A DNA stretch of 64,000 bases from Synechococcus sp. WH 8109 (GTDB lineage Bacteria > Cyanobacteriota > Cyanobacteriia > PCC-6307 > Cyanobiaceae). The stretch lies in NCBI RefSeq assembly GCF_000161795.2, contig NZ_CP006882.1:1054001-1118000 (forward strand). The letters are read 5' to 3'. The position numbers and the translations under genes were made by a program. Positions 1-64,000 of this stretch are shown in pieces (positions within the stretch are counted from its first letter, which is position 1; the number at the start of each line of letters is the position of its first letter). The notes under the pieces were generated by a model that saw nothing but the letters and a program-made list of their open reading frames with translations, did not search any database and was not told the origin of the DNA.

Positions 1-219
1 AGCTCTGCATCCAGCGCTCAGCCAGCAGCCTCACTCACCACTGCAGAAGCCATCGCCGCTGAACTGGCTGCAGCAGAGGCAGCCCGCCCGGCCGTGACCT
101 ATTCCACCTTTGCCCCCAGCAACCTCATGCCTGGTGTCGGACTGCGCCAGCGCAGCCGCCGGCCTGGAGCAGCTCTGAAATCCTTCCGGGGGATCGCTCA
201 GGATCTCTTCAAGAGCTAA
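1..219 (+). CDS. C-terminal end of an unrecognised protein (partial)
   Basis: An open frame enters from the left edge and ends with TAA, giving 72 residues of a C-terminus. The first part is rich in Ala, Ser and Glu and looks like a linker. The last 30 residues are basic (motif GLRQRSRRPG) and finish FRGIAQDLFKS. I do not recognise the family. The gene converges on rsmE, and the two overlap by about 11 bases at their ends. The 5' part lies outside the window. Confidence 0.6.
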   Translation, partial: SSASSAQPAASLTTAEAIAAELAAAEAARPAVTYSTFAPSNLMPGVGLRQRSRRPGAALKSFRGIAQDLFKS

Positions 220-940
220 TCAGCCCATCACGCCAACGAACCAGTTCCACGGCACCAGCCACCGCGGCAGTCGAACTGCGCAGGATGGTTGATCCCATCT
301 GGACAGGCTGAATCTGGGCTTCGGTGAACTGCTTCAGTTCCTCTTCGGTCCATCCCCCTTCCGGGCCGACCATGAGCCATGTGAGTTGAACAGGATCGGC
401 CTGGTGACGCAACCATTGATCTAAGGCCGGTGTGGACGTCTCGCGAGTCACTCCCACCAGACGCTGACCCCGCTCATCTTCCATCCATTGGGATAGGTCT
501 TTGAGATCGAGCAGCTGTGGCGTCCACAACCGTTCGCACTGCTCCACCGCTTCACGAATGATCGTGGCCCAGCGCTCGGGTCGGTGGTCGGCCTGGGGAA
601 CACAGCGATCGCAGCGCAGGGGCTGAATCCGATCAATCCCAAGTTCACAGGCCATCCGGACCACCTCATCCATCCCCCGCCGCATCAAGGCCACGGCCAG
701 GCCCAGATGAGGTTGGGCCAAAGACTCAATCAGTTGCGCTGGCTTATCGAGCGCGAGCAGCTTGGGTTCCACCAGGGTTGCGGTCGTGAGCCGGCCGCAA
801 CCATCGATCAGATCCACCCGCTCGCCACAGCGCAGGCGCAACACTCTCCGCAGGTAGTGCTGCTCTTCGATGTTGAGCAGAACCGATCCACCCTGCTCCA
901 GGCGATCCGGCGACAGAAGCAAGCGCCGCCGTTCAGCCAC
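209..940 (-). CDS. rsmE: 16S rRNA (uracil-1498-N3)-methyltransferase RsmE
   Basis: RsmE is a SPOUT-class methyltransferase that methylates N3 of U1498 in 16S rRNA, using S-adenosylmethionine. The protein begins AERRRLLLSPDRL, has an N-terminal PUA-like part, and carries the trefoil-knot motifs VGPEGGW (near residue 190) and GSTILRSSTA (near residue 220). I chose the GTG at 940 rather than the ATG at 1000. It gives 243 residues, the usual family length, and its GTGGCTGA contains the stop codon of the upstream DUF3531 gene, as expected for translational coupling. The longer reading adds 20 residues that overlap the neighbour and match nothing in the family. Confidence 0.92.
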   Translation of the reverse strand: MAERRRLLLSPDRLEQGGSVLLNIEEQHYLRRVLRLRCGERVDLIDGCGRLTTATLVEPKLLALDKPAQLIESLAQPHLGLAVALMRRGMDEVVRMACELGIDRIQPLRCDRCVPQADHRPERWATIIREAVEQCERLWTPQLLDLKDLSQWMEDERGQRLVGVTRETSTPALDQWLRHQADPVQLTWLMVGPEGGWTEEELKQFTEAQIQPVQMGSTILRSSTAAVAGAVELVRWRDGLISS

Positions 941-1382
941 CGGCAGGGAAAACGCTGTCGGGATGGTCTTCAACCGGCCAATTTTCATTGACCCCACCAA
1001 CGACCAGCTCTTCGATCTGAACCACGTCGGAGTCCAGTTGACGCAGAGCGTTAATCAGAACATCGATGGCAACTCCATCCGACGTACCGAGATCCACCCA
1101 GCAACGTCCCCAGTCGTTCTGGTATTCGAGCTGCCCCATGTTGTGCATCAGGGCTGGCATCGCCGACTCAGCCCCATCGTCGTCGTAGGTCAACCAGCTG
1201 AGATCCGAGCCGGCGTCATGCACCTGCAGGTTTTCTGCGTTGAAGCCGCCCAAACGCCCGATCACGTACCAGCTGTCGAAGACACCATCGACGTAATTCC
1301 GTTCCCCCTGACTGGGGGGTTCCGAGAAACGGATCCATAACCAGCAATTGAAGGGATCGACTTCACGAAAACGAATGTCCAT
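933..1382 (-). CDS. DUF3531 family protein
   Basis: A 149-residue, acidic, Trp-rich protein (MDIRFREVDPFNCWLW at the start). It matches my memory of DUF3531, a family of cyanobacteria and plastids without an established function. There is no signal peptide or membrane segment, so it is probably soluble and cytoplasmic. It lies directly upstream of rsmE on the same strand and overlaps the preferred rsmE start by 8 bases. A link to ribosome or RNA maintenance is possible but rests only on that neighbour. Confidence 0.8.
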   Translation of the reverse strand: MDIRFREVDPFNCWLWIRFSEPPSQGERNYVDGVFDSWYVIGRLGGFNAENLQVHDAGSDLSWLTYDDDGAESAMPALMHNMGQLEYQNDWGRCWVDLGTSDGVAIDVLINALRQLDSDVVQIEELVVGGVNENWPVEDHPDSVFPAGG

Positions 1383-1423
1383 GGGGCCATCGCGACACCG
1401 TCATCATCGTTCAAGCTGAACGC

Positions 1424-2062
1424 ATGCTCGAGCTCTCAGGAATCACCTATGCACCTGCAACGGCTGGTGCCCCCATCCTCGACGGCATCGGTTTTCAGAC
1501 GCAGAAGGGACGGCCGCTGCTGATTGCTGGCGCCAGCGGATCCGGAAAGACATCGCTGCTGGAAATCATCAGCGGCCTGGCATCAGCCACATCCGGCAGC
1601 ATCCGCTGGAACGGCAACACGCTGAAACGACGGCAGCTGCGCTGGCTTTGCGGCATTGTTTTCCAGTTTCCCGAGCGCCATTTCCTCGGGCTGAGCGTGG
1701 CTCAGGAACTGCGGCTGGGGCATCGGCGGCTCGGTCATGAGCGCGAACAGAGCGTGCTCGAACGGGTTGGCCTCGACACCATCTCCTCTACAGCGGCGCC
1801 AGAACGGCTGAGCGGCGGGGAGCAACGGCGGCTTGCCCTCGCCGTGCAAATGCTCCGCGGCGCTGAAGTGCTCCTCCTGGATGAACCCACCGCAGGTTTG
1901 GATTGGTCAGTACGTCGGGACGTGCTTAATCTGCTTGCCGGCCTCGCTCGTGAACAGGTGTTGATCGTGGTCACCCATGAACCCGAGCTGTTTCAGGACT
2001 GGGACTGCCAAAGACTGCGCTTGCAGGGCGGGCGGCTCGAACCGATGACTACATTGCCCTGA
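1424..2062 (+). CDS. small ABC transporter ATP-binding protein
   Basis: A 212-residue nucleotide-binding subunit. The Walker A motif GASGSGKTS is at residues 36-44, the Q-loop glutamine at about 81, the signature LSGGEQ at 129-134, Walker B VLLLDEP at 149-155, and the switch histidine in VVTHEPE at 185. No permease gene is adjacent, so the partner and substrate are unknown. The short ATPase resembles the soluble cobalt/ECF-type and plant plastid ABCI-type ATPases. It is co-directional with hsp33, with a 14-base gap. Confidence 0.88.
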   Translation: MLELSGITYAPATAGAPILDGIGFQTQKGRPLLIAGASGSGKTSLLEIISGLASATSGSIRWNGNTLKRRQLRWLCGIVFQFPERHFLGLSVAQELRLGHRRLGHEREQSVLERVGLDTISSTAAPERLSGGEQRRLALAVQMLRGAEVLLLDEPTAGLDWSVRRDVLNLLAGLAREQVLIVVTHEPELFQDWDCQRLRLQGGRLEPMTTLP

Positions 2063-2076
2063 GCTTTTGAGGGTAT

Positions 2077-2994
2077 ATGGCCGACCGGCTGGTGCGCGCA
2101 ACAGCCGCTGAGGGCGGCATCCGGTTGGTAGCGGTATCGACAACCAACATCGTGAGTGAGGCGAGGCAGCGCCACTGTCTGTCGTTTCTCACCAGCGTGA
2201 TGCTCGGACGAGCAATGGCCGCTGGATTGATGCTGGCCAGTTCGATGAAGGTGCGCCACGGCCGGGTGAACCTGCGCTTCGGTTCCGACGGACCGATCAA
2301 GAACTTGATGGTGGATGCCGGACGCGACGGAACCGTTCGTGGCTACGTCGGCGAGCCGGGCCTGGAACTCGACCCGATTCAGGATGAAGCAGGCCATTTC
2401 AGCTTCAACTTCAAGGAGGCCGCTGGCACCGGCTATCTCCACGTGATGCGTGATGACGGCAAGGGTGAGCCCTTCAACAGCACCGTTGAGCTCGTCAGTG
2501 GAGGCATCGGTGAGGATGTCGCCTCCTATCTGCTCCATTCCGAACAGACTCCTTCAGCAGTGTTTGTGGGTGAGCAGGTGAACAGCGCCGGCATCCACGC
2601 CAGCGGTGGCCTCCTGGTGCAAATCCTTCCCAAAGCAGCGGAAGAGCCTGCCCTGGTGGAGCTGATTGAACAGCGTTGCCGCGAGATCACTGGATTCAGT
2701 CAGCGGCTGGCAGCAAGTGGAGACCAGCTTGAGGATCTGCTTCGGGACGTCTTCCCCGACCTTGATCCCAAACCCCTCGACGATGCCGAGGCCAGTCAGG
2801 AGCTTCGTTTTTTCTGTCCTTGCAGCCGTGAACGCAGCAAAGCAGCACTGCTCCTGCTGGGCAGGGACGAACTCACCGATATGCGTGACAAAGATGGTGG
2901 CGCGGAACTGACCTGCCACTTCTGCAACAACCGTTATGACGTGAGCGCTGCGGAGCTGCAGGAGCTGATAGACGGCCTGCCGACGGCGGCCTGA
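2077..2994 (+). CDS. hslO: Hsp33 redox-regulated chaperone
   Basis: Hsp33 is a cytoplasmic holdase. In its reduced form it binds zinc through four C-terminal cysteines. Oxidative stress releases the zinc, forms disulfides and activates the chaperone. The 305-residue protein has the expected pattern: C247-P-C249 and C280-H-F-C283. The N-terminal part ([19 protein letters not shown]) matches the family. A GAGGGT ribosome-binding site lies about 6 bases upstream of the ATG. Confidence 0.96.
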
Positions 2995-2997
2995 TGT

Positions 2998-3693
2998 TCA
3001 GGCCAGGAACAGAGCTGCAGCCCACAGCAGCAGAGCGGCAGGCAGAGCCTGGATCTGCAGAGGATTGAGCGCGAGCTGCTCAACAGCAGTGGGAGAAAGA
3101 GCCAGGTTCAGCAAAGAGCCTGCCGCCAAGCCAAAGCTGAGCACCAGCAACGTCCAGCCCAGGGATTCCAGTGGGCGGCGACCACGGCGAACCTGACTCA
3201 GAAAAACACCAATAGTTGCCAGGGCCAGCACCAACTGAATGCTCCCGGCCGAGATCAGCAACAGAGCAACGCCGACGATCCCGGCAATCAGGCGAACGGA
3301 GAGCCCCTGCCCTTCCACCAGGGCCCAGTCGGGCTTGAGGCCGGACAGGGTCGGGGAGGGATCGGGCAGACTGTTGCGGAGATTCTCCAACACGTTGCCC
3401 ATCGGTGCCTGAGCTGGCGGAGAAGGTAGGGATCCCGCGATGGCCTCCCGCTCCGACGCCGTCGCTGCAGCAGCACTCACCTGACCCTGTTGCCGGTCCC
3501 GCAGGCGAGCCATAAGGACGGCGTCATAGGCCGCTTCGATCTTTGCTCGGGCCTGATCATCACCGGAAACCTCGGCGAGACAGCGTGCTTTGGCCGCCTG
3601 AACCTGATCAAAGCCCGCATCACGGCTCAGGCCGAGACGGGCAAATGGATCATCTGCGTTTGCATCCGGACCAGATTCACCCAGGGCTGCCAT
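2998..3693 (-). CDS. CPP1-like family protein (DUF3353), J-like membrane protein
   Basis: A 231-residue protein. The N-terminal 70 residues resemble a degenerate J-domain (DPFARLGLSRDAGFDQVQAAK), followed by a Ser/Ala/Pro linker and about three hydrophobic helices from residue 130 to the end. This is the layout of the chloroplast CPP1/CDF1 family, whose plant member stabilises protochlorophyllide oxidoreductase. The cyanobacterial role is less clear. It converges with hsp33, only 3 bases away. No HPD motif is present, so classical DnaK stimulation is unlikely. Confidence 0.85.
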   Translation of the reverse strand: MAALGESGPDANADDPFARLGLSRDAGFDQVQAAKARCLAEVSGDDQARAKIEAAYDAVLMARLRDRQQGQVSAAAATASEREAIAGSLPSPPAQAPMGNVLENLRNSLPDPSPTLSGLKPDWALVEGQGLSVRLIAGIVGVALLLISAGSIQLVLALATIGVFLSQVRRGRRPLESLGWTLLVLSFGLAAGSLLNLALSPTAVEQLALNPLQIQALPAALLLWAAALFLA

Positions 3694-3735
3694 TGCGTTG
3701 ATCGGGTTCCTTTAGATGAGCGTATCGGGGCCTGT

Positions 3736-3957
3736 TCAGAAGAGGGGCGCACCATGACGAAAACCCTCGCTGCGTTCCAGCCTGCTCCGGCAGCTGAGGG
3801 CATCCACCCGGTTCATCCAGGAGCGGCGTTTGATCAACGGCATCTGCGGGGGGAGGTGGTAGCCCTCCAGCATTTCCACTGATTCGTCATCACCACGGAA
3901 ACACACGTACTCGGTGCCTCCGTCAGCGCTGTTCCTCAGCAGCCAGAACGTACTCAC
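3736..3957 (-). CDS. small conserved-looking hypothetical protein
   Basis: A 73-residue reading frame starting MSTFWLLRNSADGGTEYVCF. It is basic in the second half and ends in GAPLF. It fits between the CPP1-like gene and prfC on the same strand, with normal spacing and no competing frame, which supports a real gene. I cannot assign a function. There is no membrane segment and no known motif. Confidence 0.6.
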   Translation of the reverse strand: MSTFWLLRNSADGGTEYVCFRGDDESVEMLEGYHLPPQMPLIKRRSWMNRVDALSCRSRLERSEGFRHGAPLF

Positions 3958-4026
3958 GGAAGTTGAAGGCGCGGCATGATTCTGGCGAGAGAGCCGTGGA
4001 GGTGTGGATGGGTTGATCCGCCCGGT

Positions 4027-5673
4027 TCAGAGACTGATCGGCTCCACTCCACTCACCACCGGGGCAACACTGCTGAGTTCAAGGTCGGGATGGTCCTCCC
4101 GAAGCTGGTTGAGATTCCACTCGTTTTTGAACAACAGCACAGGCCGATTCCAGGCATCACGCACGGTCTTGCAATTGAAAATCCGGCCGACCTTTTCGAG
4201 TTCAGACCAACCGCCGTTGATCCAACGGGCAACCTGGAAACCCATGGGCTCAAGGCGGGTTTCCACGCCATATTCATTCTCCAGCCGGTGCTGCACCACC
4301 TCAAGCTGGAGTTGTCCAACGGCCGCCAGAATTGGATCCCGCTTGCTCTCGTCGGTGTCATAAAGGATCTGCACAGCCCCCTCTTCCCGCAGCTCGTTCA
4401 CCCCTTTGCGGAAGTTCTTGAAGGCTGAAGGGTTGGGGTTGCGCAGCCAACTGAAAATTTCCGGGCTGAAACAGGGAATGCCTTCGTATTCCACCTTCGA
4501 ACCCACATAAAGGGTGTCGCCAATGGAAAACATGCCGGGATTGTTGAGACCGATCACATCACCCGGATAGGCGTCTTCCACCACGGCTCGGTCCTGACCG
4601 AACAGCTTTTGAGGACGGGAGAGACGGATCGCTTTGCCCGTGCGGGCGTGCTTCACCGTCATGTCTTTTTCGAAGCGGCCGCTGCAGACACGGACGAAGG
4701 CCACCCGGTCGCGGTGCCTGGGATCCATGTTGGCCTGAAGCTTGAACACGAAGCCGCTGAAGCCTTCACGCAACGGGTCCACCAGACCTTCGCTGCTGGA
4801 TCGGGCGATCGGCCGTTGTGCCATCTCAAGGAAGGCATCGAGGAACGGACGGACCCCGAAGTTGGTCATGGCCGAACCAAAGAACACCGGGGTGAGCTCA
4901 CCGGCATGGACCATCTCGATGTCCAGCTCGGCGCCAGCCGCATCCAGAAACTCCATTTCTTCAATGGCCAGATCCAGCAGGTCCTCTTCCACCAACTCGC
5001 GTAGGGCAGGGTCGTCCAAAGAGAGGCGTTGCTCACTCGCCTGCTTGCCGCGTTCAGCACGGCTGAACAGAACCACTTCCTTGCTGCGGCGATCGATCAC
5101 ACCACGGAATTGCTCGCCACTGCCGATCGGCCAGTTCACCGCCCAGGGGGTAAGGCCGAGTTCCGACTCGATTTCATCGAGCAGGGTGAGCGGTTCCCGC
5201 CCCGGGCGGTCCATCTTGTTGATGAAGGTGAAGATCGGGATCTGACGCATGCGGCAGACCTCGAACAGCTTCCGGGTCTGAGGCTCAAGGCCCTTGGCGG
5301 CATCTTCCAGCATGACGGCGTTGTCCGCCGCTGCCAGCGTTCGATAGGTGTCTTCGGAAAAATCCTGGTGACCTGGCGTGTCCAGGAGATTGATCGTGGT
5401 GGCGTCGTAATCGAACTGCAGCACCGTTGAGGTGATTGAAATGCCCCGCTGCTTTTCAAGCTCCATCCAGTCGGAGGTCACCTTGCGCTGCTCACCCCGT
5501 GCTTTCACCGCACCGGCCTGCTGAATGGCACCGCCGTAGAGCAGCAACTTCTCGGTGAGGGTTGTTTTTCCCGCATCCGGGTGGGAAATGATCGCAAAGT
5601 TGCGACGGCGATCCACCGCCGAGGCCAAAACCTGGGCCAGATCACCATCAGTGGTCGCTTGACTGCCGCTCAT
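4027..5673 (-). CDS. prfC: peptide chain release factor 3
   Basis: RF3 is the translational GTPase that recycles RF1 and RF2 from the ribosome after termination. The 548-residue protein has G1 SHPDAGKTT (near residue 31), G3 DTPGHQDF, and G4 NKMDR, followed by the EF-Tu domain-2-like fold and the RF3-specific C-terminal domain. Its length is slightly above the usual 525-530, owing to a short N-terminal extension before [12 protein letters not shown]. It lies 6 bases downstream of the methyltransferase gene and probably shares its transcript. Confidence 0.96.
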
Positions 5674-5679
5674 CGGATT

Positions 5680-6360
5680 TCAGGACTTCACCAAGCCTGA
5701 CACCACCAGATAACGGTCGTCCTCAGCCGAAACCGTCAACAGGTTTAGATCAAGCCGGTGGAGCTCTGCGATCACCTCCTGAGGTTCGAAGGCCGCCGCC
5801 AGCGAGGCAGCGAAGTCGTGCTGCAACACCGCCGGCGCCGATGGCAGGTGTTTGAGCAGCAGCTGTTGAATCTCAGCATCGGAGGCAGGACGCCGCAGAT
5901 CCCGGTGCAAGGTGCGACAACCCGGAGCTGCCAAGGCTCTGGTGACCATCCAGAGCAGATCAGGGTGGTGCAGGTGATGCAAAAGGCTGTTGCTGACGAT
6001 CAGATCAGCCTGCCCAAGCAGAGCACCTCGAAGCACCTCCTGAAGGGTCTGACAAAGGAACGAGATCTCCAGTTGCTGCTGCTGCGCCCGCCCCCGGGCT
6101 ACAGCCAGCATCGATTCGGCACCGTCAATGCCGATGATCCGAGCCTTAGGGAAGAGGTCAGCCAACCGAAGCGTGATGTTTCCCGGGCCACAACCCAGGT
6201 CCACCACAAGTGGGTCAGGCGGCAAAGGCGATGTGCGTGAGAGGAGACGCTGAATCGCTTCGATGGTTGCTTGATCGCCGAAACTGAAGTCGGCAGCGGC
6301 ATAGGCCTGCACCTGCGTATCGCCGTTCATCAGCTCAGGTTCCAGCCGCCGCTGCATCAT
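5680..6360 (-). CDS. class I SAM-dependent methyltransferase
   Basis: A 226-residue protein with motif I VVDLGCGPGNITLRLA near residue 51, followed by the acidic motif II region IIGIDGAESML and a post-I segment ADLIVSNSLLHHL. It is a Rossmann-fold methyltransferase of the UbiE/Trans-aconitate type. The substrate cannot be told from the sequence. It sits immediately upstream of prfC, 6 bases away. A link to RF modification (as PrmC has) is conceivable, but the NPPY motif of PrmC is absent. An alternative ATG start is at 6330. Confidence 0.8.
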   Translation of the reverse strand: MMQRRLEPELMNGDTQVQAYAAADFSFGDQATIEAIQRLLSRTSPLPPDPLVVDLGCGPGNITLRLADLFPKARIIGIDGAESMLAVARGRAQQQQLEISFLCQTLQEVLRGALLGQADLIVSNSLLHHLHHPDLLWMVTRALAAPGCRTLHRDLRRPASDAEIQQLLLKHLPSAPAVLQHDFAASLAAAFEPQEVIAELHRLDLNLLTVSAEDDRYLVVSGLVKS

Positions 6361-6478
6361 TTGCTGCCGATTTGGAGCTCAGTTTGAACGGGACACTGTT
6401 GATGGTGGTAAAGAGACCTTGCTACCCCCATCTGTGGCGTTAGGGTTTCGATACTTGTCCTTCGCCACAGCACCGCAC

Positions 6479-8809
6479 GTGACCCTCACTCCAAATCGTG
6501 TGGAGACCTCTAAGGGAGCTGTCGCCGGGTTCGGCGACTTCCCCGCAACCGCTCCTGCTGCCAACCCGGTCTTCTATCGCACCTACAGCCGCAAAACCCC
6601 CAGCGGCCGTGAGAGCTGGAGTCAGGTGGGCACGAGAAACTTGGAAGGCCTGCGTCAATTGGGCAACCTCAACGATGGGGAAGTTGCCCTGCTGGCTCGA
6701 ATGCAGGCCGAGAAAAAAGCTCTTCCCTCAGGCCGCTGGCTCTGGATCGGTGGCACCCGTTGGATCGAGCAGCCCGAAAACTTCTCGGGTTCCTACAACT
6801 GCACATCCACCAACCTGGTTGATTGGCACGCCTTCGGTCTGATGATGGACCTGGCGATGATGGGCTGCGGCACCGGCGCCATCATCGAGCCGCACTTGAT
6901 CGACCGGCTTCCGGTGGTGCGCAACAGCTTCGAAGTTCTCAGCGTCAGTGAAATCGGCATCACTCCCGCTGCTGAGCGCCAGGACGACTGCACCCACAGC
7001 ATCGATGGCAACAAGGTGACCATCAAGGTGGGCGACACCCGCCGTGGCTGGGTGGACAGCTACCAGCTGATGCTCGAGCTCAGCAGCGATGAACAGTTCA
7101 ACGGAGGTCCGATTCAGATCGAGGTAGACCTCAGCGATGTGCGGCCTGTTGGGGAAACGCTGAAGGGTTTCGGCGGCATGGCCAACCCCGTCAAACTGAA
7201 GGATCTCTACGGGCGCGTTGCTCGGCTGCTGAACAAGGCCCAGGGCCGTCGGCTCACCTCAGTCGAGTGCTGCCTGTTGATCGACGAAGCCGCCGTCACG
7301 ATCGTGGCTGGAAACATCCGTCGCAGCGCCGGCATGCGCCAGTTCGCTTCGGATGACCAGGCGGCTGCTTCCTCCAAGGACAACCTCTGGCAGCAAGACG
7401 AGGAGGGCAACTGGAGGATCGACCCCGAGCGTGATGCGCTACGGATGGCCAACCACACCCGCGTGTATCACACGCGTCCCAGCAAGGACGTTGTGCACGC
7501 AGCGGTGACCAAGCAGTTCCACTCCGGTGAAGGTGCGATCCAGTTCGCTCCCGAAGCGATCGCTCGTTCCAATGCCGATCTGCTAACCACCCCTGAGCTT
7601 CGAACGGAATTCATTGAGATCTACTGCGACCAAGGTCGTGACGAAGCGGGGCGTTGGCTGTCCGAGAACCATGGCCCCATCGGCGCCGACGAGCTGGAGC
7701 ACCGCCTCAGCCGTTACGGCTTGAATCCCTGCGGCGAGATTCTGGGTGCCGATTTCCACTGCAATCTGGCCGAGGTGCACCTAAACCAGATCGACCCCAG
7801 CGACGAGGAAGGACAGGCCGATGCCTTCCGTGCAGGTGCCCTCTCGGTTGCTTGTCTGCTCAACCATCGTTTTGAAGTTGAGCGCTACCGCCAGAGCCGT
7901 GAATGGGACCCGATCGTTGGCGTCAGCTTCACCGGTCTGTTCGACTTTTTCGTTCATGCCTTCGGCACGGAATGGCTGCGCTGGTGGGAGGCGAGCAGGC
8001 CTGATACTGAGGAGGGTCTGCGCTTCAAGGAGCAGGAAGCCGCTTACCTGAGCCGTTGGAAGGAGATCGTCAATCAAACAGTCTGGGACTACTGCGACCG
8101 TCATAGTCTGCGTCGCCCCAACCGCTGCACAACTGTCCAGCCTGCAGGCACCAAAAGCCTGCTCACCGGTGCTGCCCCCGGCTGGCATCCCCCCAAAGCC
8201 CAGCGCTTCATCCGCCGGATCACCTTCCGCAAGAACGACCCCGTGGCCATGGCCTGCATGGACTACGGCTACACCATCGTTCCCTCCCAGTCCGACAAGG
8301 ATGAGCAAGGCCGTCTGTTGAATGACCCCTTCGATCCCCGCTGCACCGAATGGCTGGTGGAGATTCCCACCGAGGTGAGCTGGGCCAATGTGCCCGGTGC
8401 TGATGTCGTTGACATCAACGGCTTCAGTGCCATGGCGCAATTCGATTTCTACATGCAGGTGCAGCGGCATTACACCGCCCACAACACCTCTGCCACCATC
8501 GAATTCCGCGAGCACGAAATCGAACCCTTGGCTGAAGCTCTGCATCAAGCCATGGAGAAGGGCGAGGGCTACATCTCAGCAGCACTTCTGGCCCGTTTCG
8601 ATGCCAATGCCACCTTCCCCCGCCTGCCCTTTGAGCCCATCGATGCAGCCACTTACGAGGAGCTGCAATCGGCTGTGGTGAAGCGTCGCGTCAGCAGTGA
8701 TTTCTTCGAGGCATTGCAGCGTTACGACCAGGGTGAGCTGACGGAAGCAGGCCCGGCCGGATGTGATTCTGATAAGTGTCTACTGCCTCTGGCCAAGCCG
8801 GAGAACTGA
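6479..8809 (+). CDS. nrdJ: adenosylcobalamin-dependent ribonucleoside-triphosphate reductase (class II, monomeric)
   Basis: It reduces ribonucleoside triphosphates to deoxyribonucleotides, using a thiyl radical made from adenosylcobalamin. From the GTG at 6479 the protein has 776 residues, close to the monomeric Lactobacillus enzyme. Key cysteines are visible: C108 in SYNCTSTN and C418 in NPCGEIL (the radical cysteine by family analogy), plus the C-terminal redox pair C762 and C767 in GCDSDKC. An ATG 20 codons upstream is also in frame, but those residues look unlike the family. No second subunit is needed for this class. B12 supply is implied. I see no cobalamin riboswitch upstream. Confidence 0.95.
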   Translation: MTLTPNRVETSKGAVAGFGDFPATAPAANPVFYRTYSRKTPSGRESWSQVGTRNLEGLRQLGNLNDGEVALLARMQAEKKALPSGRWLWIGGTRWIEQPENFSGSYNCTSTNLVDWHAFGLMMDLAMMGCGTGAIIEPHLIDRLPVVRNSFEVLSVSEIGITPAAERQDDCTHSIDGNKVTIKVGDTRRGWVDSYQLMLELSSDEQFNGGPIQIEVDLSDVRPVGETLKGFGGMANPVKLKDLYGRVARLLNKAQGRRLTSVECCLLIDEAAVTIVAGNIRRSAGMRQFASDDQAAASSKDNLWQQDEEGNWRIDPERDALRMANHTRVYHTRPSKDVVHAAVTKQFHSGEGAIQFAPEAIARSNADLLTTPELRTEFIEIYCDQGRDEAGRWLSENHGPIGADELEHRLSRYGLNPCGEILGADFHCNLAEVHLNQIDPSDEEGQADAFRAGALSVACLLNHRFEVERYRQSREWDPIVGVSFTGLFDFFVHAFGTEWLRWWEASRPDTEEGLRFKEQEAAYLSRWKEIVNQTVWDYCDRHSLRRPNRCTTVQPAGTKSLLTGAAPGWHPPKAQRFIRRITFRKNDPVAMACMDYGYTIVPSQSDKDEQGRLLNDPFDPRCTEWLVEIPTEVSWANVPGADVVDINGFSAMAQFDFYMQVQRHYTAHNTSATIEFREHEIEPLAEALHQAMEKGEGYISAALLARFDANATFPRLPFEPIDAATYEELQSAVVKRRVSSDFFEALQRYDQGELTEAGPAGCDSDKCLLPLAKPEN

Positions 8810-8867
8810 ACCTGGAGCACGTCCCGATACAGTTGTCGGGTGTCCCGTGGGGCACCTGACACCCTCT

Positions 8868-8954
8868 GGAGAGGTGGTCGAGTGGTTTATGGCTCTGGTC
8901 TTGAAAACCAGCGTGTCTTCACGGGCACCGTGGGTTCGAATCCCACCCTCTCCG
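8868..8954 (+). tRNA. trnS-UGA: tRNA-Ser(UGA)
   Basis: An 87-base class II tRNA. The acceptor strand GGAGAGG (8868-8874) pairs with CCTCTCC (8947-8953), and the discriminator base is G. The anticodon stem CTGGT/ACCAG encloses the loop CTTGAAA with anticodon TGA at 8902-8904. A long variable arm follows, then the TGGGTTCGAATCCCA T arm. CCA is not encoded. Confidence 0.97.
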
Positions 8955-8970
8955 TTTTGAACAATCTGAA

Positions 8971-8997
8971 CCAACGATCTTGACGATCATTGGTTTT
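8971..8997 (+). terminator. probable terminator after tRNA-Ser
   Basis: Inverted repeat CCAACGATC / GATCATTGG (one C-A mismatch) with a 5-base loop, followed by TTTT, beginning 16 bases after the tRNA. It is a short and modest stem, but correctly placed to end the tRNA transcript. Confidence 0.5.
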
Positions 8998-9383
8998 GCA
9001 ATGAATAAGGGAATGTTGTGTGGCCGACGGTGATATACCACCGGAGCGATTCGACCACGTCGATAACCTGACGGGCCAATCACTGCAGATCGATTCATTC
9101 ATAGGTTTCTTAAGAAAGAAACGGATTTGCCCCCTACCGAAACAAGGGTCAAAGATCAGTCTTCGGACATCGCTCTGTCCGGCTTCCAAGCCCGTTGAGC
9201 GTCTTGTCAGGGTCACTATGAACCAAATCGTCTACATTTTTGAAGGAGTTGTGCTCGGATTTCTCGACATCCACAAATTGCGCCCCAGACTCAAAGTGAA
9301 TCCTGCATAGACCGCCTCGATAAAGCTTTTGGCGTTAATGCTCATGCGTCGGTGAGTGAAATCACTGAGAAGTTGAAACTCGA
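8998..9383. other. gene-poor stretch between tRNA-Ser and the RHH gene
   Basis: About 390 bases of lower GC than the flanks. The only sizeable frame starts at a GTG at 9020 (96 codons), but its composition is unlike a protein and it has no ribosome-binding site. I see no convincing gene here. The stretch begins the accessory patch that follows the tRNA. Confidence 0.5.
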
Positions 9384-9779
9384 TCAGCCCTTCTGGGTGG
9401 GAGCCTCGATACTACTGCCGTCAAAGTCGAAGATATAAGCCGCATCCTCAGAAACGAGTTCACGTATCTCATGGCGGGGGACATAAAGCAAATCAGTTTC
9501 ACCAGCCGTGCAGGCCTCTGCATGGCGGCAGTAATAACAGGTATAGCCAAAACAAGGCTTACGAGATCTGGGGTCTTGTTCGATCCCATGCTCATCCATT
9601 AAGGAGCGCACAAGGCGGCAACAAAAGCGTTGCTTCTGGATTTGCATTAACGCGAAATCACGAAGCACATCTTGCATGCTCCGGTTCAACGAAGCGCAAT
9701 AGGCTTTCAACAGAGTGTGCTCTGACTCAGACATTCTGACATTGACGACCTTGTCAACCTGAACAGAAGCAGTGCCCAT
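9384..9779 (-). CDS. ribbon-helix-helix-like protein with a C-terminal cysteine cluster
   Basis: A 131-residue protein. Residues about 8-50 (VDKVVNVRMSESEHTLLKAY, then SMQDVLRDFAL) look like a ribbon-helix-helix DNA-binding fold: a short strand followed by two helices. Residues about 76-91 hold four cysteines spaced Cx4Cx2Cx5C (CFGYTCYYCRHAEAC), with a further CC pair near residue 53. This suggests a metal or Fe-S site, which would make it a candidate metal- or redox-sensing regulator; that role is inference. It lies alone on the minus strand in the low-GC patch beside tRNA-Ser. The family is not recognised. Confidence 0.65.
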   Translation of the reverse strand: MGTASVQVDKVVNVRMSESEHTLLKAYCASLNRSMQDVLRDFALMQIQKQRFCCRLVRSLMDEHGIEQDPRSRKPCFGYTCYYCRHAEACTAGETDLLYVPRHEIRELVSEDAAYIFDFDGSSIEAPTQKG

Positions 9780-10145
9780 CGAAGCGTAAGCCTTCGCAGC
9801 ATCATCCTATCCGCATTGATGCGAAATATGCATAAAAATAACTTCACCCATGCAATGAAAAGTCGACTCCTTGAATCACCGGGACAAGAAAACATGGCAG
9901 CCCAAGCCAGGCTGAATGACGACATAGAGACCCAACAATTGCAGCCAGATGTTTCAGGCCTGGCACCTCCCAGGGGTGGGCCATGAATCATGGACACGAG
10001 CAGCAACCGTGGCGGTCACGCCACAGGGTCCAAAAATGCCGAGAAGCTACCCAGTAGCAACCCAGAAGACGCTTCTAAGCTACTTGTAAGTTGCTTGTCA
10101 GTAACTCACGAGCTACCATGGGGATGCTCCGGCAGCAGACGGGTC
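9780..10145. other. intergenic stretch between divergent RHH genes
   Basis: About 365 bases with no convincing gene. It must hold the promoters of both flanking genes. The part next to the minus-strand gene is AT-rich and contains the inverted repeat CGCAT-TG-ATGCG (9812-9823) followed by AAATATGCAT, a possible operator. Several partial repeats of AGCTAC and CTTGT occur at 10070-10120. Confidence 0.45.
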
Positions 10146-10382
10146 ATGATCAAAACCTCCACCCGAGAGACCCAGGTCAAGCTCACGGTCTCCGTTCCAC
10201 CAAGCCTTCATGTGCTTCTTCGCGGGTGGGCCCTGTGCGAAGGACGTGAGCTCACCAGCGTTGTACTTCAGTGCGTGGAGCTGTCGGTGCGCCAACTCAA
10301 GAGCAATGGCTCCATTCCCAGCGCAGCCATCCGTGCCTACGAGGCGGCCTGTGATGAACGTTTGGCCGTGGGGGGGTTGTGA
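10146..10382 (+). CDS. small ribbon-helix-helix-like protein
   Basis: A 78-residue protein starting MIKTSTRETQVKLTVSVPP. A basic strand (QVKLTVSVP) is followed by two predicted helices (SLHVLLRGWALCEGR and LTSVVLQCVELSVRQL), the layout of MetJ/Arc-type DNA-binding proteins. The open frame extends upstream to 9990, but those codons look non-coding, so I chose the ATG at 10146. Its stop overlaps the start of the next gene (GTGA), so the two are probably co-translated, as a regulator with its partner would be. The family is unknown. Confidence 0.6.
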   Translation: MIKTSTRETQVKLTVSVPPSLHVLLRGWALCEGRELTSVVLQCVELSVRQLKSNGSIPSAAIRAYEAACDERLAVGGL

Positions 10383-10801
10383 TCGTGCATCTTGATCAGA
10401 TCGAACAAGCGCTTCAGGCTCCGGTGATGGACGCCGTGATTGCACTGAGCGAAAGGGTGCAAACCCTCGAGAACAATCCTGAGGGACGGATTTACACCGC
10501 CTATCGCGCTATTGATCAAACCATCTCCTTTGGGTATTCCGAGAACATCGATGCGATCGGTGAACAGCTTCGCGAACGCGACTTCGTGCTGCTTGCAAGC
10601 CGTCGGGGTACACGCCGGGAGCAGAGGTTGCTGTTACTCACCCTCAAAGAGATCGGTATCGCCAGCAGCTACAGCGAAAACTGCTTCAACGCATCGCCGA
10701 ACACGGTCAGCCATCTCAGGCACCTCGGCTGGCCCTTAGGCAATCTCAAGCAAGTCGTCAAAGGCACCAAGACGCGCAAACGCTTCAACCCGGGGCGCTG
10801 A
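10379..10801 (+). CDS. hypothetical protein with weak GIY-YIG/T5orf172-like features
   Basis: A 140-residue basic protein starting with GTG inside the stop of the RHH gene. Residues about 37-95 read GRIYTAYRAI, FGYSENIDAIGEQLRERD, then RREQRLLLLTLKEIGI. The order (a Y-containing strand, a G-Y-S/T turn, an R-rich helix, and an E-containing helix) is reminiscent of GIY-YIG nuclease-fold domains of the T5orf172 kind. The C-terminal 45 residues (SPNTVSHLRHLGWPLGNLKQ) resemble a helix-turn-helix. The similarity is weak and from pattern memory only. It may be a nuclease-like or a purely DNA-binding protein. Confidence 0.5.
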   Translation: MIVHLDQIEQALQAPVMDAVIALSERVQTLENNPEGRIYTAYRAIDQTISFGYSENIDAIGEQLRERDFVLLASRRGTRREQRLLLLTLKEIGIASSYSENCFNASPNTVSHLRHLGWPLGNLKQVVKGTKTRKRFNPGR

Positions 10802-10947
10802 TCAACGATCGACAGTGTTTCACCATTACTGCCACAACAGCAGGATCAGCAGCGGCTCGACCGCCGCCAGAAGACATATCGCAGGCAGAGACGCTGAGCC
10901 ATCCATAGCGACGTCATCTGGAAGCGACATCGTCATGGTGAGAAAAC

Positions 10948-11643
10948 TCATGTTTCGAGCGAACAATTCATCGCCAACTCGAACGGAACGGCAGCGTTCG
11001 GCATCGACAACAAACTGCTGGAGAGAGCAGCAAGATCCTCGGGTTGGGTCATTTCGGCAGGCTCAACGGCCGTAACCGCACAAGCCATATCGGTGTTGAC
11101 CCAACTTGGACAGATGGCGGTCACACGAATCCCCTTGTCCCACCCTTCATTGCGCATGCTCTGACAGAGCCCCATCAAGGCAAATTTGCTCACGGGGTAG
11201 CCCGCCATTCGACCTTTGACGCGTTTGCCACTCATCGACACCAGCACCTGGATTCGTCCATGGCCACTGGTCACCAGATACGGCCATGCAGCACGGGTCA
11301 GCCACCAGGGCCCCTTCACGTTGATCGCCCAGAGTTCATCAAGCTGCTGCTCTTCGCCATCGGCAAACAACAGAGGTGTTCGATGCAAAATCCCGGCACA
11401 ATGGATCACGGTGTCGATGGCACCCCAGTGACGAATGGTGCTGTCAACCCAGGCTTCAACACTGGCTGGATCGCTGGCCTCGTAGGCGTGATGCAACACC
11501 GTCTCGAAGTCCAGATCTGTTCCCCTTAGAGCCTGCGGATCGCGCAGACCAAGGCTCAGGCGGTGACCATCCTTGAGCAAACCTCTGGCAATGGAACGTC
11601 CGATGCCACGACTGGCTCCGGTAAGCAAAACCGTGCGTTGCAT
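10948..11643 (-). CDS. short-chain dehydrogenase/reductase
   Basis: A 231-residue NAD(P)-dependent oxidoreductase of the classical SDR type. The cofactor motif TGASRGIG is at residues 8-15, followed by HCAG, a catalytic serine in VLVSMSGKR, and the YPVSK active site. The substrate is unknown. The ATG at 11643 shares its A with the stop of the upstream LOG-family gene (TGATG), so the two are co-translated. The frame extends to 11829, but that extension lies inside the upstream gene and is not SDR-like. Confidence 0.88.
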   Translation of the reverse strand: MQRTVLLTGASRGIGRSIARGLLKDGHRLSLGLRDPQALRGTDLDFETVLHHAYEASDPASVEAWVDSTIRHWGAIDTVIHCAGILHRTPLLFADGEEQQLDELWAINVKGPWWLTRAAWPYLVTSGHGRIQVLVSMSGKRVKGRMAGYPVSKFALMGLCQSMRNEGWDKGIRVTAICPSWVNTDMACAVTAVEPAEMTQPEDLAALSSSLLSMPNAAVPFELAMNCSLET

Positions 11644-12185
11644 CAGGACGGGTTGAAGAGTCGATCGATCAGCAATTCTGGCGTTGTTGCATCCAGGAGG
11701 AGCTGGCGATTTCGCTCCGAGAGAAAGCCCTTCGAAACGCTTTGATCCAAAAAGCTCAGCAACGCATCGAAGTAGCCATCGAGGTTGAGCATGCCGATCG
11801 GCTTGGCATGAAAACGAAGCTGAGCCCAAGTCAAAGCTTCGAACAACTCGTCGAGGGTTCCCAGCCCCCCGGGCATGGCCACGGCTGCATCGGCCAGATC
11901 GAGCATCCGCGCTTTGCGCTCGTGCATCGATCCCACAACCTCGAGATGGGTCAAACCGGTGTGCACCACTTCATCCTGCGTTAACGCCTCGGGGATCACC
12001 CCGATCACATCCCCTCCAGCCAACAAAGCGGCATCAGCAACAGCGCCCATCAAGCCAATGCGAGCTCCGCCGTAAACCAGGGCCATGCCCTGAGTGGCGA
12101 TCAGTGCACCCAGCTCAGTGGCAGCAAGCTTGAACAGGCTCGAGTCGCCGCTCGAGGAGCCGCAATACACAGCGATTCGATTCAT
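11643..12185 (-). CDS. LOG family protein (TIGR00730)
   Basis: A 180-residue Rossmann-fold protein starting MNRIAVYCGSSSG. It contains the diagnostic PGGLGTLDELFEALTW motif (PGGxGTxxE). LOG proteins hydrolyse nucleoside 5'-monophosphates, and many act as cytokinin riboside 5'-monophosphate phosphoribohydrolases. The bacterial substrate is usually not known. I chose the ATG at 12185, because the longer frame to 12350 adds low-complexity residues that overlap the divergent gene. It is coupled to the downstream SDR gene. Confidence 0.9.
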   Translation of the reverse strand: MNRIAVYCGSSSGDSSLFKLAATELGALIATQGMALVYGGARIGLMGAVADAALLAGGDVIGVIPEALTQDEVVHTGLTHLEVVGSMHERKARMLDLADAAVAMPGGLGTLDELFEALTWAQLRFHAKPIGMLNLDGYFDALLSFLDQSVSKGFLSERNRQLLLDATTPELLIDRLFNPS

Positions 12186-12271
12186 GGCGCCTGGCCGTGA
12201 TCCCTTCATCCTCACCTGCCATAGCTGGCAAAAATGAGCCAAGCCTCGAGAATCACCAGGAACGGCTCCCG

Positions 12272-13084
12272 ATGAGGATGACCTCGATTCGCCTTGAGCT
12301 GCTGAGCCGTCACCGGATTCGTTACCCAGGCCTCGGCCTGAATGAACCATCCGGACTGACGTTGAACTCGGATGGCTCAGCGCTGTACACCGTCAGTGAT
12401 GACACCAAGGCGGTTTTTCGTCTGGATCTCAAAGGCAGGGTGTCGGTGAGCGACTCATTCTTCATCGGCCTCGATGACTTGGAAGGCATTGCGCTCCGTG
12501 GCGATGACAGCGAGCTGCTCGTGGTGCAGGAGCGGAGCAATTCTGTGGTGGTGGTGGATCTGAGCAGCCGGAGCGAACGGTCTCGGCGACCGCTGTCAGC
12601 CATGACCAACTACGACACGATCGCGCACCACTTCCCAGACCCTCAGGACAACAACGGATTGGAGGGCATCACTGTGAACACCAGGAACAACCATGTGATC
12701 TTGGTGAAAGAGCGCCAGCCCGGTTTGCTGATCGAACTGGATTCCACACTCACGACAATTCTCTCCACAAGATTGCTGCAACCCAGCCAAGGGTTCATGC
12801 ATCCCGAACTGAAGGCCGAGAAGCTCGATTTCTCGGGCCTGAGCTACGACAGCAGAAGCGACACCCTCTGGATCGTCAGCGACAAGGGGCGGTGCCTGTT
12901 CCAGTACGACTGGGCAGGCGACACTGTTCTCCAGCGCCTCGATCTCACCATCAGCACGGGAGACCAGCCAAAGCGGATCCGCAAACCGGAGGGTGTTGCA
13001 TTCGATCCCGAGCGGAAAAAGATGTACGTGGTGAGCGATCGAGACGCTGATCTCTACGTGTTCAAACTCCATGTCGACTGCTGA
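12272..13084 (+). CDS. SdiA-regulated domain protein (beta-propeller, YjiK-like)
   Basis: A 270-residue protein of repeated beta segments: NEPSGLTLNSDGSALYTVSDD, DDLEGIALRGDD, LEGITVNTRNN, DFSGLSYDSRSDTLWIVSDKG, KPEGVAFDPERKKMYVVSDRD. This is the pattern of the SdiA-regulated/YjiK and esterase-like propeller families. No signal peptide is evident from the ATG at 12272. A second ATG two codons on is equally possible, and the frame also extends upstream to 12197. Its 3' end overlaps the next gene by 14 bases. The function is not established. Confidence 0.8.
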   Translation: MRMTSIRLELLSRHRIRYPGLGLNEPSGLTLNSDGSALYTVSDDTKAVFRLDLKGRVSVSDSFFIGLDDLEGIALRGDDSELLVVQERSNSVVVVDLSSRSERSRRPLSAMTNYDTIAHHFPDPQDNNGLEGITVNTRNNHVILVKERQPGLLIELDSTLTTILSTRLLQPSQGFMHPELKAEKLDFSGLSYDSRSDTLWIVSDKGRCLFQYDWAGDTVLQRLDLTISTGDQPKRIRKPEGVAFDPERKKMYVVSDRDADLYVFKLHVDC

Positions 13085-14024
13085 ACAGCGCCACGTTCTG
13101 ATCACCGGTGCCAGCAGCGGCATTGGCCTTGAAGCGGCAAAAATACTGCTGGCCCGTGGTGATGCACTCACCGTTGTTTGCCGCAATGCAGAACGGGCCG
13201 AGCTAACCCACACGGCTCTGTCGGCTTCCGTTAACACCTGCATTGCCGATCTGGCAGACCTTGCGTCTGTGGCCAAGGCGATCGAACAACTCCAAAATCA
13301 CGAGACGCCATTCGATGCATTGGTGCTCAATGCCGGATTGCAATATGCCGGCCATGGCTCCCCCCGTTGGAGTGCACAGGGCATTGAACTCACCTTTGCA
13401 GTGAACCACCTGGCCCATCAACTTCTGGCTGAAGGATTGAAGGAGCAAACCCGAGCCATCGTGATTACCGCCTCTGAGGTGCACAATCCAGCCACTGGAG
13501 GAGGACGAGTTGGCCAGCCTGCAGGGCTGGGCTCGCTACAGGGGCTGCGCCAGGGCCCCGGGACGCCGATGGTGGATGGAGAAAGTCCGTTCAATGCAGA
13601 CAAGGCCTACAAAGACAGCAAGCTCTGCAATCTGCTGATGGCCCTGGAGATCCACAGGCAGCGTCATGATTTGCCTGTCGTGGCCTGGAGTCCGGGGCTG
13701 GTGATTCCACGCACATCAGAGGGGTTTTTCAGAAACAGTCGCCAAGCCAATCCACTTGGACAGGCCTTGTTTGGGTTGGTTGCTCGAGATCTCTTGCGCT
13801 TGACGGAAAGCGTTGAGCGGGCAGGGGAACTGCTGGTGCAGCTCATCGATGCACAACTTGATCAACCGGGATTCAGCTACTGGGGCAATGCGCTATTGGG
13901 CCCTGGCCGGCATCAATTCAAACCAACGGAACCCTCCGAGGAAGCGAAGAACAGCGACAAAGCGACGATGCTCTGGATGTTGTCGAACAATCTGATCAAC
14001 TCTTTTTTGACGCCATCCCGCTGA
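13071..14024 (+). CDS. protochlorophyllide reductase-like short-chain dehydrogenase
   Basis: A 317-residue SDR with TGASSGIG at residues 12-19, an LVLNAG motif and the active-site segment KAYKDSKLCN. That last segment is typical of light-dependent protochlorophyllide oxidoreductase (POR). The stretch around LGSLQGLRQGPGTPMVDGESPF also mirrors the POR loop (DLGDLSG..., MIDGKPF). The rest is divergent from POR as I know it: the Cys-containing YPGCVADTPLF region is replaced by SPGLVIPRTS. I therefore call it a POR-like paralogue, not POR itself. Its substrate is unknown. It overlaps the preceding gene by 14 bases. Confidence 0.82.
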   Translation: MSTAEQRHVLITGASSGIGLEAAKILLARGDALTVVCRNAERAELTHTALSASVNTCIADLADLASVAKAIEQLQNHETPFDALVLNAGLQYAGHGSPRWSAQGIELTFAVNHLAHQLLAEGLKEQTRAIVITASEVHNPATGGGRVGQPAGLGSLQGLRQGPGTPMVDGESPFNADKAYKDSKLCNLLMALEIHRQRHDLPVVAWSPGLVIPRTSEGFFRNSRQANPLGQALFGLVARDLLRLTESVERAGELLVQLIDAQLDQPGFSYWGNALLGPGRHQFKPTEPSEEAKNSDKATMLWMLSNNLINSFLTPSR

Positions 14025-14063
14025 TAGCCAAACCATTCACAAACCAGCATTCATTGCGTTAAC

Positions 14064-14279
14064 TCACGGAGCGACGATCATGGCCCCGATCACAACTGCC
14101 GTGCTGTTGGAGATCAGCCCGAGGCTTGCGATCACCGCAGAGCTGATCTGAAGAATAAAAAAACCAAGCGATGGCTTGGATGAAGTGATCCGCGCTTCAT
14201 AAAGCTCCGCGCGAGGAACACGACTTTCAAAATGAACCGTCGAATGTCCCGACAGGCTTTCCAGAAATTGCCCCAGCAC
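14064..14279 (-). pseudogene. truncated DUF389 membrane protein gene
   Basis: A 71-codon frame whose last 40 codons (SSKPSLGFFILQISSAVIASLG, then NSTAVVIGAMIVAP) match the beginning of the DUF389 membrane domain. Intact proteins normally continue after MIVAP with LMGPI and several more helices. Here TGA follows directly, and only 39 bases separate it from the convergent SDR gene, so the rest of the gene is gone. It is most likely a remnant. A short functional peptide cannot be excluded. Confidence 0.7.
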
Positions 14280-14365
14280 GGTGCACGTCTCTGGGCCTCA
14301 CATTCCTGAATTGTGCACAGAGTTTTCTACTTCGCAGCAGACTGCATAACGATCAACACCAGACC

Positions 14366-15229
14366 ATGACGGGTGTACTGGCGGCCCTGGGAGCGGCCAT
14401 GGCCTGGACCGGAGCCAGTGCGCTATGGCGATCGCTATTAGGGCGAGTCACGGCGATCCGGCTCAACGCCATGAAAAACGGCTTGGCCAGCCTGCTGTTT
14501 CTGCCGGTTCTGCTCACCCTTCCACACAACAACGTTCATGCTGTTTTGCTGCTGTTGATCAGCGGCTTGATCGGCATTGCGGCCGGCGACAGCTTTTATC
14601 TCGGGGCGTTGCGGCGACTCGGCACCCGACGAACCCTCACCGTGGAAGCCAGCGGTCCGGTGCTGGGCAGCATCGCTGGGGTTCTGGTAATGGGGGACAG
14701 CTTGGCCGTGAAGAACGGTCTCGGCGCGCTTTTGGTTTCAAGCGCGGTGGTTCTCATTGCCATGCAGGCGAAAGAGACGAGGCAAGGGAAGCGGGGGGGC
14801 AGCGCTGCTGACTTCGGCATCGGTCTGCTGTTGGCACTCACCGCCGTGATCTGTGGCCTGAGCGGAGCCTTTCTGGCCCGTTATGTGCTGATCAGCAGCG
14901 ACCTCACCCCATTGCAGACGGCATCGATCCGGCTGCTGGGCGGATGGCTTGGTCTTCTTCCCTTCCTCAAAGGGAACTGGAGACAGACCAAGCTGAAGCC
15001 ACGGGAGCAATCGAAGCTTGTAATCGCCACCGTGGTAGGAACCAACGGGGGAATCCTGTTGCAACAGGTGGTGCTGCAAACGATGCCCGTTGGAGACGGG
15101 GTGACACTGATGGCCACAGCGCCAGTGATGGCTCTTTTTGTGAGCCGAATGGAAGGAGACCCGATTCAGCTCTCCGGCGTGGCTGCCGCGGGGCTGGCCT
15201 TGGCCGGTGTGGCCTGCACCAGCCTCTGA
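14366..15229 (+). CDS. EamA/DMT superfamily transporter
   Basis: A 287-residue integral membrane protein with about ten hydrophobic helices arranged as two EamA repeats. The first covers residues 1-130 and the second about 150-287, separated by a short basic loop (QAKETRQGKRGG). The substrate is unknown; relatives export metabolites or amino acids. Its last 64 bases overlap the 3' end of the convergent CobW gene. Confidence 0.88.
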   Translation: MTGVLAALGAAMAWTGASALWRSLLGRVTAIRLNAMKNGLASLLFLPVLLTLPHNNVHAVLLLLISGLIGIAAGDSFYLGALRRLGTRRTLTVEASGPVLGSIAGVLVMGDSLAVKNGLGALLVSSAVVLIAMQAKETRQGKRGGSAADFGIGLLLALTAVICGLSGAFLARYVLISSDLTPLQTASIRLLGGWLGLLPFLKGNWRQTKLKPREQSKLVIATVVGTNGGILLQQVVLQTMPVGDGVTLMATAPVMALFVSRMEGDPIQLSGVAAAGLALAGVACTSL

Positions 15230-16260
15230 AGACCGGACTCCAGGGCCGGAGCTGCAGCCTCGTTCAAAGCCAGCACCACCAGATCAGCACCACAGCCCTG
15301 ATCGGGACGCCAGGCATGGCTAGGAGCTGCTTCAAACCAGCTGTTCAACCGCGGACCCACCATCTGGATCTGAAGCGGAAGCGTTTTGCTGGGCAGCCAG
15401 ACACGTCCCTTGAGTCGAACCACCTGGTGATTGCTAACGAGGCTGGGCAACAGCTGCTCGAGGGCCTGACGGTCCAATGCCCCTTCAACGCGAACATTGC
15501 TGCCGACCATGTCGACATGGCTGTGATCGTGATGGTCATGGTCGTGATGGCTATGGGCCTCCTGGGGGGTGGGCTTGTGCTCAAGGCCCAACACAACGGA
15601 CGTCTCCACCTGTCCCTGAGACACAGGAAGCAGAGCGGTACCCGGGCGCACTTTGTCTTTAATCCGCCCCTGTACCTCAGCCATCTCCGATGCATCCAGG
15701 CAGTCAGCCCGGCTAATTAAGACCAGGTCAGCGGCCTGGAGTTGATCCTCAAACAAGTCGTCGATCGCTGTGAGGTGATCGAGGCTGGGATCCTCGGCCC
15801 GTTGCCGCTCCAGCGCTTCAGCATCAGCAACCGGGCTGCCTGCAGCCAAAGCTTCGCCATCTACCAGCGTCACCACACCATTCACATGCACACGGCTGCG
15901 GATGGCCGGCCAATCCAGGGCCTGAAGCAGAGGCCGTGGCAAAGCGAGACCGCTGGTTTCAACAACGATCCCATCCAAACGATCCGCCCGTTCAAGCAAC
16001 GTCTCCATCGTCGGCAGGAAGTCGTCCTGCACCGTGCAGCAAAGGCAGCCGTTGTTCAGCTCAACCAAACGGCCATCAACCTCCTCCTCAGGACAGAAGC
16101 CACAGCTGCGGATCAGATCACCATCAAGCCCAACGCTGCCGAATTCGTTGACCATCACGGCCAATCTCTGACCGCCACGGATGAGCAGATGGCGGAGCAC
16201 CGTGGTTTTGCCTGCCCCAAGAAACCCGGTGATCACGGTCACCGGCAGACGCTTAGCCAT
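15166..16260 (-). CDS. CobW/COG0523 family GTP-binding metallochaperone
   Basis: A 364-residue G3E GTPase. The P-loop GFLGAGKTT is at residues 12-20, and the metal motif C72-L-C74-C75 (GCLCC) follows NN. A histidine/aspartate-rich loop, HSHHDHDHHDHSH, lies near residues 238-250, and a CobW C-terminal domain follows. Such proteins deliver zinc or cobalt to target enzymes. The His-rich loop favours zinc binding, but this is inference. No Zur box or cobalamin gene is adjacent. The 3' end overlaps the EamA gene by 64 bases. Confidence 0.9.
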   Translation of the reverse strand: MAKRLPVTVITGFLGAGKTTVLRHLLIRGGQRLAVMVNEFGSVGLDGDLIRSCGFCPEEEVDGRLVELNNGCLCCTVQDDFLPTMETLLERADRLDGIVVETSGLALPRPLLQALDWPAIRSRVHVNGVVTLVDGEALAAGSPVADAEALERQRAEDPSLDHLTAIDDLFEDQLQAADLVLISRADCLDASEMAEVQGRIKDKVRPGTALLPVSQGQVETSVVLGLEHKPTPQEAHSHHDHDHHDHSHVDMVGSNVRVEGALDRQALEQLLPSLVSNHQVVRLKGRVWLPSKTLPLQIQMVGPRLNSWFEAAPSHAWRPDQGCGADLVVLALNEAAAPALESGLQRLVQATPAKASPAAATPES

Positions 16261-16265
16261 GACGA

Positions 16266-16775
16266 TTAAGGGCGGCAGCCCAGGCTCTCACGGGTAGAGA
16301 CACCACTGATCGGATTGGATCCATCCGCCCGAACACAGAGGGCCCGCTGTTGGGGAAGATCGATCACTGCGTTGGTGAAATCAGCACCGTCGATCTGCGC
16401 GTCCGTGAAACGGCTCTGCATCATCATCGCGTTGGTGAAGTTGGCCCCCCGAAGATCGGCCCCCTCGAAGTGGCTGGCAAAACCCACAACATCGGAGAGA
16501 TCGGCATCACGGAGATCGGCCCCTTGCAGTTGCGAGGTATTGATCACAGCACCGCGCAGGTCCGTGCCGCTGAGATTCACCTCCCGCAAATCGGCCTTGA
16601 GGAACTCTTTTTCCTTTAGGTCAAGACCGTGCATATCGGCGCTGATCTCCTGAACTGCGAACTGACCACGCAGCTCGGGAGCGGTGATGGCCTGAACTGA
16701 TTCAGCCCAAACAACAGTGCTGAACGCAAGCGTGATCACCGCCAGCAGCGAGGCCATACGTCGAAGGGCGCCCAT
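16266..16775 (-). CDS. secreted/lumenal pentapeptide repeat protein
   Basis: From the ATG at 16775 the protein has 169 residues. It begins with a signal peptide (MGALRRMASLLAVITLAFSTVVWAESVQA). About ten A(D/N)LxX repeats follow (KADLREVNLSGTDLRGAVI, GADLRDADLSDV, GADLRGANFTN), forming a right-handed beta helix. The C-terminal tail carries two cysteines (ALC, LGC). It resembles thylakoid-lumen pentapeptide proteins of the TL15/TL17 type. The role is unknown. It starts 56 bases from the divergent upp gene and lies 5 bases upstream of cobW, so the two may be co-transcribed. Confidence 0.85.
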   Translation of the reverse strand: MGALRRMASLLAVITLAFSTVVWAESVQAITAPELRGQFAVQEISADMHGLDLKEKEFLKADLREVNLSGTDLRGAVINTSQLQGADLRDADLSDVVGFASHFEGADLRGANFTNAMMMQSRFTDAQIDGADFTNAVIDLPQQRALCVRADGSNPISGVSTRESLGCRP

Positions 16776-16830
16776 GAGACCGGTAATTTGAGCAATCACG
16801 TTATGGCAACTGTCCGCGGAGCGAGTCGAT

Positions 16831-17436
16831 ATGGCCATGAGCTTGCGGGTGGTGGTTCCACCCCATCCCCTGATCGGCCATTGGCTGACAATGCTTCGGC
16901 ATCGGGAAACCCCTTCGGCCCTCTACGCCACAGCCCTGCAAGAACTGGGCCGGTGGCTCACCTACGAAGCCCTGCGGGACTGGCTGCCCCATCGCCGGGA
17001 GATCGTGCCCGGAATCCATGGGGACACCGAAGGAACCCTCGTTGAAGCATCGGTACCGTTGATCACCATTCCAGTGCTGCCAGCAGGCCTCGAGCTTTGG
17101 CAGGGAGGACGATCCGTCCTTCCCGATTCCTCCCTCTGCCTGGGGTCGTGCCCACAGGAGATTGAAGCCAACGCTGGGGTGATTTTGTTTTTTGATCAGA
17201 TCAGCGATGGTGAGGCCACCCTCAAGCTCCTGCAGGAGCTCAAGAGCAAGGGTGTGGATGGACGGCGGCTGCGGCTGATCACTGCCCTGTGCGCCAGTCC
17301 TGGACTGAAGCTGTTGGGTGAAGCGATTCCAGACCTAACGCTTCATACCGCCTGCATTGACGAAGGCGTGGGTGAGCAGGGTGAGATTCGTCCGGGAATC
17401 GGTGACCCTGTGCGACGGCTGAACCTCAGATCTTGA
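16831..17436 (+). CDS. upp: uracil phosphoribosyltransferase-like protein
   Basis: A 201-residue protein starting MAMSLRVVVPPHPLIGHWLTMLRH, typical of uracil phosphoribosyltransferase, which makes UMP from uracil and PRPP. The C-terminal motifs (ALCASPGLKLL, IDEG, GIGDPVRR) follow the family. The central PRPP loop region VILFFDQISDGEATL replaces the usual DPMLATGGS segment. The enzyme is therefore diverged from the E. coli type, and its activity is inferred, not certain. Confidence 0.8.
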   Translation: MAMSLRVVVPPHPLIGHWLTMLRHRETPSALYATALQELGRWLTYEALRDWLPHRREIVPGIHGDTEGTLVEASVPLITIPVLPAGLELWQGGRSVLPDSSLCLGSCPQEIEANAGVILFFDQISDGEATLKLLQELKSKGVDGRRLRLITALCASPGLKLLGEAIPDLTLHTACIDEGVGEQGEIRPGIGDPVRRLNLRS

Positions 17437-17472
17437 GGGCGTGACTAACCTTCAGGAAGGTTGATTGCACCC

Positions 17473-17751
17473 ATGGCCCAGCAGCACGACACGGGCTCAG
17501 GCACCCTGGCATCTCTTGTCGCCGGAGCAGTTCTCGGTGCTGCAGGCCTGGCCTGGTGGCTCCTCAACGAAGCCGACAGGCGCAGGCGTTATGGCGCGAA
17601 GAAGTCAATGTTGCACGCACCGCGTTTGCAGGACGGTTCCGAAGTGCTGGATAGCGCAGGCAACGGACACCTCGAGGAGCGTGTGGAAAAACTCAACGCG
17701 GAGATCGCCCGCGTTCGCGCCCAGCTCGAGGGACTCGGTAGCGAAGGATGA
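17473..17751 (+). CDS. small membrane-anchored hypothetical protein
   Basis: A 92-residue protein. A Gly/Ala-rich hydrophobic helix (ASLVAGAVLGAAGLAWWLL, residues about 11-30) is followed by a basic stretch ADRRRRYGAKK and a C-terminal amphipathic helix (LEERVEKLNAEIARVRAQLEGL) that could form a coiled coil. It is probably tail-out in the membrane. Function is unknown. It lies between upp and ilvD on the same strand. Confidence 0.65.
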   Translation: MAQQHDTGSGTLASLVAGAVLGAAGLAWWLLNEADRRRRYGAKKSMLHAPRLQDGSEVLDSAGNGHLEERVEKLNAEIARVRAQLEGLGSEG

Positions 17752-17795
17752 GCGCTCGGTAGGTTGGCTTGATTGCCACTGGTCCGCTCCGTTCC

Positions 17796-19469
17796 ATGCT
17801 TCGCTCCGACGCCGTCACTAAGGGGATTCAGCGGTCTCCCAACCGCGCCATGTTGCGGGCCGTGGGCTTTGGAGACAGCGATTTCGGCAAGCCCATCCTG
17901 GGCATCGCCAACGGCTACAGCACCATCACCCCCTGCAATGTGGGGCTGAACGACCTGGCCAAACGAGCTGAGGAAGCGGCTCGGCAGGCCGGAGGAATGC
18001 CACAGATGTTCGGAACCATCACCGTGAGTGATGGAATCTCCATGGGCACCGAAGGGATGAAGTACTCCCTGGTTAGCCGTGAAGTGATTGCTGACGCCAT
18101 TGAAACGGCCTGCAATGGCCAGAGCATGGATGGGGTACTGGCCGTTGGTGGCTGCGACAAGAACATGCCCGGCGCCATGCTCGCTATGGCACGGATGAAC
18201 ATTCCTTCGGTGTTCGTCTACGGCGGCACGATCAAGCCGGGCAAGCTAGGCGGCTGTGATCTCACGGTGGTGAGCGCTTTTGAAGCGGTCGGCCAACTGA
18301 CCAGCGGCAAGATCGACGAAGAGCAGCTCACCGCAGTTGAGAAAAATGCCTGCCCCGGGGCTGGCAGTTGCGGCGGCATGTTCACCGCCAACACCATGAG
18401 TGCCGCCATCGAAACGATCGGTCTCAGCCTCCCCTACAGCTCCACGATGGCTGCCGAGGACGAGGAAAAGGCCGACAGTGCCGCTCGCTCTGCAGAGGTG
18501 CTGGTGGAGGCCGTGAAAGCCAACATCCGGCCCCTGGATCTGCTTACCAAAGAAGCCTTTGAGAACGCCATCAGCGTGATCATGGCGGTGGGTGGCTCCA
18601 CCAATGCGGTGCTGCACCTGCTGGCCATTGCCCGCACCGCCGGCGTCGACCTGAGCATCGATGACTTCGAACGGATTCGTCAGCGGGTGCCGGTGATCTG
18701 TGATCTCAAGCCCAGCGGCCGCTACGTGACCGTTGATCTGCACAACGCCGGCGGCATTCCCCAGGTGATGAAGCTGCTGCTGGATGCAAACTTGCTGCAT
18801 GGCGACTGCCGAACGGTGGAGGGCAAAAGCCTGAAGGAGTTGCTGGCCGATGTGCCGTCGGAGCCGCCCTCCGGGCAGGACGTGATCCGCCCCCTGAGCA
18901 ATCCGCTTTACGCCAAAGGGCACCTCGCCATCCTCAAGGGCAACCTCGCCAGCGAGGGAAGCGTGGCCAAGATCAGCGGTGTGAAGACTCCCGTGCTCAC
19001 CGGCCCGGCGCGGGTGTTTGAAAGCGAGGAAGACTGCCTTGCCGCGATCCTCGACAAAAAGATCCAGGCCGGTGATGTGGTGGTGGTCCGCAACGAGGGT
19101 CCCGTCGGTGGACCGGGCATGCGGGAGATGCTGGCTCCCACCTCAGCGATCGTTGGTCAGGGCTTGGGGGACAAGGTCGCCCTGATCACCGATGGCCGCT
19201 TCAGCGGCGGCACCTATGGCCTGGTGGTGGGTCACGTGGCTCCTGAAGCTGCAGTTGGCGGAACCATCGGACTGGTTCAAGAAGGCGACAGCATCACGGT
19301 TGATGCTGATCAGCTGCTGCTTCAACTCAACGTGGATGAAGCGGAACTGGATCGCCGCCGGGCGGGATGGAGCAAGCCGGAACCGCTTTACCGCAACGGA
19401 ATTCTCGGTAAATACGCGCGGCTCGTCTCCAGCTCAAGCCGGGGTGCGACAACCGACCACGCCGATTGA
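17796..19469 (+). CDS. ilvD: dihydroxy-acid dehydratase
   Basis: IlvD dehydrates 2,3-dihydroxy-isovalerate and -methylvalerate in valine, leucine and isoleucine synthesis, using an iron-sulfur cluster. The 557-residue protein (from ATG 17796; the frame also extends to 17769) has cluster cysteines in GCDKNMPG and [14 protein letters not shown] and the motif [11 protein letters not shown] near the C-terminus. The length and motifs match the plant/cyanobacterial type. Confidence 0.97.
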
Positions 19470-19480
19470 ACTTGGCACAA

Positions 19481-19849
19481 TCAACCACCCGGTTGCACCA
19501 GAGCCCGTAGACGCCGACCCAAGGCCTCCAGAGGGGTGGCATCCTGCGGTGCCGCACAGCGTTTCCCCGAGGCGCCATCCATCCAGACCGGATGGCGCCC
19601 GTACCAGAGCATCGGACGTTCCGGTTGGTCCCACCAGCTCAGCATCAGATTGATCTCTTTGCCACTCCGGTATATCTCCAGGTCAAGATCCTGAGCGGAG
19701 TGACGCTGGCCATCGCCATCACGGCATTCAATCCGCACGTGCAGATCGTCGAGTTGTTCTGGAGCCGAAGGATCGATCAGAACAACAGCATGGCTCCAGG
19801 GCTTGAGGCAAACGTCAGCCGCCTTGGCAATCAACACCAGAAGGTCCAT
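19481..19849 (-). CDS. hypothetical protein
   Basis: A 122-residue soluble protein, MDLLVLIAKAADVCLKPWSH at the start, with a Trp-rich middle (MLSWWDQPERPMLWYG, PVWMDG). It is 4 bases downstream of the CIA30 gene on the same strand and probably in the same operon. It converges with ilvD. I do not recognise the family; its composition and spacing support a real gene. Confidence 0.65.
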   Translation of the reverse strand: MDLLVLIAKAADVCLKPWSHAVVLIDPSAPEQLDDLHVRIECRDGDGQRHSAQDLDLEIYRSGKEINLMLSWWDQPERPMLWYGRHPVWMDGASGKRCAAPQDATPLEALGRRLRALVQPGG

Positions 19850-19853
19850 GGAC

Positions 19854-20414
19854 TCAGGGCAAGGCGCGGATTGAACGGATCAGCACACGGATGGAGCCAG
19901 CGCGAAACCCCGGATTTAAATCCCCAGCATCGCCGAATTTCGAGTGCAACACCTGAATGCGGGTGATGCCACTGGGATCGAAGCGCAGCGGTAAGCCAAC
20001 GGGCTTGGCACGAACCGTGGGTCTGAGGTCGGCGAATGGCACCACAACAGGGGTCACGCCTGACGGTTGAGTCGGAACATCCACCACCCAGCGGAGACCA
20101 CCGGGAATCAGTTCGGTGAGTCCCATGGCTCCATCCCGGCAACCGAGGGCAATCTTCAAAATGCGTCCCTCACCCTCAACAACCAGCTGAAGTGCTGAAT
20201 AAGGGGACAGATCGAGCGGGGGCTGCAGGCGAGGGGAGCGGCAGCTCACGAAACCACCACCGGTCTCCACCAGCTCCCCCTCCAGCACGAGTCCGTCGGG
20301 GGTCACGCGACAACCGGCACTGGATCGGCCGCCCATGATCGTGTCGTTCAGGCTGGCCCAGTCAGCAAAGTCGCTGCCCTGGAAAAGGATCTGTTCAGAG
20401 GCCGGCGGCTGCAT
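19854..20414 (-). CDS. CIA30 family protein (NDUFAF1-like)
   Basis: A 186-residue protein with the motif SLNDTIMGGRSSAGC near the start and a jelly-roll pattern (GGFVSCRSPRL, YSALQLVVEGEGR) typical of the CIA30/NADH:ubiquinone oxidoreductase complex I intermediate-associated family. Cyanobacterial members are of unknown role, and involvement in membrane complex assembly is an extrapolation from mitochondria. The ATG at 20414 overlaps the end of pgl by 20 bases. Confidence 0.8.
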   Translation of the reverse strand: MQPPASEQILFQGSDFADWASLNDTIMGGRSSAGCRVTPDGLVLEGELVETGGGFVSCRSPRLQPPLDLSPYSALQLVVEGEGRILKIALGCRDGAMGLTELIPGGLRWVVDVPTQPSGVTPVVVPFADLRPTVRAKPVGLPLRFDPSGITRIQVLHSKFGDAGDLNPGFRAGSIRVLIRSIRALP

Positions 20415-21108
20415 CCTGATCAGCAAGGATCAGCACATCACTAGCAGGTTGAACCAGCCGAGCGGGAGTGCGATCGGAGGATTCGGAGGGATCGACCAGT
20501 CGCCTGAGAGCCTCCTGTTTACCGGCCCCACTGACGAGGAAGATCACCTGACGGGCGGCACTGAGCACAGGAGCCGTCATGGTGATGCGATCCAACCCCT
20601 TGCCGCGCCCGATGGTCGTCCAGCGATCCAGCACCGCTGGAGCCTCAGTGCCGGGGAAGAGGGATGCGGTGTGGCCGTCATCCCCCAGGCCCAGCAGCAT
20701 CACATCGAACACCGGTGGTGCTCCTAAGCACAGCTGAGAAAGCTGGTCAGCAAAAGCCTGGGCACTTGCCTCAGGACTATCCAGTTCCACGGTGGGAACG
20801 GGATGAAAAGCGGCTGAGGCTCCAGGCCCGGGTGCGAGAAGGGTGCGGCGCAGCATGCCGGCGTTGCTGGACGCATCGTCGGCAGCCACCCAGCGCTCGT
20901 CACCCAGGACGACGTCCACCCGGTCCCAGGGCAACCGTTCCTGACCGAGCAGGGAATAGGCGCTGGCGGGTGTGCTCCCACCGGAGAGAGCGATCTGGCA
21001 ACGGTCCCGTTGATCCAAAGCCAGATCAATTTGGGCAGCAACAGTTTCACAGGCCTGACGAGCGAGGTCCTGAGGATCCTTCGCCTTCTCGATGCGGTAG
21101 TTGGTCAT
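20395..21108 (-). CDS. pgl: 6-phosphogluconolactonase
   Basis: Pgl hydrolyses 6-phosphogluconolactone in the oxidative pentose phosphate pathway. The 237-residue DevB-type enzyme has the motifs ALSGGSTPASAYSLL, VLGDERWVAADDASSNAGMLR and LGLGDDGHTASLFPG. It lies 11 bases downstream of gnd, the next enzyme of the pathway, in the same orientation, so the two are probably co-transcribed. Confidence 0.95.
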   Translation of the reverse strand: MTNYRIEKAKDPQDLARQACETVAAQIDLALDQRDRCQIALSGGSTPASAYSLLGQERLPWDRVDVVLGDERWVAADDASSNAGMLRRTLLAPGPGASAAFHPVPTVELDSPEASAQAFADQLSQLCLGAPPVFDVMLLGLGDDGHTASLFPGTEAPAVLDRWTTIGRGKGLDRITMTAPVLSAARQVIFLVSGAGKQEALRRLVDPSESSDRTPARLVQPASDVLILADQDAAAGL

Positions 21109-21119
21109 CGCTCAACCTC

Positions 21120-22538
21120 TCAGCTGAGCCATTCGGTGTGGAACGTGCCCTCCTTGTCGACCCTTTGATAGGTGTGGGAGCCGAAGCAATCGCGCATCGC
21201 CTGAACCAGGTTCTGAGGAAGGCGACCTGAGCGGTAGCTGTTGATGTAGTCGAGGGTGCTGCTGAAGCAGGGAACGGGAATACCGGCTTCGGCGGCACCG
21301 GCCACCACTTGAGCCAGTCCGGGCAGCCGTCGGTTGATCTGTTCAGCGAACCAAGGATCAACCATCAGGTTGGGCAGCTGGGGATCAGCGTGGAAAGCAT
21401 CCTGAATGCGCTTCAGCAGACGGGCCCGAATGATGCACCCACCCTTCCAGATCTGAGCGATCGACGGCATGTGGAGTTCGTAGTCGAGGTCCTGGGAGGC
21501 GATACGCAGAAGCTCCATGCCCTGGGCATAACTGGCGATGCAGCTCAGCACCGTGGCATCCATCAACGGAGCCATGGCATCGTCAGGCGTTCCCATATCA
21601 AAGTCCTTGATGGCAGGTCCTTTGAGGATCGATTCGGCCGCCACGCGTTGGGGCTTCATCGAGCTCATCACCCTTGCATTGAGAGAGGCATAAATGGTGG
21701 GAACAGAGGCACCCATCTGCAACGCCGTCACCACGGTCCAGAGGCCCGTGCCCTTCTGGCCAGCCTGATCGGTGATTTTTTCCACAAGATCAGTGCCATC
21801 GACGGGATCCTTGGTGCGGAGACACACCTCTGTGATTTCCACCAGATACGACGACAACTCTTCTGTGGTGTTCCATTGACCGAGAACGTCGGCCATCTGC
21901 ACACCGGTCATTCCCTTGACCCGCTTCATCAGGTCATAGCCCTCGGCAAGGATCTGCTCGATGCCGTATTCGATCCCGTTGTGGACGGTTTTAACCAGGT
22001 GTCCTGACCCCCCTGGACCGATGTATGTGACGCAAGGTCCGTCTTCGACCTGAGCCGCCATCTTGTTCACAAGGTTCTCGATGGCCTCGTAGGAAGTCTT
22101 GGTTCCTCCGGGCATCATGCTCGGCCCCTCCAGGGCACCTTTGGCGCCACCGGACACACCCATGCCGATGAAGCCGAAGCTCTTGCTTTCGAGTTGCTTC
22201 ACCCGACGTTCGGTGTCGTGGTAGTCGGAGTTGCCTCCATCAATCAGCAGATCACCTTCTTCGAGATAGGGAGAGAGCTGATCAACAACAGCATCGACGG
22301 CAGACCCCGCCTTCACCATCATCAAAATCCTGCGGGGGCGTTCCAACTTGCCAACGAAATCTTCGAGGTCCGTAGCGCCCTGAATGTTCTTGTCCTTGCC
22401 ACGCCCCTGGAGGAAGTCTTCGGTTTTGGCGTAGGTGCGGTTGTAGACAACGCTGGAGAAACCGTTGCGCTCCGCATTCAGGACGAGGTTCTCGCCCATC
22501 ACGCCAAGACCAATGAGGCCAAAGTGAGACTTGGACAT
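21120..22538 (-). CDS. gnd: 6-phosphogluconate dehydrogenase (decarboxylating)
   Basis: It oxidises 6-phosphogluconate to ribulose 5-phosphate with production of NADPH. From the ATG at 22538 the protein has 472 residues, the family norm. It contains FGLIGLGVMGENL (NADP fold), the GGNSDYHDTERR region, GMGVSGGAKGA and the KGTGLWTV segment. Five extra codons upstream (to 22553) are unlikely to be used. It precedes pgl. Confidence 0.97.
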   Translation of the reverse strand: MSKSHFGLIGLGVMGENLVLNAERNGFSSVVYNRTYAKTEDFLQGRGKDKNIQGATDLEDFVGKLERPRRILMMVKAGSAVDAVVDQLSPYLEEGDLLIDGGNSDYHDTERRVKQLESKSFGFIGMGVSGGAKGALEGPSMMPGGTKTSYEAIENLVNKMAAQVEDGPCVTYIGPGGSGHLVKTVHNGIEYGIEQILAEGYDLMKRVKGMTGVQMADVLGQWNTTEELSSYLVEITEVCLRTKDPVDGTDLVEKITDQAGQKGTGLWTVVTALQMGASVPTIYASLNARVMSSMKPQRVAAESILKGPAIKDFDMGTPDDAMAPLMDATVLSCIASYAQGMELLRIASQDLDYELHMPSIAQIWKGGCIIRARLLKRIQDAFHADPQLPNLMVDPWFAEQINRRLPGLAQVVAGAAEAGIPVPCFSSTLDYINSYRSGRLPQNLVQAMRDCFGSHTYQRVDKEGTFHTEWLS

Positions 22539-22613
22539 GGCCTGCAGGACCACTGACGACTGATCTCAGTGTGTTGATCTCGGCTGGTCTCGACCGCAAA
22601 TAACCAATAAATG

Positions 22614-22658
22614 TCAGGAATGAGCCATAGGCTCAGAAAGAGGTCGGCTCATTCCTGA
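22614..22658 (-). terminator. perfect 13-bp inverted repeat between glgC and gnd
   Basis: TCAGGAATGAGCC (22614-22626) and GGCTCATTCCTGA (22646-22658) are exact reverse complements with a 19-base loop. It lies 16 bases after the glgC stop and 76 bases before gnd. There is no clean U-run on either strand, so it may be an imperfect terminator or an mRNA-stabilising or regulatory hairpin. Confidence 0.55.
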
Positions 22659-22673
22659 GAGCGGTCCATGCCC

Positions 22674-23969
22674 TCAGATCACCGTCCCATCGGCGATGGT
22701 GGCATTTTTCTGAACCACCACAATGCCGTTGCGGATGTAGAAGCCCTGATCCGAACGGTCGGCTTCTTCCACATTGTCCTTGTTAATAATCGAGACACCC
22801 GAACCAATGCGGGTGTTCTTGTCGAGAATTGCACGTCTGACCGTGGTGCCCTTGCCCACGCCAAGAGGAATGCCTCCGCGCTCTTTCAAGACAGCACGTT
22901 CGTCTGGGGATTCGAAGAAGTCGGCCCCCATCACCAGCGTGTCCTGAAGCACGCAGTCACTTTCAATTCGACTGCGCACGCCGAGAACACAGTGGTGGAT
23001 GCTGCAGGACTTAAGGATCGAGCCTTCGCCAACAATCGAATTGGTGATCTGGGCGTCGACCAACTTGCTGGGGGGCAAATAGCGAGGACGGGTGTAGATG
23101 GGGAATTTCTCGTCGTAGAAGCTGAAGGGAGGCGTGGGTTGTTGGGTCAGCGCGAGGTTGGCTTCATAGAACGCACCAATGGTGCCAATGTCTTCCCAGT
23201 AGTCATCGAACACGTAGCTCTGAAGCTTGTCGCCCCTCGCGAGAGCCTCGGGAATGATCTCCTTGCCGAAATCCTTGTGTCCGGGATGCTTGTCGAGCAA
23301 ATCAAAGAGGGTCTTACGGCTGAAGACGTAAATGCCCATCGAGGCCAGATAAGGCCTTTCCTTGGCTGAATCGGCACTGAGACCGAAGCGAGAGGTGTCG
23401 ACAGCCATCTCAAGTAGTGAATCACCCTTGGGCTTCTCACGGAACTCCTTGATCGAGCCGTTTTCATCGGTCCGCATCAGACCGAAAGCTTCTGCCTGCT
23501 TGGGATCAACGGGAAGGGCAGCAACGGTGAGATCAGCGCCTGAGCGGCGGTGGTGCTCGATGAAGAGGCTGTAATCCATCCGGTAGAGCTGGTCGCCGGA
23601 AAGAATCAGGTATTCATCAACGTCCCATTCCTGGAACAACCACTGGTATTTGCGCACAGCGTCTGCAGTACCTTCAAACCAAGTGGGACTGTCAGGTGTT
23701 TGCTGAGCTGCGAGCACCTCAACAAAACCGCCACCGAAGGAATTGCTGAGGTTGTAGGTCTGACTGAGGTGGCGGTTCAATGACGCACTGTTGAACTGCG
23801 TCATCACGTACATCTTGTTGATGTCGGAGTTGATGCAGTTGCTAATCGGAATATCAATCAGTCGATATTTGCCTGCCAGAGGGACGGCCGGCTTCGCGCG
23901 CATTTTTGTCAGCGGATACAGGCGCGTGCCTGCACCGCCGCCCAGAATGATGGCCAAAACCCGCTTCAT
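22674..23969 (-). CDS. glgC: glucose-1-phosphate adenylyltransferase
   Basis: ADP-glucose pyrophosphorylase makes ADP-glucose for glycogen and is the control step, activated by 3-phosphoglycerate in cyanobacteria. The 431-residue protein begins [21 protein letters not shown], contains the substrate motif [11 protein letters not shown] and the [19 protein letters not shown] segment, and has a left-handed beta-helix C-terminus (residues about 300-431). Length and sequence match the cyanobacterial/plant small-subunit type. Confidence 0.97.
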
Positions 23970-24090
23970 GCCGCTGTCCCAAATCGGCGTTGCCGCAAGA
24001 ACTTACCGGAGTTTTTGGCTTCGCAACCGTCTTTGGGAAGAATCAGTCGAGATTACTGGGATTCAGATCGCGACTGAATCGCTCAAGAAC

Positions 24091-25389
24091 TCAAGAAGCT
24101 TCCAAATCGAACAGCCGTTCGACAATTCGGAGGGCCTGTTGGCGATCCTGACGGGTCTGGGGAGCCCGCAGCTGGGTCACCGGCGTGTGGAGGATTTTGT
24201 TAATAATTCCCTTGCTCAGCGCTTCGACAACCTTGCGCTCCCGGGCTGAGAAATCAGGGCCCATTCGGCTGAGGGCTTTCTGGAGTTCCTCCGAGCGGAT
24301 CGACTCCATCGAAGAGCGCAGCTGGTTAATGGTCGGCACAGCCTCAAGGCTGTCCCACCACTCGAGGAACTGCTGCGCTTCTTGCTGAAGCAACTGCTCA
24401 GCCTCCCGGGCCATGGCCTGACGGGCTTCCTGGTTACGGGCAACGACCTCTTGCAGGTCGTCCACATCGTGGGATTCAACCCCGTCCACATCGGCAGCAT
24501 CAGCAGCGATATTGCGCGGCACACCGATATCAATCAAGCGCAGCTTGCTGCGCCGGTTCAGAGGAGCAAGACGTGCGGCGTCAATGATCGGATCATCAGC
24601 GGCGGTACTGGTGAACATCAGCGAGCATGTGCTCAGGTACTGATCCAGATCCGTGAGCGACCTGCACTGAACAGGGAGATCAGGGAAATCAGCCGACAGC
24701 TGCTCGGCCCTTTCAACGGTGCGGTTCAGCAGAACAACACCCGAGGCACCTTTGGCCTGAAGGTGCTGGAGCAACAGGCGGCTCATGCGCCCTGCACCAA
24801 CAACAGCGATCTGCTCGCTTTCAAGAGTAACCAGTTGATCCAGTCCCCGGGATTGGCCGAGCTTGAGCTGGGCGAGCTCAACGGCAGCTGAGCTGATCGA
24901 AACAGCTCCTGTTCCGAGGTTGGTTTCGCTACGGACCCGCTTACCGGTGGAAACAGCCTGGGTGAGCAAGCGATTCAGGATCGGCCCCAGGGATTTGTGC
25001 TCCTGGCCGAGCCGCATCATTTTTTTTACCTGGGAGAGGATTTGACCCTCTCCCAAAACAAGGCTGTCGAGACCTGATGCCACACGCATCAGATGGTCGA
25101 CAGCATCTTCGTGGTGGTAGCTGAACAGGTGAGGAGTCAGCTCTCCTGTCTCAAGACCGGAGTGGCTGCTGAGGAAGTCGCTGACAGCCGACACGCCGAG
25201 GTCCGGATTCCGTACAAGGGTGTAAATCTCAAGGCGGTTGCAGGTGCTGAGGATCGATGCCTCGAGCACTTGCTCATTGCCGCGCAGGGATTGAAGGGAC
25301 GTCTCCATGGTCTGCTCAGGGATGCTGAGCCGTTCCCGGATCTCCACCGGTGCCGTCCGATGACTGAGGCCGACGACGGAGATATGCAT
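24091..25389 (-). CDS. hemA: glutamyl-tRNA reductase
   Basis: HemA reduces glutamyl-tRNA to glutamate 1-semialdehyde, the committed step to heme, bilins and chlorophyll. The 432-residue protein has the SHRTAPVEIRERL motif, the catalytic cysteine in SILSTCNRLEIY (near residue 50), the NADPH fold VVGAGRMSRLLLQHL and the C-terminal dimerisation helix. The neighbour genes glpX and glgC share its direction; hemA follows glpX by 31 bases. Confidence 0.97.
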   Translation of the reverse strand: MHISVVGLSHRTAPVEIRERLSIPEQTMETSLQSLRGNEQVLEASILSTCNRLEIYTLVRNPDLGVSAVSDFLSSHSGLETGELTPHLFSYHHEDAVDHLMRVASGLDSLVLGEGQILSQVKKMMRLGQEHKSLGPILNRLLTQAVSTGKRVRSETNLGTGAVSISSAAVELAQLKLGQSRGLDQLVTLESEQIAVVGAGRMSRLLLQHLQAKGASGVVLLNRTVERAEQLSADFPDLPVQCRSLTDLDQYLSTCSLMFTSTAADDPIIDAARLAPLNRRSKLRLIDIGVPRNIAADAADVDGVESHDVDDLQEVVARNQEARQAMAREAEQLLQQEAQQFLEWWDSLEAVPTINQLRSSMESIRSEELQKALSRMGPDFSARERKVVEALSKGIINKILHTPVTQLRAPQTRQDRQQALRIVERLFDLEAS

Positions 25390-25420
25390 GAAGACGTTCC
25401 TCTCAACCAGTTGATGACGA

Positions 25421-26425
25421 TCAGCTCAGAGCGATGCTCTGGGCGCCGTCTTTGATATGCACGGTGTTGGTGAAGCGGCAAGTGTTGTCCAGGTTGCTGA
25501 TCACCAGGCTGCTTGTGCGGGTGCAGTCCTTTTCGAACTTAACGCCATCAAAGAGCAGACCATCCGTGATGCCGCTGCCAGCGAAACAAACATGTTCGCC
25601 GCAGGCCAGCTCCTCAGCTTCATAGACCTTGTCGGGATCAGCGATGCCCATCTCAGCGAGACGCGCCAGGTTGCCCTCTTTGGTCATGTCAGCCCACTCG
25701 GAGGTCTGAGCAATCGCAGGGTCATACACCAGTTGGCCCTGGAAATGGCCACCAAGAGCGCGCATGGCAGCGGCGGAGATCACACCTTCAGGGGCAGCAC
25801 CGATGCCCATCAGGCAGTGGGTTCCGGTACCCGCAAAACCACAGGCGATGGCGGCTTGAACGTCTCCATCGGAGATGGGCTGGATGCGGGCGCCGGTGGC
25901 ACGGATCTCAGCGATCAAGTCTTTATGACGGGCGCGATCCATCACCACGATGTTCAGCTCGTCGACGGGGAGTCCCAGGCACTCGCTGAGAATCTTGATG
26001 TTCTCAGTGGCTGATTTGCGGATGTCTACCTTGCCCTTGGCTGCCGGAGGAGCAGCCAGCTTCTTCATGTAAAAGTCGGGGGCGTTGAACAGACCGCCAC
26101 GGTCGGATGCGGCGAGAACAGCCATGGAGCCGCGCTGGTTGAAGGCGCAGAGGTTGGTGCCTTCGCAAGGGTCAACAGCAAAGTCAACGCCGGGGCCGGT
26201 GCCGGTGCCGACCTCTTCTCCGATGTAGAGCATCGGGGCTTCATCGCGTTCCCCCTCGCCAATCACGATGCGGCCCTGCATCTGGATCTGATTCATGCGC
26301 TTGCGCATGGCATCGACAGCCAATGCATCGGCTTCATCCTTCAGGCCTTTGCCGGAGAGCGAGGCGGAAGCGATGGCGGCCTGCTCGACGATCTCGAGAA
26401 TTTCCTGAATGAGGGTCTGATCCAC
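25421..26425 (-). CDS. glpX: class II fructose-1,6-/sedoheptulose-1,7-bisphosphatase
   Basis: A GlpX-type phosphatase that in cyanobacteria performs both bisphosphatase steps of the Calvin cycle. The 334-residue protein has [19 protein letters not shown], the metal site [11 protein letters not shown], and the [11 protein letters not shown] and [13 protein letters not shown] segments. It is divergent from rpe, another Calvin cycle/pentose phosphate gene, across about 150 bases that probably carry both promoters. Confidence 0.96.
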
Positions 26426-26575
26426 GGGACTCCGGATGAGGTGGGACGGGTTGGCGAGATCTCCTGGACGGGCAGTTGACCGTCGCCGCAGTGGATCTCG
26501 ACGTCTGAGCGCGGCTCACTGTATCAGTGGTTGCAGGAGTCCCTAAAATCACCCGGCACTTCGCGCTCCTCATCC

Positions 26576-27259
26576 ATGAGCACCAAGCCCCTGGTGATCT
26601 CGCCGTCAATATTGTCGGCTGACTTCGCACGCCTCGGCGAAGAAGTGAAAGCCGTGGACGAAGCGGGTGCGGATTGGATCCATGTAGATGTGATGGACGG
26701 CCGCTTTGTTCCGAACATCACCATTGGACCGCTGATTGTTGAGGCGCTGCGGCCGGTGACCCAGAAGCCCCTGGACGTTCACCTGATGATCGTTGAGCCT
26801 GAGAAGTACGTTCCCGACTTCGCCAAAGCCGGTGCCGACATAATTTCTGTGCAGGTTGAAGCCTGCCCGCACCTTCACCGCAACCTGGCTCAGATCAAGG
26901 ACCTGGGCAAAAAAGCAGGTGCAGTTCTGAATCCATCAACACCGATCGACACCCTCGAGTACTGCCTCGAGCTCTGCGATCTGGTGCTGATCATGAGCGT
27001 CAACCCCGGTTTCGGAGGCCAAAGCTTCATCGAGAGCCAGGTCCAGAAAATCCGCGACCTGCGCCGGATGTGCGACGAGAAGGGTCTCGACCCCTGGATC
27101 GAAGTTGATGGCGGAATCAAAGCCGGCAATGCCTGGAAAGTGATCGAAGCAGGTGCCAACGCGATTGTGTCCGGCTCCGGTGTATTCAACCAACCCGATT
27201 ACGCCGAAGCGATCAAGGGCATCCGCAACAGCAACAGCAAGGAAGCTGTTCTTGCCTGA
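26576..27259 (+). CDS. rpe: ribulose-phosphate 3-epimerase
   Basis: Rpe interconverts ribulose 5-phosphate and xylulose 5-phosphate in the Calvin and pentose phosphate pathways. The 227-residue TIM-barrel protein has [37 protein letters not shown] and VDGGI, all family signatures. The ATG at 26576 ([10 protein letters not shown]) is preferred; the frame extends upstream to 26531 without homology. Confidence 0.97.
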
Positions 27260-27285
27260 TCAGCAAACCATCAACTGAACACCAC

Positions 27286-27313
27286 AAGCCCGGCACCTAC
27301 ACCGGGCTTTTTT
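27286..27313 (+). terminator. rho-independent terminator of rpe
   Basis: Stem AAGCCCGG (27286-27293) / CCGGGCTT (27302-27309), an 8-base loop, then a run of T ending near 27313. It begins 26 bases after the rpe stop codon. Confidence 0.9.
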
Positions 27314-27411
27314 GTAACCACTTCAAGAAAGAACCCGGCGCTTGAGCAGTTTCATTATCTCCAAAGATTTGGTGGCCACAGTTATACGAACGGGCCTCCG
27401 ATAATCGAAGG

Positions 27412-27540
27412 ATGAATGATGATGTCAAATTGGTTGCCGCCTTCCTGGTGCTTAATGCTGGCGTGATTTCATTGGCTTTTGCCGGATATCTCAAAGGGAG
27501 CATGAACATTGGTGCGGTTCTTCAACATTTGGCTCAATAG
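27412..27540 (+). CDS. candidate 42-residue single-helix membrane peptide
   Basis: ATG at 27412 to TAG at 27540 encodes 42 residues with a central hydrophobic helix (LVAAFLVLNAGVISLAFAGYL) flanked by charged ends (NDDVK and LKG). A GAAGG motif abuts the ATG, which is closer than ideal. The composition suits a small membrane protein, of which cyanobacteria have many, but I recognise no family. It lies after the rpe terminator in a lower-GC stretch. Confidence 0.4.
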   Translation: MNDDVKLVAAFLVLNAGVISLAFAGYLKGSMNIGAVLQHLAQ

Positions 27541-27767
27541 CTCTGTTGGCTTTGAGCATCGGGCAGGCCCAGGCTCTCCTCCCTGTCGCTGAGTTGAAAT
27601 ACGGATGATCAAAGCATCTCGTGTAGAGGAAACTTGAAGAGTTGAAGTCGGAGGTGTCCAATGCGCGACGACAGTCCAACTGAGCAAGATCTAGAAGCTG
27701 CCTGACTGGTCTGACAAGCCAAACAGCCAGACGCTTCGTTCAGCTTCAATGAACGCCAACAAGGTGC

Positions 27768-27802
27768 AGGCCATCCCTTTGCAGGGGTGGCCTTCCTTTT
27801 TG
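27768..27802 (+). terminator. strong rho-independent terminator without an assigned gene
   Basis: Ten-base-pair stem AGGCCATCCC (27768-27777) / GGGGTGGCCT (27784-27793), one G-T pair, 6-base loop, followed by TCCTTTTT. No annotated gene ends just upstream, which suggests a small RNA or a very short mRNA. Confidence 0.8.
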
Positions 27803-27965
27803 CCCGTTGCCTGATGCATGTCCTGAGAAGCAACAACAGAATGAAAGGGCATCACGCCAATCAGTGACGTGGATCACAGAACAAGACTGAAGATCATAAA
27901 ACTATTCAGGCACGCGATTCACCACAGGTCACGAGGCGAGATTCACGCATAACCGGGAGAACAGC

Positions 27966-28148
27966 ATGAGCAGACGAGGCATCCATCCACTGCTTCGGGG
28001 TCTTGATCGGCCTCAGCGGGTCGCACCCTCAAGACACGCTGTCTTGCTGTCTGGCCTGGAATCGGCCCAGCGGAATCGTTATCTGCGCTCGGAAGCAGAA
28101 GAGAGCGAAACCTCCCAACAATCGATCAGGCATCGCTCATCTCAGTGA
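27966..28148 (+). CDS. doubtful 60-residue hypothetical protein
   Basis: Starts MSRRGIHPLLRGLDRPQRVA, with a GGGAGA ribosome-binding site a few bases upstream, and is rich in Arg, Ser and Glu. No motif or membrane helix is visible. It lies in an otherwise empty region. It could be a chance frame in GC-rich DNA. Confidence 0.25.
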   Translation: MSRRGIHPLLRGLDRPQRVAPSRHAVLLSGLESAQRNRYLRSEAEESETSQQSIRHRSSQ

Positions 28149-28353
28149 AACGAATGCCCCCGCAGGCGCTGATTTGTTCGTTCCTGCTGCATAAGAGAGG
28201 ATTGTGATCACAACCCAGGGTTGATTGGTGTGGAGTGAGGGGCCAAGTGGACCTCGATCCCCTGTTGGCGGCCGCTTGCCCTACCAGAACCACATCACCA
28301 CCATGCTTTCAATCCGCAGCTGCAGACAGGCGGCTCAATAATCTATTCCACTG

Positions 28354-28503
28354 ATGGTGGACCTTCTTCACAGACTGAACCTGGCCGAAATACCCCTGGA
28401 ATGGGTGGTCTGGACAAAAGGATCAATCTCTCATCCGAGGGTGGAAATTGTGGCTAGAGAGAGTGCCTCATTGTTCACTGGAGTTCATAAAAACCAGCCG
28501 TAG
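28354..28503 (+). CDS. candidate 49-residue hypothetical protein
   Basis: ATG at 28354 to TAG at 28503 encodes a 49-residue peptide beginning [20 protein letters not shown] and continuing with [18 protein letters not shown]. The amphipathic, protein-like composition stands out from the surrounding empty DNA. It could be a small protein or the remnant of a larger gene. Its last 19 bases overlap the 3' end of convergent ccsA. No family is recognised. Confidence 0.35.
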
Positions 28504-29417
28504 CTGTGCAAACCAATGCCCAGCAGATTGACGCCGATGTAGCAAACAGCGATCACCACAAGGCCAACCACAGCAACAAGAGCTGGGCGCCGGCCTTGCC
28601 AACCTCGACTGAGGCGGGTGTGCAGATAAGCGGCGTAAACCAGCCAGCAAATTAATGCCCAAGTTTCCTTAGGATCCCAGCTCCAGTAGCTGCCCCAGGC
28701 TTCATTGGCCCAAACGGCACCACTCACGATGCCCACCGTGAGCATCAAGAAACCAACCGTGATCGTGCGGTAACTGAGGCTGTCGAGTTGTTCATTGGTG
28801 CTCAGCTGAACCGATTGCAGATGAACAGAACCAGGGTTCGCGATCGAGGCCGCCTGACGAAATCCACCACTGCCAATGGAACTGCTCCGCAGTTCCAGGG
28901 ATTGGTCGCGATCCATGACCAACACCGCCAAGGAGAGCAGGGATCCCACCAGCAGAGCGGCATAACTCACCATGATCACGCTCACATGCATGACCAACCA
29001 GCTGGAGCGCAGGGCAGGAACCAAGGGGGCCGCTGACTGCAATTGATCTGGCAAGGCAAAGCTTGCAAAAGCGATGCAACCGAGACCCATGGGAGTGGCC
29101 GCTGCCGCGACGATGGGGGAAGGCCAGGCTCGTTCCACCAGCAACTGGGTGAGCGTGCAAGCCCAGGCCAGGAAGCACAGGGATTCGTAGAGGTTGCTGA
29201 TCGGGAAGTGACCCGACTGCCACCAGCGCAGAATCAGCTGAGCGGTGAAAAGAAGGTTGGCGACGGCCACTAGCAGCCGAACCAACCCAGCACGGGACTG
29301 GCTCGACACCGCCCAGAAAGCCAGAGGCATGGCCAGCAGCAGCAACACAAAGCCTGCAAAGCCAAGGCTGGTGACCAACTCAAAAGGCGTGTTCAGCACA
29401 CCATTCCCCGAAGACAC
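28485..29417 (-). CDS. ccsA: c-type cytochrome biogenesis protein CcsA
   Basis: CcsA works with Ccs1 in System II, moving heme across the thylakoid membrane and attaching it to apocytochromes c6 and f. The 310-residue protein has about eight membrane helices, the tryptophan-rich heme motif [19 protein letters not shown] near residue 240, and histidines in the flanking helices (LVMHVSV, YLHTRL). It lies 20 bases downstream of the lptF/G-like gene. Confidence 0.95.
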
Positions 29418-29437
29418 GGCGATTCTGCCTCGGCCAA

Positions 29438-30601
29438 TCAGCGACTGGCCTGTTTCAGCAACAGACCACCCGCCCCGAGAAACAACACCACGGGCAGCCA
29501 GGCCGCCAGGATCGGTGACAGGGTTCCCTTCACCCCCAGCGAACTGAAGCTAAACCCAATCACGTAATAAATAGCGATGATCCCAAGAGTGAGCACAAAC
29601 GAGAAGCTTCGGCTGGTGCGGTAAGTGGGCTGAGCACCGAGGGTGGCTCCAAACAGACCAAACACCAGACAGGCCATCGGAACTGTGAACTTTTCCTGGA
29701 TCCGCACACGGATTTTACGGGCTTCCTTGATGCTTCCGGACTCTTCGTACAACCTCTGAGCCTGCAATGCTTCAGCAACAGTCATATTGACCGCATCTTC
29801 TTCAATTCCTGCCAGGCGCTGAGGAGCTGAGTCAAGAGGATACAGATAACGTTTGAAATCGGCCTTGGTAGAGCTTCCATTAGCCGTCAAAGTTAGTATG
29901 TGTCCATCCAGGAAATCCCAACCAGTCTGATCATCATTCCAAATAGCCCTATCAGCTCGCAACAGCTGAGTAATGCCGGATCTAGAGAAGTCCAGCACCG
30001 TTACATCTTTCATTTCACCATCCTGAAATTTCCATGAATAAAACAGTTGTAATAAGCCTCTGTCTGCCGACTTTCCATCTATTCCAGTACGCCTACCAAA
30101 TCGAGGGTAAATAATGTCTTCTCCTGTTTTATTGGCAATAGCTTGGCCCAAACCCCGCTTTAAATTGACTTCTGCATAACGCTCACTGCGGGGCACGACC
30201 ACATCGTTCAAGAAGAAGCTGAACAGGGTCATCGCCATCGAGAGGGCGATGGCGGCACTGATCATCCGCTTTGTGGTGATGCCGAGGCTACGCAGGGCGG
30301 TGAGTTCGTTGTTTGCAGACAAGCGGGTGAACACGAACAAAGATGCCATCAGCGTTCCGATCGGAACAGAGAAAGCCAACCAACGCGGGATGCTCAAAAA
30401 CAACACCTGAGCCGCGATCGTGATCGGCAGGTTCTTGTCGACCATCTGCCGCACCAGTTCAAACATCACGCCACCCGTAAGCAGCAGCAGGGTGAACAGG
30501 GCAATGAAGAACAGAAGCGGACCAAGAAGCTCCTTGAGCAACCAACGATCCAGAAGATCCAGCCGCATCCAGGTGGCCCGTTTGAGACGATCCAAAATCA
30601 C
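29438..30601 (-). CDS. LptF/LptG family permease
   Basis: A 387-residue membrane subunit of the ABC transporter that extracts lipopolysaccharide from the inner membrane. The N-terminal helices (about 20-110) contain [20 protein letters not shown], a periplasmic jelly-roll domain spans about 135-290, and the C-terminal helices end at residue 385. It starts with GTG inside the lptB stop codon (GTGA) and follows lptA-lptB. One gene of this family serves as both LptF and LptG in many cyanobacteria. The DNA for residues about 141-244 has markedly lower GC than the flanks. Confidence 0.9.
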
Positions 30602-31326
30602 AGTTGGAATCCCTCCCCGAGGTAATAACGACGCACCTGTGGGTCAGCCGCAACCTCCTCGGAACGTCCTGCGGCCAACACCGCACCATCGTTGAGGATG
30701 TAAGCCCGATCGGTGGTGGCCAGGGTTTCGCGCACGTTGTGATCAGTGATCAGAATCCCCATGCCCCGGGAGCGCAACCCCTCAATCAGCAGCTGCAGAT
30801 CCGCCACCGCAAGGGGGTCGACCCCAGCAAAGGGTTCATCCAAAAGCAGATACGTCGGTCCGTTAGCACCCGATGCCAGCGCCCTGGCCACTTCGCAACG
30901 GCGACGTTCTCCCCCGGAGAGTTGAAAGCCAAGACGGTTGATGAATGCGCCGAGGTGAAAGTCCTCAATCAGCTGCTGGCGCCGATCCCGACGCTGCTCG
31001 GAACTGAGATCGGTCTGTTCAAGGGCGATATCCAGATTCTCACGTACCGTGAGATTGCGAAACACACTCGCTTCCTGGGGCAAGTAACCCACACCAAGCC
31101 TGGCTCGCTCCGGCATGGGCAGATGGGTGACCCGCTCACCGTTCACGGTCACCTCGCCCTGATCAGGTGAGAGCAAACCGATCACCAGATTAAAGGTGGT
31201 GGTTTTTCCAGCTCCATTGGGACCCAGCAGGCCGACAACCTCGCCGGGGGCAAGCTTCAGATCCAAGCCCTTCACCAACTGGCGGCCCCCAAGGGTGATG
31301 GAGACATTCGACAGTTCAAGGGTCAT
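30598..31326 (-). CDS. lptB: LPS export ABC transporter ATP-binding protein LptB
   Basis: LptB energises lipopolysaccharide extraction. From the ATG at 31326 the protein has 242 residues: Walker A GPNGAGKTT, Q-loop, signature LSGGERRR, Walker B YLLLDEPFAGVDP and switch H in ITDHNVRETL, the LptB-type order. Its start overlaps the lptA stop (ATGA), and its stop overlaps the start of the permease. Confidence 0.95.
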   Translation of the reverse strand: MTLELSNVSITLGGRQLVKGLDLKLAPGEVVGLLGPNGAGKTTTFNLVIGLLSPDQGEVTVNGERVTHLPMPERARLGVGYLPQEASVFRNLTVRENLDIALEQTDLSSEQRRDRRQQLIEDFHLGAFINRLGFQLSGGERRRCEVARALASGANGPTYLLLDEPFAGVDPLAVADLQLLIEGLRSRGMGILITDHNVRETLATTDRAYILNDGAVLAAGRSEEVAADPQVRRYYLGEGFQL

Positions 31327-31775
31327 GGAGATACCGGGTTGGTCTCGGCCTGAACGTCGAGCACGGGTTGGCTTGGACTGAGCGACCACTGACTGAACAC
31401 CTGCTGGCCCGGAACGGGACTGGCAATCGCGCGACCTTCGCCCAACAGATAGGTGAAGCGATCAGCGCGGAGCTGGTTGCCATCAGCCTCGATCACATCC
31501 ACATCACCACTCAGCACAATCCGGTCTTCCTCCGTGAAGTACTGGGCCTGTCGGCTTGTGGCCACCAAACCACGACCGAGATGCACGAAGCGAACATTGC
31601 CACTGGCGGTAATTACACCCGTGCCGTTGTCGGCCGATTGCAGGTCGGACTCAATAGTGATGACGCCTGCGTCAGATGTTTGCTGAGCCTGGGACGACAC
31701 CAGGGGCCAGAGGACGGTGAGAAGGGGCAAAGCTAAAAGAAGCCCCCGGGAACGGAGCATTGCTTTCACTGCCAC
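31323..31775 (-). CDS. lptA: LptA/OstA-like periplasmic LPS transport protein
   Basis: A 150-residue protein with an N-terminal signal peptide (residues about 1-31, LLLALPLLTVLWPLVSSQAQ) and an OstA beta-jelly-roll domain: ITIESDLQSAD, GVITASGNVRF, ATSRQAQYF, IVLSGDVDVIEADGNQLRAD. It would carry LPS across the periplasm. It is coupled to lptB by a 4-base overlap, completing lptA-lptB-lptF/G in this operon. Confidence 0.9.
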   Translation of the reverse strand: MAVKAMLRSRGLLLALPLLTVLWPLVSSQAQQTSDAGVITIESDLQSADNGTGVITASGNVRFVHLGRGLVATSRQAQYFTEEDRIVLSGDVDVIEADGNQLRADRFTYLLGEGRAIASPVPGQQVFSQWSLSPSQPVLDVQAETNPVSP

Positions 31776-31810
31776 ACCACCTGCCCAAGTCCGTCGAGAC
31801 TACCGGCGCT

Positions 31811-32167
31811 TCAGCGCATGGTCTCAAGAACAGGGACAGTGCATGACTCGGGATCCCGATCCTGCTGAAGCGCCTCAAGCCGCTGTTGCACAGCACTGCA
31901 CAGAGACGCAAGATCCAGGCCAAGATCTGGAGTCCCCGGACGTTTGAGACGACCCAGAGCTTCACCGAAAAGAATAGTGGCCCCGCGCCGGTTGCCCCGT
32001 TGCAGATGCAACTGCGCTACTGCCACCTGCAGGATCCCCTGAAGGCTGCGCCGATCCGGATCAGCGGTTTCATGCCAGAGCTCCTCAAATAGATCATGAG
32101 CGGCATACCACTCACCCGCATTGAAGAGCTCCACACCCTGTTGAAAGCGAGGGTCCGCCTGAGGCAT
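31811..32167 (-). CDS. DUF309 domain protein
   Basis: A 118-residue helical protein with the DUF309 signature FNAGEWYAAHDLFEELWHE (residues 15-33) and LQGILQVAVAQLHLQRGN (43-60). The family is common in cyanobacteria and of unknown function. Its start shares one base with the typA stop (TGATG), so it is translated with typA. Confidence 0.88.
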   Translation of the reverse strand: MPQADPRFQQGVELFNAGEWYAAHDLFEELWHETADPDRRSLQGILQVAVAQLHLQRGNRRGATILFGEALGRLKRPGTPDLGLDLASLCSAVQQRLEALQQDRDPESCTVPVLETMR

Positions 32168-33975
32168 CAGCGCTTGGACTTGGCTGGCTTCTTGCCGGGA
32201 AGTTTGCGCAGACGGATCGACTCGGGTGTGACTTCGAGCATCTCATCGGGACCGATATATTCGAGCGCGCGCTCCAGCGTCATCTGAACCGGTGCCTGCA
32301 GCGTGTCCAATTCCTCAGCGCCCGCGGAACGCATGTTGGTGAGCTGCTTGGTCTTGCAGACGTTGATCTCCAGGTCCTGAGGCCGGTTGTATTCCCCGAT
32401 GATCATTCCCTTATAGACCTTGGTGCCCGGACTGATGAAGAACTGGCCGCGATCCTCTGCGTTCTTGAGGGCATAAAACGTTGCTGTTCCCTCTTCGAAG
32501 GCGATCAGCACACCGTTTCGGCGGGTGTCGAATTCACCCATCATCGGCCGGTATTCGTAGAAGGAATGACTCATGATTCCCTCGCCGCGGGTGGCCCGGA
32601 TGAATTCACCGCGGAAACCGATCAGACCGCGAGAAGGAACGATGAACTCCAGCTGGGTGCGGCCATCAGCGCTGGTTTCCATGTTCTGCATCTCGCCCTT
32701 ACGGGTGCCCAGTTTTTCTATGCAGCTGCCCACCGCTGGTTCTGGCACATCCATCACCAGGGTCTCCACCGGCTCGCAGGGGGTGCCATCGATGGTGCGG
32801 TAGATCACCTGCGGCTGGGACACCTGGAACTCATAGCCCTCACGGCGCATGGTCTCGATCAGGATGCCGAGGTGCAGCTCACCGCGACCACTCACAGCAA
32901 AACGGTCCGGTGAATCGGTGTCTTCCACACGCAGGGCAACGTTGGTGAGCAACTCACGCTGCAGGCGGTCACGCACCTGACGACTGGTGACGAACTTGCC
33001 TTCCTTGCCCGCGAAGGGTGAATCGTTGACAACAAAGGTCATCTGCAGGGTGGGCTCATCCACCTTGATCAGCGGCAGAGCGGTGGGCTCATCGGGGCAA
33101 GCGATGGTTTCGCCGATGTTGACGTCGTCAAAGCCAGCCACAGCCACCAGATCACCGGCAAAAGCCTCTTCGATCTCAACGCGCTGCAAGCCCTCGAAGC
33201 CCAGCAGTTTGCTGATGCGTCCCTTCTTGATGCTGCCGTCGTCCTTGATCAGTGCAGCGTTCTGACCCTGTTTAATTTTGCCATTGTGAACGCGGCCAAT
33301 GATGATCCGGCCAAGGAAGTCGGAATAGTCAAGGGTGGTGATTTGCAGCTGGAGGGGCTTCTCCGGGTCACCAACCGGGGGCGGAACGTGGCGCAGGATG
33401 GCATCGAACAGCGGACGCATGTTGTCGCTGTCGGTCTTCATGTCGGGCTTGGCGAAGCCTCCAAGACCGCTACCAAAAAGGTAGGGGAAATCGCACTGAT
33501 CATCGTCAGCGCCGAGTTCGATGAACAGATCGAGAACCTTGTCGACGGCGGTCTCAGGATCCACCCGGGCCCTGTCGATCTTGTTGACGAAGACGATCGG
33601 ACGCAAGCCCTGCTCGAGGGCCTTCTTCAGCACAAAACGGGTCTGGGGCATCGGCCCCTCATTGGCATCCACGATCAGCAGGCAACCGTCGACCATGCCC
33701 AGCACCCGCTCCACTTCTCCACCGAAATCGGCGTGACCAGGGGTGTCAACGATGTTGATCCGGGTGTCGTTGTAAGTGACCGCCGTGTTCTTCGACAGAA
33801 TCGTGATGCCCCGCTCACGCTCAAGGTCGTTGGAGTCCATCACACACGTCGGGACGGCCTCGTTGTCGCGGAAAATTCCTGACTGCGCCAACAGCGAATC
33901 GACCAGAGTCGTCTTGCCGTGGTCAACGTGGGCGATGATCGCGATGTTGCGGATCGCCTTGTTGTTGGCGCTCAT
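32167..33975 (-). CDS. typA: translational GTPase TypA/BipA
   Basis: TypA is a ribosome-associated GTPase of the EF-G family involved in stress adaptation and 50S assembly. The 602-residue protein has G1 AHVDHGKTT (residues 15-23), switch [34 protein letters not shown] and the C-terminal BipA domain ([24 protein letters not shown]). Coupled to the DUF309 gene. Confidence 0.97.
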
Positions 33976-34032
33976 GCGGGCTGACCGTAAGTATTTGTGA
34001 AGAACGCCAAAGGCGCAGTGCGACAGGTTATC

Positions 34033-36564
34033 TCAACGTGAGAATCGACTGGTGCGCTCCGGACCCTTGCTGCGCAGGCTGCCACGGGTGACGCCCAGCT
34101 GGTGGTGGATCTGCTCCTGGGACCAGACCTCCTGGGTGGCCATCCGACCCGCCAGAGCCTCGGCGTAAAGGCTGACGCGCCGGCGCGTCGCAGAGGCATC
34201 CTCATCGAGAAGTTCGAGCCGGATCCTGCGTACGCCTGCCCGCAGCAGCGACGGAAGCGCCTCAACGCCCGATTGCGCCGTGCCATTGAAAAGGGTGTTA
34301 CGACAACCCAGATCAGCCCGCAGGGGATGTTCAACGCCGCTGCGATCCCGCAAGGTGACGTGGTGCTTCTCACAGGGACGACCGCAATCGGTGTGGTCCT
34401 TGCCGGCCGAGAGGAATGCACAGAACAGGCAATGCTCCATATGGAACAACGGCATGTGCTGATGCAGGGTGACCTCCAGCAGCGCTGGATCAACGGCGGC
34501 GGCCAGATCCAGCAGTTGCTGAAGGTTCAGGTCGTAACTCGCCGTGAGTCGCTGCAGCGTCCAATAGTCCCGATACCAGTGGAAACTCAGGGGGTTGGCG
34601 GTGTTGAGGGAAAAGTCTCCAATGCAGGGTGCCAGCGGTGTCAGCACCTCCAGCTGATCGGCATTTCGCACCAGGAAACCGTCAGGACGGGCCCGAATCA
34701 GTGGCTCAAGCGACCAGCGTTCATCAGGCCGTGTGATCCGTGCCCCGGCCAGCCATACACCCTCCGGCCAGCAGCCACGACCGATCGCCACCGCTTCCCG
34801 CAGCTCCCAAGGCTGCTCAAGATCCGCCACCACTGATCGAATCGGCAGGTCTGTACCGGAGAGATCAACCAAGGCCTGCAGCTGCTCAAGGCTGCGCACC
34901 AGCACCACCAAGCCTGGCTTGGTCTCGCTGAGGGGAGCGACAGCTGGTGGGTACATCTGAGCCAGCAGCTCTGTTGGGTTTGGCGTTTTGGTGGCTGCAG
35001 GAACAGGACCTGAATCGGTGCTGTCATCTCCTGAGACCTCCAACTGCTCCAACAGGGCCCTACGCATGCGGTTCAGTTCCGCCACGGGCAGAAAAAGATC
35101 TCCCTCCAGTTCGATCTCCAGATGCTGAAGCGACCAACCGGTGCCCCCAAGGCGTCCCAATTGCTGCTCAAGCCGTTCCCGTTCCAGGGGGCGCTGCGAA
35201 GCGCTTTCCAGCGGCATGGTGCTGCAGAGCTTCAGCTCAAATCCCTGGGGCTCCAGGACGTGCAACTCCAGCGGTGCATCCAGCCGACCGGACACCCGCA
35301 GCGCCAGATCCCGTGACCGAGCCTCCACCGTGCGGCGGGCGGCACGCTGCCAACGGGACTGCCAATCGGGGTCACTGGTGAGCCAGACCGAGGCGCCAGG
35401 TCTCAAGCCCGAGCCATCCACACGATCGGGCCCCAGGCGCAGCTTCCAGCGTTCGTCGCCCAGCCGCTCACACACCATGATCCGGCCACCGATCTCCCGA
35501 GGCGGCTGCAGGGGGTCGGACGACAGCTGTTCCAACACAAGGCCCTGCCCGGAATGCAGCTTTTCCCGGCTGCGCAGATGCAACCAACCACCCCGTTCCA
35601 CCCGCAGCAACTGCCCCAGCAGCGGGCCCCGCTTCTTGCTCCAGCGGCCATGCACCAGACGGCGATGGTTCACCCCTTCAAGCCAACCGGTGGAAAGGCC
35701 ACGGGAAAATGCCAGCTCAAGCTGGCGTTGCACCTGCGGCGCCGAAGCGGGGGTTTGATCCAAGCGCTGCCGATAGGCGTCGGTGACGGCAGCCACGTAG
35801 GCAGCGTCCTTAAGACGCCCTTCGATCTTGAGGCTGGCCACGCCGATGCGCTGTAACTCCGGCAGCAGCTCCCAGGCCGCCAGATCCTGGGGCGAGAGGA
35901 GGTAACGCTGGTCTTCAAGGGTGTGGGGTTGACCATCCACAACCATTTCGTAGGGCAGGCGACAGGCCTGGGCGCACTCACCTCGATTGGCACTGCGCTG
36001 CCCGAGGGATTCACTGGTCAGACATTGACCGGAATAGGCGACGCAAAGGGCGCCGTGCACAAACACCTCCAACGGCATCGCAAGGTTCCGCTGAATCAGT
36101 TGTGTCTGCAGGCGCTCGAGATCACGCAGGGCCAGCTCACGGGCTAGCACCACCCGCTGGCAACCCAGCGCCGCAGCCTGGGTAATCCCCGCTGCACTGG
36201 TGATCGACATCTGGGTTGAGCCGTGCACACAGAGGTTCGGCACCAGCCGCTGGGCCAGGCGACAGAGCCCCACGTCCTGGACGATCACCGCATCCACGCC
36301 GGCTCGATCTGCAGCGATCAGCAACTGAGCCGCTGCCTCCAATTCATCACTGAACACCAACACGTTGAAGGTGAGGAATCCCTTCAGCCCCCGCTGATGC
36401 AGCCACTGCATCACCTCAGGAAGGTCTTGCAGTCGGAAATTCTCAGCCCGCTGACGGGCGTTGAAGGCATCAACGCCGAAATACACCGCATCGGCACCGG
36501 AGGCGGCGGCCGCCTTCATCGCAGCCCAATCCCCTGCAGGTGAAAGCAGTTCGGGAACGTTCAA
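34033..36564 (-). CDS. U32 family peptidase / RlhA-like rRNA hydroxylase
   Basis: An 843-residue protein starting with TTG, which is fused to the upstream stop (TTGA). It has the U32 opening VPELLSPAGDW, the signature HGALCVAYSGQCLTSE with cysteines in RGECAQACRLPY, and a long C-terminal half that includes EHCLFCAFLS and CGRPCEKHHVTLRDR. The E. coli relative RlhA hydroxylates C2501 of 23S rRNA, and similar proteins hydroxylate tRNA or quinones. The large collagenase-like C-terminal domain fits RlhA. It follows the M15 peptidase gene. Confidence 0.88.
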   Translation of the reverse strand: MNVPELLSPAGDWAAMKAAAASGADAVYFGVDAFNARQRAENFRLQDLPEVMQWLHQRGLKGFLTFNVLVFSDELEAAAQLLIAADRAGVDAVIVQDVGLCRLAQRLVPNLCVHGSTQMSITSAAGITQAAALGCQRVVLARELALRDLERLQTQLIQRNLAMPLEVFVHGALCVAYSGQCLTSESLGQRSANRGECAQACRLPYEMVVDGQPHTLEDQRYLLSPQDLAAWELLPELQRIGVASLKIEGRLKDAAYVAAVTDAYRQRLDQTPASAPQVQRQLELAFSRGLSTGWLEGVNHRRLVHGRWSKKRGPLLGQLLRVERGGWLHLRSREKLHSGQGLVLEQLSSDPLQPPREIGGRIMVCERLGDERWKLRLGPDRVDGSGLRPGASVWLTSDPDWQSRWQRAARRTVEARSRDLALRVSGRLDAPLELHVLEPQGFELKLCSTMPLESASQRPLERERLEQQLGRLGGTGWSLQHLEIELEGDLFLPVAELNRMRRALLEQLEVSGDDSTDSGPVPAATKTPNPTELLAQMYPPAVAPLSETKPGLVVLVRSLEQLQALVDLSGTDLPIRSVVADLEQPWELREAVAIGRGCWPEGVWLAGARITRPDERWSLEPLIRARPDGFLVRNADQLEVLTPLAPCIGDFSLNTANPLSFHWYRDYWTLQRLTASYDLNLQQLLDLAAAVDPALLEVTLHQHMPLFHMEHCLFCAFLSAGKDHTDCGRPCEKHHVTLRDRSGVEHPLRADLGCRNTLFNGTAQSGVEALPSLLRAGVRRIRLELLDEDASATRRRVSLYAEALAGRMATQEVWSQEQIHHQLGVTRGSLRSKGPERTSRFSR

Positions 36565-37394
36565 GGGTCGCGCCTAGAGAACCGACTGGCCGGCTCGAAC
36601 AAACGCAGTGCATCCGCATTGCCCTCGTAGCGCCAATGCCAGGGTTCGTACATCACACCCTGCTTGTTGCCCTCAGGGAAGGACAACACGAAGTGATATC
36701 TCGCCGCATGGTCCTGCAACCAGCTAAAGGCAGTGGTGTCTTGGAAGCTCTGGGAGAGGTTGGTCTCAGGAAAACGGCCATCGCCGAGATCAACGGCATA
36801 CCCCGTGCTGTGCTCGGAGTAGCCCGGTGGAGCTGACACCTGGGCTCGCTCTTCAGCGGTCTGGTTCCGTTCGGAGGCCACGTCAAAAAAGATCGATTCC
36901 TGGAGGGCCAGTGAGCGGAATCCACTGAGCAGACGCAGATCGATTCCGTCAGCCAAGGCGGAACGCATCATCGTGTCAAGGGCCTCGGCGGCTTTCACAT
37001 TCAGCTCAATCCCCGGTTCAAAGACGATGAGTTGATCAGCATCTGCCTCTCCGTAGGGAAAGTGACCCAGGAGACGGCCATCAGCGTCGGGAAGTTCGCG
37101 AAAGCCTGAAATCTCAAGGCTTTGCATGGGCTGGCGCTGTGACAGCAGCGTGGGAACCAGCATCACCGCAGCGAGGGTTCCGGCACAGACGAGAACGAGC
37201 CCAAACAGCAATCCAGCTGCGCCATTTCCCTTGCGTTGACGCGGCTGCCGTTTTCGTCGAGCGACCGGAATGTCCTCCCGCTCGATGCGTCGCGCAGAGG
37301 AGGCCCGAACCAAGGCGCTGATGCGTGTTGTTTCGATCGTAAAGGCAGCAACCAGGTCAACCCACAAAGGTTGTTGTGGCAGTGATAGCTTCAC
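36561..37394 (-). CDS. M15 family D-alanyl-D-alanine carboxypeptidase (VanY-like)
   Basis: Zinc peptidase acting on peptidoglycan stem peptides. It has an N-terminal basic segment, a membrane anchor (AAGLLFGLVLVCAGTLAAVMLVP, residues about 59-82), then the catalytic domain with LLSGFRS, the zinc motif SEHSTGYAVDLGD and EPWHWRY. The active site would face the periplasm. The start is uncertain: the ATG at 37394 gives 277 residues, while a GTG near 37310 or 37260 would give a shorter cytoplasmic tail. It overlaps the U32 gene by 4 bases. Confidence 0.88.
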   Translation of the reverse strand: MKLSLPQQPLWVDLVAAFTIETTRISALVRASSARRIEREDIPVARRKRQPRQRKGNGAAGLLFGLVLVCAGTLAAVMLVPTLLSQRQPMQSLEISGFRELPDADGRLLGHFPYGEADADQLIVFEPGIELNVKAAEALDTMMRSALADGIDLRLLSGFRSLALQESIFFDVASERNQTAEERAQVSAPPGYSEHSTGYAVDLGDGRFPETNLSQSFQDTTAFSWLQDHAARYHFVLSFPEGNKQGVMYEPWHWRYEGNADALRLFEPASRFSRRDP

Positions 37395-37421
37395 AAAACA
37401 ATCCAGCGGAGACGGGCTGAG

Positions 37422-38804
37422 ATGTTGCGAGTTGCGGTGATCGGTGGTGGCCCCAGTGGCTCCTGTGCTGCCGAAATTTTGGCCAAGGCGGGAATTGAAA
37501 CTTGGCTATTCGAGCGCAAACTCGATAACGCCAAACCCTGTGGTGGAGCCATTCCGCTCTGCATGGTCGAAGAGTTCGACCTGCCCGACGAAATCATTGA
37601 CCGCAAGGTCCGCAACATGAAGATGATTTCCCCCTCCAACCGAGAGGTGGATATCAAACTGGACCCCCTCGGTTACGACGAAAACGCATACATCGGCATG
37701 TGCCGTCGTGAGGTGTTCGATGCCTTCCTCCGCAACAGGGCCGCTGATCTGGGCACAACCCTGATCAATGGACTGGTGCAGAAGATCGACACCGGTACAG
37801 ACCGTCAGGGCCCTTACACCATTCATTACGCCGACTACAGCGGTGGTGGCCCCACCGGTGAGCAGAAGACCCTGGCCGTGGATCTGATCATCGGTGCCGA
37901 TGGCGCCAACTCCCGGGTGGCGAAAGCCATGGATGCCGGTGATTACAACGTGGCCATCGCCTTCCAGGAACGGATCAAGCTTCCTGCTGAAGAGATGACC
38001 TACTACGAAGATCTTGCTGAGATGTACGTCGGAACAGACGTCTCTCCCGACTTCTATGCCTGGGTGTTCCCCAAATACGACCACGTGGCAGTGGGAACAG
38101 GAACCATGCAGCAGAACCAGAGCCTGATCAAGGGTCTGCAAAGGGGCATTCGTGAGCGAGCCAACAAGCGCCTGTTCCAGGGCGAAGTGATCAAGGTGGA
38201 AGCCCATCCGATTCCTGAGCACCCCCGTCCGCGTCGAGTTGTGGGCCGTATGGCCTTGGTGGGCGATGCAGCGGGCTACGTCACCAAGAGCTCCGGAGAA
38301 GGCATTTATTTCGCTGCCAAGAGCGGCCGGATGTGTGCCGAAGCGATTGTGGAAATCTCCAACAACGGTGCCTCCATCCCCACTGAAAAGCAGATCAAGT
38401 CGACCTACCTGAAGCGCTGGGACCGCAAATACGGCGCCACCTATGCGGTGCTTGACATCCTGCAGCGAATCTTCTATCGCAACGATGCTGCTAGGGAAGC
38501 CTTCGTCGAGATGTGCGACGACAAGGACGTGCAGAAGCTGACCTTCGACAGCTACCTGTACAAACGGGTGGTGATGATGAACCCCTGGCAGCAGATCAAG
38601 CTCACCCTCCGCACCCTGGGCAGCCTGATCCGGGGCGAAGCCCTGGCTCCATCGGTTTACAACCCTGTTCCTTCGGCCGTTGGCCGTTCCGACGGTGATT
38701 TCCTGGCGGAGGAAGCGGCCCAGCAGATCAAGGCTCAGGCTGGCGAATCCAAGGAGGGGAACTCCAAAGGTTCCGAGTCGAAGGAAAAAGCCGGCGTCTC
38801 CTGA
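37422..38804 (+). CDS. chlP: geranylgeranyl diphosphate/geranylgeranyl-bacteriochlorophyll reductase
   Basis: ChlP reduces the geranylgeranyl side chain to phytyl for chlorophyll and tocopherol. The 460-residue flavoprotein begins MLRVAVIGGGPSGSCAAEIL, with the FAD-binding motif GGGPSG, contains the CGGAIPLCM segment and the RPRRVVGRMALVGDAAGYVTKSSGEGI FAD motif, and ends in a Lys/Ser/Glu-rich tail. It is divergent from the VanY-like gene. Confidence 0.95.
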   Translation: MLRVAVIGGGPSGSCAAEILAKAGIETWLFERKLDNAKPCGGAIPLCMVEEFDLPDEIIDRKVRNMKMISPSNREVDIKLDPLGYDENAYIGMCRREVFDAFLRNRAADLGTTLINGLVQKIDTGTDRQGPYTIHYADYSGGGPTGEQKTLAVDLIIGADGANSRVAKAMDAGDYNVAIAFQERIKLPAEEMTYYEDLAEMYVGTDVSPDFYAWVFPKYDHVAVGTGTMQQNQSLIKGLQRGIRERANKRLFQGEVIKVEAHPIPEHPRPRRVVGRMALVGDAAGYVTKSSGEGIYFAAKSGRMCAEAIVEISNNGASIPTEKQIKSTYLKRWDRKYGATYAVLDILQRIFYRNDAAREAFVEMCDDKDVQKLTFDSYLYKRVVMMNPWQQIKLTLRTLGSLIRGEALAPSVYNPVPSAVGRSDGDFLAEEAAQQIKAQAGESKEGNSKGSESKEKAGVS

Positions 38805-38915
38805 GGTAGGGAGACCGGCCCACAACATCACTCCAACACCAGTGACTAAGTTCCTGGTTAGTTGCGCGACTCGATCGCCTAGCTAGCGGCATTCTTGATC
38901 CGCTCAATCCCCTGT

Positions 38916-39008
38916 TCAATTCTTGGCGGGGGAAGTTTCTTTCTTGGTCTTCGACCAGACGTTGATGGCGTAAACGGCGGCAGCAGCCAAAACCACTGCC
39001 GCAATCAC
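38916..39008 (-). CDS. candidate 30-residue membrane peptide
   Basis: A GTG at 39008, preceded by AGGGAAGC, opens 30 codons with a hydrophobic Ala/Val helix (IAAVVLAAAAVYAINVW) and a lysine-rich tail (SKTKKETSPAKN). This resembles tiny photosystem or cytochrome-complex subunits in form, but I cannot match it to a named one. An in-frame stop lies two codons upstream of the GTG. It lies between chlP and glyS. Confidence 0.45.
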   Translation of the reverse strand: MIAAVVLAAAAVYAINVWSKTKKETSPAKN

Positions 39009-39129
39009 GCTTCCCTAAAATTGCCTCCCTGGCGGATTATCACGGGCTGCTTGGGGTAGATCCTCTGTTGATCAGACACTGAAGCTGAATCGGCTGGCCC
39101 CTGCTTAGCCGCAGAGACCAGTGCTGCAT

Positions 39130-41295
39130 TCATTTGGATTGAATCGATTCAAATTCGGCCAAGACCGAAGCCTGATTGCGCAGGACCGCCAACAGGTTGA
39201 GGCGATTGAGCCTCAGCGCAGCATCGTCGACCATCACCATCACGCTGGTGTCACCATCAAAGAAGGCCTGGAGCGCCGGGGTTGCCGCGACGAGGGCATC
39301 AGCAAGGGACTGATAGGACCGCTGCTGAGCCAATGGCTGCAGCTGCTCCAGAGCTGCGAACAGATCCTTCTCACTGGCTGACTCGAACCGTCCCGGCTTA
39401 ACCACATCTCCGGCCACAAGCTGATCCCGTGCCAGATCACCTTTTTCAGCAAGCTTCGCTGCCCGCTGCACCACCGCCTGGACGGCATCCAGCTGACCGC
39501 TGTCCCGAAGGTCACGCAACAGTTGAATTCGCTGTTTTACATCCAGGGGATCACTGAGCAGACGCTGGCTGGAGACGGCATCACCAGCCACGGCCTGCAC
39601 CAGATCAGGCGCAAAGCCGTCATCTTCCAGTTGAGACACGATCCGCTGCCGCATAAGCTGACAGAGGTCGTAGTGCAGTTGGCTGGCATCCACCGCAAAG
39701 GCCGGGAACTGAGCAGCCCATTCCTCTACGGCGATGCTGAGGAAGGCCATGAGGTCTAGGCGCCAGGCCATGCCCCAGAGAATCTGCACAACACCATTGC
39801 CAGCCCGCCGCAGGGCATAGGGGTCTGAGGATCCGGTCGGCCGCTGTCCCTTGGCAAAGATGCTGAGCAACAGCTCGAGTCGTTCCGCCAAGGCCACAAC
39901 GGCTCCCGCGGGAGTTGCGGGCAGAGCATCACCGGCTCCCCGGGGCAGATAGTGCTCCACCACAGCGAGAGCAACATCACGGGGTTCTCCCTCCTCCAGG
40001 AGGTATTTGCCCCCCATCAGGCCCTGAAGTTCAGGGAACTCACCCACCATCTGGCTGACCAGATCGTTCTTGCAGAAATGAGCGGCACGCTCGGCCGTAT
40101 CCACCACGCTCTCATCAAGACCGAGTTGCTTCAACAGAAGGCCCGTGAGCCGCTCGATTCGCTCGGAGCGGTCCAGAAGACTGCCCAATCCTTCGGCGAA
40201 GGTGACACGGTCGAGGGCCTCACGCCGAGATGCGCTGGACTGACGCCGGTCAACATCTAGGAAAAATTCGGCATCCGCCAGGCGAGCTCCAAGGACACGC
40301 TCATTCCCGCGAACAATCAAGGACGACGCCGGGGCCAGGCCATTGCCCACCAAAAGGAACTGGGGCCGAAGCACAGCCTCAGCGGTGAGTCGGAGCGGGT
40401 CAGCCTCCAGACCAGGCACCTTCAGCGGTACATAACGCTGATGGGCCTGCATCACTGTGCTTATCACCTCCGGAGGAAGCTGCAGGAACCGCTCAGCAAT
40501 GGTTCCCTCGAGAATCTTGGGGTCTTCAACCAGATCCACCAGTTCCTCAAACAGCGACTCCGGACAGTCGGGAGTTCCGTTGGCGGCCTGTGCCGACTGG
40601 TCCAGGCTGGTGCGAATTCGTTTGGCCCGCTCCGCACGATCGACAACAACGCCTGCGGCGGCAAGGGTCTCTCCAAACTGCTCCGCTGATGCGATGGAGA
40701 GTGGCTCGTCACCATGGAGACGGTGGGCACGGCTGAAACGATCGCTGCGGACCTCGGGGTCAGCACCGCCCAGCACGACCGGGATCACCTCTGAACCCTT
40801 GAGCGACAGCAGCCAGCGGATCGGGCGGCTGAAGCGCTGGGCTCCTGTGCCCCAGCGCATGAACCGCCGACCCTGCAAAGCATCAATCCATTGGGGGATC
40901 AGCCCCTGAAGCAGTTCAACGCAGGCTTGGCCGGGGGTGAGCACTGTTGCGAAGACGCAAGGCCCCTTCGGAGTGTCACGCTGCTCAAGAGCTGAGGGAT
41001 CAACCCCGCAGCGCTTAGCGAAACCGATCGCCGCTGGCCCTGGGATGCCGTCCTTGAAGGCCTGAGCCACGGGAGGGCCCTTGCGGTCTTCCTGAAGATC
41101 GGGTTGGCGGTCTTCCAAATCAGCGACGGAGACCACCAGACGCCGGGGGGTGCCGAACACCGACACCGCTCCATGGGCAAGCCTTGCCTCACGCAGATCA
41201 CGGCTCACCCGTTGCTGCAGCTGGTCAAGCGCTTGCCTGACGAAATCGGCAGGAAGCTCCTCGGTGCCGATTTCCAGAAGAAAGGTTGCCGTCAC
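39130..41295 (-). CDS. glyS: glycyl-tRNA synthetase beta subunit
   Basis: Together with GlyQ it charges tRNA-Gly as an alpha2beta2 enzyme. The 721-residue protein starts MTATFLLEIGTEELPADFV, the diagnostic opening of the subunit, and has the HD-like region LEGTIAERF, QRYVPL, GKYLLEEGEPRDVALAV, and a DALR anticodon-binding C-terminus. The alpha subunit gene is not in the window. It is divergent from sir. Confidence 0.96.
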   Translation of the reverse strand: MTATFLLEIGTEELPADFVRQALDQLQQRVSRDLREARLAHGAVSVFGTPRRLVVSVADLEDRQPDLQEDRKGPPVAQAFKDGIPGPAAIGFAKRCGVDPSALEQRDTPKGPCVFATVLTPGQACVELLQGLIPQWIDALQGRRFMRWGTGAQRFSRPIRWLLSLKGSEVIPVVLGGADPEVRSDRFSRAHRLHGDEPLSIASAEQFGETLAAAGVVVDRAERAKRIRTSLDQSAQAANGTPDCPESLFEELVDLVEDPKILEGTIAERFLQLPPEVISTVMQAHQRYVPLKVPGLEADPLRLTAEAVLRPQFLLVGNGLAPASSLIVRGNERVLGARLADAEFFLDVDRRQSSASRREALDRVTFAEGLGSLLDRSERIERLTGLLLKQLGLDESVVDTAERAAHFCKNDLVSQMVGEFPELQGLMGGKYLLEEGEPRDVALAVVEHYLPRGAGDALPATPAGAVVALAERLELLLSIFAKGQRPTGSSDPYALRRAGNGVVQILWGMAWRLDLMAFLSIAVEEWAAQFPAFAVDASQLHYDLCQLMRQRIVSQLEDDGFAPDLVQAVAGDAVSSQRLLSDPLDVKQRIQLLRDLRDSGQLDAVQAVVQRAAKLAEKGDLARDQLVAGDVVKPGRFESASEKDLFAALEQLQPLAQQRSYQSLADALVAATPALQAFFDGDTSVMVMVDDAALRLNRLNLLAVLRNQASVLAEFESIQSK

Positions 41296-41389
41296 GCCAA
41301 GGTCAGAGCCGAAAGCGACTGTATTGGAAGCCGTTTCGCTACGTTCAAATCAAGAAATCCTATTCGGGGTGGGGGAAGGCTCCTTGGCA

Positions 41390-43126
41390 GTGGCGGAAAC
41401 AGGAACTCAATCGCTGTCCAAGGCAGAGCAGCGCAAGCTGGACAGCGACCATCTACGTGACCCGTTGTTGAGCGAGCTCAGCAACGACGATGTTCGCTTC
41501 ACGGAAGATGCCGTTCAACTGCTGAAGTTTCACGGCAGCTACCAACAGCACCACCGCGAACTGCGAAAAACGGACAAGATCCGCAGTTGGCAAATGATGC
41601 TGCGGCTGCGCAGTCCGGGCGGACGCATCCCTGCCCGGCTGTTCCTCGCACTCGATGACCTCTCCAACCGCCTTGGGGACGGAACTCTGCGGGCCACCAC
41701 CCGTCAAGCCTTCCAGATGCACGGCATCGCCAAGGCCGACCTGAAAGAGGTAATCGGCACCATCGTTCGCAACATGGGCTCGACCCTGGCGGCCTGCGGG
41801 GACATCAACCGCAATGTGATGGCACCACCAGCTCCTTTTGAGAAAGGCGGGTATCCCGTGGCACGGCGCCTGGCAGATGAAATCGCTGATCTGCTTAGCC
41901 CCGAAGCGGCCGAGGGGGCCTATCTCGACCTTTGGGTGGACGGTGACCTGAGTTATCGCTTCAAGCCCAGCCGAGCCGTTCAGAAGGCCAGAAAGCGTCA
42001 GAGCGAAGGCGGCGTTTTTTCCGGCAGCATCGACGAACCTCTCTACGGGGACACCTACCTACCCCGGAAATTCAAGGTGGCCGTCACCGTGCCAGGTGAC
42101 AACTCTGTTGACCTACTCACCCAGGACATCGGCCTGGTGGCCTTCACCGACCCCTCCGGCGATCTGCGGGGCTGCAACGTCTACGTGGGCGGTGGCATGG
42201 GCCGCACCCACAACAAGGAGGAGACCTTCGCCCGCACGGCGGATCCTTTGGGTTATGTCGATGCGGCCGACGTTCTGGATGTGGTTCAGGCGATCCTGGC
42301 TCTGCAACGGGATCACGGTGATCGGGAGGTGCGCAAGCACGCCCGCATGAAGTATCTGCTGCACGACAAGGGAATCCAATGGTTCCGCGACACCCTCTGC
42401 GCGACCTACTTCAAGGGAAGCCTCAAGGGCCTACGAAATGAGCCGAAGGCCAAGCTTTTGGACTATCTCGGCTGGCATCGCCAGAAGGCAGGGATGTGGT
42501 TCGTGGGACTGCCTCTGCTCTGTGGTCGCCTGAACGGAGATCTCAAGGCAGGGCTGAGGGAGCTCGTGGAGACCTACCAGCTGGAGATTCGCCTCACCGC
42601 CAATCAAGACCTGCTGCTGTGCAACATCGGCACCTCCCAGCGAGCCAGCATTCGAACCCAGCTGGAAGCCCTCGGGTTTGCGGTCCCTGAAGCTCCAGCA
42701 CCTCTGGCAAGGCATGCCATCGCCTGCCCAGCTCTACCCACCTGCGGGCTCGCCATCACCGAATCAGAGCGCATCCTTCCGAATGTTCTGGATCGCCTCG
42801 ATGCCCAGCTGCGACGGCTCGAGATTGAGAAGTCCCTGCTTGTGCGGATGACCGGCTGCCCCAACGGTTGTGCCCGCCCCTACATGGCGGAGCTGGGCTT
42901 GGTGGGCAACGGGGTCAACCAGTACCAGCTGTGGCTCGGCGGCACCCCCAACCTTCAGCGTCTGGCACGCCCCTACATGGAGAAGCTGCCCTTGGATGAT
43001 CTGGAGAAAACCCTCGAGCCGCTCCTCCTCAGCTGGAAAGCCGCAGGTGGACGTCGCAGCTTCGGGGACCACATAGAGAAGCTGGGTGATCAAGAAGTCA
43101 GCGCTCTGTTGACGGCCTCGGCGTAG
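41390..43126 (+). CDS. sir: ferredoxin-sulfite reductase
   Basis: It reduces sulfite to sulfide with electrons from ferredoxin, using siroheme and a 4Fe-4S cluster. From the GTG at 41390 the protein has 578 residues. The siroheme/cluster cysteines are in CPALPTCGLA and MTGCPNGCARPY. The ferredoxin-nitrite/sulfite reductase half domains occur at about 60-130 and 330-400. The GGGGGAAGG upstream also suits a TTG at 41384. The longer frame to 41150 lies inside glyS and is unlikely. The 3' end overlaps the VanX-like gene by 37 bases. Confidence 0.95.
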   Translation: MAETGTQSLSKAEQRKLDSDHLRDPLLSELSNDDVRFTEDAVQLLKFHGSYQQHHRELRKTDKIRSWQMMLRLRSPGGRIPARLFLALDDLSNRLGDGTLRATTRQAFQMHGIAKADLKEVIGTIVRNMGSTLAACGDINRNVMAPPAPFEKGGYPVARRLADEIADLLSPEAAEGAYLDLWVDGDLSYRFKPSRAVQKARKRQSEGGVFSGSIDEPLYGDTYLPRKFKVAVTVPGDNSVDLLTQDIGLVAFTDPSGDLRGCNVYVGGGMGRTHNKEETFARTADPLGYVDAADVLDVVQAILALQRDHGDREVRKHARMKYLLHDKGIQWFRDTLCATYFKGSLKGLRNEPKAKLLDYLGWHRQKAGMWFVGLPLLCGRLNGDLKAGLRELVETYQLEIRLTANQDLLLCNIGTSQRASIRTQLEALGFAVPEAPAPLARHAIACPALPTCGLAITESERILPNVLDRLDAQLRRLEIEKSLLVRMTGCPNGCARPYMAELGLVGNGVNQYQLWLGGTPNLQRLARPYMEKLPLDDLEKTLEPLLLSWKAAGGRRSFGDHIEKLGDQEVSALLTASA

Positions 43127-43791
43127 AACGCCACAGCTGCACCCTTTCGCCAGGCCCAGAGCTGATCACCGAATGAGTAGTGCCACCATTCGTTCGGATG
43201 CTGAGCAAAGCCTGCTGCTCCCATAACTTCAGCGAGCAACTGCCGGCGTTGATGCCAGCGCGGAGCTTCGGAATCCTCCCGACCGGCGTAGTGCTGCGGT
43301 TCAGACACCGCACCTATGGCATCAATCTCTCCCCCCATGGCCAGTGGCGTTCCATCGGTGCTGCTCAGGGTGAGATCAACAGCTGCACCGGTGCTGTGGG
43401 GAGGCGGGGTCGCAGGTTCCCGACTGGGAGCGGCCCAGAACCGCCCCACATCGGCCACCACCTGATCGAAAGCGTGCCCCGAGCGCAGTTCTACGCCGCG
43501 TTCAAGGCAGAGTTCCGCGATGCTGTGGTCCACCATGAAGGCCTGCACGGCGATCGGGCGCCAAGCATCAAAAATGCTCAGGCGCAGGCTGGGATCACGC
43601 TCGACCAGCTGCTGCTGAGCATCCAGGAGGCGCTGAACAACCCCCATGCGCAATTGAAAGGGATGCCCCAACGCCCCATAGGGCGCCCCCAGCGCCATGT
43701 ACGGGTGAGGTTCCATCCGCAACAAAGCGGGAGGCAGCGCTTGCAAAGGCTCGCCGCAATCTTCGATCGGAATGAGACTCCAAGGGCGCAT
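43090..43791 (-). CDS. M15D D-alanyl-D-alanine dipeptidase (VanX/DdpX-like)
   Basis: A 233-residue zinc dipeptidase. Visible motifs are IFDAWRPIAVQAFM, the zinc motif SxHxxGxAVDL (PHSTGAAVDLTL) and EWWHYSFGDQ, which carries the catalytic Glu and third zinc ligand. Without signal peptide it is probably cytoplasmic and may salvage D-Ala from peptidoglycan turnover; cyanobacteria are not known to be vancomycin producers. It lies 20 bases downstream of recG and overlaps convergent sir by 37 bases. Confidence 0.9.
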   Translation of the reverse strand: MRPWSLIPIEDCGEPLQALPPALLRMEPHPYMALGAPYGALGHPFQLRMGVVQRLLDAQQQLVERDPSLRLSIFDAWRPIAVQAFMVDHSIAELCLERGVELRSGHAFDQVVADVGRFWAAPSREPATPPPHSTGAAVDLTLSSTDGTPLAMGGEIDAIGAVSEPQHYAGREDSEAPRWHQRRQLLAEVMGAAGFAQHPNEWWHYSFGDQLWAWRKGAAVAFYAEAVNRALTS

Positions 43792-43811
43792 CGAGGCGGA
43801 AGCGGGATGAA

Positions 43812-46328
43812 TCAGTTCAAGGGGGTGCCACCGCTGAGGCGACGCTGTTGTGCGTCCAGAGTCTCGCGCAGCAAAGGATTCTGCTCGAGCTCAGGATCGT
43901 TGTTCAACAGCTCTTGGGCGGCTGTTCGTGCGTCCTCCAGCACAGCACCATCATCGGCAAGGCTGGCCAGGGCCAGATCAGGGAGACCCGACTGACGGGA
44001 CCCCAGCACCTGGCCAGGCCCCCGCAAGCGCAGATCCATCTCGGCGATCTCAAAGCCGTCGGTTGAGCGCACCAGCACATCCAGCCGCTGGCGGGCCAGA
44101 GGATTAGAGCTGCCATTGATCAACAGGCAATGGGAGGCGGCGGCACCACGGCCAACGCGCCCCCGCAACTGATGCAGCTGTGCCAGACCAAAGCGTTCGG
44201 CATGGTCGATCACCATCACGCTGGCTTCGGGCACATCCACCCCCACCTCCACCACCGTGGTCGACACCAGCACCTGGCTCTTGCCCGCAGCGAAATCGGT
44301 CAGTACCGCCTGCTTTTCAGCACTAGAGAGACGCCCATGCAGCAAACCAACGGCCAGATCAGGGAACACCTCCGAGGCCAATTCAGCGTGAACCTCGACG
44401 GCTGAGCGAAGCTCGAGCTTTTCCGACTCGTCTACCAAAGGCAGAACGACATAGGCCCGTTGGCCCAGCTGCACCTCCTCACGGATCAACTCATAGGCCT
44501 TCTCCCGCTTTGCGGCCGTGAGCATGCGGGTGCGAATCGGTGTTCGCCCTGGCGGCAATTCATCAATCTGGCTGACATCCAGATCCCCATGCATCGAAAG
44601 CGCCAGGGTCCGTGGGATCGGTGTTGCCGTCATGGTGAGCAGATGGGGCTGCAAGCCCTTGTTGAGCAGGCGATCCCGTTGATGCACACCGAAACGATGC
44701 TGTTCATCCACCACCACCAGCCCCAGGCGGTTGAAAACGACAGGATCCTCGAGCAAGGCATGGGTGCCCACCAGCACCTTCAGCGAACCGTTGGCCAGGT
44801 CATCCATCAGCTCCCGACGGCGGGGCCGCGGCGTGGATCCCGTCAGCAAGGCGACGCTCACATGGAGCTGCGGCAGCCACTGACAGAGGTTGCGGTAATG
44901 CTGCTCGGCCAACACCTCCGTGGGGGCCATCAGGGCCCCCTGCCAGCCCGAGGCAATGGTGCTGAGCAACGCTGCTATGGCAACCACCGTTTTGCCCGAG
45001 CCGACGTCCCCCTGCACCAGACGGGCCATTGGTTCGTTGCGCGCCAGATCGGCTTCGATCTCCTGAAACACCCGTTGTTGGGCTGCAGTGAAGCGGAAGG
45101 GCAGCAGATCCATGAACTCCCCCACAAGCCCATTGGAACTGGATTGGAGATCCAGGTCTGGGCCCGTCCGGGAGCGCAGCGCCTGGCGTCGGCGCAACAG
45201 ACCGAGCTGCAGGAGCAGAAACTCATCGAACACCAGCCGGCGGCGTCCCCGATCGAGGCTTTCGCGGTCCTTGGGCGCATGCAGGGCCTGCAGGGCCTCC
45301 GAGAGTGCCGGCAGCAGGAATTGCCGCTGTATCGCGGCGGGGAGAGGATCAGGCCACGATGCCGCGAGGGGCAGGACCTGATCGATCAGGCTGCGGAACC
45401 GATCCGCGCCAACCCCTTCGGTGAGGGGATACACCGGGAAAATCCGGCCGATGCTGGGTGATTTGACCGGAGACGAGGGGCTGTCCAGCACCTCGATCAA
45501 CGGATCCTGAAAGGTGATGCCGTAGGGGCCGTCTTTCACCAGACCACTGACGGCCACAGTGGCACCGACGGGGTAAAGACGCTGCTGGCCTTTGAAGTAA
45601 GCCGGAGAACTGAAGCGTTTGCCCGCCAGGAAACGGCTCACCTTCAGGCGACCTGTCGGGTCCTGCAGCTGCAGCTCAATGATGGCGAGGTTGGTGTTCC
45701 GTGGGCTGACGAATCCGTTACAACGGCGAATCGTGGCGACGATCGTGGCTGTTTCCCCCGACACCAGTGCCTCAATGCGGCGCATCGCGGAGTAATCGAC
45801 ATGATCACGGGGGTAATAGCGGAGCAGGTCGCGTACCAGAAGCAGGCCGATCGAAGCCAGCCGTGCCGCGAATTTCGGACCCACACCACGGATCTGTGTG
45901 ATGGGACTGTCGAGCTGCAGTGGTGAGCTGGCACGCTGCTGGGGAGATGCCTGAACCTTCAGGCGTGGCGCTGCCATCGGAGCCGAGGGTTCCAGGCGAT
46001 GGCGCAGCTCATGCAGCCACTGACGGGCATCGGTGACCAAGCGACGGCGGGCAGAATCAGGGAGGTCCGGATAATCGGCAAAGCCGGAGCTGAGCTTGGA
46101 CATGCGCTCACTGACCCCCTGGGGAAAGGGAACGGCCGGAGGCGCTGCGAGTTGCTGCTGCAGAAAGGCGTGAAAGCGCTGTTGGCGACCCTGCAGATTC
46201 TGAAAACCACGGTCGGCCTCCAAACCCAGCGAGCGCTGAATGGGAAGCATCCAGGTGAGAAGCAGCGACAGCTGCTCGCTGGTCAGTCCCCGCTCAGCTG
46301 CTTCGTTGAATCCGATGGGGTCTGCCAA
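43812..46328 (-). CDS. recG: ATP-dependent DNA helicase RecG
   Basis: RecG remodels stalled forks and branched DNA. The 838-residue protein has an N-terminal extension (residues about 1-150), the wedge domain beginning SPITQIRGVGPKFAARLASIG, then helicase motifs: Walker A GDVGSGKTVVA, DEQHRFGV (DExH), TATPIPRTL, and the C-terminal QVLGSRQSGLPDL. The N-terminal extension is common in cyanobacterial RecG. The ATG at 46328 overlaps the upstream gene by 46 bases. Confidence 0.96.
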   Translation of the reverse strand: MADPIGFNEAAERGLTSEQLSLLLTWMLPIQRSLGLEADRGFQNLQGRQQRFHAFLQQQLAAPPAVPFPQGVSERMSKLSSGFADYPDLPDSARRRLVTDARQWLHELRHRLEPSAPMAAPRLKVQASPQQRASSPLQLDSPITQIRGVGPKFAARLASIGLLLVRDLLRYYPRDHVDYSAMRRIEALVSGETATIVATIRRCNGFVSPRNTNLAIIELQLQDPTGRLKVSRFLAGKRFSSPAYFKGQQRLYPVGATVAVSGLVKDGPYGITFQDPLIEVLDSPSSPVKSPSIGRIFPVYPLTEGVGADRFRSLIDQVLPLAASWPDPLPAAIQRQFLLPALSEALQALHAPKDRESLDRGRRRLVFDEFLLLQLGLLRRRQALRSRTGPDLDLQSSSNGLVGEFMDLLPFRFTAAQQRVFQEIEADLARNEPMARLVQGDVGSGKTVVAIAALLSTIASGWQGALMAPTEVLAEQHYRNLCQWLPQLHVSVALLTGSTPRPRRRELMDDLANGSLKVLVGTHALLEDPVVFNRLGLVVVDEQHRFGVHQRDRLLNKGLQPHLLTMTATPIPRTLALSMHGDLDVSQIDELPPGRTPIRTRMLTAAKREKAYELIREEVQLGQRAYVVLPLVDESEKLELRSAVEVHAELASEVFPDLAVGLLHGRLSSAEKQAVLTDFAAGKSQVLVSTTVVEVGVDVPEASVMVIDHAERFGLAQLHQLRGRVGRGAAASHCLLINGSSNPLARQRLDVLVRSTDGFEIAEMDLRLRGPGQVLGSRQSGLPDLALASLADDGAVLEDARTAAQELLNNDPELEQNPLLRETLDAQQRRLSGGTPLN

Positions 46329-47404
46329 TGGGTCCGGGCCTCACGATCCAGGGAGCGACGCTGCCAATGACGCTGCTGCCGCACCATTGTGAGCAGAGCA
46401 TGGTGGTGAGCGCGCAATCGTTTGCGGCACTGACGCAGACGTGGGCTGTCGAACTCCAGATCGTTGCTGCGTAAGAGCACACAGAGCACGTCCATGCCAT
46501 GGTCGAGCTCACCGACGGCCAGAGGGAGGCGCAAACGAAGCACGTTCGTGGCGGTTGGCTGAGTTTCGACCTGTCCCTTTAGGACAGCATCCAGAAGGCT
46601 GATGGGAAGAAGGGTCTGGGCCAGTCCTGACCGCAGCATCTGCACATTCACCGCATGGGACAGGTTGCGAAGGCGTCGCTCAAGCGCCTGATCCATGGCC
46701 TGGATCCAGTGCAACAGCGCATCCGGTTCATTAGGGAGCAAGTGGTCGTTGCCGTCCACCGAAGGATCAAAAGCAGCACCGGGGTCAAGGGGCTGTTGGG
46801 CCTGCTGCATCGCATCACCGGCCAGCTCGAACAGTGAGAGGAGGACATCCAAATCGCCAGAGGATTTGTTTTCTGCGGGTTCAGGGACTGGTTCTTTGAC
46901 GGGATCCTGGGCAGCGGTCCTCGGGGGGGATTCAAGCGGTGAAGCCAAGCTCAACTGAATGGATCCGCTCGGTTCTTCCGGTGGGAGCTCAGACGTGGGT
47001 GGCTCGGGTTCAGGCGCACTCTCCTGGGTCTTGCGACTGAGCTTCTGCAGCATGCTTTTGCTGGCATGGGCCTGCTGGCGCCGTTGCTCCTGCTGCATCT
47101 GCCGCACCAGCTGCATCAGTTGCTCAACTGTGAGCAGAACGCTGCAGCGGTCAATCAAGTCTGTGACCGCTGCATGGAAATTCTGACGGGTCGACTCCGG
47201 CAGCCGGCCAAAACGGGAGGGATCAACCTCACCGAGAAGATTGAACAGTGCCTGACGGGTGGCTCCTTCCAGCAGTTCTCGCAGCACCTGAAGATAAAGA
47301 GCCTGCTCCCTGTACAGGGCGATGGCCCGCAGCCGGCACAACCTTTGAAGGCGTGCCAGCTGTACTGACGGGTCGTAAGCAGGCCTGACGTCCTGGTCGG
47401 ACAA
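46283..47404 (-). CDS. conserved hypothetical protein upstream of recG
   Basis: A 373-residue soluble protein. The N-terminal 130 residues are helical (LARLQRLCRLRAIALYREQ, QALFNLLGEV, VEQLMQLVRQMQQEQRRQQ). Residues about 135-185 form a Pro/Glu-rich linker (PEPEPPTSELPPEEPSGS). The rest is helical and very basic at the end (RHWQRRSLDREARTHW). No enzymatic motif is visible. It sits between tsf and recG in the same direction, overlapping recG by 46 bases. Family not recognised. Confidence 0.75.
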   Translation of the reverse strand: MSDQDVRPAYDPSVQLARLQRLCRLRAIALYREQALYLQVLRELLEGATRQALFNLLGEVDPSRFGRLPESTRQNFHAAVTDLIDRCSVLLTVEQLMQLVRQMQQEQRRQQAHASKSMLQKLSRKTQESAPEPEPPTSELPPEEPSGSIQLSLASPLESPPRTAAQDPVKEPVPEPAENKSSGDLDVLLSLFELAGDAMQQAQQPLDPGAAFDPSVDGNDHLLPNEPDALLHWIQAMDQALERRLRNLSHAVNVQMLRSGLAQTLLPISLLDAVLKGQVETQPTATNVLRLRLPLAVGELDHGMDVLCVLLRSNDLEFDSPRLRQCRKRLRAHHHALLTMVRQQRHWQRRSLDREARTHWQTPSDSTKQLSGD

Positions 47405-47409
47405 GGGAA

Positions 47410-48072
47410 TCAGCCGGCGTTCTGCATGGACGCCACTTCAGCAGCGAAATCGTTGTCTTCCACCTCGATGCCCTCGCCCAGGGTGTAGCGGGTGAAGCGA
47501 CGAACTTTCACGTTCTCGCCGATCTTGCCGGCAGTTTGCTTCACGAGGTCAGCAACGGTGATGGAGCTGTCCTTGATGAAGGGCTGCTCCATGAGGGCGA
47601 GTTCCTTGAGCCGCTTGCCGATGCGGCCCTCAACGATCTTTTCCTTCATCTGCTCAGGCTTGCCTTCGAGATCGTCACGGCCCATCTCGATCGCCTTTTC
47701 CCGCTCACGGATTTCGTCGGGAATCTCGTCGGTGGTGACGTACTCAACGTTGGGGCATGCCGCCACCTGCATGGAGACATCACGTAGTAGCGACTGGAAC
47801 ATGTCGCCCCGTGCCACGAAGTCAGTTTCGCAGTTCACCTCAACCAGCACACCCACGCGAGCACCGGTGTGGATGTAGCTGCCGATGGCACCCTCGGCGG
47901 CGGTGCGGCCGGATTTTTTTTCAGCGCTGGCGATGCCTTTCTGGCGAAGCCACTCAACGGCCTTGTTGGCATCGCCTTCTGTGGCGGCCAGGGCCTTTTT
48001 GCAATCCATCATCCCCGCGCCGGTCTTGTCGCGCAGTTCTTTGACAAGCTTGGCGGATACGGCAGCAGCCAT
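47410..48072 (-). CDS. tsf: translation elongation factor Ts
   Basis: EF-Ts exchanges GDP for GTP on EF-Tu. From the ATG at 48072 the protein has 220 residues, the cyanobacterial length. It shows the UBA-like start [23 protein letters not shown] and the core motif [12 protein letters not shown]. The frame extends to 48120 without homology. It follows rpsB by 84 bases, the usual bacterial order. Confidence 0.97.
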
Positions 48073-48156
48073 CGGTCGGAGCAGTGAGAAAGGAAATTGA
48101 ATCGCCGCCGATTGCCTCATTGGAATCAGCGGCGTGAACTTAGCGGTGAGAGGAGA

Positions 48157-48873
48157 TCAGCCTTCGCTGTCGCCACCACGCTGATCGTTGGAGCCGTGGC
48201 GGCCCTCATTGATCGCATCGGCCAAACGGCCCAGGATCAGTTGCACTGAACGAACGGCGTCGTCGTTGCAGGGAATCGGCACCTCACAGAGATCCGGATC
48301 GCAGTTGGTGTCCAGCATGGAAACCAAGGGGATGTCGAGCTTGCGGGCTTCGAGCACCGCATTCGACTCACGACGCTGGTCCACCAGGACCACAACATCA
48401 GGAAGGCGACGCATGTTCTTGAGGCCACCCAGATACTTCTGGAGACGCTCGAGTTCGCGCCGCAGCACCGCACCTTCTTTCTTGGGGCGCATGGCGATGG
48501 CGCCGCTGGACTCCATCCGCTCAAGATCCTTGAGACGGTCGATCCGGGCCTTCATGGTGGTCCAGTTGGTGAGCATCCCGCCCAACCAGCGCTGGTTCAC
48601 GTAGGACGCTCCACAGCGGGCGGCTTCCAGCGCCACAACTTCAGAGGCTTGCTTCTTGGTGCCAACGAAGAGGAAACGCTTGCCGCTGCGTGCCGCAGAA
48701 CGGGTCCACTTGTAGGCGTTGTTCATGCAGACGGCTGTCTGCACAAGGTCAATGATGTGAACGCCGTTGCGCGCGCAATAGATGTAGCGCGACATCTTGG
48801 GGTTCCAACGACGGGTCTGGTGCCCAAAGTGGGCACCAGCCTCCATCATCTCGGCGAGGGTGACGACAGCCAT
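48157..48873 (-). CDS. rpsB: 30S ribosomal protein S2
   Basis: Structural protein of the small subunit. The 238-residue protein starts [27 protein letters not shown] and contains the S2 signatures [12 protein letters not shown] and the C-terminal [25 protein letters not shown]. The start is clear. It is co-directional with tsf. A structured leader precedes it. Confidence 0.98.
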
Positions 48874-48970
48874 GGTTTAAGGGTTTCGGGTTCGCCTCCA
48901 CCTGCCAGGGACCTGAACAACCAGCAGGAGCTGGTCTCACGGTGCACCCGAAACGGGCAGGTGTGCGGAG
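48874..48970 (-). promoter_or_regulatory. candidate structured leader of rpsB-tsf
   Basis: The transcript upstream of the rpsB ATG can form a hairpin at 48920-48935 (ACCAGC/GCTGGT). It can also form two long-range pairings: 48883-48891 with 48946-48954 (9 bp) and 48899-48906 with 48956-48963 (8 bp). The two pairings cross, so they would form a pseudoknot or alternate. A GGAGG lies at 48895-48899, within this fold and about 21 bases from the ATG. S2 autoregulation is known in other bacteria. That this leader does it is inference. Confidence 0.5.
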
Positions 48971-49003
48971 TGAAAGGACCTACTGAAGGTATCAAAACGT
49001 CGA

Positions 49004-49936
49004 TCAGCGAAGCCCTGCCGCTCTGGCTTCACGGAACAGGGCACGCACACCGATGCGATTGAGGGGCAAACGAAGCAGCTCCATCGCCGTTCCGGGATAG
49101 CCATGCCGGATCAGCCAACGGAGCAACGGGCGAAGGCTGGAGGGATTGATCAGCCCACCGAGGGTGAGCACTTCCCAAAGGATGCGATGGAACCAGGTGA
49201 ACTGGATGATCAACCGCACCCGCCTGGTTGGATGTTTGCGGTAAAAGACAAGCCCCATACGGGCCCGTTCACCCTCCACTTCCACAAGTCGTGGGATCTG
49301 ATCGAGGCTCAGGGCGGGGTGCCAGTGATAACCAACAGCGTCCGGACACTTCACCAACTCAACCCCCATCCGCCGCAGACGCTCACCCAGTTCCAGGTCC
49401 TCCCAGCCATAGAGGCGGAAACCGGTGTCAAACAGGCCTGAGCGCTCCAGCACCTCCCGATCGATGGCCACATTGCCGGTGGCGAAATAAGCCCAGGACA
49501 AGTCACGTAATTTGTGGCGCTCCGAGCAGGGTGCTTCGAAGTTGGCGGTGTTGATGACAGCGCCGTAGGTGAAGCAGAGCCGATCACCACGCCGTTGCCA
49601 GCACTGCTGCAACGCCCGTGCATGGGTGGCCAGAAAGGTTTCTGTGACCACCAGATCGCTGTCTATGAAGACGATCACATCGCCACGGGCATGATCCACA
49701 CCGCGGTTCCGGCCCTCCGCAGGACCACCGTGCGCCTGCTCGATCAGGCGCACGTGGGGAAAACGATGGGACTGCTCGCTCAGCCATGACGGCGTTCCAT
49801 CGGTGGAACCGTCGTCGACCACAACAACCTCGTAGTCCTGAAGAGCTCCAGCAAGCTGCTGATCTTCCAGTGCCGAGAGGCATTTCTCGAGGATCGGGCG
49901 TCGGTTGTAGGTCGGAATAACGACGCTGACGAACAT
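49004..49936 (-). CDS. family 2 glycosyltransferase
   Basis: A 310-residue GT-A fold enzyme: SVVIPTYNRRPILEKCL at the start, VVVVDDGSTDGTP, the DxD-type metal site FIDSDLV near residue 94, and GWEDLELGERLRRMG, a C-terminal ED motif seen in polymerising or side-chain transferases. It is predicted to be cytoplasmic or membrane-peripheral. The acceptor is unknown. Its position is downstream of a tiny basic-protein gene and its terminator. Confidence 0.88.
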   Translation of the reverse strand: MFVSVVIPTYNRRPILEKCLSALEDQQLAGALQDYEVVVVDDGSTDGTPSWLSEQSHRFPHVRLIEQAHGGPAEGRNRGVDHARGDVIVFIDSDLVVTETFLATHARALQQCWQRRGDRLCFTYGAVINTANFEAPCSERHKLRDLSWAYFATGNVAIDREVLERSGLFDTGFRLYGWEDLELGERLRRMGVELVKCPDAVGYHWHPALSLDQIPRLVEVEGERARMGLVFYRKHPTRRVRLIIQFTWFHRILWEVLTLGGLINPSSLRPLLRWLIRHGYPGTAMELLRLPLNRIGVRALFREARAAGLR

Positions 49937-49977
49937 CGCGACGGCCGATGCAAATGGCCACCCACCCTACGAACAAC

Positions 49978-50010
49978 AAAAAAGGGGCTCGGAGGCCCCC
50001 CTTTTTTATG
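49978..50010 (-). terminator. bidirectional-looking rho-independent terminator
   Basis: A-run, GGGGCT / GGCCCC stem around 49984-49999, then a T-run (50002-50007). Read on the minus strand it follows the stop of the 51-residue gene (50029) and ends in TTTTTTGTTG, so it terminates that transcript. Confidence 0.8.
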
Positions 50011-50028
50011 GATGGTTTGTTCCGCTGA

Positions 50029-50184
50029 TCAGTCGGCGGCACCACCGTTGTTGGCAGTTCCGGTCACACCGTTACCAGCGCCTTCACCACGGCCATCGTT
50101 GCGCATCTTGCGCTTCTTGAACTTGCGCGCATATGCGCGGTTCCGCTCCTGCTTTTCTTTCTTCAGGTTTCTGCGCTTGGCCAT
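50029..50184 (-). CDS. small highly basic protein (51 residues)
   Basis: ATG at 50184 to TGA at 50029. The N-terminal 28 residues are nearly all charged (MAKRRNLKKEKQERNRAYAR, then KFKKRKMR), and the tail is Gly/Asn/Ala-rich. The charge pattern suggests RNA or ribosome binding. It resembles small conserved proteins of cyanobacteria that I have seen without a function. It has its own terminator downstream, supporting a real, separately expressed gene. Confidence 0.75.
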   Translation of the reverse strand: MAKRRNLKKEKQERNRAYARKFKKRKMRNDGRGEGAGNGVTGTANNGGAAD

Positions 50185-50220
50185 GCGGAACTGCGGGCTC
50201 TGGTATCAAATTTCATCCTA

Positions 50221-50898
50221 CTAAACAGCATTCTTTAAACGCCCGTCCTCCATCTGGAGCAAGCGATCGGCAACATCAACGATGCGCGGGTCATGGGTAA
50301 CCATCAGCACCGCGCAGGATTGTTCACGGGCCAATCGACGAAGCAGCTCCACCACCTCCCGGCCCGTACGGCTGTCCAAGGCAGCGGTGGGTTCGTCAGC
50401 CAGGAGAAGGCGGGGGTTTGCGGCAAGGGCACGCGCAATGGCGACTCGCTGCTTCTGTCCTCCGGACAAGTCATGCGGGACTTTGGCCATGTGGTCCTCA
50501 AGGCCGACGGCACGAAGCCACTGACGGGCCTCATCCCGACGAGCCCTGTAACTGAGATCAGGCAGAAGATCGGCTCCCATCTGCACGTTTTGTTCAGCCG
50601 TGAGGCAGCGCAGAAGGTTGTGTCCCTGAAAAATCATTCCAATGCGCCGGCGCACATGCTGACGGCGCCGACGGCCGGCTCCATCCAGGGACGCACCAAG
50701 CACCGACACCTCACCCTGCTGAACCGTCCGCAAGGCGCCTATCAAGGTGAGGAGTGTTGTCTTGCCACAGCCCGAAGGACCGGTCAGCAAAACCACTTCG
50801 CCTGGCTCGATGCTGAAGCTGATGTTCTGAAGAACCTCGCGGCGCATCTCGCCTCGGCCGAAGGCATGGGAGAGATTGTCGACAACAACAGCTGCCAT
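50221..50898 (-). CDS. devA: DevA-type ABC exporter ATP-binding protein
   Basis: A 225-residue ATPase: Walker A GPSGCGKTT, Q-loop IFQGHNLL, signature LSGGQKQRVAIARAL, Walker B LLLADEPTAALD and switch H in MVTHDPR. It is of the MacB/LolD-like DevA class. It is the last gene of pcyA-devB-devC-devA; its start shares one base with the devC stop (TGATG). DevBCA in heterocyst formers exports glycolipids with TolC. The substrate in a unicellular marine strain is unknown. Confidence 0.9.
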   Translation of the reverse strand: MAAVVVDNLSHAFGRGEMRREVLQNISFSIEPGEVVLLTGPSGCGKTTLLTLIGALRTVQQGEVSVLGASLDGAGRRRRQHVRRRIGMIFQGHNLLRCLTAEQNVQMGADLLPDLSYRARRDEARQWLRAVGLEDHMAKVPHDLSGGQKQRVAIARALAANPRLLLADEPTAALDSRTGREVVELLRRLAREQSCAVLMVTHDPRIVDVADRLLQMEDGRLKNAV

Positions 50899-52067
50899 CA
50901 GAAGATCTCCGCAGGGTCTGCATCGATGAGACGACGCATGGCCAGGAACGACGACAACATGCACATCACCAGTATCATCACCAGAACGGTCAAAGCTCGG
51001 GACAGATCCATGCCGACGGGCAGCTTGGTGGCGTCACGAACAAACCAGTACAGCCCCTGACCGGCCAGGTAGGCGGGGACGTACCCCATCGCCGCCAGAT
51101 AGAACCCCTCACGAACCACCACTCCCAACAGATGGCTGAGGCGGTACCCCATGGCCATCAAAGTGGCGTATTCCGGCAGGTGATCACTCACATCTGTGTA
51201 CAGCACCTGGTATACGATCACGCACCCCACCACGAAGCCCATGGCAGCGCCGAGGGTGAAGATGAAACCGATAGAGGTGCTGCTCTTCCAGTAATTCTGC
51301 TCGAAATCGATGAAGCCCTGCTTGGTCAGCACCGAAACATCCTTTGGTAGTCGCTGGCTTAGTCGGGACACCACCTGCTCGGGATCCGCGCCTGGCTTCA
51401 AACGCACCAGACCAACTTCGATCGCCCCTGGCGGCTTCTGAGGCATCAGATCGAGAAACGTCTCAGTGCTCGTGAGCAGGTTGCCGTCGGCACCGAAGCT
51501 GGTGCCCAGGCTCACCAGACCCGCGACCCGGACACGGTTGCCAGCGATCTCGGTTTCCACCACCCGGCCATCGCGATACCAATCGGCAATGGGTCCGAAT
51601 TCAGGACGTGACAACTGATCGAAGAGGATCCGCCCTTTCTGCTTGAGAGCGTCAGTTTTTTTAGCCAGGGAGGGGTCGACGAAGAAGGGGTCGTCGGGAT
51701 TGAAACCCAAGGCCAGGATCGACCGGTTGCGCCGCGTTTCTGGGTTACGCCAGAGCATCAGCCCCCAGTGCACCGGGGTCACCCCCTCGACATCGGAATC
51801 AGCCAGGGTCTGAACAAGCCGCCGCCTTGGAAAGGCTTCCATGCTCACGGAGCTGGCGGAGCGGGGACTGATCAGAACAACATCGGCATCGAACAGCCGG
51901 TGCGCCGTGACGCTGGCGTCAAAGAGGCCATCACGGAATCCGAGCTGCATGAACATCAGAATTCCCGCGAAGCTGATGCCGGCAAGCGCCACAAGCAAGC
52001 GAACGGGCTGTCGCGTCAGCAACAACCAGGAGAGGGGAATCTGACGGCCCCGCCAAAACCGGTTCAT
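50898..52067 (-). CDS. devC: DevC-type ABC exporter permease
   Basis: A 389-residue permease of the MacB/FtsX type. One N-terminal helix (LVALAGISFAGILMFMQLGF, residues about 26-45) precedes a large periplasmic domain (about 46-260), then three C-terminal helices (IGFIFTLGAAMGFVVGCVIVY, LGVVVREGFYLAAMGYVPAYLAG, ALTVLVMILVMCMLSSFLAM). It is translationally coupled to devB (ATGA) and devA (TGATG). Confidence 0.9.
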   Translation of the reverse strand: MNRFWRGRQIPLSWLLLTRQPVRLLVALAGISFAGILMFMQLGFRDGLFDASVTAHRLFDADVVLISPRSASSVSMEAFPRRRLVQTLADSDVEGVTPVHWGLMLWRNPETRRNRSILALGFNPDDPFFVDPSLAKKTDALKQKGRILFDQLSRPEFGPIADWYRDGRVVETEIAGNRVRVAGLVSLGTSFGADGNLLTSTETFLDLMPQKPPGAIEVGLVRLKPGADPEQVVSRLSQRLPKDVSVLTKQGFIDFEQNYWKSSTSIGFIFTLGAAMGFVVGCVIVYQVLYTDVSDHLPEYATLMAMGYRLSHLLGVVVREGFYLAAMGYVPAYLAGQGLYWFVRDATKLPVGMDLSRALTVLVMILVMCMLSSFLAMRRLIDADPAEIF

Positions 52068-52960
52068 GGATCGAAGCGGGCGATCACCTTCAAACCCGCC
52101 AGACGGCTGACCTTGGCGGCATCTTCAGGATTAAGCACCACATCAACCACCACAACGCGGGCGTCGGCATCGCCGGTGGGGTCGGTGGAGAGAACAGACC
52201 GTTGTTCCACCTGCGGGCTGATGCGCAGGACGCGCCCGACGAGTTCACCGCGGAAACCACCGTTCTCGCTGATGAGGCGCACGGACTGGTCGAGGCGGAT
52301 CAGAGAAATATCGGATTCGTAGACCTCGATGCTGGCCTGCATCGCATGATTGGCCCCCACATCCATCACCCCCTCTGCACCGGGGCGCTCGCCTGCACGG
52401 GCATGCAGCTTGAGCACAACACCATCAAGGGGCGAGATCAGCTGACTGAGAGCGAGGTCGGCCCGAAGCCCTTTGCGCTCCGCCAAGGCCTGATCCCGCT
52501 TTCCCTGAAGACGCACCAGCTCTTCACGCTTGTTGTCCACCAGAGTCAATTCGGCCGCACCCCAATCGGCGGCTTTGCTGAAGCGCTCCACCTCAAGGGC
52601 CTGAAGCTGTATCTCCTGGTCGAGGCTGCTCAGCTGCGCATCGACGCGCTCCAAATCAGCGAGGAGGCCATCCCGGTGATCGAAGGACGCCAACACCTGG
52701 CCGGTCTTGATCAGATCACCCTCATTCACATTGAGGACTGCCACCCGGGGTGTCCCAGCCATCCCCGCATTGGGAGCCGCCAGATTGCGGATGTCCCCAG
52801 CGGGCTCCAGCTGCCCCAGGGCGGCGACCGCTTCGGGACGAACGGTGCGTGCAGGCTTAGGTTCAACCGGCTTGGGTTCGGGCGTCGGCCGCAGCAACCA
52901 GCCTCCAATGACCGCAATGACCAAACTTCCAGCCAGAACAGACCAGCGCTTGGGGGTCAT
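52064..52960 (-). CDS. devB: DevB-type membrane fusion protein (HlyD family)
   Basis: A 298-residue periplasmic adaptor with an N-terminal anchor (WSVLAGSLVIAVIGGWLL, residues about 6-23), a biotinyl-lipoyl-like half (AVLNVNEGDLIKTGQVLASFD), a helical hairpin (LERVDAQLSSLDQEIQLQAL) and a beta-barrel with the second lipoyl half (LISPLDGVVLKLHARAGE). The ATG at 52960 shares one base with the pcyA stop. The long upstream frame is inside pcyA and not used. Confidence 0.9.
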   Translation of the reverse strand: MTPKRWSVLAGSLVIAVIGGWLLRPTPEPKPVEPKPARTVRPEAVAALGQLEPAGDIRNLAAPNAGMAGTPRVAVLNVNEGDLIKTGQVLASFDHRDGLLADLERVDAQLSSLDQEIQLQALEVERFSKAADWGAAELTLVDNKREELVRLQGKRDQALAERKGLRADLALSQLISPLDGVVLKLHARAGERPGAEGVMDVGANHAMQASIEVYESDISLIRLDQSVRLISENGGFRGELVGRVLRISPQVEQRSVLSTDPTGDADARVVVVDVVLNPEDAAKVSRLAGLKVIARFDP

Positions 52961-53703
52961 CAGAGTTCCGGTGGGTTGTCGAAAAGAAGCATGTCGATGT
53001 AGCGATCGGCCCAGGCTGAATCGAAGGCCTTCTCGAGTACGCGGCGGGTCTTGTCGTTGCGTTTCTGCTGAAGGCAATAGTTCAACTGACCCTCGTACCG
53101 GCGGACTGTAGTGAGAGCCGTTGACGGTTCGGGAGTCGCCTCGATCACGCTGGTGGCCATCACCTGCAGGTAGTGGCTCACCAGCTCCTGAAAGGCTGCT
53201 TCCTCGTCAGCACCATCGGGGCGGATGAAGCACACCTTGTTGGAGAAGATGGCTGATCCCCAGGCCGGCAGCTCCCGACCCTGACGGAACGCCGGCCATG
53301 GCCTGGCCTCAAGCCGCTGAATCAGTTGCTCCGGCAAGGCATCGGAGGTGGGGGACAGATCGACGATCGCGGCGGAGATGCCTGCAGGGCCGGCCACGAT
53401 GTCGGCCCCGAAGATCGGCAAGTCGTAGTGGGGATCTGGGAACCAGACGCTGTGGAGGATCTGCAAGCCGTTGCCGAGTCGTGCAACCTCCAAATGAAGC
53501 TTGCGAAGTCCGATGCAGCGAAAAAGCTCGTTGCCAATGGATAGGCCTTCACCATCGAGTTGCCCCTGGATGAAGCGCAAATCCTCATCGCAAGGGAGTA
53601 TTTCCAATCCGGGTAATCCCGCCCAGGCACTACGGATCGACGCCGCCAAGGCCTGGACGAGGGGATGCTGTCCTGACGGTGGCGCCAGCGGCTTGGGCTG
53701 CAT
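52960..53703 (-). CDS. pcyA: phycocyanobilin:ferredoxin oxidoreductase
   Basis: PcyA reduces biliverdin to phycocyanobilin, the chromophore precursor of phycobilisomes, with ferredoxin as donor. From the ATG at 53703 the protein has 247 residues. Diagnostic segments are [20 protein letters not shown] (catalytic Asp and His region) and [16 protein letters not shown]. It begins 18 bases from the divergent M16 peptidase start and heads a four-gene coupled operon with devBCA. Confidence 0.95.
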
Positions 53704-53721
53704 CGAAGGGGCAGGCACAGA

Positions 53722-55005
53722 ATGGAACTTTGCCACGCAGTTCTGAACCTTCCGTTCTCCGGTCCCCCACTGGACCATTGGACCCTCCCCAACGGAGTGC
53801 GCTGCGTGACGGCCGACATGCCGGATGCACCACTGACCTGTCTCGATCTCTGGTGCCGTGCCGGGAGTGCCAGTGAGCAGCCAGGGGAAGAGGGCATGGC
53901 CCATTTCCTAGAGCACATGGTGTTCAAGGGAAGTCAGCAGCTGGTCGCAGGGGCATTCGATGAAGCCATCGAAGCCCTGGGGGGCAGTAGCAATGCCGCC
54001 ACAGGCTTTGATGACGTTCACTTCCACGTGCTGACACCACCGGATCGGGCCAGCGAAGCGTTGGATCTGTTGTTGGAACTGGTGTTGCAGCCAAGCCTCG
54101 AGCCTGACGGGTTCAACACGGAACGGGGGGTGGTGCTTGAAGAGATTGCTCAATACGCCGATCAACCCAATGAGCAGGTGCTGCAACTGCTGTTGAGCAA
54201 GGGCTGTGACCAGCACCCCTACGGCCGACCCATCCTGGGTACACCCCCCAGCCTGGAGGCCATGACGCCCGGGGCCATGCGGGCGTTTCATCAGCGGCAG
54301 TACCGCGGTTCCAACTGCTGCCTGGCGATGGCCGGGCCTGCATCAGCGGAGCTACGCAGTGCCCTGGAGTCCTCGGCTCTGGCGGACCTCCTGGATTCGC
54401 CTGAGCCCCCATCTCCGTCATCACCCCTGAGCGTCCGTCCTGGACGCGAAAGCGTTGTTGTGGACCGGCTCGAATCCGCTCGACTGCTGATGCTCTGGGA
54501 AGCTCCACGGGCCCAGGATCAGACAGGCGTTATGGCAGCAGATCTCGCCACAACCCTGCTGGGGGAAGGACGACGCAGTCGTCTCGTGAACCGCTTGAGG
54601 GAGGAACTACAGATCGTTGAAAGCGTGTCGATGGACCTCTCGGTTCTGGAGCAGGGAAGCCTGATCACGCTGGAGGTGATCTGCCCGGACGAGCATCTGG
54701 AGGCTGTGGAAGACGAGGTGAACCAGCAGCTGCGCGCCATGGCAGAGGAGCTCGTCAGCGATCAGGAGCTGAAACGGGGCCAGCAGCTGGTGAGCAACGG
54801 ACTGCGCTATGCCTTGGAATCGGCGGGCCAGGTGTCTGGGCTCAGCGCCAGCCAGACCCTCTGGGACCGGCAGCAGGATCTGCTCCAACCTTTGGCCCTC
54901 CTGCCGCCATGGACGGCGGAACGGCTTCGCTCAGACCTGTTTCCCAGGCTTCAACCCGAACAAGCGTTTGTGCTGACCGCCCAGGCCAAGACGAAACACG
55001 GATGA
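53722..55005 (+). CDS. M16 family zinc metallopeptidase (active-type subunit)
   Basis: A 427-residue pitrilysin-like protein. The inverted zinc motif H61-F-L-E64-H65 and the downstream glutamate in [11 protein letters not shown] are intact, so it should be catalytically active. It has the usual two-domain layout (N- and C-terminal halves of about 210 residues). It is coupled to a second M16 gene, as in the alpha/beta processing peptidase type. No signal peptide is seen. Confidence 0.9.
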
Positions 55006-56258
55006 GGAACCCCGAACTACTGATCGAACCGGTCTCCAGCCCGGGGATTCTGGCCGCAAAACTGCTGCTTCCTTTCGGCAGCGCCGACGACCCTGCAGGA
55101 ACACGGGGTGCCCATGACCTGCTGGCATCTCTGCTCAGCCGCGGCTGTGGCCAGCACAACCACGTTGACCTGGCGGACCTTGTTGAGGGATGCGGAGCAG
55201 GTCTGCGCTGTGATGCCCAGGAGGATGCGCTCGTGCTGAGCCTGCGCTGCACGGTGGAAGACGCGGAGCAGCTTCTGCCCCTGCTGGCACAGATGGTTCG
55301 TTCCCCCCAGCTTGATCCTGGCCAGGTGGCCCTTGAACGTTCGCTCACGATTCAGGCTTTGCATCGTCAACGAGAGGACCCCTTCCATTGCGCCACGACC
55401 GGATGGCGGCAGCTGACCTATGGCAACGGGGGCTACGGCCACGACCCGATGGGCATCGCTGAAGAGCTGAGTGACCTGGATCGGGAGGCACTTCTTCCCC
55501 TGGCCGAACAACTACCGAGGGCATCGAGCGTTCTCGCCTTGGCGGGCAGCGTCCCGCCGCAAATCATTGACACGATTTGCTCCCTTGAAGACTTTCGCGA
55601 CTGGCCAGAAGGCAGCAGCAACGATCGCTCAGGCCGCCGTCCCTACGCCGAAGCGGTTGGAACCGAGACGATCCAGCTCGAAGCGATGGACACCGAGCAG
55701 GTGGTTCTAATGCTTGGGCAGGCGACGCTGGGGCATGGCCACCCGGATGAACTGGCGTTGCGTCTGTTGCAGTGCCATTTGGGGGTGGGCATGTCGAGCC
55801 TGCTGTTCCAGCGCCTGCGAGAAGACCATGGCGTGGCTTACGACGTGGCCGCGCACTTCCCTGCCCTGGCAGGACCGGCGCCCTTTGTGCTGATGGCCTC
55901 GAGCGTGGAGGAGCGCTCAGAGCTCGCGCTGGACTTGCTGCTGAACATCTGGGACGAGCTGAGTGAGCAACCCCTCAGTGAGGCCGCACTCGAGCTCGCA
56001 CGGGCCAAGTACATAGGTCAGCTCGCCCAGGGCCTGCAGACCTGCTCCCAACGGGCAGAGCGACGGGTTCAGCTGAAGGCCCAGAAGCTTCCCGACGATC
56101 ATGACCAGCGCTGTGTGGAGACTCTTGCGGAACTGACACCGACGGATGTGCTCCATGCCGCCAAACGTTGGCTGATGAAACCACGACTCAGCCTGTGCGG
56201 AACCTCCGCTGCACTGAAGCAGCTCGAACGACGCTGGGATCGGCGGGACGCTGCTTAG
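55002..56258 (+). CDS. M16 family protein lacking the zinc motif (partner subunit)
   Basis: A 418-residue M16-fold protein. At the place of HxxEH it has RGAHDLLASLLSRGCG, so the catalytic residues are missing. The C-terminal half keeps the family pattern (GHGHPDELALRLLQCHLG, LFQRLREDHGVAYDV). It is likely the structural partner of the upstream active subunit. The start ATG overlaps the previous stop (ATGA). It converges with sipA, overlapping by 4 bases. Confidence 0.88.
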   Translation: MRNPELLIEPVSSPGILAAKLLLPFGSADDPAGTRGAHDLLASLLSRGCGQHNHVDLADLVEGCGAGLRCDAQEDALVLSLRCTVEDAEQLLPLLAQMVRSPQLDPGQVALERSLTIQALHRQREDPFHCATTGWRQLTYGNGGYGHDPMGIAEELSDLDREALLPLAEQLPRASSVLALAGSVPPQIIDTICSLEDFRDWPEGSSNDRSGRRPYAEAVGTETIQLEAMDTEQVVLMLGQATLGHGHPDELALRLLQCHLGVGMSSLLFQRLREDHGVAYDVAAHFPALAGPAPFVLMASSVEERSELALDLLLNIWDELSEQPLSEAALELARAKYIGQLAQGLQTCSQRAERRVQLKAQKLPDDHDQRCVETLAELTPTDVLHAAKRWLMKPRLSLCGTSAALKQLERRWDRRDAA

Positions 56259-56482
56259 TCCACCTCAGCGGCATCCACCGGATCCAGTCGATCGAGGGGG
56301 ATCAGAAACGTGCCCCGGCGAAAACGCACGGCAACCGTGTCCATCGGATGAAGTGCAACCACCTCGCCCACTTCACCGGCGGCCACCAGATCGGGCGGTC
56401 GCAGCATCGGCATCGGATCCGCCGACTTGAGGTATGGAAGCTGCTGCGACAGGCGCAGCTGATCACCAATCGATACCGACAT
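56255..56482 (-). CDS. sipA: SipA, NblS-interacting regulatory protein (DUF3148)
   Basis: A 75-residue SH3-like protein: SIGDQLRLSQQLPYLKSADPMPMLRPPDLV, GEVGEVVALHPMDTVAVRFRRGTFLI. The PMPMLRPP segment is the family signature. In Synechococcus elongatus SipA binds the histidine kinase NblS (Hik33) and influences its signalling under high light or nutrient stress. The gene converges with the M16 pair; its own promoter lies toward bioY. Confidence 0.88.
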   Translation of the reverse strand: MSVSIGDQLRLSQQLPYLKSADPMPMLRPPDLVAAGEVGEVVALHPMDTVAVRFRRGTFLIPLDRLDPVDAAEVD

Positions 56483-56529
56483 CTGAACTGGGCAGGATCT
56501 GCATTGTCGAGCAGGATGGGCCGAGTTGA

Positions 56530-57108
56530 GTGAGTGATGTGAGGGCTCTCGCCTCCTGGTGTGGTGCCCTCGCGGGTCTGCTGGCCATCCTCGTCGGAGG
56601 TCTTGTACCGGCCGCGTTGGTCCTGCCTGCTCCCGAGCCGATCCTTCTCCCCCTGCCGGTCACATGGCAGGTGCCAGCGCTGCTTCTCTGCGCAATGGTC
56701 AGTGGCCCGCGTGCCGGCGTGATGGCTGCTGTTGGCTATCTGACCTTGGGATTGTTCAGTCTGCCGGTGTTCCATGGCGGTGGGGGGCTGAACTACGTGC
56801 TTGAACCGGGTTTCGGCTATCTCGCGGGCTTCGTGCCCGCGGCCTGGCTCACCGGTCGACTGGCGCAGCAGGACGGCATGGATGACTTGCCTAGACAGTC
56901 GCTCTGCGCCCTGGCTGGTCTGCTTGGTCTCCAGATCTGCGGCGTGCTGAATCTCGCCCTCGGGGCGCTGCTGGGGCGATGGAGCCTTGGCTTCCCCGAA
57001 CTGCTAATGCAGTTTTCAATCGGTCCGCTAACGGCTCAGATGCTGCTCTGCATCGGTGCAGGATTCCTGTCAATTGTGCTGCGCCGGTTGTTGATCATCG
57101 AGCCATGA
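56530..57108 (+). CDS. bioY: biotin transporter BioY
   Basis: A 192-residue membrane protein with about six helices and the BioY signature PVFHGGGGLNYVLEPGFGYLAGFVPAAWLTG. BioY is the substrate-binding S component of a biotin transporter and can act alone or with an ECF module. No ecfT gene is near. The start is GTG at 56530. It is coupled to lspA (ATGA). Confidence 0.9.
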   Translation: MSDVRALASWCGALAGLLAILVGGLVPAALVLPAPEPILLPLPVTWQVPALLLCAMVSGPRAGVMAAVGYLTLGLFSLPVFHGGGGLNYVLEPGFGYLAGFVPAAWLTGRLAQQDGMDDLPRQSLCALAGLLGLQICGVLNLALGALLGRWSLGFPELLMQFSIGPLTAQMLLCIGAGFLSIVLRRLLIIEP

Positions 57109-57596
57109 CGAGACCACTTCCACGTCGCACAACCCTGCTGATTGCCCTGTTCATCGTGGTGGTGGATCAGCTGAGCAAGGCGGCGGCCTCGAGCGCCTTG
57201 CAAGGGGGCCAATCCCTACCCCTGCTGCCGCATCTGCTCTCGCTGCAATTGGTGCACAACACCGGCGCAGCCTTCAGTGTTCTGCAGGGTTCCACTGCCT
57301 TGCTTGGGCTGCTCAGCTTGGGGGTAGGCATCGGGCTGATCCTGTGGATCTGGCGTGAACGGGTGCTGCCGTTCTGGCAGGCCCTCGCCGCAGCAGCGCT
57401 TCTGGGCGGAACCGTGGGCAATGGGATTGACCGTTGGCGTCTGGGACACGTGGTGGATTTTCTGGCCCTCGAACCGATCGATTTCCCGATCTTCAACGGG
57501 GCGGATGTCGCCATCAATTTCGCAGTGCTCTGCTTTGCCATCGACCTTTGGACCCGCCGGGGTGACAGCAGCCTTCGTGACAACAGCCGTGGCTGA
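57105..57596 (+). CDS. lspA: lipoprotein signal peptidase
   Basis: LspA cleaves signal peptides of diacylglyceryl-modified prolipoproteins. The 163-residue protein has four membrane helices and the conserved motifs VVVDQLSK, HNTGAAFS, GGTVGNGIDR and VVDFLAL; the last two carry the catalytic aspartates. The start ATG is inside the bioY stop. Confidence 0.95.
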   Translation: MTRPLPRRTTLLIALFIVVVDQLSKAAASSALQGGQSLPLLPHLLSLQLVHNTGAAFSVLQGSTALLGLLSLGVGIGLILWIWRERVLPFWQALAAAALLGGTVGNGIDRWRLGHVVDFLALEPIDFPIFNGADVAINFAVLCFAIDLWTRRGDSSLRDNSRG

Positions 57597-57630
57597 CCCA
57601 AACTTGCCCTGAGGCTGGTGTGACGCAGGC

Positions 57631-59220
57631 ATGAAACGCCAAACCCGGTTGCTGATCGGTCTCGCCGTTGCCTTCTTGGCACTTGTGCTGATAGGCGCTG
57701 CCGTTCAGACCATCCGCAGCCTGCTGTGGGATCTGAGTTACTTCCTGCCTCCCTGGTTGCTCACGCCGGTGCTGCTGCTGGGGTTCGCGCTGGTGGCCAC
57801 CCTGGCGGTGCAAGTGGGTTGGCCGATGTGGAAACGCCTGAAATCGCGCTCAACCCAACGCCCACGCCAAGCCACCGCCGCTCCACAGAACCGGCGGGAT
57901 GCCGCTACCACCAGCCTCGGCCACGTGGATCGTCTGATCGAACGCATTCAGGACGACATCAGTCGCCGCAGCCTTCAGACCGAACGCGATCGGGTCGCTG
58001 AGGAACTGAAGCGAGGCGATTTGGTGGTTGTGGTGTTCGGCACTGGATCCAGCGGCAAGACATCGCTGATCCGTGCCCTGCTCAATGAAATGGTCGGCGA
58101 TGTGGGAGCGCCCATGGGCGTGACCAAAACCAGCCGCGCCTACCGCCTGCGTTTGAAAGGCCTCGAGCGTGGTCTTCAGCTCGTGGATACCCCAGGAATC
58201 CTGGAAGCCGGAGAGGAAGGACTCAGCCGGGAGGAAACAGCCCGTCGTCGGGCGGTTCGTGCCGATCTTTTGATCGTGGTGGTGGACGGGGACCTCAGAG
58301 CCTCGGAATACGCCGTTGTGACCTCGCTCGCCGGGCTCGGCAAGCGGCTGCTCCTGGTGCTGAACAAGCGGGATTTACGCGGAGTTGACGAGGAGAAAAG
58401 GCTCCTGCAGGTGCTTCGCTCCCGTTGCCAGGGACAGCTCAACGCTGCTGATGTGGTGGCCTGCAGTGCCTCTCCTCAATCGATTCCTCAACCCGGCCGT
58501 CGCCCGCTGCAGCCGCTGCCTGACGTCAGCGATCTGCTGCAGCGCCTTGCCGTTGTGCTGCACGCCGAGGGGGAGGAATTGATTGCCGACAACATCCTTC
58601 TGCAGTGCCGATCCCTCGACAGCCGCGGGCGTGACCTGTTGAACGACCAGCGGTCTCGGGAAGCCAAACGCTGCATTGACCGCTACAGCTGGATGGGAGC
58701 GGGGATTGTCGCTGCCAACCCGCTGCCAGGGGTGGATCTGTTGAGCACCGCAGCGGTGAATGCCCAGATGATCCTGGAGATGGCCAAGATCTATGGGGTC
58801 GAGATGTCCCGTGATCGCGCCAAAGATCTGGCCATGTCCCTTGGACAGACCCTGGGCAAGTTGGGCATCGTCAAAGGGGCCATGAGCTTGCTGGGAACCA
58901 GCCTGAGCCTGAGCTTGCCCACTCTGGTGCTGGGGCAAGTGCTCCAGGGGGTGGTGACCGCATGGCTCACCCGAATCGCCGGAAGCAGTTTCATGCGCTA
59001 CTTCGAACAGGACCAGGACTGGGGTGACGGTGGCATGCAGACCGTGGTTCAGCAGGCCTTTGAGCTCAACCGACGGGAGCTCTCACTGCGGCGCTTTCTG
59101 GCCAGTGCCATGCGGCAAGTGGTTGAACCGCTTCAGACGTCCGCGGCGGGACGTCTTCCCCCCCGGCCAGGGCCTCAGCAGGAGGGGGAAGCATCGGCCC
59201 CCGGGCATCCAGAACGGTGA
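57631..59220 (+). CDS. membrane GTPase with DUF697 domain
   Basis: A 529-residue protein with two N-terminal helices (residues about 6-26 and 40-66), then a GTPase domain of the Era/EngA type: G1 GTGSSGKTS (near 136-144), G3 DTPGILEAGEEGLS, G4 NKRD. A C-terminal DUF697 domain follows with hydrophobic segments (ANPLPGVDLLSTAAVNAQM, LLGTSLSLSLPTLVLGQVLQG). The function is unknown; relatives occur with cell-envelope or stress roles. Its end overlaps the minus-strand gene at 59066. Confidence 0.85.
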   Translation: MKRQTRLLIGLAVAFLALVLIGAAVQTIRSLLWDLSYFLPPWLLTPVLLLGFALVATLAVQVGWPMWKRLKSRSTQRPRQATAAPQNRRDAATTSLGHVDRLIERIQDDISRRSLQTERDRVAEELKRGDLVVVVFGTGSSGKTSLIRALLNEMVGDVGAPMGVTKTSRAYRLRLKGLERGLQLVDTPGILEAGEEGLSREETARRRAVRADLLIVVVDGDLRASEYAVVTSLAGLGKRLLLVLNKRDLRGVDEEKRLLQVLRSRCQGQLNAADVVACSASPQSIPQPGRRPLQPLPDVSDLLQRLAVVLHAEGEELIADNILLQCRSLDSRGRDLLNDQRSREAKRCIDRYSWMGAGIVAANPLPGVDLLSTAAVNAQMILEMAKIYGVEMSRDRAKDLAMSLGQTLGKLGIVKGAMSLLGTSLSLSLPTLVLGQVLQGVVTAWLTRIAGSSFMRYFEQDQDWGDGGMQTVVQQAFELNRRELSLRRFLASAMRQVVEPLQTSAAGRLPPRPGPQQEGEASAPGHPER

Positions 59221-59308
59221 TCAGGAGCAGATAGAGCACACCAATCGCCACGGAGATCGCCCCGGTGACGATGGCTACCCAGCGTGAACCCTGCTGCTGT
59301 TCCGGCAT
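59066..59308 (-). CDS. small membrane protein overlapping the GTPase 3' end
   Basis: An 80-residue protein with one N-terminal helix (WVAIVTGAISVAIGVLYLLLITVLD, residues about 10-34) and a hydrophilic tail. The first 50 residues are protein-like (LDARGPMLPPPAEALAGG) and match my memory of a small cyanobacterial membrane protein. The last 50 codons lie antisense to the GTPase gene (155-base overlap) and may be under dual constraint. Confidence 0.55.
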   Translation of the reverse strand: MPEQQQGSRWVAIVTGAISVAIGVLYLLLITVLDARGPMLPPPAEALAGGEDVPPRTSEAVQPLAAWHWPESAAVRAPVG

Positions 59309-59341
59309 CGGAGCGTCTCAAACGATGGCGATTTTGAACGA

Positions 59342-60802
59342 TCAGGCTGGAGCCAGCGATCCAATTAGACGTCCCGACAGGTCGCTGAGGTGCCGAGCCG
59401 TGGTGTGGGGGTTTCCAAAAACCGCCTTGAGGCAGAAACGGTCGCCGTAGAACGGTCGCGACAGCATGTAGCCATGAGACAGCAGCATTTGCCGGGTGTC
59501 TTCACTCCAACGGCCGGCTGCAGCAGCGTCCCCGTGTCTGGGATGGAAGGCCAGCAGGTGCAGGTCACCCGCCAACAACGTGAACTTCTCCAAGTCCAAT
59601 TGGGCTGCGAAGGCGGTTCGCCGTTCCAAAGCATCGCTGAGCGTTGCTTCGATGCCCGCCTCGCCCAACTGACGGAGGCCCAGCCAAAGCTTGAGGATCT
59701 CTGCAGGTCGGGTGCCCTGCAAGCCGATCTCCCCGCCGTGATCCATCCCCCTGGGCGCCTCCATGTAGGGCAATCCTGTTGAAAAGGCCTGGCGGAGATG
59801 GGTTCGATCCCGAAGCAACAGCAGAGATGACGCCTTAGTGATGCCCAGCAATTTCTGGGGATTCAGCGTGATCGAATCAGCACGTTCCATGCCATCCATC
59901 AGAGAGGCATGGCGGGCCGTGAGGGCGAACACACCGCCGATGGCCGCATCAACATGCATCCAAACCCCAGCGTCACGGCAGAGGGTTGCCAGATCCGAGA
60001 GAGGATCAATGGCTCCGCGCACCGTGGTGCCGGCCGTGGCCACTACCGACAGACAAGGCCGCCCCTCCGCTTGCAGAGATCTCAAACGCTTGGCCAAAGC
60101 CTCGAGGCAAAGGCCTCCATCCGCGGCCACAGGAAGCGTCTGAAGGGCATCATCCGCCAGCCCCATCACCTTTGCGGCCTTGTTGATGGAGACGTGAGCG
60201 TCTTGGCTGCACAGCAGCACAGGATCCCGATGGGTGGCCCCCAACGCCGCCCGTGCCGCCACCAGGGCCATGAGATTGCTCAGGGTCCCGCCGCTGGCCA
60301 GCACCCCCCCGGAACCGGCAGGCAAGCCAATCCTGTGGCAAAACCAGAGGCAGAGGTCATGTTCCAGGCCGGTCAGACCAGGCGAAAGCTCCTCAGCCAG
60401 GAGGTTGTTGTTGAGACCTGCACAGACCAATTCCGCCGCAATCGACGCAGTAAGCGGGGGCGGATCGAGATGGGCCAGAGCACCGGGATGGGACGGCTGA
60501 TACGCCCCATCCATCACCTGCTGAAGATCACTGAGCAGCGATTCAACGTTGGCCCCATTAAGCCCTGGTGCCACATCAGGCAAGGGGCGCATGACGGGGA
60601 CCGGGCTTGATCGATCAGCGGAGCCGATCCAACGGCAGAGCAGATCCGAACTGCGATGCAGGAAGTCCCTCAGCACCGGGTCTTCGGCCGAGGGGATGGC
60701 GAACGGAGCAAGCCGATCCGGTGGGTGCTGAGACTCGGAACAGGCTTGCAACGGAGACCCGTGAACTGCACCGATCTTCGCGTCTCGTGGGATGGTGCTC
60801 AA
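59342..60802 (-). CDS. PLP-dependent group II decarboxylase
   Basis: A 486-residue pyridoxal-5'-phosphate enzyme related to glutamate and 2,4-diaminobutyrate decarboxylases. It has the GVLASGGTLSNLMAL cofactor region, the HVDAAIGG motif and the Schiff-base lysine in ITLNPQKLLGITKASS. The substrate amino acid cannot be assigned. The first ATG (60802) lies inside the divergent tadA frame by 11 bases; a GTG at 60766 would avoid this. Confidence 0.85.
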   Translation of the reverse strand: MSTIPRDAKIGAVHGSPLQACSESQHPPDRLAPFAIPSAEDPVLRDFLHRSSDLLCRWIGSADRSSPVPVMRPLPDVAPGLNGANVESLLSDLQQVMDGAYQPSHPGALAHLDPPPLTASIAAELVCAGLNNNLLAEELSPGLTGLEHDLCLWFCHRIGLPAGSGGVLASGGTLSNLMALVAARAALGATHRDPVLLCSQDAHVSINKAAKVMGLADDALQTLPVAADGGLCLEALAKRLRSLQAEGRPCLSVVATAGTTVRGAIDPLSDLATLCRDAGVWMHVDAAIGGVFALTARHASLMDGMERADSITLNPQKLLGITKASSLLLLRDRTHLRQAFSTGLPYMEAPRGMDHGGEIGLQGTRPAEILKLWLGLRQLGEAGIEATLSDALERRTAFAAQLDLEKFTLLAGDLHLLAFHPRHGDAAAAGRWSEDTRQMLLSHGYMLSRPFYGDRFCLKAVFGNPHTTARHLSDLSGRLIGSLAPA

Positions 60803-61295
60803 AGGACAACGTGGAACAGCGGTGGATCAGCGGGATGAATTCACTCGCTGGATGGATGTTCTGCTCCAGCGCGCTGAGGAGGCTGGAGCGGAAGGAGAAG
60901 TTCCGGTGGCCGCTGTGATCCTGGATGGACAGGGACGAGCCATCGGCCATGGGCGCAACCGGCGCCAGAATGACAGGGATCCCCTCGGGCATGCCGAACT
61001 GGTGGCCTTGCAACAGGCAGCCATCGTTCAGGACGACTGGAGATTCAACAACTGCACCCTGATCGTTACCCTCGAACCCTGTCCCATGTGTGCGGGGGCC
61101 TTGGTGCAGGCCCGCATGGGAACTGTGATTTTTGCGGCGTCAGATCCCAAGCGTGGTGGCCTGGGGGGAAGCCTTGACCTCTCCACCCATGCCAGTGCTC
61201 ATCACCACATGAAGGTGATTGAGGGCGTGCGCGAGCCAGAGGCGAGGGAGCAGCTGGAGAGCTGGTTCAGGCAGCGGCGGCGACGGAACCGCTGA
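60792..61295 (+). CDS. tadA: tRNA adenosine(34) deaminase
   Basis: TadA converts A34 to inosine in tRNA-Arg(ACG). The zinc/catalytic motifs HAELVAL (His and Glu) and PCPMCAGAL (two Cys) are present. The first ATG gives 167 residues; a GTG at 60825 would give 156, closer to the family, and would clear the neighbour. The 3' end overlaps the aminotransferase gene by 29 bases. Confidence 0.93.
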   Translation: MVLKGQRGTAVDQRDEFTRWMDVLLQRAEEAGAEGEVPVAAVILDGQGRAIGHGRNRRQNDRDPLGHAELVALQQAAIVQDDWRFNNCTLIVTLEPCPMCAGALVQARMGTVIFAASDPKRGGLGGSLDLSTHASAHHHMKVIEGVREPEAREQLESWFRQRRRRNR

Positions 61296-62463
61296 AGCGA
61301 GGCAATTCTGTCTCAAACAGGTTGAGCAGACGGTTCACGTTTTCAGGGGTGGAGTTGTAACCCATTAGGCCTATGCGCCAGATTTTGCCGGCCAGGCTGC
61401 CGAGTCCACCACCAACCTCAATGCCGTGGTTGTTGAGCAGGTGCTGGCTGAAGGCCTTGCCATCCACACCTTCAGGAATGCGAACTGTGGTGAGGGTGGG
61501 CAGTCGGCGCTCGGCCGGCACATGCATCGAGAGGCCGAGACCTTCCAGCCCGTTCCAGAGCATCTCCGCATTGCTGCGATGGCGTGCCCAGGCCTGGTCG
61601 AGACCTTCTTCAGCCAGAAGACGCAGGGCCTCACGCATACCAAAGTTCATGTTGACCGGGGCGGTGTGGTGGTAGACGCGGTCGCTGCCCCAGTACTGGT
61701 TCAGCAATGAGACGTCCAGATACCAGTTGGGCACCTTGCCCTGACGGGCTGTCATCTTGGCCTCGGCACGGGGACCCATGGTGAAGGGTCCGAGACCGGG
61801 AGGGCAGCTCAGGCCCTTCTGGCTGCAGCTGTACGCGAGATCGACTTTCCACTCATCGATGTAGAGCGGCACACCCCCCAGAGAGGTGACGGTGTCGAGC
61901 AGCAGAAGGCAATCATGTTTCCGGCAGAGGTCGCCGATGCCCTCCATGGGTTGGCATACACCCGTTGAGGTTTCGGCATGAACCAACGCCAGGATGGCGG
62001 GCTTGTGCTCAATCAGGGCAGCTTCCAGCTCATCGAGAGAAAACCACTCACCCCAGGGCTTCTCAATGGTTTTCACCTCAGCGCGATAGCGGCCAGCCAT
62101 GTCAGCCAGTCGCAGTCCGAAGTATCCCTTCACCGCCACCAAAACGGTGTCTCCAGGCTCAACGGTGTTGGCGATGGTTGCCTCCATGGCAGCACTGCCG
62201 GTGCCGCTCATCGGAAGCGTGAGGCGGTTGTCGGTCTGCCAGGCGTAACGCAGCAGTTCCTGCACTTCGCCCATCAGATCCACATACAGAGGATCAAGGT
62301 GACCAATCGGGGTTCGCGACAGAGCCTTCAGAACCGTTGGATGGGCGTTGGAGGGGCCTGGTCCAAGCAGGAGACGGTCGGGTGTGCCGATCGGTGCAAA
62401 GGCTTTGCGGTGACGATCGTCAACAGGAAGGAGTGAGTTCGTCGTCGCCAAAGCCCTGATCAT
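61267..62463 (-). CDS. alanine-glyoxylate/serine-pyruvate aminotransferase family protein
   Basis: A 398-residue fold-type I PLP enzyme: DRLLLGPGPSNAHPTVL, LTLPMSGTGSAAME, LVHAETSTGVCQPMEGIG, and the cofactor lysine in SCSQKGLSCPPGLGPF. Such enzymes recover glycolate-derived glyoxylate in photorespiration, but exact donors are not certain. It converges with tadA. Confidence 0.93.
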   Translation of the reverse strand: MIRALATTNSLLPVDDRHRKAFAPIGTPDRLLLGPGPSNAHPTVLKALSRTPIGHLDPLYVDLMGEVQELLRYAWQTDNRLTLPMSGTGSAAMEATIANTVEPGDTVLVAVKGYFGLRLADMAGRYRAEVKTIEKPWGEWFSLDELEAALIEHKPAILALVHAETSTGVCQPMEGIGDLCRKHDCLLLLDTVTSLGGVPLYIDEWKVDLAYSCSQKGLSCPPGLGPFTMGPRAEAKMTARQGKVPNWYLDVSLLNQYWGSDRVYHHTAPVNMNFGMREALRLLAEEGLDQAWARHRSNAEMLWNGLEGLGLSMHVPAERRLPTLTTVRIPEGVDGKAFSQHLLNNHGIEVGGGLGSLAGKIWRIGLMGYNSTPENVNRLLNLFETELPRFSGSVAAAA

Positions 62464-62559
62464 TGGTTCGAAGTGTTGAGCCTACGCAGTCACGTCCCTT
62501 TGAGGGAGTGAGGGAAGATCGATTGCAATCTGTTCAAATCTTGCGTTGAGCGTGCTGGC

Positions 62560-63084
62560 TCAGCGCTGACGCACATTGGTTTCTCCAAGACCCTTGGCCA
62601 GGTGATCAAACGGTTGTATGGCCGTGGCGAGTTGATCGGATGCAGCACCGTCGGCCAGGAGCATCTCAGCGACAACTTCTCCCAGCAGAACAATGCTGCG
62701 GACTGTTGGACCGGTGGGAACGCCGAGACTCTTGTAGGTGTCGTCGAGACCGTTCAGCACACGCTCATTGAGGATAGTGGAGTCACCAGCCACCAGGGCA
62801 TAGCTGGCATAACGGAGGAAATAATCCATATCCCGCAGGCAGGCGGCGAGCCGACGGGTGGTGTAGGCGTTACCGCCAGGCAGCAGCAGATCAGGCTCAT
62901 CCCGGAACAGGCGTTGGCTGGCCTCACGCACAATCTCAGCCGAGGATCCGTTGATCAGCTCTACGGCCTGAATCCGCAGACTGGATTCATCCAAATATGC
63001 ATTGATGCTGTCGATAGCCGAACGATCGAAATAACGACCCAGCTGGTCGTAGCGACCGATCAGACCGCTGATTGCATCCCGCAT
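62560..63084 (-). CDS. apcF: allophycocyanin-like beta subunit ApcF
   Basis: ApcF is a core-membrane-linker-associated, beta-type allophycocyanin of the phycobilisome terminal emitter trimer. The 174-residue protein starts MRDAISGLIGRYDQLGRYFD and has GGNAYTTRRLAACLRDMDYFLRYASYAL, with the chromophore cysteine in AACLRD, then LDDTYKSLGVPTGPTVRS. It fits ApcF better than ApcB because of the RDA start and the length near 170. It is divergent from glnA. Confidence 0.92.
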   Translation of the reverse strand: MRDAISGLIGRYDQLGRYFDRSAIDSINAYLDESSLRIQAVELINGSSAEIVREASQRLFRDEPDLLLPGGNAYTTRRLAACLRDMDYFLRYASYALVAGDSTILNERVLNGLDDTYKSLGVPTGPTVRSIVLLGEVVAEMLLADGAASDQLATAIQPFDHLAKGLGETNVRQR

Positions 63085-63211
63085 GTCCCTGAATCTCCAG
63101 AGGATCCCCAGCGGAAGCTAACACCGTTAAAGCGAGCAGATCCTTTGGCAGGCCTGCATTTCAGCCAAGTTGACAGAAACGGTTACGCAGTCGCCCTCTG
63201 GCTGTTGAAAC

Positions 63212-63225
63212 GTACCTCTTGATAC
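63212..63225 (+). promoter_or_regulatory. NtcA-binding site upstream of glnA
   Basis: The sequence GTACCTCTTGATAC fits the NtcA consensus GTA-N8-TAC. A TACGGT (-10 like, TA-N3-T) lies at 63248-63253, 22 bases downstream, which places the box near -41.5 of a start site around 63260, the class II activator geometry. glnA is a classic NtcA target. Confidence 0.85.
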
Positions 63226-63247
63226 AAAATGGTGTCTTGTGGCTGTT

Positions 63248-63253
63248 TACGGT
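63248..63253 (+). promoter_or_regulatory. -10 element of glnA
   Basis: TACGGT matches the TA-N3-T rule for NtcA-activated promoters, 22 bases after the NtcA box. No -35 element is needed. Confidence 0.65.
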
Positions 63254-63290
63254 CACATCACTGCACAATTCAGTCGAGCAGTCCTTTCTT

Positions 63291-64000
63291 ATGTCGAAAT
63301 CCCCCCAGGACGTCCTGCGCCAGATCAAGGACGAAGGCATCGAACTGATCGACCTCAAATTCACCGATCTGCACGGCAAGTGGCAGCACCTCACGGTCTG
63401 CACCGATCTGCTGGAGGAAGAGTCCTTCACGGAGGGCCTTGCTTTTGACGGCTCTTCCATTCGCGGCTGGAAAGGCATCCAGGCCTCTGACATGGCCATG
63501 GTGCCGGACGCCAATACCGCCTGGGTTGATCCCTTCTATAGGCACAAAACCCTGAGCATGATTTGCTCGATTCAGGAGCCGCGCACCGGCCAGCCCTACG
63601 AGCGCTGCCCCCGCGCGCTGGCTCAGCGGGCACTGAATCACCTGGCCAGCACCGGCCTGGCAGACATGGCCTTCTTCGGTCCTGAGCCGGAGTTCTTCCT
63701 CTTCGACGACGTCCGCTACAACTCGGCCGAAGGCGGTTCCTTCTACAGCGTTGACACGATCGAGGCGGGCTGGAACACCGGACGGATCGAAGAAGGCGGC
63801 AATCTCGCCTACAAGATCCAGGTGAAGGAGGGCTACTTCCCTGTCGCTCCCAACGACACCGCTCAGGACATCCGCTCCGAGATGCTCCTGCTGATGGGAC
63901 AGCTAGGGATTCCCACCGAGAAGCACCACCACGAGGTGGCCGGCGCGGGCCAGCACGAACTCGGCATGAAATTTGCTGAGCTGATCCAGGCCGCCGACAA
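63291..64000 (+). CDS. glnA: glutamine synthetase type I (partial, N-terminal)
   Basis: GlnA makes glutamine from glutamate and ammonium. The gene runs off the right edge after 236 codons. Visible are [31 protein letters not shown] (GS signature 1), [23 protein letters not shown] and [13 protein letters not shown]. The latter regions carry metal ligands and ATP-binding residues. The promoter has an NtcA box. Confidence 0.97.

Follow-up and report, generated by a model that had tools for sequence, protein, structure and literature searches.

The rpsB Locus and Its Leader

The window analysed here, a 64,000-nt stretch of DNA from the marine cyanobacterium Synechococcus sp. WH 8109, carries on its minus strand the gene for ribosomal protein S2 (rpsB), flanked by the tsf reading frame downstream and a glycosyltransferase-like frame upstream (Table 1). 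The 130-nt gap that separates the latter frame from rpsB (49003 to 48874, minus strand) constitutes the rpsB leader. Read 5′ to 3′, the leader RNA passes through the first strand of a helix termed P1 (CACCTGCC), a single C, the first strand of a pseudoknot helix termed PK (GTTTCGGGT), a hairpin, the second strand of P1 (GGCAGGTG), the linker GAGGCGA, the second strand of PK (ACCCGAAAC), and finally CCTTAAACC before the ATG. Farther upstream, a small basic reading frame at 50030–50185 (minus strand) reads as MAKRRNLKKEKQERNRAYARKFKKRK..., and a terminator-like GC-rich inverted repeat with a T-run lies at 49975–50010, after this frame and just upstream of the glycosyltransferase-like one.

Table 1. 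Features of the rpsB locus and leader, in window coordinates
Feature	Position	Strand	Basis or remark
rpsB, ribosomal protein S2 CDS	48157..48873	minus	ATG 48873-48871; ORF list and S2 protein matches
tsf reading frame	47410..48120	minus	downstream of rpsB; named from translation
Glycosyltransferase-like reading frame	49004..49936	minus	upstream of rpsB; named from translation
-10-like hexamer TACCTT	48986..48991	minus	predicted start ~48977-48981 (inferred), upstream of both helices
P1 5′ strand CACCUGCC	48956..48963	minus	perfect 8-bp complement of 48899-48906
Pseudoknot (PK) 5′ strand GUUUCGGGU	48946..48954	minus	perfect 9-bp complement of 48883-48891
Variable hairpin core (P3)	48920..48935	minus	between PK 5′ strand and P1 3′ strand; sequence; in minimum-energy fold
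P1 3′ strand GGCAGGUG	48899..48906	minus	perfect 8-bp complement of 48956-48963
Single-stranded linker GAGGCGA	48892..48898	minus	P1 3′ strand to PK 3′ strand; conserved
Pseudoknot (PK) 3′ strand ACCCGAAAC	48883..48891	minus	perfect 9-bp complement of 48946-48954; ends 9 nt before ATG

A first-pass annotation of this DNA had proposed two perfect pairings, of 9 and 8 bp, that cross each other around a hairpin. Both the coordinates and the perfection of the pairings proved exact, and the hairpin was found as P3 (minus strand, ACCAGC-TCCT-GCTGGT), which differs widely in length and sequence among relatives. The GGAGG described there as touching the second pairing (48899–48895, minus strand) overlaps the 8-bp helix by one base, and most of it is contained in the linker GAGGCGA. 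Its end lies 21 nt ahead of the ATG, so this GGAGG is not a normally spaced Shine–Dalgarno sequence. With only one nucleotide linking P1 to a PK of 9 bp, space is tight, and the 9 + 8 pairs need not all form at the same time.

The two helices are the only perfect ones of at least 7 bp within 48874–48970. Chance had been judged an unlikely origin for them, and the frequencies obtained agree: when the 97-nt stretch was shuffled 20000 times with its dinucleotides preserved, perfect helices of 9 and 8 bp that cross each other arose in 3 cases, and among 3196 segments of 97 nt taken from the 64 kb they occur in two, one of which is the rpsB leader. The other such segment, 46221–46317, overlaps the 3′ end of the 46283..47404 reading frame. 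Plain folding energy is ordinary (z −0.54, minus strand), as computed with a folding program that cannot score pseudoknots.

The first-pass annotation had also raised the possibility of a transcription start downstream of 48950, which would speak against the structure; a conserved −10-like box instead sits upstream of both helices, and transcription would be expected to begin ahead of them. The pattern TAnnnT, starting 23–28 nt upstream of the GCACA block, is present in 83 of 84 picocyanobacterial leaders and 53 of 56 others (136/140), compared with means of 2.6 and 7.1 and maxima of 9 and 26, respectively, in control bands. A sigma-70 consensus scan of the window leader found no promoter.

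Conservation of the Leader across Cyanobacteria

Relatives of the leader were gathered through a protein search, which led to 80 rpsB loci from Synechococcus, Prochlorococcus, Cyanobium, and their kin (S2 proteins 93–100% identical), and through a phylum-wide sample of 146 genomes, in 145 of which S2 was found. Of 150 loci upstream of rpsB, 140 show the full leader pattern; the ten exceptions comprise two whose leader is cut by a contig end (L004 and L009), two variants (L133 and L135), and six outside the window's class. Within that class or closer (L081–L144), 62 of 64 genomes match, and the remaining two are the variants L133 and L135, in which both P1 and PK are altered. PK comprises at least 5 bp in all 140 matched leaders and is a perfect 9-bp helix in 83 of the 84 picocyanobacterial ones, where picocyanobacterial denotes loci L001–L086 (close S2 relatives and same-family genomes). 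Outside this group the consensus reads CGCACATCCAGG-N-TTTCGGGTGTTTC...CCTGGATGGAGGNTNAACCCGAA..AGGAG..ATG. When run on the window's genome, a covariance model (R1) built from the alignment of these leaders (A1, described below) picked out the rpsB leader as the sole strong hit (E 1.1e-13); the next best had an E-value of 0.59.

Covariation of P1 and PK

Alignment A1, constructed with MAFFT, holds 69 of 81 distinct leaders chosen from the 140, namely those of at most 110 nt; the other 12 were omitted to limit the number of sequences in the alignment. P1 is paired in 97.8% of A1 cells and shows changes on both sides at seven of its eight pairs, so the covariation that the first-pass annotation had suggested looking for among relatives is present. 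PK is paired in 98.6% of cells, a figure slightly lowered by the mis-registered but retained leader L087, with two-sided change at none of seven pairs. For the whole structure, 138 cells carry two-sided change compared with 30.5 in shuffles, and none of 500 shuffles reached the observed value; these are counts of cells in an alignment with many close relatives and do not equal counts of events. When the partners were slid by 1–3 columns, pairing in A1 fell from 98.2% to 22–52% (at most 52.2%). The GGAGG columns are nearly invariant in A1. The G after CGGGT, outside both helices, is invariant as well.

The PK helix is nearly invariant within Cyanobacteria, and its pairs are swapped in deep branches and in E. 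coli. Among 13 distant leaders, five possess a PK of at least 5 bp with changed pairs. In L133 (CUACGGGU/ACCCGUAG) a U-A pair is swapped to A-U, and in L135 (UGGGU/ACCCA) C-G becomes U-A. A C-G to G-C change is observed in L146 (GGGGGU/ACCCCC), where PK fits with the second-ranked P1 only, in L175 (GGGGU/ACCCC), and in E. coli (UUGGGGU/ACCCCAA). Shuffling of the inner region reproduced the same PK string 1 time per 1000 for L133, 36 for E. coli, 77 for L175, 212 for L146, and 251 for L135. Only two or three of these five leaders are convincing on their own, and most weight falls on L133 and E. coli, whose shuffle counts are lowest. PK reaches at most 4 bp in the remaining eight of the 13 distant leaders and is therefore not universal in the deep branches sampled. 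Taken as comparative evidence, the class-wide pattern and the compensatory changes indicate that the rpsB mRNA of this marine cyanobacterium opens with a genuine RNA pseudoknot that has been conserved in evolution.

Relation to the Published rpsB Motif and the E. coli Leader

By position and layout, the window leader belongs to the rpsB motif described by Meyer et al. in 2009 (PMC2704228) and is thus of a kind already known. As characterized there, the motif consists of P1, of P2 and P3, both variable, and of a pseudoknot in which J2-3 pairs with a 3′ extension. It precedes rpsB in most Alpha- and Gammaproteobacteria, some other Proteobacteria, Cyanobacteria, and some Firmicutes; the pseudoknot is reported in all of these taxa, and cyanobacterial members have a short P2 or none. 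Several features of the window leader agree with this description (PMC2704228): it lies directly upstream of rpsB, as in the 140 matching loci; its P1 is backed by covariation; its PK joins the junction strand to the 3′ extension after P1; and a single nucleotide between P1 and the PK 5′ strand, with a P3 of varied length thereafter, corresponds to the cyanobacterial form, in which P2 is absent or of at most 3 bp. Two features differ. PK comprises 9 bp in the window rather than the five pairs given for members outside Firmicutes (PMC2704228), and picocyanobacterial members do not carry a Shine–Dalgarno sequence after PK.

The Rfam family RF01815, named rpsB, was equated with this motif by name and place, and its consensus has a GGNGGNUUAACC-type linker like that of the window. 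A search of the window against Rfam 15 gave no match to RF01815 or RF00127 (t44) at E up to 5. None of 10 relatives reached the gathering cutoff of RF01815 (40 bits) or of RF00127 (44 bits; best 25.7 bits). Sub-threshold matches to RF01815 fell on the same leader element in L091, L110, L093, and L141 (the highest, at 31.4 bits), as did one to RF00127 in L025 (24.6 bits). Since the RF01815 cutoff was missed, the leader is assigned to the published motif and not to the Rfam entry by score. The matches that the window did give in Rfam were all put down to chance, and microRNA-type matches on L089 and others were likewise taken as chance.

The E. coli rpsB–tsf leader (t44; RF00127, tff b4414) is a relative of this element with a reported response to S2. 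Model R1 scored it at 22 bits within 22 kb of E. coli sequence. As in the window, it possesses P1 (CACGUAUC/GAUACGUG) followed by a GAGG linker and AACCCC, and the 7-bp PK given above can form. The differences concern spacing: in E. coli the 5′ strand of PK is set 22 nt beyond P1, within a larger hairpin region, vs 1–3 nt beyond it in cyanobacteria, and between PK and the ATG lie 22 nt that include a purine-rich GAGG, compared with 9 nt in the window. In E. coli, S2 represses rpsB–tsf through the 5′ UTR, with S1 needed for good repression (PMC10931766, section 2.2), and the mechanism is described as unclear because the ribosome binding site lies outside the operator (PMC10931766).

Among earlier predictions, cluster 394 of Voss et al. 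2009 (PMC2662882) is a structured 5′ element labeled as a possible rps2 5′ UTR in two of four cyanobacteria; its entry differs from the present description in giving no pseudoknot or mechanism. The leaders of S15 (rpsO) and S4 (alpha operon) are likewise pseudoknots bound by a ribosomal protein that controls its own mRNA (PMC10931766), although protein, fold, and genes are different and the likeness is one of working only. No S2 leader and no cyanobacteria are listed among the 20 new leaders of PMC7247131. The literature searched, which covered few subscription papers, yielded no report of cyanobacterial S2 binding, leader probing, or a measured start.

Shine–Dalgarno Loss in Picocyanobacteria

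A GGAG, AGGA, or GAGG follows PK in 55 of 56 leaders outside the picocyanobacteria (L087–L144) and in none of the 84 picocyanobacterial ones (L001–L086); the single exception among the former, L124, was scored as lacking a Shine–Dalgarno sequence only because its GGAG overlaps PK. The distance from the end of PK to the ATG has a median of 15 nt outside the picocyanobacteria and 10 nt within them. The loci are not independent, and the difference may reflect a single event on the tree. This loss was not met in the literature searched, where no search was aimed at it alone.

With no Shine–Dalgarno sequence after PK and PK nearer the ATG, masking of the start region would be the likeliest mode of action in picocyanobacteria. 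We tentatively propose, as a possibility short of an even chance, that in this group the leader has become fused with the ribosome binding site, such that the longer PK masks the start region and S2 acts by direct occlusion. Such a mode would be unlike that of E. coli, whose ribosome binding site is placed outside the operator (PMC10931766). The Shine–Dalgarno-less leaders offer a simple system in which to study the block of initiation by S2, a step considered mechanistically unclear in PMC10931766.

Proposed Function and Alternatives

The window leader is very probably an rpsB motif that acts as a cis-regulatory leader of the rpsB–tsf mRNA, with feedback by S2 through the pseudoknot. We infer S2 as the ligand in Cyanobacteria by analogy, and the suggestion in the first-pass annotation that S2 might control rpsB–tsf gains support from the position of the element and from the architecture common to the E. 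coli leader and the published motif. In the proposed scheme, the leader would fold into P1 and PK, with the variable P3 lying between them. Any S2 made beyond what the 30S subunits take up would stay free and, perhaps together with S1 as in E. coli, would bind and stabilize the pseudoknot; the stabilized pseudoknot would block initiation at rpsB, and output of S2 and EF-Ts would drop. In picocyanobacteria, the PK helix itself might occlude the start region. An S2 leader common to Proteobacteria and Cyanobacteria implies that the feedback element is probably old.

The alternative that survives best, though unlikely, is that the element binds a partner other than S2, such as S1, an RNase, or the 30S subunit itself, for which it would serve as a standby site or as an element that promotes initiation, and that it aids translation or mRNA stability instead of mediating feedback. 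The 84 picocyanobacterial leaders without a Shine–Dalgarno sequence after PK nonetheless keep the loop GGAGG, which could recruit 30S, and the requirement for S1 in E. coli (PMC10931766) also fits such a partner. Against it, the element is tied to rpsB, where its only strong genomic site lies, and its architecture is common to the E. coli leader, which responds to S2.

Far less probable is a two-state switch in which P1 and PK alternate with another hairpin, for example between CAYY in the P1 5′ strand and GGUG at the end of the PK 5′ strand (A1 columns 4–7 and 21–24; window 48963–48960 and 48948–48945), whose formation would exclude both helices. This hairpin can pair in all 69 A1 leaders, but its pairability is explained by the fixation of its columns by P1 and PK: none of its four pairs shows two-sided change, and its score is equalled by shuffles. 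Moreover, a 4-bp stem around a loop of 13 nt is a weak structure, and the hairpin was not seen in the E. coli leader sequence. Of the pseudoknot or switch envisaged in the first-pass annotation, the pseudoknot thus stands, on class-wide conservation, P1 covariation, and the deep-lineage PK swaps, and the switch, as a second stable fold, finds no support. Finally, chance complementarity in a GC-rich leader, conserved through DNA-level elements such as a promoter or operator, can be set aside: the near invariance of the PK strands in Cyanobacteria and the ordinary folding-energy z-score would suit it, but the swapped PK pairs speak against it, and for P1 it has already been refuted by the rarity of crossing helices in shuffles and by the two-sided changes in that helix.

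A Different rpsB Leader in Family f24

Family f24 (L147 and L181–L204), which lies outside the window's class, has a conserved rpsB leader of a different kind. Rfam searches with five of its loci returned no match at E up to 1, and the element may represent either a new leader or a divergent form of the S2 leader. It follows the pattern GATAGG-N4-9-CCTAG...CCCGTAGTAC in 23 of 25 loci, in which both end blocks are invariant and a variable stem follows CCCTAGT (for example, TTTTTAT/ATAAAAA in L204, TCCG/CGGA in L193).
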